Source: Myxococcales bacterium | GTDB taxonomy: Bacteria; Myxococcota; Myxococcia; Myxococcales; UBA5297 | Assembly: GCA_031262165.1 (NCBI GenBank) | Contig: JAISIF010000177.1 | Span: 1 to 34,742, forward strand | Direction of reading: 5' to 3' | DNA: 34,742 nt | Part shown: positions 1-34,742 of the stretch, piece by piece | Position numbering within the stretch: the stretch's first letter is position 1 | Layout: each line of letters begins with the position of its first letter | The notes under the pieces: model-generated | Seen by the model: only the letters and a program-made list of their open reading frames with translations | What the model was told of the DNA's origin: nothing | Databases searched by the model: none | Position numbers and translations under genes: made by a program

Positions 1-114
1 AAGCGCAAGCTCCTGGAGCGCCAGAAAGAGGGCAAGAAGCGCATGAAGCAGGTCGGCGCCATCGAGATCCCGCAGGAGGCCTTCCTCGCGGTGCTCAAGG
101 CGGACGAGAGCTGA
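1..114 (+). CDS. lepA: Elongation factor 4 (LepA), C-terminal end only
   Basis: The window opens inside this gene; only the last 37 codons and the TGA stop (112-114) are present. The visible tail contains [17 protein letters not shown] followed by [13 protein letters not shown], which matches the conserved C-terminal domain of LepA/EF4, the ribosome-associated translational GTPase that back-translocates or remodels stalled ribosomes. The GTPase domains lie outside the window. The next gene is lepB, 10 nt downstream on the same strand, which is the classical lepA-lepB order and implies one operon. Identification rests on the tail alone but the motif is very characteristic. Confidence 0.9.
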
Positions 115-124
115 GGAGCGCGTG

Positions 125-1183
125 ATGTCATCCGACGAAAAAGACACGAAAGACGTCAAAGACGCGAGATCTGCCCCAACCACTCGATCGATCAAAGTGG
201 CTCGTCGAGAAGCGCGCCGCTACCTCAAGGATGTCGACGTCCTCGTGAAACGACACCATGGACGCCTGTCCAAGACAGCGCTCGACGATCTGGAGGCGGC
301 ACGCCTCGCCCTGCTCACGGCTCTCAACGATGGAAGTCAGAGCGCATCGTCCGTGGCCATCGACGAGGCCACACTCGCGCTCGAAAAGAGGGTGGAGAAA
401 TATCTGAGCTTTGCACGCCGCAGCGTGGCCGCCGACTACCTCGTCTCGATCTTTCAGGCGCTCGCCATCGCGCTCGTGCTGCGCTTCTTCATCGTCGAGC
501 CCTACAAGATCCCCTCAGGATCGATGATCCCGACCCTGCTCATCGGCGACCACATCTTCGTGAACAAGCTCTCCTACGGCATTCGCCTGCCCGCCATCGA
601 CACGCTCGTGGCGCACTGGGGCGGCTATGAGCGCGGCGAGGTCATCGTCTTCGTCAATCCGCTCGACGATCATCTGCCGCTCCTCCAGCGCCGTGACTAC
701 GTGAAGCGCATCGTGGGCCTGCCTGGTGACACGGTCGAGGTCAGGGGCGAGGTCCTCTACGTCAATGGCCAACCGCAGCCTCGTGAGCTCGTCCAAGCGA
801 ACTTCATCTATTTCGACCGGTTCGGTGACGACGGCCCCTGGAGCCAGCAGCGTGCCGAGCTTTGGCGCGAGACGATTCAGACGGGCGTGAAGAAGAGCGA
901 TGATGCGGTGGACGTCGATCTGACGATGACGCACGAGCTCCTGCGCGATCCACATCGCCCACACGCCCTGCTCGAAGGCCCGTTCAAAGTCCCTGAAGGA
1001 CACCTCTTCATGATGGGCGACAACCGCGACAACTCCCAGGACAGTCGAGCGGGCAGCTGGTTCGTTCCCTTCGACCACGTGAAAGGCCGCGCCTTCGTCA
1101 TCTGGCTTTCGTGGGGAGTCCCCGGCAGCTGGCCATGGGGCGAGGTGGGCATCCGCTTCAATCGGTTCTTCAAGGGGGTTTGA
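125..1183 (+). CDS. lepB: Signal peptidase I
   Basis: Membrane-bound serine protease that removes signal peptides from proteins exported by Sec (and Tat). Counting from the GTG at 122, a hydrophobic segment lies at about residues 105-125. It is followed by the catalytic serine motif PSGSMIPTL (Ser134), the catalytic lysine in RRDYVKRIVGLPGD (Lys195) and the conserved GDNRDNSQDSR box near the C terminus. This is the Ser/Lys dyad of family S26. The protein has a highly charged cytoplasmic N-terminal extension of about 100 residues before the single membrane segment, longer than in many homologues. An AGGAG at 114-118 lies 6 nt before ATG 125 and only 3 nt before GTG 122, so 125 is preferred. 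The gene follows lepA directly and is closed by a strong terminator. secA, which feeds its substrates, lies 10 kb away. Confidence 0.95.
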   Translation: MSSDEKDTKDVKDARSAPTTRSIKVARREARRYLKDVDVLVKRHHGRLSKTALDDLEAARLALLTALNDGSQSASSVAIDEATLALEKRVEKYLSFARRSVAADYLVSIFQALAIALVLRFFIVEPYKIPSGSMIPTLLIGDHIFVNKLSYGIRLPAIDTLVAHWGGYERGEVIVFVNPLDDHLPLLQRRDYVKRIVGLPGDTVEVRGEVLYVNGQPQPRELVQANFIYFDRFGDDGPWSQQRAELWRETIQTGVKKSDDAVDVDLTMTHELLRDPHRPHALLEGPFKVPEGHLFMMGDNRDNSQDSRAGSWFVPFDHVKGRAFVIWLSWGVPGSWPWGEVGIRFNRFFKGV

Positions 1184-1253
1184 TTGAGATTTCTAAGCAA
1201 CGCCGATCGAGAGATCTGGAAATGAAAGACGTTGAAGATTGATGGAATTGCTG

Positions 1254-1279
1254 GGGCGCGTTCATCGCGCCCTCTTTTG
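1254..1279 (+). terminator. Rho-independent terminator after lepB
   Basis: A perfect 7-bp stem (GGGCGCG at 1254-1260, CGCGCCC at 1266-1272) with a TTCAT loop is followed by TCTTTTGTT. It sits 70 nt after the lepB stop and just before the convergent stop of the EndoQ-UvrD gene, so it should end the lepA-lepB transcript. Confidence 0.85.
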
Positions 1280-1295
1280 TTCGTGAAGCATCGAT

Positions 1296-4200
1296 TCAAA
1301 ACAATTTGAGCTGCTTGGGCCGTCGCTTCCTGGGAAGGAATTCTGACTGCTGACGCTCGATGAGTGTGGCGCGAATCGGGGCCACGAAAGGCGAGGGGGC
1401 GAGCGTGCGCTCTACGCCCCACAGGGTGCGCTGGCGGGTGTGCGTCAGGATGAGCTCGTCGCGCGCGCGGGTCATGCCCACGAAGAAGAGTCGCCGCTCC
1501 TCTGCGAGCGCATCCATGTCCAGCGGCTCGAAGCGCGGGTTGAGCGGCAAGAGCCCATCGTCGCAGCCAGCCAGAAACACGACCGGGAACTCCAGGCCCT
1601 TGGAGGCGTGCAGGGTGAGCAGCCAGATGCGCTCTGCCCTTGGATCGAGCGCGTCGATCTCCAATCCTTCATCCAAAGCACTCAGAAATTCGGCGAGTTT
1701 TTGCGAACGCGCGGCGATCGGCGTGAGCAGATCGAGCGCAGATGAGAGCTCGACAGATCGATCGTCGTCGGCCTTGTCCAAGAGGCCGCGCACGACCTTC
1801 ACGAGCAGATCGCGGACAGGCTGATCGATCGGAGTATCCTCCAGCGAAGCGTTCAGCTGCCGCAGCCCGTTGCGCACCTCGCGGACACCTCGTCGCGCTG
1901 TCAGCCGATCATGCCCCGACTTTTGGAAGGGCAGGGAGCGCCGTGCGAGCGCCTCCATGATCGCCGAGGCTTGCGCGTCTGTTCGATAGAGGATCGCAAA
2001 GTCGGAAAATCCAAGCTCGCGGCTCTCGGCATGACCGAGCGCTGGCCTCTCGTCGAACGAGCGGTGCGAGATGCCGCCCACGCGCGCCTCGATGCTCTGT
2101 GCAATCCATTCGGCCTCGGCCCGTGCATTCTGCGCTTCGAACAAGGAGATCTGCGCGATCCCCTCGGCTCTCGTCGCGATGAGCTCTCGGTTTGGCGCAA
2201 GCGTCTGGGGCGCGATCGCGTCGAGCGCGGCTGTCACGATGGCCGGGGACGATCGGTAATTGCGCGTCAGGGTGACCTGCTGGGCGCCCGGATGGTCCTG
2301 GGTGAATTGCATGAAGAACGTCACGGACGCGCCGCGGAACCCATAGATGGCCTGGTCTGGGTCACCGATGGCACAGAGGTTGGCGCTGCCTGGCGCGAGA
2401 AATTGGACGAGGCGGTATTGGCGCGCGTCGATGTCCTGATACTCGTCGATGCAGATGTGCTCGAAGCGCTCGCGCCACTTGGCCGTAAGCGCGGGATTGG
2501 CTTCGAGCAGTTGCACGGGAAGGTCGATGAGCGCGTCGAAGTCCACCTGGCCACGGTCGATGAGCGCAGCGCGCAGGCGCCTTGCCATGTCGCTGTCTGG
2601 TTCGCGTCGGATCGACTCGCTGAGCTTTTCGGCCTCGCTCGGTGTCACTTGGAAGAGATCGGCGATGAGTGCTCGTCGACCACCTTCGCCTTCCTCTTCG
2701 ATGACGGTGAACTCGCGCGGCAGACCAATCAGCGCTGACTCCTCGCGCAAAAAGTCGAGGCCAAATCCGTGGAAGGTGGTGACGTGGAGGCGATCGGCCT
2801 GGCCAGGCAACAGGCTGCCGAGGCGCTCGCGCAGCTCACCTGCTGCCTTGCGCGTGAACGTGATGGCCAGACAGCGCGCTGGGTCCACACCCTCGATCGC
2901 GACGAGGTGGGCGAGCCTGTGGGTGAGCGTCCGCGTCTTGCCAGTGCCAGGTCCGGCGAGGATGAGGAGCGGGCCGCTGGCAATGGCGGCTGCGCGGCGT
3001 TGATCGGGGTCGAGCGCTTCGAGAAAGGGGCTGACAGGTTCGGGGGCTGAAGCCACGTCTGCGACGCGATCTTCTGACGCATCGGGCGGAGAGAAGGGTC
3101 CATCCCCACACGTCGTTTCTGTCGTGTTCGCGACCGTCTGACACGAGATACGCGGCTCTGGCGTCGGCGTTGCCGGTCGTGGCTTTGGCGCCTCGGGCAG
3201 CGCGAACAAAAGCGGCGACTTGCCTCGGCCATCGAGCTCATGCGGTTCGAAGAGTCGGATGACGCCGAATTCGCCGTCGTAGCCCGCCTGTCGGTGGACC
3301 TTGCCCGTGCGCAGCCGCGTGATGGCTTCGGCCAGAAGCGTCGAGCCCTTCTGTCGGATCTCTTCGATCGGCAGGTCGCGCAGGATGAGGAGCTCTGGGC
3401 CGAGCCGATCGGTGATCTGCTCGATCGACCGGCGCACGCGCTGGCTCTGAGTGCCGACCCGTTCGAGCTCGGCGACGATTTCTGGCAGCGGAATGAGGCT
3501 CTCGAAGTTGGCCGCGCCTGGCAGCCGAAAGCCCTCTGGTCGTGTGGCGAGATCCTCGACACGGCTCTGCACGCCGACCGTGATGAGCCCGCCGCACGAA
3601 GGGCAGCGACCGCCGTGGGAGCGCGTCTCGTCGGGCGTCAGGCACAGGCCACAATTGCGGTGGCCGTCGAGATGATATTTGCCCTCCTCGGGGAAGAATT
3701 CGAGCGTGCCGCCAAAGCCCTCACCCGTCGCGAGTGCCTGGCGCACGGACGCGTAGTCGAGCTCGCAGTCGAAGCGGTTGGCCTCGCGACCGAGCATGGC
3801 CGGTGAGTGCGCGTCCGAGTTGCTGACCAAGCGGTAGCGATCGAGCGAGGGCACACGCCAGTTCATCGCTGGATCGCTGGAGAGCCCTGTCTCGACCGCG
3901 AAGATGTGGCTGGCCAGATCGGCGTAGCAGTCGGCGATGCTGTCGAAGCCTGACTTGGAACCGAGCGCCGAGAACCACGGCGTCCAGATGTGCGCTGGGA
4001 TGAGGAAGAGGCCGGGCCCGCTCTCGAGCGCCATCTCGAGCAGATCGCGCGAGTCGAGTCCGAGGATGGGGCGGCCATCGGACGCTAGGTTGCCGATGCG
4101 ACCGAGCGCGCGGCGCAGGGCACCTGCCTGCTCGAAGTTTGGTGCGTAGAGCACGTGGTGGACTTTTCGGGTCTTTTCGTCGCGCTTGTAGATGGTCGAG

Positions 4201-4484
4201 ATCTCGACCGAGAGGATGAAGCGCAGCGGCGCGCTGGCACAGCTTGCTGGGACCTGGGCGCGGACTGCGCGATCGAGATCTTCGCGCAGTCGGAAGAGGC
4301 CGTCCTCGGCAGGCACGAGCTTCTCGCGCATCTCCTCGAACCAGAGAGGGTGTGTGAAGTCGCCGGTGGCGATGAGCGTCAGGCCCTTGCGCAGGCCAAA
4401 GAGCGCAAGATGTTCGAGATCGCAGTCGCGGCTGGTCGCACGAGAAAATTTCGAGTGGATGTGTAGGTCGGCAAGAAAGCGCAT
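1296..4484 (-). CDS. Endonuclease Q-like PHP nuclease fused to UvrD/Rep helicase
   Basis: A 1062-residue two-enzyme fusion. Residues 1-310 carry a PHP fold of the EndoQ/TIGR00375 family: DLHIHS (H8, H10), TGDF (D42), VEISTIYK (E94), KVHH (H110), PAHIWTPW (H165) and SNSDAH (D224, H226), followed by a four-cysteine zinc finger (C278, C281, C294, C297). EndoQ nicks DNA 5' of deaminated bases. Residues of about 480-1062 are a superfamily 1A helicase: Walker A GPGTGKT (511-517), AITFTRKAAGELRERL, Walker B DEYQD, LTRNYRSS, LHASKGLEFPVVF and FFVGMTRARDEL. The last five residues, QLKLF, match the bacterial beta-clamp binding motif. The start is taken at ATG 4484, just before the PHP HxH; an open frame upstream to 4562 is not family-like. 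No strong ribosome site is visible. The likely role is repair of deaminated DNA with unwinding of the nicked strand; the function of the fusion is inferred. Confidence 0.9.
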   Translation of the reverse strand: MRFLADLHIHSKFSRATSRDCDLEHLALFGLRKGLTLIATGDFTHPLWFEEMREKLVPAEDGLFRLREDLDRAVRAQVPASCASAPLRFILSVEISTIYKRDEKTRKVHHVLYAPNFEQAGALRRALGRIGNLASDGRPILGLDSRDLLEMALESGPGLFLIPAHIWTPWFSALGSKSGFDSIADCYADLASHIFAVETGLSSDPAMNWRVPSLDRYRLVSNSDAHSPAMLGREANRFDCELDYASVRQALATGEGFGGTLEFFPEEGKYHLDGHRNCGLCLTPDETRSHGGRCPSCGGLITVGVQSRVEDLATRPEGFRLPGAANFESLIPLPEIVAELERVGTQSQRVRRSIEQITDRLGPELLILRDLPIEEIRQKGSTLLAEAITRLRTGKVHRQAGYDGEFGVIRLFEPHELDGRGKSPLLFALPEAPKPRPATPTPEPRISCQTVANTTETTCGDGPFSPPDASEDRVADVASAPEPVSPFLEALDPDQRRAAAIASGPLLILAGPGTGKTRTLTHRLAHLVAIEGVDPARCLAITFTRKAAGELRERLGSLLPGQADRLHVTTFHGFGLDFLREESALIGLPREFTVIEEEGEGGRRALIADLFQVTPSEAEKLSESIRREPDSDMARRLRAALIDRGQVDFDALIDLPVQLLEANPALTAKWRERFEHICIDEYQDIDARQYRLVQFLAPGSANLCAIGDPDQAIYGFRGASVTFFMQFTQDHPGAQQVTLTRNYRSSPAIVTAALDAIAPQTLAPNRELIATRAEGIAQISLFEAQNARAEAEWIAQSIEARVGGISHRSFDERPALGHAESRELGFSDFAILYRTDAQASAIMEALARRSLPFQKSGHDRLTARRGVREVRNGLRQLNASLEDTPIDQPVRDLLVKVVRGLLDKADDDRSVELSSALDLLTPIAARSQKLAEFLSALDEGLEIDALDPRAERIWLLTLHASKGLEFPVVFLAGCDDGLLPLNPRFEPLDMDALAEERRLFFVGMTRARDELILTHTRQRTLWGVERTLAPSPFVAPIRATLIERQQSEFLPRKRRPKQLKLF

Positions 4485-4618
4485 GGCGAGAGTCGTTTGG
4501 GTTGAGGGCAGGAAGGAGTGAAGGCGGATCGAACTCTTTGGATCTCGAAATCCGACTCGCATTGGAGAGCTCGACGCCCATCGTGCGTGTGTCGTTCAAT
4601 GAGCGACAGGCCGTAGCA

Positions 4619-4636
4619 CGCTCGCCCCTGCGAGCG
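4619..4636. other. Stem-loop between the M48 remnant and the EndoQ-UvrD gene
   Basis: A 7-bp perfect stem (CGCTCGC/GCGAGCG) with a CCCT loop lies 35 nt beyond the stop of the M48 remnant (read on the minus strand). No T-run follows on either side, so it is not a canonical terminator; it could be a transcript 3' end structure. Confidence 0.3.
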
Positions 4637-4670
4637 AGTCGCGAAGACCTCAGGGTCGAGGCTTTCAGCT

Positions 4671-5915
4671 TCAGACGAGCTGAGTGCCGATCTTGCGGAG
4701 CCTTCGGAACATCAGGGCCGTGCCTGAGCCATTCAGAAAGACGAAGGTGTTGGCGCTCTCGATGGCGGTCGCGAGGGCATCCGCGAGCTCTTGAGCAAGC
4801 GCGGCGTTCGTTACCCTGGGGAACCAGGTCCACTTGCGCACGACGCCCACGACATAGACCGGGGCTCGATCGGCGAGGTGCAGGAGCTTCTTGCGCGCGA
4901 TCCAGGCGTGTTTGACGTGCGGGTGGGCGCTGAGGACGACGCCGAGCTGCCTCTGGAGCTCGGGCGAGATCTCGGCGGGTGCGAGCTCGTCCGTTGCCCT
5001 GACCTCGGCGCGTTCGGCCTGCGCGGATGCCATCTCGTTCTCGAGCGCCGAGGCACGATCGATCCAGGGCGCTGCCGCTTCGACGTGGCCCTCTCCGATG
5101 GGGAAGCTGGCGATGATCGGGGCAATGGCGATGGCACTGTCCGCGTCGAGCGCCATGACGTGGTCGAGATACTCGAGACCTCGGGCGTCGTGTTGGGACA
5201 GGAGCAGGCGGCCTGCCTGAAACTGAGCGAGCGCGTGGTCTGGTTGGCGCGCCGCTATCTCGATGGCGAGTGGGAGCGCTGCCTCTGCGCCACGCAGCCG
5301 TTCGACGATCTGGGCCTGCGCACAGGCCTCTTCCGCGTCGAGAGGCTCTTTCTCGGCCTTGGCGTCGAGCTCGGCCAGGCGGGCCATGGCCACCTGCCCC
5401 TCCGCGTAATGTTTCGACCACGGTTCTGCCAGGGCCTCTCGCCACTGTGCCTCCAGCTCGGTTTGGACGCGCGGCAGGCAATCGCCGAGGAAGACGGCAG
5501 CAGCGCTCTCGGTCGGCGGCGCCGGGATGCGAGGGGACTGGCCCAGAGCGCTCAGGCGTTCGGCGAGCTCCGGATGGGTGTTGCCCGCGACGGCGTGACG
5601 CTCGAGCGCCTGCGCCATCACGCCACTCGCCTCGTCGGCGGTGTAGGCCGCGCGCAGCACCTCAGCCCTGAGTGAGAGGTGGATGTCGGGCGGCGAGGGT
5701 TTAATCGAGCTCATTTGGAAGAGTCTCGACCCAAAGCGCGCTTCGTCCGCCCAGCTCACGAGCTCTGATGCGATGAGCGCGTCTGCTGCGGTGCGCGCGT
5801 CCGTCGCCTCGGCGCTGAATCGGTCCGCTTCGAACTCCTGTTGGCGCGACAGCGCGAAGCTGCGGGCAGAGTCCATGAGTGGTGAAGTTCCTTGGTATTC
5901 GGCGGGCAAGGGCAC
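4671..5915 (-). pseudogene. M48-family metallopeptidase remnant lacking the HExxH half
   Basis: The open frame encodes up to 414 residues. Near its N terminus is SRQQEFEADRFSAE, the conserved block of M48 (HtpX/BepA-like) zinc peptidases that supplies the third, glutamate, zinc ligand. About 85 residues later comes HPELAERLSALG, also typical of M48. The membrane segments and the HExxH motif that normally precede this block are absent: the frame begins only some 14-30 residues before it, and directly upstream sits an inverted-repeat element (5929-6009). The remaining part is TPR-like and alanine/glutamate rich, and ends with a conserved-looking basic/hydrophobic tail. Possible starts are GTG 5915 or ATG 5876 (an AAGGA lies upstream of the latter). 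The simplest reading is a 5' truncation at the repeat. The downstream frame remains intact for 400 codons, so the loss may be recent, or a shortened non-catalytic protein may still be made. Confidence 0.6.
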
Positions 5916-5928
5916 CTATCGACGACGG

Positions 5929-6009
5929 GTAGGGGCTGTCCCCCGTGACCGCCCGTCGTGCACGATCGTTCTCCCCGTCGCCAGGACGGCCACAGGGGGC
6001 CGCGCCTAC
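5929..6009. repeat. Inverted-repeat element with GTAGGGGC-type arms
   Basis: The left arm (5929-5954, beginning GTAGGGGCTGTCCCCCGTG) and right arm (5984-6009) are imperfect inverted copies of about 26 bp, separated by roughly 29 bp. The layout resembles the element at 27036-27159, whose arms also begin TAGGGGCG. It lies exactly where the M48 reading frame loses its 5' half. Confidence 0.6.
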
Positions 6010-6036
6010 GGCAAAAGCCGACGCCGATGGGATGCC

Positions 6037-7542
6037 TCACGCCCTGGCCTTGTCGATGCGCACGGCCTTGATCTGATCGATGGCCTCGAGGATCGCGCGC
6101 TGCAGGTGCTGCTTTTCCTCGTCGTTGGGCGGCTTGGAGAGCGACAGTTCGATGCCCTTGATCGGGTGGATGCGGAGCGCGCCGAGCAGGCCCTGCGGGA
6201 GCAGCGCGCGGACGCGGCGTTCGAGCTCCGAGGTCAGGGCGTCTGTCTGCGGCGTGCAGCCGCACGGCGTGCCCATCAAGAGTGCGCTCAGGTGCAGGCG
6301 CAATTGGAGCGCCGCGAAGCCCTCGTTCTGGAGCAGGTCGTGGGCGCGTTCCAACCAGCTCCACGCCTCGACACCACGGTCGTGGTGCTGGAGGAACAGG
6401 CCATAGGCTGCGCACGTGTTGCCCAGGTGCCGCGGGTCCTTCTGCTTTTCGGCCAGGGCACAGGCCTTCTGGAGGAGCGCGTCGGCCTGCTCCAAGTCGG
6501 CCTGCGAGGCGAAGAACATGGCGATCTCGCACAGCAGGGGCAGGGCAAGCGCGCTGTCGTCGCCGATCGATTCCCCGTCGATGAGGCGCTCGGCAATGGC
6601 CCGGAAATCGGCGCGCGCGGCGTCGAGTGAGCCCTGCGCGGCCTTGAACCGAGCCTGGCGCATCTGGACGGTGAGCAGCTGCGGGATGGCGTGCCGCTGT
6701 CCGTAGTGGCGCGCGAGCCAGTCGAGCGTCTCGCCGATGCGCGCCTCGTCCTTGAGGTGCGCGGCCACGCCATGCTGCAACTCGACGATGGCACAGAGCG
6801 CTTCGAGGAACGGTGTGATCCCTTTCTTGGTGACGTCGGGCGAGTCGAACTCCTCCAGGCGCTCGCGCAGCTCCTGGAGCGCAAGGAAGGCGGCTTCGGG
6901 CGGCGCGTTCTGCGCCATCTGCAGCAGGCTCTGGAGGAGGAGCTGTTGCTGCTCGCGCGAGAGCAGATCGAAGTGCTCGAACATGGGGCGCTCGTCTCCG
7001 TAGCGCGCGGCCAGGACCAGGGCGCGCAGCGACAGCGATGGCGCGAGCAGCTCATCCCTTGCGTGCCACAGGCTGCCAGCAATGAGCTCTACGAGCGGCT
7101 CGGCGGCCTCGGCGTCGCCGCGCTGCAGGAGGAGCTCGGCCAGCGCGAACTGCCCGTGCGCGAGCCCCACGCTCTCCTCGCCATAGAAGGCGCGACGGCC
7201 ATCGATGTTCTGCTCGAAGACGGCGCGCGCCTCGTCGAAACGGCCCATCTTCAGGAGCAGATCGCCACGCGCCTTCTGAAAGTCGAGCTGGGCGCGGCGG
7301 CTCGGATCGTCCGTGGCGGCGATGCTCGCAGCGTGGGTGACGGCATCGAGCGCGGCGTCCAATTCTCCCAGAAAGACGAAGATATGGGCCTGATCGAAGA
7401 GCGCGCGGGCCTGCTGGGGACTGCCAGCGCCATGTTCTCGGACAGCGGCGGCGATCGCCTCTGCCGCTATCTTGAGCGCCTCTTCGGGGTGGCCCACCTT
7501 CAGGGCCTCGATGCTTCGTTCCAGGGTCGTATTCGCGGTCAA
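6037..7542 (-). CDS. TPR-repeat protein
   Basis: About 501 residues, almost entirely alpha-helical tetratricopeptide-like repeats (for example LERSIEALKVGHPEEALKIA, ARALFDQAHIFVFLGELDAA and FDEARAVFEQNIDG). There is no signal peptide or membrane segment, so it is probably a cytoplasmic scaffold for protein-protein contacts. A CGCT motif (MGTPCGCTP) lies near the C terminus. The start is taken as TTG at 7540-7542 because a GAGGAAG ribosome site lies just upstream and the first TPR begins at once. The open frame extends to 7686, but that part is basic, low-complexity and contains a repeat shared with 26990-27020. The gene lies 160 bp downstream of mreB on the same strand and may be co-transcribed with it. 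I do not recognise a specific function. Confidence 0.75.
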   Translation of the reverse strand: MTANTTLERSIEALKVGHPEEALKIAAEAIAAAVREHGAGSPQQARALFDQAHIFVFLGELDAALDAVTHAASIAATDDPSRRAQLDFQKARGDLLLKMGRFDEARAVFEQNIDGRRAFYGEESVGLAHGQFALAELLLQRGDAEAAEPLVELIAGSLWHARDELLAPSLSLRALVLAARYGDERPMFEHFDLLSREQQQLLLQSLLQMAQNAPPEAAFLALQELRERLEEFDSPDVTKKGITPFLEALCAIVELQHGVAAHLKDEARIGETLDWLARHYGQRHAIPQLLTVQMRQARFKAAQGSLDAARADFRAIAERLIDGESIGDDSALALPLLCEIAMFFASQADLEQADALLQKACALAEKQKDPRHLGNTCAAYGLFLQHHDRGVEAWSWLERAHDLLQNEGFAALQLRLHLSALLMGTPCGCTPQTDALTSELERRVRALLPQGLLGALRIHPIKGIELSLSKPPNDEEKQHLQRAILEAIDQIKAVRIDKARA

Positions 7543-7702
7543 AGGGCTTCCTCTTCGTTCTGGATCGATGTGTTTTCGGTCAGGGCGTTGGCGTCCACTG
7601 CCTCGACACATCCCTCGTCGACATCCGAAAAATGAGAACTCGATTGCCCTGGGTGCGAGCCATCGAACAGGTCCGTTCACAGTCACAGGATCCCAACCAG
7701 GC

Positions 7703-8761
<1,059 letters not shown>

Positions 8762-8858
8762 TCAGTCAGGCAGAGGGGCGCGCGGAGCTTCTCCAGGCCG
8801 ATCGAGTCGATGCGGATGCGTCGAAGGACATCGAAGGGTCGATGGCGCGAGTCAGAAA

Positions 8859-8889
8859 AAAATCGCTCGATGCAAGCGCGAGCGATTTT
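8859..8889 (-). terminator. Terminator after the GT2 gene (possibly bidirectional)
   Basis: A perfect 11-bp stem (AAAATCGCTCG at 8859-8869, CGAGCGATTTT at 8879-8889) with a 9-nt loop. Read on the minus strand it is followed by a run of T, about 50 nt after the glycosyltransferase stop. On the plus strand it is followed by CTCTTCTTC, which is less convincing. It separates the glycosyltransferase transcript from mreB. Confidence 0.85.
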
Positions 8890-8937
8890 CTCTTCTTCGA
8901 CGTCGATGATTCGAGGGTGATTCGAGGCGAATGGCGC

Positions 8938-9744
8938 TCAACGCTCGCAGCCCCTCTTTGATTTCAGGGCGTATTTCACGATGGCGTAAACGGCTCGGGC
9001 GCCGTCCTTCCATCCGATCTTCTTGCCCTCGACATAGGTACGGCCTCGGTAGCTGATGGGCACCTCGTAGATGCGGCAGCCCTTGCGCGCCAGCTTGGCA
9101 GTCATCTCGGGCTCGATGCCGAAGCGATCCTCCTCCAGCTCGATCGATTTGATGCACTCGGCGCGGAACAGCTTGTAGCAGGTCTCCATGTCCGTGAGGT
9201 TCAGGTCGGTGAAGGCGTTGGAGAGCGTGGTGAGCACCTGGTTCCCGAGCGAGTGCCAGAAGTAGAGGACGCGGCGCGGCGTGCCCGCGAAGCGGCTACC
9301 ATAGACCGCGTCGGCGTCTCCTGAGAGGACGGGCGCCATGAGCTTGAAGTAGTCGTTCGGGTCGTATTCGAGGTCGGCGTCCTGGACGACGATCATCTCG
9401 CCGGTTGCCTCCTCGAAACCGCGCCTGAGGGCCGCGCCCTTGCCCCGGTTGGTCGGCTGAAACAGGACGACGAGCGCGTTGTCGTTTCGAGGCTGGGCAC
9501 CATCGAGCACCGCGAGCCCCTCGCTGTCGAGCTTGGCCAAGAAGTCCCGCGAACCATCCGTGGAGCCGTCATCGATCAGGAGGATTTCCTTGGGATAATC
9601 CACGGCCACCACGCGGCGCAGGAGTCCGGCCAGGGTGGCCATTTCATTGAAGACCGGGATGACGACGGAGAGCTTGGGACAGGGCTTTTCCACGGGCGGG
9701 CAACTCCAATCGGGAGGATGTTGGTCGGTGTCGGCGGGAGCCAA
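8938..9744 (-). CDS. GT2 family glycosyltransferase (dolichol-phosphate mannosyltransferase-like)
   Basis: Family 2 GT-A glycosyltransferase of the DPM1/polyprenol-phosphate sugar synthase type, expected to load a sugar from a nucleotide donor onto polyprenyl phosphate at the inner face of the membrane. Visible motifs in order: KLSVVIPVFNE (nucleotide-binding strand), LLIDDGSTDGS, NRGKGAALRRGF, the metal-binding VVQDADLEYDP (DxD-like), YGSRFAG, and the acceptor region YKLFRAECIKSIELEEDRFGIEPE with a C-terminal PISYRGRTYVEGKKIGWKDG. There is no C-terminal membrane anchor, so it is a soluble or peripheral form of 250-268 residues. The 9744 start would be a TTG; a GTG at 9693, with GGAG 10 nt before it, gives a product starting 7 residues before the fold and is equally plausible. 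The acceptor and sugar are unknown. Confidence 0.9.
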   Translation of the reverse strand: MAPADTDQHPPDWSCPPVEKPCPKLSVVIPVFNEMATLAGLLRRVVAVDYPKEILLIDDGSTDGSRDFLAKLDSEGLAVLDGAQPRNDNALVVLFQPTNRGKGAALRRGFEEATGEMIVVQDADLEYDPNDYFKLMAPVLSGDADAVYGSRFAGTPRRVLYFWHSLGNQVLTTLSNAFTDLNLTDMETCYKLFRAECIKSIELEEDRFGIEPEMTAKLARKGCRIYEVPISYRGRTYVEGKKIGWKDGARAVYAIVKYALKSKRGCER

Positions 9745-10330
9745 AGGACCCCCCCAAAAAAGCGTGCCTCCTTACTCGTCGGCCCAAGGCGAGGCAACCG
9801 AACAAACGCACGGTTCCCGAGGTGATTTTTCGTTTGTCTCCCTCTCTTGGCCGCTTCGCGTCCGCCCTCTCCCGCAAGCTTTGCGAGGGAGGAAAACACG
9901 GGTGTTTCGGGATGTTTTTCTGAATGGAGCAGAGCGAAAAAATCTCTGTCCCGTTTGATGGAAGAGGGGAGCCATCCCTTTTCGCGACATCCGAGCGAGG
10001 GGATGCCCTTCGGAGTGGCCGTGCCTCATCTTGACGCCGAGGTTGGCGTGGGTGCCGCCGTGGCCGTTGGCTCGCCTGGGTCTGGAGCCGCTGCCGCGCG
10101 GCGTGGCGGAGAGGGGGGCTGAGAATGAAAAAAACTCTCGGAGACTGCCTTGACCCTGGAAGAGCAACGATGCTACCGGGCCGCGCTTTTTTGGGGGCCT
10201 CGGGCGAGCGACGTGCCGGTCTGTCATTCGTCCGCACAGCGCTTCATCTCCTGTCCGGGGATGTCGATGCCTGCTGCCCGCCACGTGTCGGGCGTTGGTC
10301 CTCGAAAGGCGAAAGATCAGAGGCCGTTCC
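9745..10330. other. 586-bp spacer between divergent GT2 and M23 genes
   Basis: No credible gene is seen. It must hold promoters for both divergent genes, but no clear -35/-10 pair can be picked out. It contains one copy of the CCCTCTCCC-type repeat (9839-9892) and an inverted pair of C5-7/A6/GCG blocks (9749-9768 and 10178-10199). Open frames here are short, low-complexity and differ in composition from neighbouring genes. Confidence 0.5.
9839..9892 (+). repeat. CCCTCTCCC-type intergenic repeat, copy 1
   Basis: Contains CCCTCTC, then GCTTCGCGTC and CGCCCTCTCCCGCAAGC with a closing GCGAGGGAGG, the same layout as the copies at 18976-19090, 30516-30569, 32300-32370 and 33509-33643. The CTCCCGCAAGCTTTGCGAGG part can fold as a hairpin. 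Confidence 0.55.
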
Positions 10331-11242
10331 TTGAGCAAAAAGAACTACACCATCCTCATCGTCCCAGACGGTTCCCCGCGGATGAGACGTCTGCGCGTTT
10401 CTGGCTGGTTCCTGTCGCGCTCGCTGCTCTTCTTTTGCCTCTTCCTGGCGGGGACCGTGGCTGCGGGTCTCCACTACCGAAATTCGGTGCAGGACCTCTC
10501 CGAGAACCAGCTCTTGCGCGAGGAAAACGTCCGCCTGCGCTCGGATCTGAAGCGCGTCCGTGAGCGCGTCGCGCACATCGGCGTCACGCTCGACCGCGTC
10601 GAGCACTTCGATCAGAAGCTGCGCGCTTTGGCCCGGCTCTCCGACCCCGAGCGCCACCTGGCCATCGGCCCGGTCGGGACGCTCGACACCGACGAGAAGG
10701 ACAGCCCCTCTGCCCGCGCCATGCTCTCCGAGCCCGTCGATGCCAAGGTGCTCGTGAACAAGCTCGACACCCTCCAGAGCGCGGCCGAGCGCCAGGAGTC
10801 GAGCCTCCAGGAATTGGAGAGCTACTTCGAGCACCAGAACACGCTGCTCGCCTCCATGCCCTCGCTCTGGCCCGCGCGTGGCTGGGTGACGAGCGATTTT
10901 GGCCACCGCGTAGATCCGTTCACGGCCGAGCGCATCATGCATCGCGGGCTCGACATCGGGGCAGCGCACGGCACGCCGATCAAGGCGCCCTCCGACGGCC
11001 GCGTCATCTTCGCGGGTGTCGATGGCAATTACGGCAAGGTCCTCGTCCTGGACCACGGCTACGGCGTGAAGACGCGCTACGCGCACATGTCCGAGCTCGC
11101 CGTGAAGGCCGGCGACGAGATCAAGCGCGGCGAGCGCCTCGGCGCCATCGGCAACACCGGTCGCTCGACAGGCCCGCACCTCCACTACGAGGTGCGCATC
11201 AACGGTGTCCCGGAGAACCCACGCAAATTCATCCTCGAATGA
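10331..11242 (+). CDS. M23 family metallopeptidase (membrane-anchored, LytM domain)
   Basis: Peptidoglycan endopeptidase, or a LytM-type activator, at the inner membrane facing the periplasm. About 303 residues: a short cytoplasmic head (KKNYTILIVPDGSPRMRRL, typical of this subfamily), one membrane segment at about 28-46, a coiled-coil region at about 50-170, then the M23 domain. Zinc ligands are visible as GHRVDPF, MHRGLD (H204, D208) and GPHLHYE (H283, H285). All catalytic ligands are present, so it is probably active. The start is taken as TTG 10331, because an AGAGG sits about 8 nt upstream and the family N-terminal motif begins there; the frame is open from 10295. secA follows on the same strand, but two terminator-like hairpins intervene. 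Confidence 0.92.
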   Translation: MSKKNYTILIVPDGSPRMRRLRVSGWFLSRSLLFFCLFLAGTVAAGLHYRNSVQDLSENQLLREENVRLRSDLKRVRERVAHIGVTLDRVEHFDQKLRALARLSDPERHLAIGPVGTLDTDEKDSPSARAMLSEPVDAKVLVNKLDTLQSAAERQESSLQELESYFEHQNTLLASMPSLWPARGWVTSDFGHRVDPFTAERIMHRGLDIGAAHGTPIKAPSDGRVIFAGVDGNYGKVLVLDHGYGVKTRYAHMSELAVKAGDEIKRGERLGAIGNTGRSTGPHLHYEVRINGVPENPRKFILE

Positions 11243-11267
11243 ACCTTTGGGATGACCAAGATTTGGA

Positions 11268-11292
11268 AAAGCCCGCCTTCATGGCGGGCTTT
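11268..11292 (+). terminator. Terminator after the M23 gene
   Basis: A perfect 10-bp stem (AAAGCCCGCC at 11268-11277, GGCGGGCTTT at 11283-11292) with loop TTCAT, followed by CGTTT, 26 nt after the M23 stop. Confidence 0.85.
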
Positions 11293-11684
11293 CGTTTGGG
11301 GCGATGCTCACCCCAGCCCAAGCCAGGCGCCTCCCCTCCACCCGCAGTTTAGGAAGCTCCGGCGCTGGCCCATCGATGAATCCGATTCGTGAACTTCGCT
11401 CGCGATGATGGGATGAATCCCTTCGTCCATCAAAACGACCGAGCCCTCGGTCGGGGTTTTTGAAGACACGCCTCCAAGAAAAGAAGTGGATGAGAATTTT
11501 CCAGCGACGCGCGCTGGTTTCATCCGCTGGGACCGCCGCGAGCTTTGGCGGCTCTTTCGAACGAGTCGATCAATCCACACACCTCCGGGGTGACCCGGGG
11601 ACGCCTCTGCCTTCGTGGGGTGCCAGACCCTATCGAACGGACGAGGCTGCCCGGCTCACCCTTCTTCATGACAGGCACGGCCAG
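11293..11684 (+). other. secA upstream leader region
   Basis: A 392-bp stretch with no gene. It holds a second terminator-like hairpin (11436-11461), a possible CCAGCG/CGCTGG stem near 11500-11517 and a GCCGCC/GGCGGC stem near 11533-11552. The secA frame is open upstream to 11460, but that translation is not SecA-like. It presumably contains the secA promoter and a structured leader. Confidence 0.4.
11436..11461 (+). terminator. Terminator or attenuator-like hairpin upstream of secA
   Basis: CGACCGA (11436-11442) pairs with TCGGTCG (11447-11453) across a GCCC loop, followed by GGG and TTTTT. It lies 144 nt after the first terminator and 224 nt before the secA start, so it may back up the upstream terminator or act within the secA leader. 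Confidence 0.65.
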
Positions 11685-14555
<2,871 letters not shown>

Positions 14556-14588
14556 GAGAAAAGAATCGGATGAACAGCTGATTATTCA

Positions 14589-14623
14589 ATCCGCCTCACC
14601 GAATGTGTGGGGCGGATTTTTTT
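14589..14623 (+). terminator. Terminator after secA
   Basis: AATCCGCCTCACC (14589-14601) pairs with GTGGGGCGGATT (14606-14618), followed directly by T-rich sequence. It lies 34 nt beyond the secA stop. Confidence 0.88.
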
Positions 14624-14774
14624 ATGAATTCAATACACGCTCACGATTGGAGAAATGGTCATGGCCCTCAGGAAAATCTCCCTCCATCGACAAAAAGCCT
14701 TCGACGCAGAGAGAAGATCCGATTGATTCAGCCAATCCGATTGCTCCGGTTGATTACTAAGGGTCTATACCTAA

Positions 14775-14932
14775 GGACTTATCCCTTCATGAGGACCTTT
14801 GCACCGCGAAGGACGGGGAATGTCAGACGAGGCAAGAGGCGGGGGAGCTTCCAGACGGAAGTGAAGAGCGAAGCAACGAAGACTGGTGTTTCACGGACGA
14901 GTGCGGCGACGGGATAATGAAGGGATAAGTCC
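14775..14932 (+). mobile_element. MITE-like element, copy A (complete)
   Basis: A 158-bp non-coding element with perfect 16-bp terminal inverted repeats: GGACTTATCCCTTCAT at the left end and its reverse complement at 14917-14932. It is flanked on both sides by TAA (14772-14774 and 14933-14935), consistent with a 3-bp target duplication. The interior carries the blocks CACCGCGAAGGACGGGGAAT, AGCGAAGCAACGAAGACTGG and TTTCACGGACGAGTG, which recur in the other copies. No transposase is encoded, so movement would need one supplied in trans. Confidence 0.8.
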
Positions 14933-15106
14933 TAAATAATTTCACCTATAATTGATGAACCCTCAGGATTTCCCTCCAGACAATGATCGCATAGGGGAAA
15001 TATATAAAAACCAAATAGTTTTTTCTTTCTCTCAAACCGGGCCAACAATTTCCTGAATCGATTGATCCAAGAATGAATCACCTCGACGATCCATCTACGC
15101 GCCTTA

Positions 15107-15194
15107 GGACTTATTCCTTCATGAGGACCTTTGCACCGCGAAGGACGGGGAATGCCAGACGAGGCGCGAGGCGGGAGCTTCCAGAACGGAAGTG
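15107..15194 (+). mobile_element. MITE-like element, copy B (right end missing)
   Basis: The left end GGACTTATTCCTTCATGAGG at 15107, preceded by TTA, and about 88 bp of interior match copy A. The match stops after the CCAGA-CGGAAGTGA block, and the right inverted repeat is absent. The break lies within about 10 bp of the kinase gene's terminator. Confidence 0.75.
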
Positions 15195-15200
15195 ACCAAC

Positions 15201-15233
15201 AAAAAGCCCTCCCCAGCTTCGCTGGAGGGGGCT
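15201..15233 (-). terminator. Terminator after the Ser/Thr kinase gene
   Basis: On the minus strand AGCCCCCTCCAGC pairs with GCTGGGGAGGGCT across a short GAA loop and is followed by TTTTTG. It lies about 30 nt after the kinase stop. Confidence 0.88.
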
Positions 15234-15263
15234 TCTGACTGATTCAGAAATTCAAGCGGCAGG

Positions 15264-18200
15264 TCAGTTGAAGTCCTCGACGCCGGTGAGCTTCACGGTC
15301 TCGTTCTCCTTCACCGAAATGCTTCGAATGGCGGTTTTTCCATCTGGCGCGGTGAAGACGACGATGTGATCGCCGATGGGAAGGGAGATCGGCTTTTTAG
15401 GCGCGACTGGTGTCTTGCGTCCCGTTGGCTCGCCGTCGATCGAGATGTCCGCGCCTGGTGGCTTCGTGGCCGCGATGAGCTTGCCCGTCTTGCCTGCCGC
15501 TGGCTTGTCAGCCTTGGCGGGTTTCGCCTCCGCAGGCTCTTTCGCGGGCTTGGCCTCAGCAGGCTTCGGCGCCTCGGCTTTCTTCTCTGGCGCCGCAGCC
15601 TTGGCAGGTTTTGCGGCTGGCGCGGGATTGTCAGCGTTCTTGGCCACCGCGGCAGGCGGCGCTGCCGCCGCTGGTTTCTCGGAGGCTTTTTCTTCCTTCT
15701 TGAGCGGCGCAGGTGGTGGCTTGGGCTTGGACTTGGATGCAGCCGCTCGCTTCACCACGGGCACTGGCTCCAGGTCATAATCGAGCGGGAGCTCGCGCGG
15801 CGCGGCGTCATCCTCCTTGAGCTCTGGCCACTCGATGGTCGCGGTCTTGTCCAAGTAGCCGTCGGCCTTGAGCGTGATGCTCTTGACCACCTCGGGATCG
15901 ATGTCGCTGAGCGTGAGTGGCGTCTTGCCCTTTTCCTCGCCGTTCAACTCGACGACGGCTCCCTCGGGCTTGGTCTCGATCTTCAGCGTGAAGAGCTTGG
16001 GCTTTGGGGGAGGTGGCGGGGGGATCTCCTTCAGCCTGATCTGCTTCTCCGTGGTCTGCTTCGAGATGATCTGGACCTCGATCGGCTCGTGCGCCTCGTA
16101 GCCCTCTGCCTTGGCCACGATGGTGTAACTGCCCGGCGGCAGCACGAGCGCCTGGCCAGCCTGGAGCGCCAACTGTTCCTTGGAGAGAGGCGCCGCCGTA
16201 GGCTCTCCTCCTCCAGCTGCCTGCTGGAGCTCGAGCTGCGCCGTCTCTGGCTCTAGCGTGACGAGGAGCTCGCCGGGAGGAGGCGGCATCACCTTCAACA
16301 CGTAAAAGCCCGCGCCACCGCCGCCAAGCACGAGGAGGACGAGCAGCATCGCGATCAGCGGCGCCTTGCTCTTTTTCGGAGGAGGCTGTGGCGTCAGCGG
16401 ATCGTCGAAATCCTCGCCGTCATCCCCTTCCTCGTCGTCATAGTCCTGAAAGTGGCTACGGCCACCGCGCGCGGGCGGCCTGGCCGACGAAGATCTGCCA
16501 CCGGCCATGTTGCTGGGCGGCGGGCTGACGCTGGTCGCCTCGTTCTCATCGTCGCCCTCGTCCGCGAACTTGGGCAGCATGTTCGCGGTGAAGACCCTCG
16601 TGGCGCCAGCCTCTTCAGCGAGTGGGTTCTCGTCGAACTTGGGCAGCATGTCCGCGGTGAAGACCATCGTGGCGCCAGCCTCTTCAGCGAGCGGGTCCTC
16701 GTCGAATTTGGGCAACATGTCCTTGTTGAAGACCATCGTCGCCCCTGCCTCCTCGGGCGCCGGGGCATCTTCGAACTTGGGCAGCATGTCCGCGGTGAAG
16801 ACCATCGTGGCGCCAGCTTCTTCGGCAGGCGAGGGCGCGAGATTCGGCTGGGCTTGCAAGCCAAAGACAGTGCGGATGTTCTCCTGATCTGCGGGCGACC
16901 CACCGGCGCTGGGCGCCGCAGGCGTGTCGTCGTCCTCGAGCGACACGGCGGCTGGCGTTGGCGGTAGAGGCTGATCGGCATCATCGTCTTCGAGAGAGCG
17001 GCTGAGGGCTTTCTGGAACGGATCGACCGCAGGCGCGTCATCCTCCAGAGACACACCACTGGCGAAAGGCTGGGCTTCTGCCTGCGCTGGCGCATCGTCG
17101 TCATCGCCAAAGGGGCGATCGGAACGCCTGAGCGCCGAAGAGTCGGAGCGCGGCGATGGGCTGTCCGACGCGGAGAGGCGCCGCGGGGAACGTCGGGGGG
17201 CTTCGGCGCGCTGGCTGCTGCGCGAGCGCAAGGCTGGCAGCGCGTCATCGATAGCGGCCTCGGGCGCTTCTTCGGGTGACGGCGGGGTTTCGCTTTCGAG
17301 CACTGGCTCTGCGCGGACAGGACGGCGACGCGGCGCTGGTGGCCGCATCGATGCGGGCGCCTCCATGGTGGCCGAGCGGCCTGGATGTCGGCTCAGCGGC
17401 GCGGGGCTCGCGGGCGACGAGACCGCAACCTCCGTCGCCTCGTCCTCGTCGTCGTAGTTCACGCGAGGTGCCTCGCCCGTGTCCTCACCAGACAGGGGGA
17501 ACGTCGTCGATGAGCGGCGGGCAGGGGCTGGCTTGGTAACAGGGGCCCTCACAGGCTCGGGTGTTGGTTCAGACTTGAACTCGAACTCGGCAGGCGCGGG
17601 CGGTTCAGACTCGGAGGGCGGCGCAACGGCGGCGACTTCGTCCTCATCGTCCTCATCGTCGTCGAAGATGGGGAGGCCCATGATGGCCACGGTCGCCTCC
17701 TCGGAGTCATCGCACTCCCCCTCCAAGCCATCATCCGCTCCTGCGGCTCCCTCTTCTTCGTAATCTGGCAACGGCGACTCGCCCGTCTGGTTCTCACCCT
17801 GCGACATGTCTTCGTCCTCTTCTTCGATCTCGTCGTCGTCTTCTTCTTCGTCGTCAGGCAGCAGTTGGGCCTGGGCAAAGCGGCTGTTTCGTTCGGTCTC
17901 GCGCTCGAACTCGTCCTGGAAGATCTCCTGGAGTGACGCGCTCAGGGCCTTCGCGGTGAAGAGCGAGCCATCCGGGTTCAATAGGAAGCGCTGCAGGTCC
18001 TCTTCGAGCTCGCTGCACCACTGGTAGCGCTGGTCTGGGTCGGCTTGGAGGGCCTTGAGGATCACCCTTTCGAGCGCGGGTGGGATGGCCGAATTTATCT
18101 TGCGCGGGCTGGGCACTTCGGCGGCCCGAATCTTCGCGAGCACGGCAAAGTCGGTCGGTCCAGTGAAGAGGCGTTCTCCGGTCAGCATCTCGAACAGGAT

Positions 18201-18818
18201 GATGCCCACGGCGAACAAGTCTGCCCGATGATCGATACTCCCGACGATCTGTTCCGGGCTCATGTAGCCAATCTTGCCCTTGAGAAATCCCGCCTGCGTG
18301 CGCTGCGAGTTGGAGGCAGCCTTGGCAATGCCGAAGTCGATGAGCTTGATGTCGCCCGCGTAGGTGAGCAGGACGTTCTGCGGCGAGACGTCGCGGTGGA
18401 TGATGCCGAGCGGCTTGCCGCTCATGTCTGCGCGGCGGTGCGCGTAGTCGAGGCCATTGCACAGGCGCGTGGCGATGAAGACGGCCGCTGGGATGGGGAT
18501 GGGCTGCTGCCTGTCCATGAGGCTGCGCAGGTCCTTACCCGCGACGTATTCCATCGCGATGTAGTAGGCGCCCTCGTGAACTCCCAGGTCAGAGATCTGG
18601 ACGATGCTCGGGTGGTTGAGCTGAACGCAAATGCGCGCCTCGTCCAGGAACATCCGGGTGAAGTCGGCGTCCTCGGACATGGACGGGAGGATCCGCTTGA
18701 TGGCGACGCGCCGCTCGCCGTTGCCCTCGAGGTTCTTGGCGAGAAAGATCTCCGCCATACCGCCCACACTGATGCGCTCGACCAGAAGGTATTTTCCGAA
18801 GGGGATTGGTTTTTTCAA
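15264..18818 (-). CDS. Membrane Ser/Thr protein kinase with PEGA domains and tandem phosphoacceptor-like repeats
   Basis: A 1184-residue Hanks-type kinase. The kinase domain covers about residues 7-280: glycine loop with GGMAEIFLA, VAIKRI (K41), LDEAR (E60), IIHRDVSPQNVL (catalytic D143), DFG (161-163) and MSPEQ. Residues of about 320-815 form a long, acidic, proline-rich disordered region holding four 23-residue repeats (see 16548-16823). One membrane segment lies at about 819-841. Outside are three PEGA-like beta domains (about 846-930, 942-1010 and the last 75 residues), with a Lys/Pro/Ala-rich, TonB-like spanning linker before the third. Such kinases sense envelope conditions and phosphorylate cytoplasmic partners. 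The start is TTG 18818, next to the family N terminus PFGKYLLVERI, with a GAGG upstream. No FHA domain is in the protein itself. The substrate is unknown. Confidence 0.93.
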   Translation of the reverse strand: MKKPIPFGKYLLVERISVGGMAEIFLAKNLEGNGERRVAIKRILPSMSEDADFTRMFLDEARICVQLNHPSIVQISDLGVHEGAYYIAMEYVAGKDLRSLMDRQQPIPIPAAVFIATRLCNGLDYAHRRADMSGKPLGIIHRDVSPQNVLLTYAGDIKLIDFGIAKAASNSQRTQAGFLKGKIGYMSPEQIVGSIDHRADLFAVGIILFEMLTGERLFTGPTDFAVLAKIRAAEVPSPRKINSAIPPALERVILKALQADPDQRYQWCSELEEDLQRFLLNPDGSLFTAKALSASLQEIFQDEFERETERNSRFAQAQLLPDDEEEDDDEIEEEDEDMSQGENQTGESPLPDYEEEGAAGADDGLEGECDDSEEATVAIMGLPIFDDDEDDEDEVAAVAPPSESEPPAPAEFEFKSEPTPEPVRAPVTKPAPARRSSTTFPLSGEDTGEAPRVNYDDEDEATEVAVSSPASPAPLSRHPGRSATMEAPASMRPPAPRRRPVRAEPVLESETPPSPEEAPEAAIDDALPALRSRSSQRAEAPRRSPRRLSASDSPSPRSDSSALRRSDRPFGDDDDAPAQAEAQPFASGVSLEDDAPAVDPFQKALSRSLEDDDADQPLPPTPAAVSLEDDDTPAAPSAGGSPADQENIRTVFGLQAQPNLAPSPAEEAGATMVFTADMLPKFEDAPAPEEAGATMVFNKDMLPKFDEDPLAEEAGATMVFTADMLPKFDENPLAEEAGATRVFTANMLPKFADEGDDENEATSVSPPPSNMAGGRSSSARPPARGGRSHFQDYDDEEGDDGEDFDDPLTPQPPPKKSKAPLIAMLLVLLVLGGGGAGFYVLKVMPPPPGELLVTLEPETAQLELQQAAGGGEPTAAPLSKEQLALQAGQALVLPPGSYTIVAKAEGYEAHEPIEVQIISKQTTEKQIRLKEIPPPPPPKPKLFTLKIETKPEGAVVELNGEEKGKTPLTLSDIDPEVVKSITLKADGYLDKTATIEWPELKEDDAAPRELPLDYDLEPVPVVKRAAASKSKPKPPPAPLKKEEKASEKPAAAAPPAAVAKNADNPAPAAKPAKAAAPEKKAEAPKPAEAKPAKEPAEAKPAKADKPAAGKTGKLIAATKPPGADISIDGEPTGRKTPVAPKKPISLPIGDHIVVFTAPDGKTAIRSISVKENETVKLTGVEDFN
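16548..16823 (-). repeat. Four tandem 69-bp units in the kinase gene (23-residue repeats)
   Basis: Encodes four in-frame copies of a unit with consensus EEAGATMVFTADMLPKF plus a variable acidic spacer of about 6 residues. The threonine falls at residues 671, 694, 717 and 740, a constant period of 23. Related single motifs occur elsewhere in the linker: EEATVAI (T376), DEATEVAV (T462), RTVFGL (T650) and NEATSV (T762). Confidence 0.9.
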
Positions 18819-19159
18819 TGGAAGAGGTCCTCAGAGAAGACGGTGAAGACGATGGCCGGTGGGCCGATACGGGCCCTCTCGAAAAAGCGGCGCTCTATAG
18901 GGAAAGGCTCCTGTCGCGTCAATGAATGCAGCACGTGTCTGGAGGGCGGCCTTTGTTCTCGCTCGACTCGACCTTTTCCCTCTCCTCCCCTCCCCTCGTC
19001 GCTTCGCATCGGCCCTCTCCCGTGAGTGGGAGTGGGGCATGATCTCGTGAATCGTCAGGAAATCTCCCGTGCCCGCTTGCTGGAGAGGGATGTCGTCGCG
19101 TGCGCCGCTCAGCGGTCGTCATTCGACACAAACACGACGGGCGTTGCACGCAATGCCCC
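18819..19159. other. 341-bp spacer between the kinase and cutA genes
   Basis: No gene is seen. Both neighbours are on the minus strand, so this should hold the kinase promoter and the end of the cutA transcript. About a third of it is the CCCTCTCCC-type repeat at 18976-19090. Confidence 0.5.
18976..19090 (+). repeat. CCCTCTCCC-type intergenic repeat, copy 2 (long form)
   Basis: Begins with CT/CCCT-rich sequence, then CGTCGCTTCGCATCGGCC, CTCTCCCGTGAGTGGGAG, ATGATCTCGTGA and a TCAGGAAATCTCCC block, ending GGAGAGGGATG. The same order of blocks appears at 33509-33600, showing that the repeat can exceed 100 bp. Confidence 0.65.
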
Positions 19160-19513
19160 CTAATCCGAGGCATCCAGACTTTCGTCGATCCAGTCGAGAT
19201 AAGGCCGATGCCCGGCCTCGATGTTCAGAGCGACGATCTGAGGGCAGGCGTAGGGATGGAGTTGGAGAATGCGGCCACGCACCACTTCGAAGCGATCGCG
19301 ACGGGTCTTGAGGACGAGGCGCACTTCCCGCTCGTCACAGATCGTCCCCTGCCACCTGTAGATGGAGCGGATGGGCGCATCGAGTTGGGCGCAGGCCACG
19401 AGGCGTTCCGCGACGAGCGTCCGGGCGCAGACGAGCGCGGTCTCCTCGGTGCCAAAGGTGACCAGAATCGCGATCTTGTCGGTGTCGGTCGTCGGGGGAG
19501 GTGTTCGGGACAT
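19160..19513 (-). CDS. cutA: Divalent-cation tolerance protein CutA
   Basis: Small trimeric cytoplasmic protein of the CutA1 family, 117 residues, close to family length. Characteristic blocks: ILVTFGTEETA near the N terminus, LVAERLVACAQL, IRSIYRWQGTICDEREVRLVLKT broken across the central strands, and HPYACPQIVALNIEAGHRPYLDWI at the end. The family was linked to copper tolerance genetically, but its biochemical role is not firmly known. Start ATG 19513 has a good ribosome site (GAGGAA, about 9 nt upstream). It is divergent from the HAD gene, with 139 bp between the two starts. Confidence 0.94.
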   Translation of the reverse strand: MSRTPPPTTDTDKIAILVTFGTEETALVCARTLVAERLVACAQLDAPIRSIYRWQGTICDEREVRLVLKTRRDRFEVVRGRILQLHPYACPQIVALNIEAGHRPYLDWIDESLDASD

Positions 19514-19652
19514 CTGCTAGTTCCTCTTGGCTCGATCGGTGTGCGGACGGCTGGGTGCGATTCGCAGACACGTCTCGGAGACGACTTCGCGGAGATCTCA
19601 GCGATGACGAGAAGTTGCCAGACACAGGGCAGTGCCGCACCTTGCAGCGGCC

Positions 19653-20273
19653 ATGAAAACACCCCACGCCATTCTCTTCGATCTGGATGGAGTCCTCGTC
19701 CGCAGCCACGAAGCCTGGTTTCAACTGATGCGCGACGCCTCGCGCTTTTTCGGCGGCAAGGAAGTGACGCGAAAGGCCTTCGAGCCCGTCTTTGGGCAAG
19801 GCCCTGAGGCCGACATCGCGATGTTCGGATTGAATTGCTCGGTGGACCAGCTGAACGCCTACTTTTTCGAACACTTCGAGCGCTACGGAGAGGACGTCTG
19901 GGTCGATCCAGAGGCGACAGCGCTCCTCGACGCGCTCGACAGGGCGAACCTCCGGCACGTCATCGTCACCAACACGATGACGCCGCTCGCCCAGAACATC
20001 CTGAAGCAGGCGGGGCTCTTCGATCGCTTCGATCACGTCTTTGGCGCTGACCAGGTGCTCCACGGCAAGCCCGATCCCGCGATCCTCTTCCTGGCGCTCA
20101 AGCGCCTCGGGCTCAAATCTGGACAAGCCTGGATGATCGGCGACTCACGCTTCGACCTGGAGGCAGCCCGCGCAGCCCACGTCTTCTTCGTTGGCTACGG
20201 CGGCCTCGAGGGCGATCGAAAGATCGAGCATCTGCGGGAGCTGCCAGCGCTGCTCGACGCTCACGGGCGTTGA
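19653..20273 (+). CDS. HAD superfamily hydrolase (phosphoglycolate phosphatase-like)
   Basis: Haloacid dehalogenase-type phosphatase with a helical cap, about 206 residues. Motif I is ILFDLDGVL (nucleophile and acid aspartates), motif II is VIVTNT, motif III is the lysine in HGKPDPAI, and motif IV is MIGDSRFDLEAARAA. The cap lies between motifs I and II, and the overall layout resembles Gph/PGP-like enzymes. Start ATG 19653 lies directly before the first strand; the frame is open from a GTG at 19632. The ribosome site is weak. It converges with the lipoprotein gene, with only 12 bp between stops. The substrate cannot be assigned from sequence. Confidence 0.9.
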   Translation: MKTPHAILFDLDGVLVRSHEAWFQLMRDASRFFGGKEVTRKAFEPVFGQGPEADIAMFGLNCSVDQLNAYFFEHFERYGEDVWVDPEATALLDALDRANLRHVIVTNTMTPLAQNILKQAGLFDRFDHVFGADQVLHGKPDPAILFLALKRLGLKSGQAWMIGDSRFDLEAARAAHVFFVGYGGLEGDRKIEHLRELPALLDAHGR

Positions 20274-20285
20274 GCAGCGGCAGGA

Positions 20286-21200
20286 TCATTCGGCGGCGGG
20301 CTCAACGGCAGGTGCAGGCGCCGCCGATGTCTGCGATGTCTGCTCGGGTGCCGCAGGGACGTCTGCCGAAACCGAGGCGTTCTGCGCGCTCTCTGGCGTC
20401 TCCGCTGCTGCCGTTGCCTGCGTTGCCGTCGGCTTCGAGCACTCGGGACAGCGCTGATTCAGATGGGAGAAGAGCGTCGAGAGCGCGTTGTCTGTGGCCT
20501 GCGCGAGCGCGATCTTGAGCTCGGCGATGGCCTCCTGCCGGACCAGGGGCGGCAGTCCTTTTTTCGAAAGATCGCCATCGGCCTGGTCGCGCCAGATGGG
20601 CTCGTCCGTCTCGGAGAAGAGCGCGAAGTCGATGCGCGCCCAGAGCTTCTCACCGCCGACCGCGGAGACGGTGTCCGTGGCGTCGATCCAGTAGCTCGTC
20701 TCGACGGCCATGAGGGCGTCCACGCCAAGGGCCGCGCGCAGCGCCTCGCGCTGGTCGCGGGACAGATTGCGCGCCGCGTCGCCACTCAGGATGCCGTCGA
20801 TGCGCAGGTTGCCGACCGAGTGCTCGCTCGCGAGCGTCCGATAGAGCTCGGCATAGGCCGGGTTCTGCGTCAGCGCCTCGTGAGTGAGCACGCGCACGCC
20901 GAGCTCCTGGCTCAGGCGCTGGGCGAATGCCTCGTAGGGCATCTTGGAGTCGATGGGGCTGAGCCCCGACTGAACCCATCCGCTGGCGAGCGTCTGGATC
21001 AGGAGATCCGGGCCGATGAGTTTGGCCAGCTTGGAGCCGATCTCGGTCGAGAGGTAGGTGTCGAAGCCGACGATCGCGACGGAGTGGACGCGCTGAACCG
21101 CGGCAGGCTCGACCTTGAGCGAGCGGCCAGCGCAAGCGACCGTCATGAGGAGCGCGATGGCGATGAGAGCGAAGCGAGAGAGGCGGCGAGAGACGTTCAT
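20286..21200 (-). CDS. Predicted lipoprotein of unknown function
   Basis: About 304 residues from ATG 21200, which has GAGG 8 nt upstream. The N terminus is a lipoprotein signal: MNVSRRLSRF, a hydrophobic core, then the lipobox TVAC, so it should be acylated and exported. The mature part contains VHSVAIVGFDTYL, a predicted mixed alpha/beta domain (roughly residues 35-240) and DALMAVETSYWID, followed by a CPEC motif and a low-complexity Ala/Pro/Thr/Glu tail. The early VAIVGF strand and size resemble lipoproteins of the CsgG/GNA1162-like kind that recur in envelope complexes, but no family can be claimed. The frame is open to 21278, upstream of the signal peptide. Confidence 0.75.
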   Translation of the reverse strand: MNVSRRLSRFALIAIALLMTVACAGRSLKVEPAAVQRVHSVAIVGFDTYLSTEIGSKLAKLIGPDLLIQTLASGWVQSGLSPIDSKMPYEAFAQRLSQELGVRVLTHEALTQNPAYAELYRTLASEHSVGNLRIDGILSGDAARNLSRDQREALRAALGVDALMAVETSYWIDATDTVSAVGGEKLWARIDFALFSETDEPIWRDQADGDLSKKGLPPLVRQEAIAELKIALAQATDNALSTLFSHLNQRCPECSKPTATQATAAAETPESAQNASVSADVPAAPEQTSQTSAAPAPAVEPAAE

Positions 21201-21332
21201 GGAGAGACCTCGGAGATGGGAAGGAGAGGAGAGGAGAGGGAAAGAGCCCTGAAACAGCAGCGAAAAAAAAGAATTCACGACGGAAATGATTCAAATGAAT
21301 AGGGAATAGGGTGGAGTCATTCGTCCGCCTTA

Positions 21333-21488
21333 GGACTTATCCCTCGATTAGGACCTTTGCACCGCGAAGGACGGGGAATGTCAGACGAGGCGAGAGGCGG
21401 GTGCTTCCAGAGGGAAGGGAAGAGCGAAGCAACGAAGACTGGCATTTCACGGACGAGTGGGGCGACGGGATAATTAAGGAATAAGTCC
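21333..21488 (+). mobile_element. MITE-like element, copy C (complete)
   Basis: 156 bp, same orientation as copy A. The left end is GGACTTATCCCTCGATTAGG and the right end is the reverse complement of GGACTTATTCCTTAATTA. It is flanked by TTA on both sides (21330-21332 and 21489-21491). The internal blocks GCACCGCGAAGGACGGGGAA, GAGCGAAGCAACGAAGACTG and TTTCACGGACGAGTG are conserved with copy A. It lies between the lipoprotein start and the 3' end of the ppx/gppA-like gene. Confidence 0.82.
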
Positions 21489-21590
21489 TTATTTCGGAGA
21501 GCCATTCCGCATGAACTCTGTAGGGCTGAATTCCTGTATTCGCCCTTCGAGACAAACAAACACGAAGAGGCAAAGAAATTCATCTCCTCG

Positions 21591-22556
21591 TCATTCCTTC
21601 CCAAACCGCTCTTCCAGCAATCCCCACCTCAATCCCCTATCGCTGACGATGAGGTGCTCCACCCCGACGCGCTCCATGGCGCATTCGAGAATGGCCGCGC
21701 CCGCGGCGATGACGTCGGCGCGCTTGGGCTCGATGCCTCTCAGAGCCTTTCTCTGCTCGACGGTGAGCGCGAACAGCCTCTCGCGCAGGCAGCGCAGCTC
21801 GCTGAATGCCATCCGGGCGCCGTGGACGCGCGCGGCGTCGTAGGGCTCGATCTCGTGGAGGATGGTGAAGAGCGTCGTCACGGTCCCGGCCACGCCGACG
21901 AAGGTCGGTGGGGTGCTTGGACGTGGGGCCTGCGCAAACAGCGACCTCAGGTGAGCGAAGAGAGCATCCGTCTCGTCTGACGCAGGCGGATCGGAGTGAA
22001 GGAAGCGCTCGGTCAGGCGCACGGAGCCCACGTCGAAGCTGTGGCTGAAGTCCATCCGGTCGCGCGTTCCGTTGCGGGTTCCGTCGCGGGTTCCGTCGCG
22101 GGTTCCAAAGATGAGCTCGGACGAGCCACCGCCGATGTCGAACACGGCGATCGGCTGATCGGCGTTGGCCATCTCCAGCCCGATCGTCGCCCCCAGACAG
22201 GTCAGGTCCGCCTCCAGTTCGCCCGGGATGATCTCGAGCTCGATGCCTGCCGTCTCGCGCACCGAGTCGATGAGCTCCGATCGATTGGCCGCGTCGCGCG
22301 CCGCGCTCGTCGAGACAGCCGCGATGTCTGAGGGCAACACGCCCAGCGCACGGGCCTCTTCGGCGTAACGCGCCAGGGCCACCGCGCTGCGCCGCATGGC
22401 CTCGGGCTGAAGCCTTCGGCTGCCATCGACACCCTGGCCCAGGCGCGTGATCTCGGCGCGCTCGACGACGGGATCCCAGACCCCGCCGCGCCGCTCAGCC
22501 ACGAGCAGCAGGGCCGTGTTCGTCCCCAGATCGATGGTAGCAAAGCGTCGGACCAC
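21591..22556 (-). CDS. Ppx/GppA family exopolyphosphatase/guanosine pentaphosphate phosphatase
   Basis: Member of the ASKHA phosphatase family that degrades polyphosphate or pppGpp. The single two-lobed domain is about 321 residues, the short form without a C-terminal HD domain. Motifs: FATIDLGTNTALLLV, AVSTSAARDAANR, PGELEADLTCLGA, the phosphate loop VFDIGGGSSELIFG, VGVAGTVTTL and a C-terminal GAAILECAMERVGVEHLIVSDRGLRWGLL. The frame is open to ATG 22616, but the first 20 residues there are glycine-rich low complexity. GTG 22556 has GGAG 5 nt upstream and begins just before the fold, so it is preferred. A run of 12-bp repeats lengthens the segment after the phosphate loop. The upstream cmk frame overlaps its 5' end. 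Which substrate it prefers cannot be told. Confidence 0.9.
   Translation of the reverse strand: MVRRFATIDLGTNTALLLVAERRGGVWDPVVERAEITRLGQGVDGSRRLQPEAMRRSAVALARYAEEARALGVLPSDIAAVSTSAARDAANRSELIDSVRETAGIELEIIPGELEADLTCLGATIGLEMANADQPIAVFDIGGGSSELIFGTRDGTRDGTRNGTRDRMDFSHSFDVGSVRLTERFLHSDPPASDETDALFAHLRSLFAQAPRPSTPPTFVGVAGTVTTLFTILHEIEPYDAARVHGARMAFSELRCLRERLFALTVEQRKALRGIEPKRADVIAAGAAILECAMERVGVEHLIVSDRGLRWGLLEERFGKE
22063..22106 (-). repeat. 12-bp tandem repeat inside the ppx/gppA-like gene
   Basis: About 3.7 copies of a unit reading CGGGTTCCGTCG on the plus strand. It encodes GTRDGTRDGTRNGTRD directly after the phosphate-binding loop. The unit length is a multiple of 3, so copy-number change would keep the frame. 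Confidence 0.9.
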
Positions 22557-23338
22557 CGACGCTCCACTCGCCGCCTTCCCTTCCCCATCCCCTTCCCCCA
22601 CGCCCCGCATCCCCATCCTGCGCCGCCGCCCGTCGTGGCCCGCCGCGCGCCACTCGTCTGGCGGACCGCCTCGATCATCTCGATCACGCGCTCGATCACG
22701 GCTTGGAGAGAGAGCTCGGTGGTGTCGATGATGAGCGCATCGTCCGCGGCTTTGAGCGGGGCCACTTCGCGCGTCTCGTCCGCGCGATCCCGTGCCGTCT
22801 GCTCTGCCAAGACCCGCTCGATCGTCGTCTCCACACCTTTGGCCTGGAGTTCGAGGAAGCGGCGCTCGGCGCGCGCCCGATCCGAGGCCGTGATGAAGAG
22901 CTTCACGTCCGCATCTGGGAACACGACCGTGCCGATGTCGCGGCCTTCGAGGATGGCGCCGCGCGAGCTCTGGCGCGCGAGCTGGCGCTGCAGGTCGAGG
23001 AGCTTCTCGCGGACCACGGGGCGCGCCGCGACCTGGGAGGCGGCCAGTGAGTTCTCGGGCGTGCGGATGGCGCCGGTGACGTCCTCACCGCTCATGGACA
23101 CGAGGTTCTTGCCCGCCTCCATCTGAAAGCTGATGTCGAGCGAGGGCACGAGGTCGCCCAGGGCAGCGTCGTCGTCGGTCGCGATGCCAGCGCGACAGGC
23201 GGCCAGGGCCACGCACCGGTAGATGGCCCCGGTGTCCACGAGCGCGAAGTTGAGGCGCTCGGCAACGGCCTTGGTGACTGAGCTCTTGCCTGCGCCAGCT
23301 GGGCCGTCGATGGCCACGATGAGAGAGGTGGAGGTCAT
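22202..23338 (-). CDS. cmk: Cytidylate kinase with an out-of-frame C-terminal overrun
   Basis: Transfers phosphate from ATP to CMP/dCMP in nucleotide synthesis. The Cmk domain occupies about residues 1-228: P-loop AIDGPAGAGKSSVTKAVA, DTGAIYRCVAL, the CMP-binding insert region, EGRDIGTVVFPDADVKLFITAS and RARAERR with the lid REVAPLKAADDALIIDTT. Start ATG 23338 has a strong AAGGAAA ribosome site. Normal Cmk stops near here, but this frame has no stop until 22202. It continues about 150 residues as basic, Ser/Arg/Trp-rich sequence that is merely the ppx/gppA-like gene read in another frame. Either the natural stop was lost through a G-rich low-complexity stretch at about 22560-22625, or a base error or frameshift lies near 22640. 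hisC is directly upstream, 31 bp away. Confidence 0.9.
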   Translation of the reverse strand: MTSTSLIVAIDGPAGAGKSSVTKAVAERLNFALVDTGAIYRCVALAACRAGIATDDDAALGDLVPSLDISFQMEAGKNLVSMSGEDVTGAIRTPENSLAASQVAARPVVREKLLDLQRQLARQSSRGAILEGRDIGTVVFPDADVKLFITASDRARAERRFLELQAKGVETTIERVLAEQTARDRADETREVAPLKAADDALIIDTTELSLQAVIERVIEMIEAVRQTSGARRATTGGGAGWGCGAWGKGMGKGRRRVERRWSDALLPSIWGRTRPCCSWLSGAAGSGIPSSSAPRSRAWARVSMAAEGFSPRPCGAARWPWRVTPKRPVRWACCPQTSRLSRRARRATRPIDRSSSTRCARRQASSSRSSRANWRRT

Positions 23339-23369
23339 GGGTTTCCTTTCGGGTCGAATCGGAAGGGAT

Positions 23370-24491
23370 TCAGGCGCTTCGTGGTGTGCCGACGAGGACT
23401 TCTTCGAGCGCGGCGAGCATCTGTCGATTCTGTTCACGCAGGCCAAAGGAGATGCGCAGGCAGGTCGGCATCCCATAGTTGAGCAGCGGTCGCAGGATGA
23501 TGCCGCGCCGCAGCATGGCCTCGAAGATGGGGGCGCTCGGCCGGTGCGTGTCGATGAGGACGAAGTTGCCCTGCGGCGGGATGACATCGACGTCGAGCTT
23601 CGCGAGGCCATCGAGCACGAACGCCTTCTCGGCGCGGTTCAGTGCCTGCGTGGCGGCCAGGTGTTCGCTGTCGGTGAGGGCTGCCAGGGCAGCGGCCTGC
23701 GCCAGGTTCGACACGTTGAAGGGCATCCGCACGCGCTCCAGGTAATTGGCCAGACGCGCGTCCAGGATGCCGTAGCCCACGCGCAGGCCAGCCAGGCCCA
23801 GCGACTTCGAGAACGTGCGCAGCACCACCAGGTTGGGGTGGGCCGCCCTGAGCGCGAGCGAGTCCGGGTAATCGGGCGCATCCACGAAATCGACGTAGGC
23901 CTCGTCCATCACCACGAGCAGCTTGGGAAAGCGCTCCTTCACGTGCTCCAAAAAGTCCGTGAGCTCGGCCCGCGTGACGATGGCGCCCGAGGGGTTGTCC
24001 GGGTTGGCGATGAAGCACAGGCGCGCCGTGTCATCGAGGGCCCGCGCCATGGTCGGCAGGTCGTAGCGCCAGTCGTCGCGACGCAGCGGGACGGCGATCG
24101 CCCGGCGGCCAGCGGCCTGGAGCGCCAGCGAATAGATGATGAACGATCCGTCCGCGATGAGCGCACTGTCCCCCGGCGCGACGAAGGTGCGGATGAGCAG
24201 CTCGATCAGCTCGTTGGACCCACAGCCGAGGATGAGCTCCTGCGGCGAGACGCCGTGCTTCTTGGCGAGCGCCTGTTTGAGCTCGAAGCCCGTCGCGTCT
24301 GGGTAGAGGGCCACCTCGGCCATGGCTGCCCGCATGGCAGCGCACGCCCTGGGCGAGGGACCGAGCGGGTTTTCGTTCGAGGCGAGCTTGATGACGTCGC
24401 TCAGCCCATATTCGCGCTTGGTCTCATCCAGGGGCTTGCCAGGAACGTAGGGGCGCAGGGACTCGATGTTGTCAGGGATGGGGAAGCACAT
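23370..24491 (-). CDS. hisC: Histidinol-phosphate aminotransferase
   Basis: PLP-dependent fold type I aminotransferase that converts imidazole acetol phosphate to L-histidinol phosphate; some relatives also act on aromatic amino acids. 373 residues, full length. Visible motifs: KLASNENPLGPSP, ALYPDATGFELKQALA, GCGSNELIELL (phosphate-binding), the NPDNPSG loop (163-169), VVMDEAYVDF (Asp196 contacts the pyridine ring, Tyr199), the Schiff-base lysine in TFSKSLGLAGLRVGYG (Lys229) and the C-terminal arginine in LRISFG. It starts at ATG 24491 with no clear ribosome site. The gene is 31 bp upstream of cmk, so the pair is probably co-transcribed. No other histidine genes are nearby, so a role in aromatic amino acid synthesis is possible. 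Confidence 0.95.
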   Translation of the reverse strand: MCFPIPDNIESLRPYVPGKPLDETKREYGLSDVIKLASNENPLGPSPRACAAMRAAMAEVALYPDATGFELKQALAKKHGVSPQELILGCGSNELIELLIRTFVAPGDSALIADGSFIIYSLALQAAGRRAIAVPLRRDDWRYDLPTMARALDDTARLCFIANPDNPSGAIVTRAELTDFLEHVKERFPKLLVVMDEAYVDFVDAPDYPDSLALRAAHPNLVVLRTFSKSLGLAGLRVGYGILDARLANYLERVRMPFNVSNLAQAAALAALTDSEHLAATQALNRAEKAFVLDGLAKLDVDVIPPQGNFVLIDTHRPSAPIFEAMLRRGIILRPLLNYGMPTCLRISFGLREQNRQMLAALEEVLVGTPRSA

Positions 24492-24570
24492 GGCGCGCGT
24501 CTTCGGTCACGAGATGGCACTCGGAACAAGAGGGAAAATCAAAGGGCGGCGGAAAAAACGCGCTGGGCTG

Positions 24571-24596
24571 GACGGCTCTTTTCGACGGCTCTTTTC
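24571..24596 (+). repeat. 13-bp perfect tandem duplication upstream of hisC
   Basis: GACGGCTCTTTTC occurs twice head to tail (24571-24583 and 24584-24596), about 80 bp upstream of the hisC start in the spacer after the PorV-like gene. It may be a slippage duplication or a tandem binding site. Confidence 0.8.
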
Positions 24597-24730
24597 CAGG
24601 ATGGACGACGTCGGAATCTCGACGAATCGACGAACGGAGGAAGCTCCCCTCCCCTGCCATCATCCTCTGCTCTGCCCTTCCTGCCGCTCGCGCTGACTCG
24701 GAACGCTGGTTTGGATGGACGACGACAGGC

Positions 24731-25657
24731 TCAGCTCGAAGAGCCACCCGTGTCGAGCAAGCGCAGGGTGAAGCCAAAGACGTGGCCGTCGTCGAAGGCG
24801 TATTGATAGGCGCCTTCGATGGCCAGGATGCCCAGGAAGACGCTCAGGCCACCGCAGACTTTGTGCGTCTTGCGCAGCGCGTCATAGGTGTAGCCAGCGC
24901 GCGGCATGAACCTGCCTCCCAGGAGAATCTCGCCGCCCGCGAAGAAGCTGGGCTTCCAGCCATCGTCCTCCTGAGAGGCCGTCTCTAGCTTGATGTCGAA
25001 GGCCAGGCGAAAGCCCTTGTCGTGGCCCACCGCAGCGCCAAAGCCCCACGCGCGGCGCGCCTCGGGTGAATCGATGTCGATGAGGTTGTAGCCAACGGCG
25101 CCCAAGCTGAGGATCGGCATGGGCCTGAAGACGATGCCCGCGTCCATCGTGACAGCGTTCGACTTGGCGCCCCCCCCGTCGAGGCGCAGGTATTTGCTCG
25201 TCACGCCGATGGTGAGGTCCTGGTGCCAGAGCGGCAGGGCCAGTCCGAGCAGCACGATCGATCCCGAGCGCTTCGCCTCCCCCTTCCCACTCCGGTAGTA
25301 GGTGTAGGAGAGGCCTCCGGCCATCGGGAACGCCTTGTCCGCGTTCAGTTTGCTGTCGATCGAGCCGATGGAATACAGCTGCAGGCCGTTGGGTGGGTCG
25401 AAGGTCGCCGAGGCGTTCAGGTTGAAGCGCGTGGTCGCCGCCATGCCCGCCGGGTTGACCCAGAGCGCCTCGTCGCTGCTCGCGAAGGCCCGCGTCGCGT
25501 CGCCCATCCCCAGCGAGCGGACGGAGGAGACCTCGCGCAGCGTCGGGATGGCGAGAGACTGGGCCACGACGGTCGCTGGCGTCGCCAGGAGGCAGAGGGC
25601 GAGGAGGAGACGCGCGGCGCGCGCGGTCCAACGAGCACGAGGCTGTGCGTCATTCAT
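24731..25657 (-). CDS. PorV/PorQ-like outer membrane beta-barrel protein
   Basis: About 308 residues with an N-terminal signal peptide (basic head, LLLALCLLATPATVVAQS). The mature start contains SVRSLGMGDATRAFASSDEA followed by WVNPAGMAATTRFNL. This 'gmGdA...a.wvNPAgma' pattern is typical of the PorV/PorQ, FadL-like barrel group. The rest alternates short amphipathic strands (for example MAGGLSYTYYRS, LTIGVTSKYLRLDGG, GAVGYNLIDIDSP) and ends in a strand ending with L, as in outer membrane barrels. ATG 25657 overlaps the stop of the upstream DUF4388 gene in ATGAATGA, which implies translational coupling; an earlier ATG at 25678 also exists. In some bacteria PorV serves the type IX secretion system, but no other T9SS gene is visible here, so function is open. 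Confidence 0.8.
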   Translation of the reverse strand: MNDAQPRARWTARAARLLLALCLLATPATVVAQSLAIPTLREVSSVRSLGMGDATRAFASSDEALWVNPAGMAATTRFNLNASATFDPPNGLQLYSIGSIDSKLNADKAFPMAGGLSYTYYRSGKGEAKRSGSIVLLGLALPLWHQDLTIGVTSKYLRLDGGGAKSNAVTMDAGIVFRPMPILSLGAVGYNLIDIDSPEARRAWGFGAAVGHDKGFRLAFDIKLETASQEDDGWKPSFFAGGEILLGGRFMPRAGYTYDALRKTHKVCGGLSVFLGILAIEGAYQYAFDDGHVFGFTLRLLDTGGSSS

Positions 25658-26873
25658 GAATCGATCTTTCTGCGGCATTGGCAGGCGCGCCTTTTTCTGG
25701 TGGGTCGTCCAGGTCACGTGAGGCAGTCCCTGGTTCGACCGGCGTGCCCGTGGATGGCCCGATGTAGCCGACGAGGGTGAAGTGCTCGATGCATTTGAGC
25801 GTGTCGAGCGCCCGCATCGGTGTCACCCGAAGGAGCGAGCGCACCGTGCGCGTCCCGTCGATGCGCGAGAGCAGGTAGCGCTCCTGTGGGGTCAAGGCGA
25901 GGCGATCGAGCTTCGAGGCGTCGCAGGTCATGCGCAGCGCAGGGTTTGGCTCGACGAGGCTGCGCTGGAGCGCGGCCAGGTGCGCGGCCTCGGTGTGCGC
26001 CAAGAGCTTCTGCGCTTCGGGCGTCGGCGAAAGCTCGATGGCCTGCGCAGCCACGAGCGCGGCCTGCTCGAAGCGCCCCGACGTGACGAGGGTGTGGGCA
26101 AGCGCGATCAACTGCGTTGGATCGTCCATCGACTCGCCGATGAAGAGTGGCGACTCGGACGAGCGATCCGGAGCTGGCTCGACGATGCCCTCGCCGATGA
26201 GCGCGAAGATCTTCTGCTGGAGGAAGAAGCGCGACCTGTAGAGGGCGGCCTCTATCTCGGCAAAGGTGTGGCCCTGGCGCATCAGCGCGAGGAGCTTGTC
26301 GTCCACCGCGTCCGGTAGGAGCGCCGTGGCCAGGCGATCGTCGCGCACCCGGAAGGTAATCTGATCGGAGACGAACACCGAGCGCATCGACGCCCACGCC
26401 ATCTCGCGAAATGCGACCTCGGGCAGCAACGCGGCGATGTCGAGGGCAACCTCGAGGGCTGGGCGATCCGAGGGCATCACGCCGCGCAGGAAGCGAAAGG
26501 TCGCGTCCGTCCACTGCACCACACCGAGCAGCGACTCACGGATCCTGAGGACGAGCGCCTCACACACGTCCGCCTCGGTCATGAAGCCGAGCCGAATGAG
26601 CTGCACGCCAAGGAGCGTCCGCTCCGTGAGGTTCGCCTCGATGGCCATCTGCAGCTGCGCCTCGCTGATGCGGTCGATCTGGCGCAGGAAGTTGCCGAAC
26701 GACTCCTCCTCCAGATTCGAAGCGCTCTGAATGAGCTGGCCATCCTGGATGAAGAAGCTCTTTCGCCGAGGCCCTGCCTCGATCAGGAGCTGCCCAGTCA
26801 ACCGCTTTTTGCCGAGCAGGGAGAGGACCTCCCCTATCTCCATCGTCGTCAGTTCACCTGCCAAGCTGTCCAT
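25650..26873 (-). CDS. DUF4388 (PATAN-type) domain protein
   Basis: A 407-residue cytoplasmic protein. The N terminus MDSLAGELTTMEIGEVLSLL continues into GKKRLTGQLLIEAGPRRKSFFIQDGQLIQSASNL, the DUF4388/PATAN domain found in deltaproteobacterial signalling proteins, where it is often joined to response regulators, TPRs or kinases. The middle (about 70-250) is helical and resembles MshEN/GspE N-terminal-like segments (LLGVQLIRLGFMTEADVCEAL). The C-terminal third has a TPR-like pair and a domain including RYLLSRIDGTRTVRSLLRVTP, seen in PATAN proteins. ATG 26873 is chosen because the domain begins there; the frame is open to 26969. Its stop overlaps the start of the PorV-like gene, so the two are likely made together. 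Confidence 0.85.
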   Translation of the reverse strand: MDSLAGELTTMEIGEVLSLLGKKRLTGQLLIEAGPRRKSFFIQDGQLIQSASNLEEESFGNFLRQIDRISEAQLQMAIEANLTERTLLGVQLIRLGFMTEADVCEALVLRIRESLLGVVQWTDATFRFLRGVMPSDRPALEVALDIAALLPEVAFREMAWASMRSVFVSDQITFRVRDDRLATALLPDAVDDKLLALMRQGHTFAEIEAALYRSRFFLQQKIFALIGEGIVEPAPDRSSESPLFIGESMDDPTQLIALAHTLVTSGRFEQAALVAAQAIELSPTPEAQKLLAHTEAAHLAALQRSLVEPNPALRMTCDASKLDRLALTPQERYLLSRIDGTRTVRSLLRVTPMRALDTLKCIEHFTLVGYIGPSTGTPVEPGTASRDLDDPPEKGAPANAAERSIHE

Positions 26874-26989
26874 CGATCGTCCGTCCCCTATCGAGGAAGG
26901 CACGATGCGGCGTGTGGCATCTCCCTCTCGAAAGCCGGGCTCGATTCCCCATTTCCGGTGCGGATGCAAGGCCTCTGAGAGGCGAACAC

Positions 26990-27020
26990 AGGGCCATCGA
27001 GTTCTCGGTTTTCGGATGTC
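26990..27020 (+). repeat. 31-bp block shared with 7620-7650
   Basis: Matches the reverse complement of 7620-7650 at 28 of 31 positions; the common core is ATCGAGTTCTC then TTTTCGGATGTC. A shorter inverted relative, CGAGAACCGAGAACTCG, is at 27183-27199. Confidence 0.7.
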
Positions 27021-27035
27021 ACGGACGATGCGGCG

Positions 27036-27159
27036 TAGGGGCGATTACCAATCGCCCGTCGTCGATGGTCGATCGCTCGTCGAGGGTCGGTCGGTCGATC
27101 GTCGATGGTCGATCGCTCGTCGAGGGTCTTTGCGCACGGGCGATTGATAATCGCCCCTA
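27036..27159. repeat. Inverted-repeat element with TAGGGGCGATT arms
   Basis: A 22-bp left arm (27036-27057) and right arm (27138-27159, inverted) match at all but one position. Each arm is itself a small palindrome (GGGCGATT ... AATCGCCC). The layout resembles the element at 5929-6009, and a single half-site remnant (ATCGCCCCTAC) occurs near 30569-30579. Confidence 0.8.
27061..27128 (+). repeat. Two direct 28-bp repeats, 40-bp period
   Basis: A 28-bp sequence starting GTCGATGGTCGATCGCTCGT is present at 27061-27088 and again, identically, at 27101-27128, separated by a 12-bp GTCG/GATC-rich spacer. It is entirely within the inverted-repeat element. Confidence 0.85.
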
Positions 27160-27295
27160 AGAAGACACGTCTCGCTCTTGGTCGAGAACCGAGAACTCGT
27201 TTCGAATCGCGATGTGCCACCTCGCCTGCCCTCAAAACAGGCGTGGCGTCTTTCGAAGGGATGCGCTAGCGCGCCCGACCTTTTGGTGCCCAGCG

Positions 27296-28705
27296 ATGCT
27301 CTCCCTCCTTCAAAGATTTCGGTCGGCCTTTCTGGTGATCGACCTTTTGCTCGTCCTGCTCTCCCTCCGTGGCGGTGAATTCCTGCGCACGTGCGTCACC
27401 CTGGGGATGCCCCTCGACATCGGCGCGGGCCCGATCACCTGGCTGACGCCGCGCATCTATCTGGCCGCGCTCTTCTCGTGGCTCGTCGCCTTCCTCATCA
27501 CCGGTCCACACGAGGCGCGCGCCCTGCCCGCCCGCCGCACCTGCCGTCGCCTGGCCACCGCCAACCTCCTCGGCCTGCTCGCCTTCCTCTCCGTCCTCTT
27601 CTTCCTGAAGGTGACCGACTTCTCACGCGGGCTCGTGGCCTACACGTTTTGTCTGAGCCTCGTGCTCCTGATGCTGCGCCAGCTCCTCACCGCGGCGTTC
27701 CTCGACAAGCTGCTGCGCCCCTTTGCCCAGCGCATCCTGATCGTCGGCGAAGGCGAGATGGGCAGCCAGCTCGCCGACCAGATCTACGCTCACCCCTGGG
27801 GCATGCAGCTCGTCGGCGCCCTCACGCCGAACAACGTTGACCTCGACGATCTACCGACGCTTGGCAAGCTCACCGATCTGCCCAACGTCGTGAGGGCGCA
27901 CCGCATCGACCAAGTGCTCATCGCCCTGCCGGCCAAGCGCCACCAGCTCATCGGTGAGCTGGTGCTGCGCCTCCAGACCCTGCCCGTGCGCATCCACGTC
28001 ATCCCCGATCTACTCGGCTTGACGATGTCTCACGCCTGCGTGGAGGACTTCTTCGGTATCCCGCTGATCGGCCTGCGTGAGCCGCCGATCGGCAGCCTGG
28101 GCCGACTCTACAAGCGCCTGTTCGACATCGCGTCGAGCGCCCTGGCCCTCCTCGTCACCTCGCCCGTGATGCTCGCCTGCATGCTCGCCATCCGACTCTA
28201 CGATGGCGGCCCCGTCTTCTTTCGCCAGAAGCGCATCGGCGAGAACGGTCGGCCCTTCGACATGTTCAAGTTCCGCTCGATGGTCGTGGATGCCGAGTCA
28301 CGCCTGAAGAGCCTCGGGATCGACCGCGATCGGCTCGATTCGGAAGACGCGGCCTTCAAGCTCAAGAATGACCCGCGAATCACACCGGTCGGCCGATTCC
28401 TGCGGCGCTGGAGCCTCGACGAGTTGCCACAGCTCTTCAATGTGTTGCGTGGCGACATGAGCCTCGTCGGCCCGCGTCCCGAAGAGGCCAAGGTCGTGGC
28501 GCGCTACAGCTTCTTTCACCGCAAGCGCCTCGCCCTCAAGCCAGGGTTGACCGGCCCGATGCAGGTGAATGGGCGTGGAGATCTCCCGCTGAAGAAGCGC
28601 CTCAGCCTCGAACTGGCCTACATCGACCAGTGGTGCTTCTGGACCGACATCAAGATCCTCTTCCGAACCATCCCCGCCGTCATCTCCGGGAGAGGCGCCT
28701 ATTGA
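27296..28705 (+). CDS. Undecaprenyl-phosphate sugar phosphotransferase (WcaJ/WbaP-type)
   Basis: Polyprenyl-phosphate hexose-1-phosphate transferase that starts exopolysaccharide or O-antigen repeat synthesis on the inner membrane. About 469 residues: four hydrophobic segments in the first 150, then a Rossmann-like CoA_binding_3 region (RILIVGEGEMGSQLADQIY, about 150-270), a further membrane hairpin (IASSALALLVTSPVMLACML), and the catalytic bacterial sugar transferase domain. Catalytic motifs are GPVFFRQKRIGENGRPFDMF, KFRSMVVDAE, LRRWSLDELPQLFNVLRGDM, SLVGPRPE and KPGLTGPMQVNGR. Start ATG 27296 lies just before the first membrane segment; the ribosome site is weak and the frame is open from 27212. 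No polysaccharide cluster surrounds it, although a GT2 gene is present at 8938-9744. Confidence 0.93.
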   Translation: MLSLLQRFRSAFLVIDLLLVLLSLRGGEFLRTCVTLGMPLDIGAGPITWLTPRIYLAALFSWLVAFLITGPHEARALPARRTCRRLATANLLGLLAFLSVLFFLKVTDFSRGLVAYTFCLSLVLLMLRQLLTAAFLDKLLRPFAQRILIVGEGEMGSQLADQIYAHPWGMQLVGALTPNNVDLDDLPTLGKLTDLPNVVRAHRIDQVLIALPAKRHQLIGELVLRLQTLPVRIHVIPDLLGLTMSHACVEDFFGIPLIGLREPPIGSLGRLYKRLFDIASSALALLVTSPVMLACMLAIRLYDGGPVFFRQKRIGENGRPFDMFKFRSMVVDAESRLKSLGIDRDRLDSEDAAFKLKNDPRITPVGRFLRRWSLDELPQLFNVLRGDMSLVGPRPEEAKVVARYSFFHRKRLALKPGLTGPMQVNGRGDLPLKKRLSLELAYIDQWCFWTDIKILFRTIPAVISGRGAY

Positions 28706-28739
28706 GGCCCAAAGGCTCGGTCGTCGCGGCGTTGGCCAA

Positions 28740-28869
28740 GGACTTATCCCCTCAATCATCCCGTCGCCCCACTCGTCCGTGAAACGCCAGTCCTCGTTGC
28801 TTCGCTCTTCACTTCCGTCTGGCTTTCCCCGTCCTTCGCGGTGCTCGGCCCTCATCGAGGGATAAGTCC
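28740..28869 (-). mobile_element. MITE-like element, copy D (inverted, internally shortened)
   Basis: 130 bp in the opposite orientation to copy A. The ends are GGACTTATCCCC at 28740 and its near-inverse, ending GGGATAAGTCC at 28869. The right flank is TAA and the left flank CAA, so one base of the putative 3-bp duplication differs. About 25 bp present in copies A and C is missing from the interior. It lies between the sugar transferase and the aldehyde dehydrogenase gene and could be in the latter's 5' region. Confidence 0.8.
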
Positions 28870-28929
28870 TAAGTCGACCCGTGGTTCTCGGATCAGTGCT
28901 CACCCATCTCGAATCGACTGGAGTGGACC

Positions 28930-30504
28930 ATGTCCATGACGCTGCCAGAACGCCTCGACGCCAAGCTGTTCTCCGACCTCCTCGCGCGCATCGCGCTCAG
29001 GCCAGACGCTGCCTCACCCGAGACAGCGCCGCTCATCGCGCCCTTCACCGGCGAGAAGATCATCGACGTCCCAACGTGCGCGCTCGCGGACGTGACGCAC
29101 GCGGCTGAGGAGGCTCACCTTGCCCAGAAGGCCTGGCGCGCGCTGCCAGCCAAGAGGCGGGCAAAGCTCTTCCTGCGCTTCCACGACCTCGTCCTCGACC
29201 GACAAGAGACACTGCTCGATCTCATCCAGCTGGAGACGGGCAAGGCGCGGCGCCACGCCTTCGAGGAGGTCCTCGATACGGCCATCTGCAGCCGCTACTA
29301 CGCCCACGCCGCACCCCGGATGCTCGCCAGCGAATCGCGGCAGGGCGCCTTTCCGGTGCTGACCAAGGCGAGCGTCCTCCACCCGCCGCTGGGCCTCGTC
29401 GGCTTCATCACGCCCTGGAACTACCCGCTGTCGCTCGCCATCACCGACGCCATTCCGGCCCTGATCGCAGGCAATGCGGTGCTCCTCAAACCCGACCAAC
29501 AGACGCCGCTCACGGCCCTGTTCGCCGCACGCCTCCTCGACGAGGCTGGGCTGCCCCCTGGCCTGTTCCAGGTCCTGACTGGGCCTGGCCGAACGCTCGG
29601 CGAGCCCATCCTCGACAGGGTCGACGCGATCTCGTTTACGGGGAGCACCGCGACCGGGCGGATCATCGCGCGCCAGGCAGGCGAGCGGCTCATCGGCGCG
29701 TCTCTGGAGCTCGGCGGCAAGAACGCGATGCTCGTATGTGAAGACGCCGATCTCGACCGCGCGGTGCGGGCAGCCATCGTCGGCGCTTTCACGAACTCGG
29801 GGCAGCTGTGCATCTCGATCGAGCGCCTCTTCGTCCATCGAGCCCTTGCCGATGCGTTCATCGAGCGCTTCGTGAACCAGGTGCGGGCGCTCCGAATCGA
29901 CGCGGGCTTTGGCGACGAGGCGGACATGGGCTCGCTCGTCAACGCGGCCCAGCTCGCCAAGGTCGAGCGCCACGTGCGCGACGCGTTGGCCAAGGGCGCG
30001 CAGGCGTTGGCCGGGGGAAGGGCGCGGCCAGACCTCGGGCCCTACTTCTACGAGCCGACCGTGCTCGATGGCGTCACGGACGCGATGGAGATCTTCAGCG
30101 AGGAGACGTTCGGCCCGGTCGTGTCGCTCTATCGATTCGATTCGGAGGCAGAGGCCGTCGAGCGCGCCAATGCCTCGGCCTATGGTCTGAACGCCAGCGT
30201 CTGGACGCGCGACACCAAGAGAGGCTTCGAGCTCGCGCGGCGTATCGAGGCGGGCACGGTGAACGTCAACGAGCCCTATGCCGCGGCCTGGGCTTCGGTG
30301 GACGCGCCGATGGGCGGCTTCAAGACGTCGGGGCTCGGCCGCCGACATGGCCGCGAAGGGCTGCTCAAATACACACAGGCGCAGACCGTCGCCGTGCAGC
30401 GCTTCATGCCCGTGTCCCAGACGCCCGGTGGCGATGGCGCGGCCTACCGCAAGCGAATGACGGACGCGGTGCGCGCGCTGAGGCGGTTGCCGGGTGTGGA
30501 TTGA
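28930..30504 (+). CDS. Succinate-semialdehyde dehydrogenase (GabD2-like aldehyde dehydrogenase)
   Basis: NAD(P)-dependent aldehyde dehydrogenase of 524 residues. Visible landmarks: TPWNYP with the oxyanion asparagine (Asn164), the cofactor-binding FTGSTATGR, the general base in LELGGKN (Glu260), the catalytic cysteine in NSGQLCISIERL (Cys294) and the late EETFGPV block. The sequence is closest in character to the succinate-semialdehyde dehydrogenase 2 group (QLCISIERL, with a long C-terminal extension), which oxidises succinic semialdehyde to succinate in GABA/4-hydroxybutyrate metabolism; the exact aldehyde is inferred. Start ATG 28930 has GGAG upstream; ATG 28936 is an alternative. It stands alone, preceded by repeat copy D and followed by a hairpin repeat. 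Confidence 0.9.
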   Translation: MSMTLPERLDAKLFSDLLARIALRPDAASPETAPLIAPFTGEKIIDVPTCALADVTHAAEEAHLAQKAWRALPAKRRAKLFLRFHDLVLDRQETLLDLIQLETGKARRHAFEEVLDTAICSRYYAHAAPRMLASESRQGAFPVLTKASVLHPPLGLVGFITPWNYPLSLAITDAIPALIAGNAVLLKPDQQTPLTALFAARLLDEAGLPPGLFQVLTGPGRTLGEPILDRVDAISFTGSTATGRIIARQAGERLIGASLELGGKNAMLVCEDADLDRAVRAAIVGAFTNSGQLCISIERLFVHRALADAFIERFVNQVRALRIDAGFGDEADMGSLVNAAQLAKVERHVRDALAKGAQALAGGRARPDLGPYFYEPTVLDGVTDAMEIFSEETFGPVVSLYRFDSEAEAVERANASAYGLNASVWTRDTKRGFELARRIEAGTVNVNEPYAAAWASVDAPMGGFKTSGLGRRHGREGLLKYTQAQTVAVQRFMPVSQTPGGDGAAYRKRMTDAVRALRRLPGVD

Positions 30505-30515
30505 GCACTCCCAAA

Positions 30516-30569
30516 CGCCCTCTCCCGGTCGCTGCGCGTCGCGCCCTCTCCCGTCAAATGGGAGAGGGA
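30516..30569 (+). repeat. CCCTCTCCC-type repeat, copy 3, with possible bidirectional terminator hairpin
   Basis: Located between the convergent stops of the aldehyde dehydrogenase and lipoprotein genes. Contains CCCTCTCCCGGTCGCTGCGC, then a perfect 9-bp stem (CCCTCTCCC at 30544-30552, GGGAGAGGG at 30560-30568). There is no T-run, but its position suggests it ends both transcripts. Confidence 0.65.
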
Positions 30570-30575
30570 TCGCCC

Positions 30576-32051
30576 CTACAATCCCTTTGAGCCGTTCTGA
30601 CAGGCGGGCCTCTCGCCACCGGCGCAGCCATACAGAAACGCGTCGAGCAGGCAGACGAGCTCGCTGAGCGTGTCTGTCTCGAAGAACGACAGCACGTCGG
30701 GCAGGAAGAGGTCGATGCTCGACTTGCCCGTGATCGGGTCGGGCGTGTCGTCGAGGAGGGCGCCGCAGATTTTCCGAAAGCCGGCCGTGCCCTCCTCGTC
30801 GCCGCGCAGCATGGCGAGCGTCAGGCGCGTGAACGTCATCAGCGCGATGCGCTCGTCCACCGCGATCAGCGCCTCCAGCACACCGATGCCCTGCTCCAGG
30901 TTCTCGATCCCCTCGATGGCATCCAGCTCCAGGAAGAAGCGGACGAGCTGAGTGGCGGGATCGACGCTGCGCCAGCAGTGCAGGAAGCCCTGGAGCGGCT
31001 GAAGGATTCTCCAGGGACCGGCGGGATCGAGCAGGTCGTAGATGACTGGCCGCGCGCCCGAGTCATGCGGTTCGCTGACCTCCTCGTGTCCACCGAGCAG
31101 GCCGTCGATCGCCTCGCGCAGAGAGGCGTAGGCCGGGTCGGTCCGCGTGATGCCAGCGCTCGTGAGGAGGGCGTTGATCGGGACCTCGACGCCCTCGTGG
31201 TAGCGCACGGCAAACTCATCGCCCGTGGTCGGCAGGACCATGAGGTTGTCGATGATGAGATTCACGAACGAGATCAGCGCCTCGGTCGTCAGCGCGCCTT
31301 CCAGCAGGCCGACGCTGCCGGACAGCGAGGGGTGGAGGGCGACGCGGCGCACTTTGTCGAGCAGGTCGCGCGGTCGGTTCGGTTCATCTGCGGTTGGCTC
31401 GATGAAGCCCAGCACGCCGATGACGAGATCGAAGAGATCGAGCGCGTCGCACACGTCTTTGCGGCGGCAGCCCTCTCCGATGATGCCGAGGATCTCGGTG
31501 CGCGGTGGCTTGTCTGGCGAGCTGCCCGCGATCTCCGCGAGTACGCCCGACATCACGCTGCTGAGCAGATCGAGCGATTCGAGCGCGGCTGCCTCGTGGA
31601 TGAAGAGTTCGAGCAGGCGGCGCGCCTCGCAGATGCGGTTGGAGTCGGTGGGGGGCGGCGGCGCCAGATCGTTGCAGCGCTCGCCCTCGGGCGCCCCCGC
31701 TTCGGGCAGGTCCTGGCCCATGTCGTTGACGGTGCGCAGGAGCAGCCAGAAGACCGACTGGATGGGGCTGGGTGAGCCATCCACGCCCTGCTTGGTCAGG
31801 CCATAGCGCTCGATGATCGCCCTGAGGTTTGCCGGATCCGACGTGTCGATGGCCTCGGCCAGCACAGGCGCGAGCTCGGCGATCGACGGGCAGTATTTCT
31901 CGACGGGGGCAGGTGGCAGCACTTCGCGGTGCTGAGCGCCACAGCCAAAGGCGAAGAGGGCGCTCGCGCCAAAGCCAAATACGAGGAGGAGAGCCGAAGC
32001 GGTGATGAGTGGACGGGGCGGTAGCGGCCTCGAGTGATGAAAATGAACCAT
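30576..32051 (-). CDS. Large predicted lipoprotein of unknown function
   Basis: About 491 residues. ATG 32051 precedes a basic head, a hydrophobic stretch (LITASALLLVFGFGASALFA) and the lipobox AFGC, so a lipid-anchored exported protein is predicted. The mature protein is mostly alpha-helical, with several spread cysteines (KYCPSIAEL, GERCNDL, SNRICEARR, EGCRRKDVCD, LHCWRS, FRKICG, LVCLLD, YGCAGGERPAC) that could form disulphides outside the cytoplasm. No enzyme motif or known repeat can be recognised. The frame is open to 32117, but that extension lacks signal-peptide character. It converges with the aldehyde dehydrogenase gene. Confidence 0.75.
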   Translation of the reverse strand: MVHFHHSRPLPPRPLITASALLLVFGFGASALFAFGCGAQHREVLPPAPVEKYCPSIAELAPVLAEAIDTSDPANLRAIIERYGLTKQGVDGSPSPIQSVFWLLLRTVNDMGQDLPEAGAPEGERCNDLAPPPPTDSNRICEARRLLELFIHEAAALESLDLLSSVMSGVLAEIAGSSPDKPPRTEILGIIGEGCRRKDVCDALDLFDLVIGVLGFIEPTADEPNRPRDLLDKVRRVALHPSLSGSVGLLEGALTTEALISFVNLIIDNLMVLPTTGDEFAVRYHEGVEVPINALLTSAGITRTDPAYASLREAIDGLLGGHEEVSEPHDSGARPVIYDLLDPAGPWRILQPLQGFLHCWRSVDPATQLVRFFLELDAIEGIENLEQGIGVLEALIAVDERIALMTFTRLTLAMLRGDEEGTAGFRKICGALLDDTPDPITGKSSIDLFLPDVLSFFETDTLSELVCLLDAFLYGCAGGERPACQNGSKGL

Positions 32052-32137
32052 TGGGCGCGGGCGCTTGTCCCCCCTCGTCGGGAGGGTCAAGACGCACTGC
32101 GCAAGCAGCCAGAGCAATCCTCAAGGCCTGGCTGGCC

Positions 32138-32289
32138 AGTCCCTCACCCCATCGCCCCGCTTGTCCGTGAAACGCCAGCCTTCGCTGCTGCGCTCTTCAC
32201 TTCCGTCTCTCGGATGCGCCCCCGCCTCGCGCCTCATCTGGCTCTCCCCGTCCTTCGCGTTCTCTGCCCCAATTGATGGATAAGGACTT
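32138..32289 (-). mobile_element. MITE-like element, copy E (degenerate, inverted)
   Basis: Shares the interior blocks TGTCCGTGAAACGCCAG, GCTCTTCACTTCCGTCT and CTCCCCGTCCTTCGCG with copy D, in the same (inverted) orientation. The terminal repeats are eroded: the right end reads GGATAAGGACTTG rather than GGATAAGTCC, and the left end lacks GGACTTATCCC. It lies just upstream of the large lipoprotein gene. Confidence 0.65.
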
Positions 32290-32299
32290 GGCAGAGTCG

Positions 32300-32370
32300 C
32301 GCCCTCTTCCCTCTCCCACTCGTGGAAAAGGGACGACGCGCAGCGACTTGGAGAGAGGGGGCGAAAGAGG
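32300..32370 (-). repeat. CCCTCTCCC-type repeat, copy 4 (inverted)
   Basis: The reverse complement shows GTCGCTGCGCGTCGTCCC and CCACGAGTGGGAGAGGGAA, in the order seen in the other copies. It follows repeat copy E and lies 25 bp past the stop of the 117-residue membrane protein gene. Confidence 0.6.
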
Positions 32371-32394
32371 GCTGCCTTCCCTACCCTCTCCGTC

Positions 32395-32748
32395 TCACAT
32401 GCGCTCGGCGTGAGAGGCAGCTCCTCGGGATGAGCAGGAATCCGAGAGCGCCCGCGTCACCTCGCTCTCGATCGCGGGCAGGAGCACGGTGCGCATCCCC
32501 AGGCGCAGCAAGCGCGCCGTCAACCGCGTGAAAAGCCCGCCGCCGAGCACGTAGCCGACGCCCACCGACGCCAGGGCCACTTTCCAGGGCTGGGCCACGA
32601 GCAGTGCCTCTACCCCGCGAAGCGCGCCCTGTGCCTCATGGAGGAGCGCCTGTGACTCTCCCTGAATGACCTTCGTATGCGTCATCATCCGCTTGAGGTG
32701 ATCGACAGGTGTCGCCACATCTCTGTCCATCTCCATCTCCACGTCCAT
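32395..32748 (-). CDS. Small membrane-associated protein, third gene of a YqjD/DUF3618-like cluster
   Basis: 117 residues from ATG 32748, which has GGGAGG upstream; an in-frame ATG 24 nt earlier is possible. An amphipathic helical N-terminal half (VDHLKRMMTHTKVIQGESQALLHEAQ, broken by no prolines) is followed by QPWKVALASVGVGYVLGGGLF, a glycine-rich membrane segment, and then LTARLLRLGMRTVLLPAIE. The 'aqPWkvAlasvGvGYvlGG' pattern occurs in small inner-membrane proteins that sit beside DUF883/DUF3618 genes. It is the last of three same-strand small genes (gaps of 58 and 74 bp). The function is unknown; related clusters are often linked to stress or stationary phase. Confidence 0.7.
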   Translation of the reverse strand: MDVEMEMDRDVATPVDHLKRMMTHTKVIQGESQALLHEAQGALRGVEALLVAQPWKVALASVGVGYVLGGGLFTRLTARLLRLGMRTVLLPAIESEVTRALSDSCSSRGAASHAERM

Positions 32749-32822
32749 GCGCCCGCCTCCCACTCCGCCCATCGATCGCGGAATCGACCTTTACCTACCT
32801 GTGCTGAACCGGAGCTGCCGCG

Positions 32823-33062
32823 TCAGCGCCATTTGCGCGACGCCAGGCGACCGACGAGGTAACCCGCGCCGATGGCGACCAGGATCGTGGCCCCCGGGTG
32901 AGCGCGCATCAGATCCGTCGTGCGCTCGTTCAGCGTCGCGAGCTGCGTGCGCGCCAACTCGATACCCGCCTGCACGCGCTCCTCGATTGCCTCGAACCGC
33001 TCCTCCATGTCGGAAGGGATCGCCGTGCCGCACTTGCCGTTTCTCTTTGCCTCTGAATCCAT
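32823..33062 (-). CDS. DUF883/ElaB-YqjD-like small membrane-anchored protein
   Basis: 79 residues: a helical, charged N-terminal part (MEERFEAIEERVQAGIELA) followed by ERTTDLMRAHPGATILVAIG and a glycine-rich anchor ending GYLVGRLASRKWR. This is the C-terminal tail-anchor layout of the DUF883 (ElaB/YqjD/YgaM) family, whose E. coli members bind stationary-phase ribosomes and attach them to the inner membrane. Start ATG 33062 has AGGTGA upstream, as seen on the minus strand. It lies between the DUF3618-like gene and the 117-residue gene, probably in one transcript. Confidence 0.75.
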   Translation of the reverse strand: MDSEAKRNGKCGTAIPSDMEERFEAIEERVQAGIELARTQLATLNERTTDLMRAHPGATILVAIGAGYLVGRLASRKWR

Positions 33063-33120
33063 GTGTCACCTCGCCTGAAAGAAAAGTGATGCCTCGTCCC
33101 ATCTCGGAGATCGGCTCGAG

Positions 33121-33363
33121 TCAGCGCCGACGCACGCCGAGCCACAGCCCGATCCCGAACGAGACGCAGACGGCGACGAGCGGCCTCGACCGCACCCAGC
33201 CATGCCAATCGACCGAGCGCGTCACCCGATCGCGCAACACCACCACCGAGCGGGCGACCTCTGCCCTGGCTCGCGCGATCTCCTCCTGAATGGCGCGCAG
33301 CTCGTCCGCGTCGGAACCGAGTCTTGGGTGGTGACGCGTCGCGCCATGCCCATGGACTTCCAT
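33121..33363 (-). CDS. DUF3618-like small membrane protein
   Basis: 80 residues from ATG 33363, supported by a strong GAGAGGAG ribosome site. The segment DELRAIQEEIARARAEVARS followed by VVVLRDRV is the DUF3618 signature helix, and the C terminus RSRPLVAVCVSFGIGLWLGVRRR is its single membrane anchor. It is the first gene of the three-gene set of small membrane proteins. The open frame extends to 33462, but the upstream part has no family resemblance. The function is unknown beyond the probable envelope location. Confidence 0.75.
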   Translation of the reverse strand: MEVHGHGATRHHPRLGSDADELRAIQEEIARARAEVARSVVVLRDRVTRSVDWHGWVRSRPLVAVCVSFGIGLWLGVRRR

Positions 33364-33508
33364 GACATCGCTCCTCTCGAAACGACCCGCGGGAACCCGC
33401 GCTATCCAGGATTTTCGGCACGCCGATCGGTGCGCGCCAGTCCCCTCGATTCGATGACGCACGCTTCATCGCCCAGGGCTCACTCGATCCAAGCGCATCG
33501 AGTCTTCC

Positions 33509-33643
33509 CTCACCCCGTCGCTCCGCGTCGGCCCTCTTCCGCGAGTGGGAGAGGGAAATGATCTCGTGATCCGATCCCTCAGGAGATCTCCCTCCGCTCC
33601 TTGCGGGAGCGGGAGCGGGATGGGGATGGGGAGAGGGCAGCAT
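33509..33643 (+). repeat. CCCTCTCCC-type repeat, copy 5 (long form) with adjacent G-rich hairpin
   Basis: CCTCACCCCGTCGCTCCGCG, then GGCCCTCTTCCGCGAGTGGG, AATGATCTCGTGATC and a CAGGAGATCTCCC block match copy 2 (18976-19090) in order. It ends in a CCGCTCC/GGGAGCGG hairpin and a GGGATGGGGATGGGG run. It occupies the space between the YitT-family stop and the small membrane genes. Confidence 0.65.
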
Positions 33644-33651
33644 CGAACGGC

Positions 33652-34566
33652 TCACCCCGTGTGCTGTTCATCGGCGCTGGCTGTGGCTGGAGGCAGCGCG
33701 AGCGTTTCCTCTCGCGGCACCGGTCTCTTGAAGGGCGAGTCTCTGTAGAAGAGCCCCATCACCTCGCGCGTCTGAGTGATGTTGACGAAGGCCGTCGGAT
33801 CGATCTCGTGGATGAGCCGCTTCACGTCTTCGAGCTCGATGCGTGAGATGACCATCATCAGCATCTTGCGCTTCTTCTGTGAGAAGCCTCCTTCGACATC
33901 GAGCACCGTGACGCCTCGGTAGAGCTCTTCGATCAGGCGCTGGCGCATCTCGGGACCGCGCGTGGTGATGATCATCAGCGTCAACTTGATGTGGCGCGTG
34001 TGCAGCTTGTCGATGACTTTGCTCGACACGAAGATGATCACCATCGTGTAGAGCGCTGCCTCCCAATCGGAGAACAGGCCGGAGAGAGCCACGACCACCG
34101 CGTTGAGGGCGAATATCAGATCGCCGAGCGGAAACTCCCGTCGCTGCGTCAGGACCACGCCGAGGATGTCGAACCCGCCGGTGGAACCGCCCGCGCGCAG
34201 AACGAGCCCGATCGAAATGCCGATGATGGTCCCGCCGAACACCGCGGCGAGCATCTTCCCATCGCTCTGAACAATCGGCTCGAGAGGGCAGATCTGCATG
34301 GCGAGCGTGGTCACCACGACCGACAGGACGCTCTTGGCCACGAACTTCTTGCCAAGCTTCACGAAGCCCAAAATGAAGATCGGGATGTTGAACACCAGGA
34401 TGATCAACCCCGTGTTGTTCAGCCCAATCAGCTTGTCGGTGAGCATCGCCAGGCCAGTGACGCCGCCGTTCAGGAAGTTCATCGGCAGGACGAACACGTT
34501 GTAGGCGACGGCCAGGAGAATCGAGGCCAGGACGATGGTCCCGTTTCGGATGATCGATTGGAGCAA
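33652..34566 (-). CDS. YitT family membrane protein (DUF161 + DUF2179)
   Basis: 304 residues. Five or six hydrophobic segments in the first 195 residues, with the family landmarks NFLNGGVTGLAML, FNIPIFILGF, GTIIGISIGLVLRAGGSTGG and D-x-L, form the DUF161 membrane domain. The cytoplasmic C-terminal DUF2179 domain contains HRHIK-like THRHIKLTLMIIT sequence, RGVTVLDVEGGFSQKKRKML and DPTAFVNITQTREVMG, a ferredoxin-like/PII-type fold. YitT proteins are uncharacterised putative transporters. TTG 34566 is the start, supported by GAGG 7 nt upstream. It is the first gene of the minus-strand group, and a MITE-like element begins 134 bp upstream. Confidence 0.93.
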   Translation of the reverse strand: MLQSIIRNGTIVLASILLAVAYNVFVLPMNFLNGGVTGLAMLTDKLIGLNNTGLIILVFNIPIFILGFVKLGKKFVAKSVLSVVVTTLAMQICPLEPIVQSDGKMLAAVFGGTIIGISIGLVLRAGGSTGGFDILGVVLTQRREFPLGDLIFALNAVVVALSGLFSDWEAALYTMVIIFVSSKVIDKLHTRHIKLTLMIITTRGPEMRQRLIEELYRGVTVLDVEGGFSQKKRKMLMMVISRIELEDVKRLIHEIDPTAFVNITQTREVMGLFYRDSPFKRPVPREETLALPPATASADEQHTG

Positions 34567-34700
34567 GACTCAACCTCAAAGCAGGCCGCCGTCGGCCAAG
34601 CAGACCGATGGCGGAAGGAAAGACGTAGCCGACTCGGAGAACCCGAGCGGACAGAGATGGAATCCCGGCGGCGATCGCGCGCTCGGGATCGATCGATTCA

Positions 34701-34742
34701 GGACTTATCCCTTAATTAGGAACTTTGCACCGCGAAGGACGG
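34701..34742 (+). mobile_element. MITE-like element, copy F (cut by the window end)
   Basis: The left end GGACTTATCCCTTAATTAGG begins at 34701, preceded by TCA, and continues through TTTGCACCGCGAAGGACGG, identical to the interior of copies A and C. The rest lies outside the window. Confidence 0.75.

Follow-up and report, generated by a model that had tools for sequence, protein, structure and literature searches.

Why should a membrane kinase carry four near copies of one threonine-centred peptide between its catalytic domain and the membrane? The question is raised by a gene in a 34,742-nucleotide window (the whole stretch of DNA analysed here) from a Myxococcales bacterium, where a membrane Hanks-type Ser/Thr kinase of 1184 aa is encoded at 15264..18818 (-), next to secA and other housekeeping genes. 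Its TTG start agrees with the MKKP N terminus of orthologues in the alignment. The kinase domain (aa 13-269, 18012..18782 (-); Pfam E = 3.6e-39) has intact VAIK, HRD, DFG and SPE motifs; among solved chains it is closest to StkP and PknB. It is followed by a disordered acidic linker (about aa 320-817, 16368..17861 (-); pLDDT <50), a transmembrane helix identified by hydropathy (about aa 818-844, 16287..16367 (-)) and a predicted periplasmic part with PEGA domains (15279..16286 (-), from Pfam and AlphaFold2; best Pfam stretch aa 944-996). In the AlphaFold2 model, for which a 14-sequence alignment served as input, aa 1-317 and the C-terminal PEGA parts are folded and pLDDT is <50 for nearly all of aa 320-844; Asp and Glu make up 24% of aa 301-830. 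The disordered juxtamembrane linker and the one transmembrane helix are features of membrane Hanks-type kinases, while the Pfam scan of the chain gives Pkinase and PEGA, with PEGA domains instead of extracytoplasmic PASTA repeats, and no FHA domain.

The array consists of four units of 69 nt (23 residues) with the core EEAGATMVFTADMLPKF, which tile 16548-16823 (-) exactly: EEAGATMVFTADMLPKFEDAPAP (T671, 16755..16823 (-)), EEAGATMVFNKDMLPKFDEDPLA (T694, 16686..16754 (-)), EEAGATMVFTADMLPKFDENPLA (T717, 16617..16685 (-)) and EEAGATRVFTANMLPKFADEGDD (T740, 16548..16616 (-)). TRF reports the same repeat at 16565-16823 with a period of 69 and 84% matches. A first-pass annotation of this DNA had described four 23-residue repeats with threonines at 671, 694, 717 and 740, C-terminal to the kinase domain and N-terminal to the membrane helix, and both the repeats and their placement are borne out. 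The common core that it gave, GATMVFTADML, fits units 1 and 3 but not units 2 and 4; the four units read ATMVFTADML, ATMVFNKDML, ATMVFTADML and ATRVFTANML. The full pattern T-x-V-F-x-A-D-x-L is accordingly found in 2/4 units, with K for A in unit 2 and N for D in unit 4. Each of the four candidate phosphoacceptors has F at +3, giving a cluster of T-x-x-F sites in a disordered region, and the +1 residues are M/M/M/R, with no Gln. Looser sites had also been listed at residues 376, 462 and 762, and these positions are correct: T376 lies in SEEATVAIMGLPIFDDD (17655..17705 (-)) and T762 flanks the array within NEATSV (16533..16535 (-)). A further T-V-F site, T650 in NIRTVFGL (16857..16880 (-)), lies just upstream of the array and was absent from that list. 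Across the whole 3.02-Mb genome, matches to A-T-x-V-F-x-x-D-x-[LM] are confined to the window kinase (0 for the reversed control pattern), a search of the genome with the array finds no second location, and a PDB sequence search with the array gives no match at E up to 10.

Repeats of this kind may simply reflect replication slippage, by which one functional site was recently and neutrally expanded and its copy number has no role. Units 1, 3 and 4 are nearly the same DNA (48-50/51 core bases match), so that likeness within the gene is weak evidence of selection; copies are mostly more alike within species than between species, copy number and spacing vary, and the kinase array is limited to one genus. 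The argument for selection is carried by unit 2 and by the comparison across species. Of the changes that separate the core of unit 2 from that of unit 1, 7 are synonymous and 3 nonsynonymous, with 2 residue changes, and at least three intact cores persist in all three species of the genus compared despite change in the spacers. Moreover, a sister genus has a multi-copy array in a different protein. We therefore regard neutral expansion as very unlikely.

The three species carry 4/3/3 copies at a spacing of 23/25/21 residues, and the three-copy cores of the relatives read EEAGATAIFTADMLPK[YF] in one species and EEAGATAIFTTDMLPKF in the other. These cores are identical to unit 1 at 14-15/17 positions (82-88%), compared with 63% and 78% identity for the kinase domains of the two same-genus orthologues and 25% and 33% for the linker upstream of the array; the array core is thus better conserved between species than the catalytic domain. 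Core differences between species are mostly synonymous (e.g., 5.7/11.7 synonymous vs 4.3/39.3 nonsynonymous sites). Conservation of the threonines among orthologues had been put forward as a check by the first-pass annotation, and within the genus it holds for the array and for T376, which both same-genus orthologues keep as SE[EG]ATVAI, but not for T462 and T650; at T762 the relatives retain a Thr in changed context (NEKTAAV, AESTHVT). When 195 genomes of the phylum were searched with the array, it was found in this genus only, plus one other protein, described below.

Is the array a GarA/OdhI-type switch, as had been suggested? The motifs are partly alike: T-x-V-F-x-A-D-x-L agrees with the GarA substrate peptide SDEVTVETTSVFRADFL (PMC8546545) at T, V, F, A, D and L, acidic residues lie upstream in both, and the recognition chemistry is compatible with FHA domains. 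The second Thr of the TT pair in the GarA/OdhI motif ETTSVFRAD[LF]L is missing from the window array, however, the +2 residue is I in both relatives, so that the exact T-x-V-F-x-A-D-x-L string occurs only in the window species, and the array sites, unlike those of GarA/OdhI, are multi-copy, lie in a kinase linker and have a species- or genus-specific string. Because the chain has no FHA domain, it cannot close on itself as the GarA/OdhI switch does, and membership of that family is ruled out.

We then compared the linker with those of orthologues and close homologues from about 25 further genomes of the order, the named orthologues being from Myxococcaceae, Archangium and related MAGs. The array is absent from the kinase orthologues in these genomes outside the genus; order-wide, it is a looser form, acidic-T-x-hydrophobic-hydrophobic, that is conserved. 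Most of these linkers carry one acidic-x-T-x-[VIL]-[FVIL] site (DRTEVFRPVF, EATQLFRPEF, EKTQLFNPAL, DKTQIFDP, ERTSLFQPF, DKTQIVDS). In 20 non-redundant linkers, with the array genus excluded, T-x-[VIL]-[VILFM] is matched 16 times vs 5.9 expected, and 16 matches vs 2.4 expected have an acidic residue at most 3 positions before the Thr; 0/500 shuffles reach either count, although the shuffles ignore the shared ancestry of the orthologues. The Ser version of the pattern has a weaker excess (11 vs 6.4 expected, reached by 28/500 shuffles) and the reversed pattern none (1 vs 5.8 expected). When 12 Myxococcaceae-type linkers, whose mean column identity is 0.17, were scanned without regard to any motif, the highest-ranking conserved hexamers were those of the IPPPTEEELAEMDG block, which leads into D[KR]T[QVMI][IM], and those of a GATMIGPAP site. 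This GATMIGPAP has G-A-T-x-[IV] in common with GATMVF of the window kinase.

These data bear on a second explanation, that the whole GATxxFTADMLPKF core is a linear-motif dock which binds a partner (e.g., a substrate, a scaffold or the kinase's own C-lobe) independently of phosphorylation, with the Thr merely part of the interface. Such a partner is possible because the core is conserved through DMLPK[FY], past the usual reach of an FHA groove; within the genus this part is kept as well as the Thr half, and a downstream D/E-x-L-P part recurs in the sister-genus protein and in a second kinase of the genus. Orthologues across the order nevertheless share the Thr half ([DE]..T-x-hydrophobic, GATxI) and not DMLPKF, and the excess of Thr over expectation exceeds that of Ser in the same linkers. 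On balance, we judge a phosphorylation-independent dock to be unlikely.

The features of the linker suggest that the array is probably an autophosphorylated, multivalent phosphothreonine (pThr) dock for FHA proteins, placed on the kinase's own juxtamembrane linker. Both the phosphorylation of the array and its binding by FHA proteins are inferred here, as are its reader and its role in the cell. In each EEAGA-T-x-[VI]-F core, the active kinase or a partner kinase would phosphorylate the Thr; cytoplasmic FHA-domain proteins would then bind the array pThr, reading the hydrophobic +2/+3 residues, and would be kept at the membrane, as effectors or substrates, beside the catalytic domain.

Docking of this kind has precedents, in that autophosphorylated tails recruit FHA proteins in PknG-GarA and PknB-FhaA (PMC8546545, PMC6180346, PMC12077195). 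In PknG, four autophosphorylated Thr in the disordered N terminus anchor the FHA substrate GarA (PMC8546545). The window kinase likewise has a disordered tail with several Thr, but those of PknG are N-terminal, form no repeat array and are autophosphorylated, whereas those of the window kinase are putative phosphosites. The juxtamembrane domain of PknB recruits FhaA (PMC6180346, PMC12077195), and FhaA binds NDRPTGTFTFAELLA of CwlM (residues 378-392) via pT382, with F385 at +3 (PMC6180346). PknB, StkP and PrkC share with the window kinase the order of kinase domain, long disordered linker, transmembrane helix and extracytoplasmic domain; the window kinase differs in having PEGA rather than PASTA, a linker of ~500 residues and tandem copies of one motif. 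By analogy only, four T-x-x-F sites in about 70 residues resemble human MDC1, in which four TQXF sites (residues 699-768) are read by the FHA domains of RNF8 and Pellino (PMC11884936). MDC1 is a eukaryotic protein and not a kinase, ATM phosphorylates it in trans, and its Gln at +1 is not matched in the window array, being found only among the order-level orthologues (T-Q-[LI]-F in L133, L135 and L144). The published FHA-binding peptides of CwlM and MDC1 have T-x-x-F in common. Outside Actinobacteria, work on DgcB extended the recognition of a pThr tail by an FHA domain to Bdellovibrio and to M. xanthus FHA-GGDEF proteins (PMC6733907); this pairing resembles the one proposed here, except that in DgcB tail and FHA domain are on one protein. 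Taken together, these comparisons suggest that the linker of the window kinase most probably recruits FHA proteins as the tails of PknG and PknB do, in an MDC1-style multi-copy format. Our search of the open-paper literature found no bacterial kinase described as carrying an array of this kind.

A third explanation would need no dedicated pThr reader: the threonines may be generic juxtamembrane phosphosites at which added negative charge tunes kinase or envelope function, one option proposed for the pneumococcal StkP linker (PMC12077195). Seven pThr lie in the disordered juxtamembrane domain of StkP, and streptococci lack FHA domains (PMC12077195); juxtamembrane sites were inferred to be non-conserved in sequence between the kinases studied (PMC12077195). 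The window linker is already strongly acidic. Charge requires neither fixed hydrophobic residues at +2/+3 nor a 17-residue core, yet both are kept while the spacers diverge, and the genome encodes many FHA domains; we thus consider charge tuning distinctly unlikely.

If FHA proteins dock on the array, candidate readers should be sought among the 17 FHA-domain matches in the genome, most of which retain GR, S-x-x-H and N-G, the canonical binding residues. Their architectures include FHA-TPR, tandem FHA, FHA-GGDEF, FHA-cyclase, FHA-sigma54 activator and FHA-secretion ATPase. The genome-wide list places no FHA gene in the window or on the kinase's contig, which weighs against the docking model, and a partner encoded beside the kinase was therefore rejected. 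Three FHA proteins carry array-like Thr motifs outside their FHA domains (DGATQAF, IETTRV and DTTRLF). The first is an FHA-TPR protein (L194:1165-3309 (-), G000 contig C207) with DEKTMVGASMDDGATQAFSTLKL just N-terminal of its FHA domain; DGATQAF lies about 30 residues ahead of the FHA Gly-Arg, and the tail DEKTMVGASMDDGATQAF is similar to the kinase array core, which makes this protein a candidate reader of the array. The second is an FHA-GGDEF protein of DgcB type (L195:1543-2640 (-), G000 contig C100), in which the GarA-like DDSIETTRVTKF, with IETTRV, precedes the FHA domain. In the third, an FHA-sigma54 protein (L189), the two FHA domains flank ADTTRLFDRPE.

The motif also recurs beyond the window kinase and the FHA proteins. 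The genus has a second kinase, unrelated to the first (L072/L180-L182), with an nSTAND-like ATPase part and 80-88% identity within the genus; its N-terminal tail carries EGATVVLSVDSLPEL, EDGATMVLSADEVFEL, EGATVVL and EAATQFLP. The sister-genus protein (L130:4457-5902, genome G004) is a membrane protein of 482 aa with one hydrophobic stretch and no Pfam match, encoded near an MlaD gene, and carries five copies of the motif (PTTMLAADMLPKF), with the repeat variants EGPTTMIAAEVLPGL, EGPTTMLAADMLPKF and EGPTMFASEPLPGLF. The motif is not a general mark of kinase tails: T-x-hydrophobic-hydrophobic is found 3 times vs 4.0 expected in the linkers of the genome's other kinases, another point against the docking model, a cruder disorder filter for the motif in the genome's kinase tails finds nothing either, and the idea was dropped. 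A genome-wide scan with T-x-hyd-hyd-x-x-[DE]-x-hyd-P was likewise set aside, with 9 matches vs 5 for the reversed control; 4/9 of these lie in the window or second kinase and the remainder resemble chance.

A broader and rather doubtful extension of the docking model, drawn from these motif matches, is a lineage-wide FHA network on one peptide code, [GP]-[AT]-T-x-x-[FLI], in which kinase linkers (as arrays), membrane scaffolds that are not kinases and FHA-protein tails would all carry the motif. In such a network, the phosphorylated kinase array would recruit an FHA protein and the kinase would then phosphorylate that protein's own tail (e.g., DGATQAF of the FHA-TPR protein), which would compete for the same groove and cause release, with array copy number setting the threshold.

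Outside Actinobacteria, only a minority of bacterial kinase-FHA pairs have been assigned. A short, conserved and countable motif in a disordered linker would make the docking code readable from sequence and predicts which Thr to mutate. Furthermore, the copy numbers found here (4, 3, 3 and single sites) form a natural series for multivalency in bacterial Ser/Thr signalling.

Two other kinases of the genome have Thr motifs of a different kind in their linkers. One (L078, G000 contig C62) has three tandem [SK]EPTATDVRNHQRPMAS-like copies, the third diverged, and this is a different Thr repeat. The other (L079, G000 contig C90) has STKMGLPVFD and PTKMGLPLFD, which are similar to the T376 site ATVAIMGLPIFD of the window kinase; these sites together are a second candidate for a shared Thr motif.

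The intergenic DNA of the window also holds at least five copies of a dispersed repeat of about 165 nt (AGGACTTATCCCTTCATGAGGACCTTTGCACCGCGAAGGACGGGGAATG...GGGATAATGAAGGGATAAGTCCT) with inverted ends, with matches at 14768-14933, 15100-15190, 21321-21489 and 34689-34742 and, on the opposite strand, at 28749-28876 (-) and 32144-32259 (-). This repeat resembles a small mobile or REP-like element.
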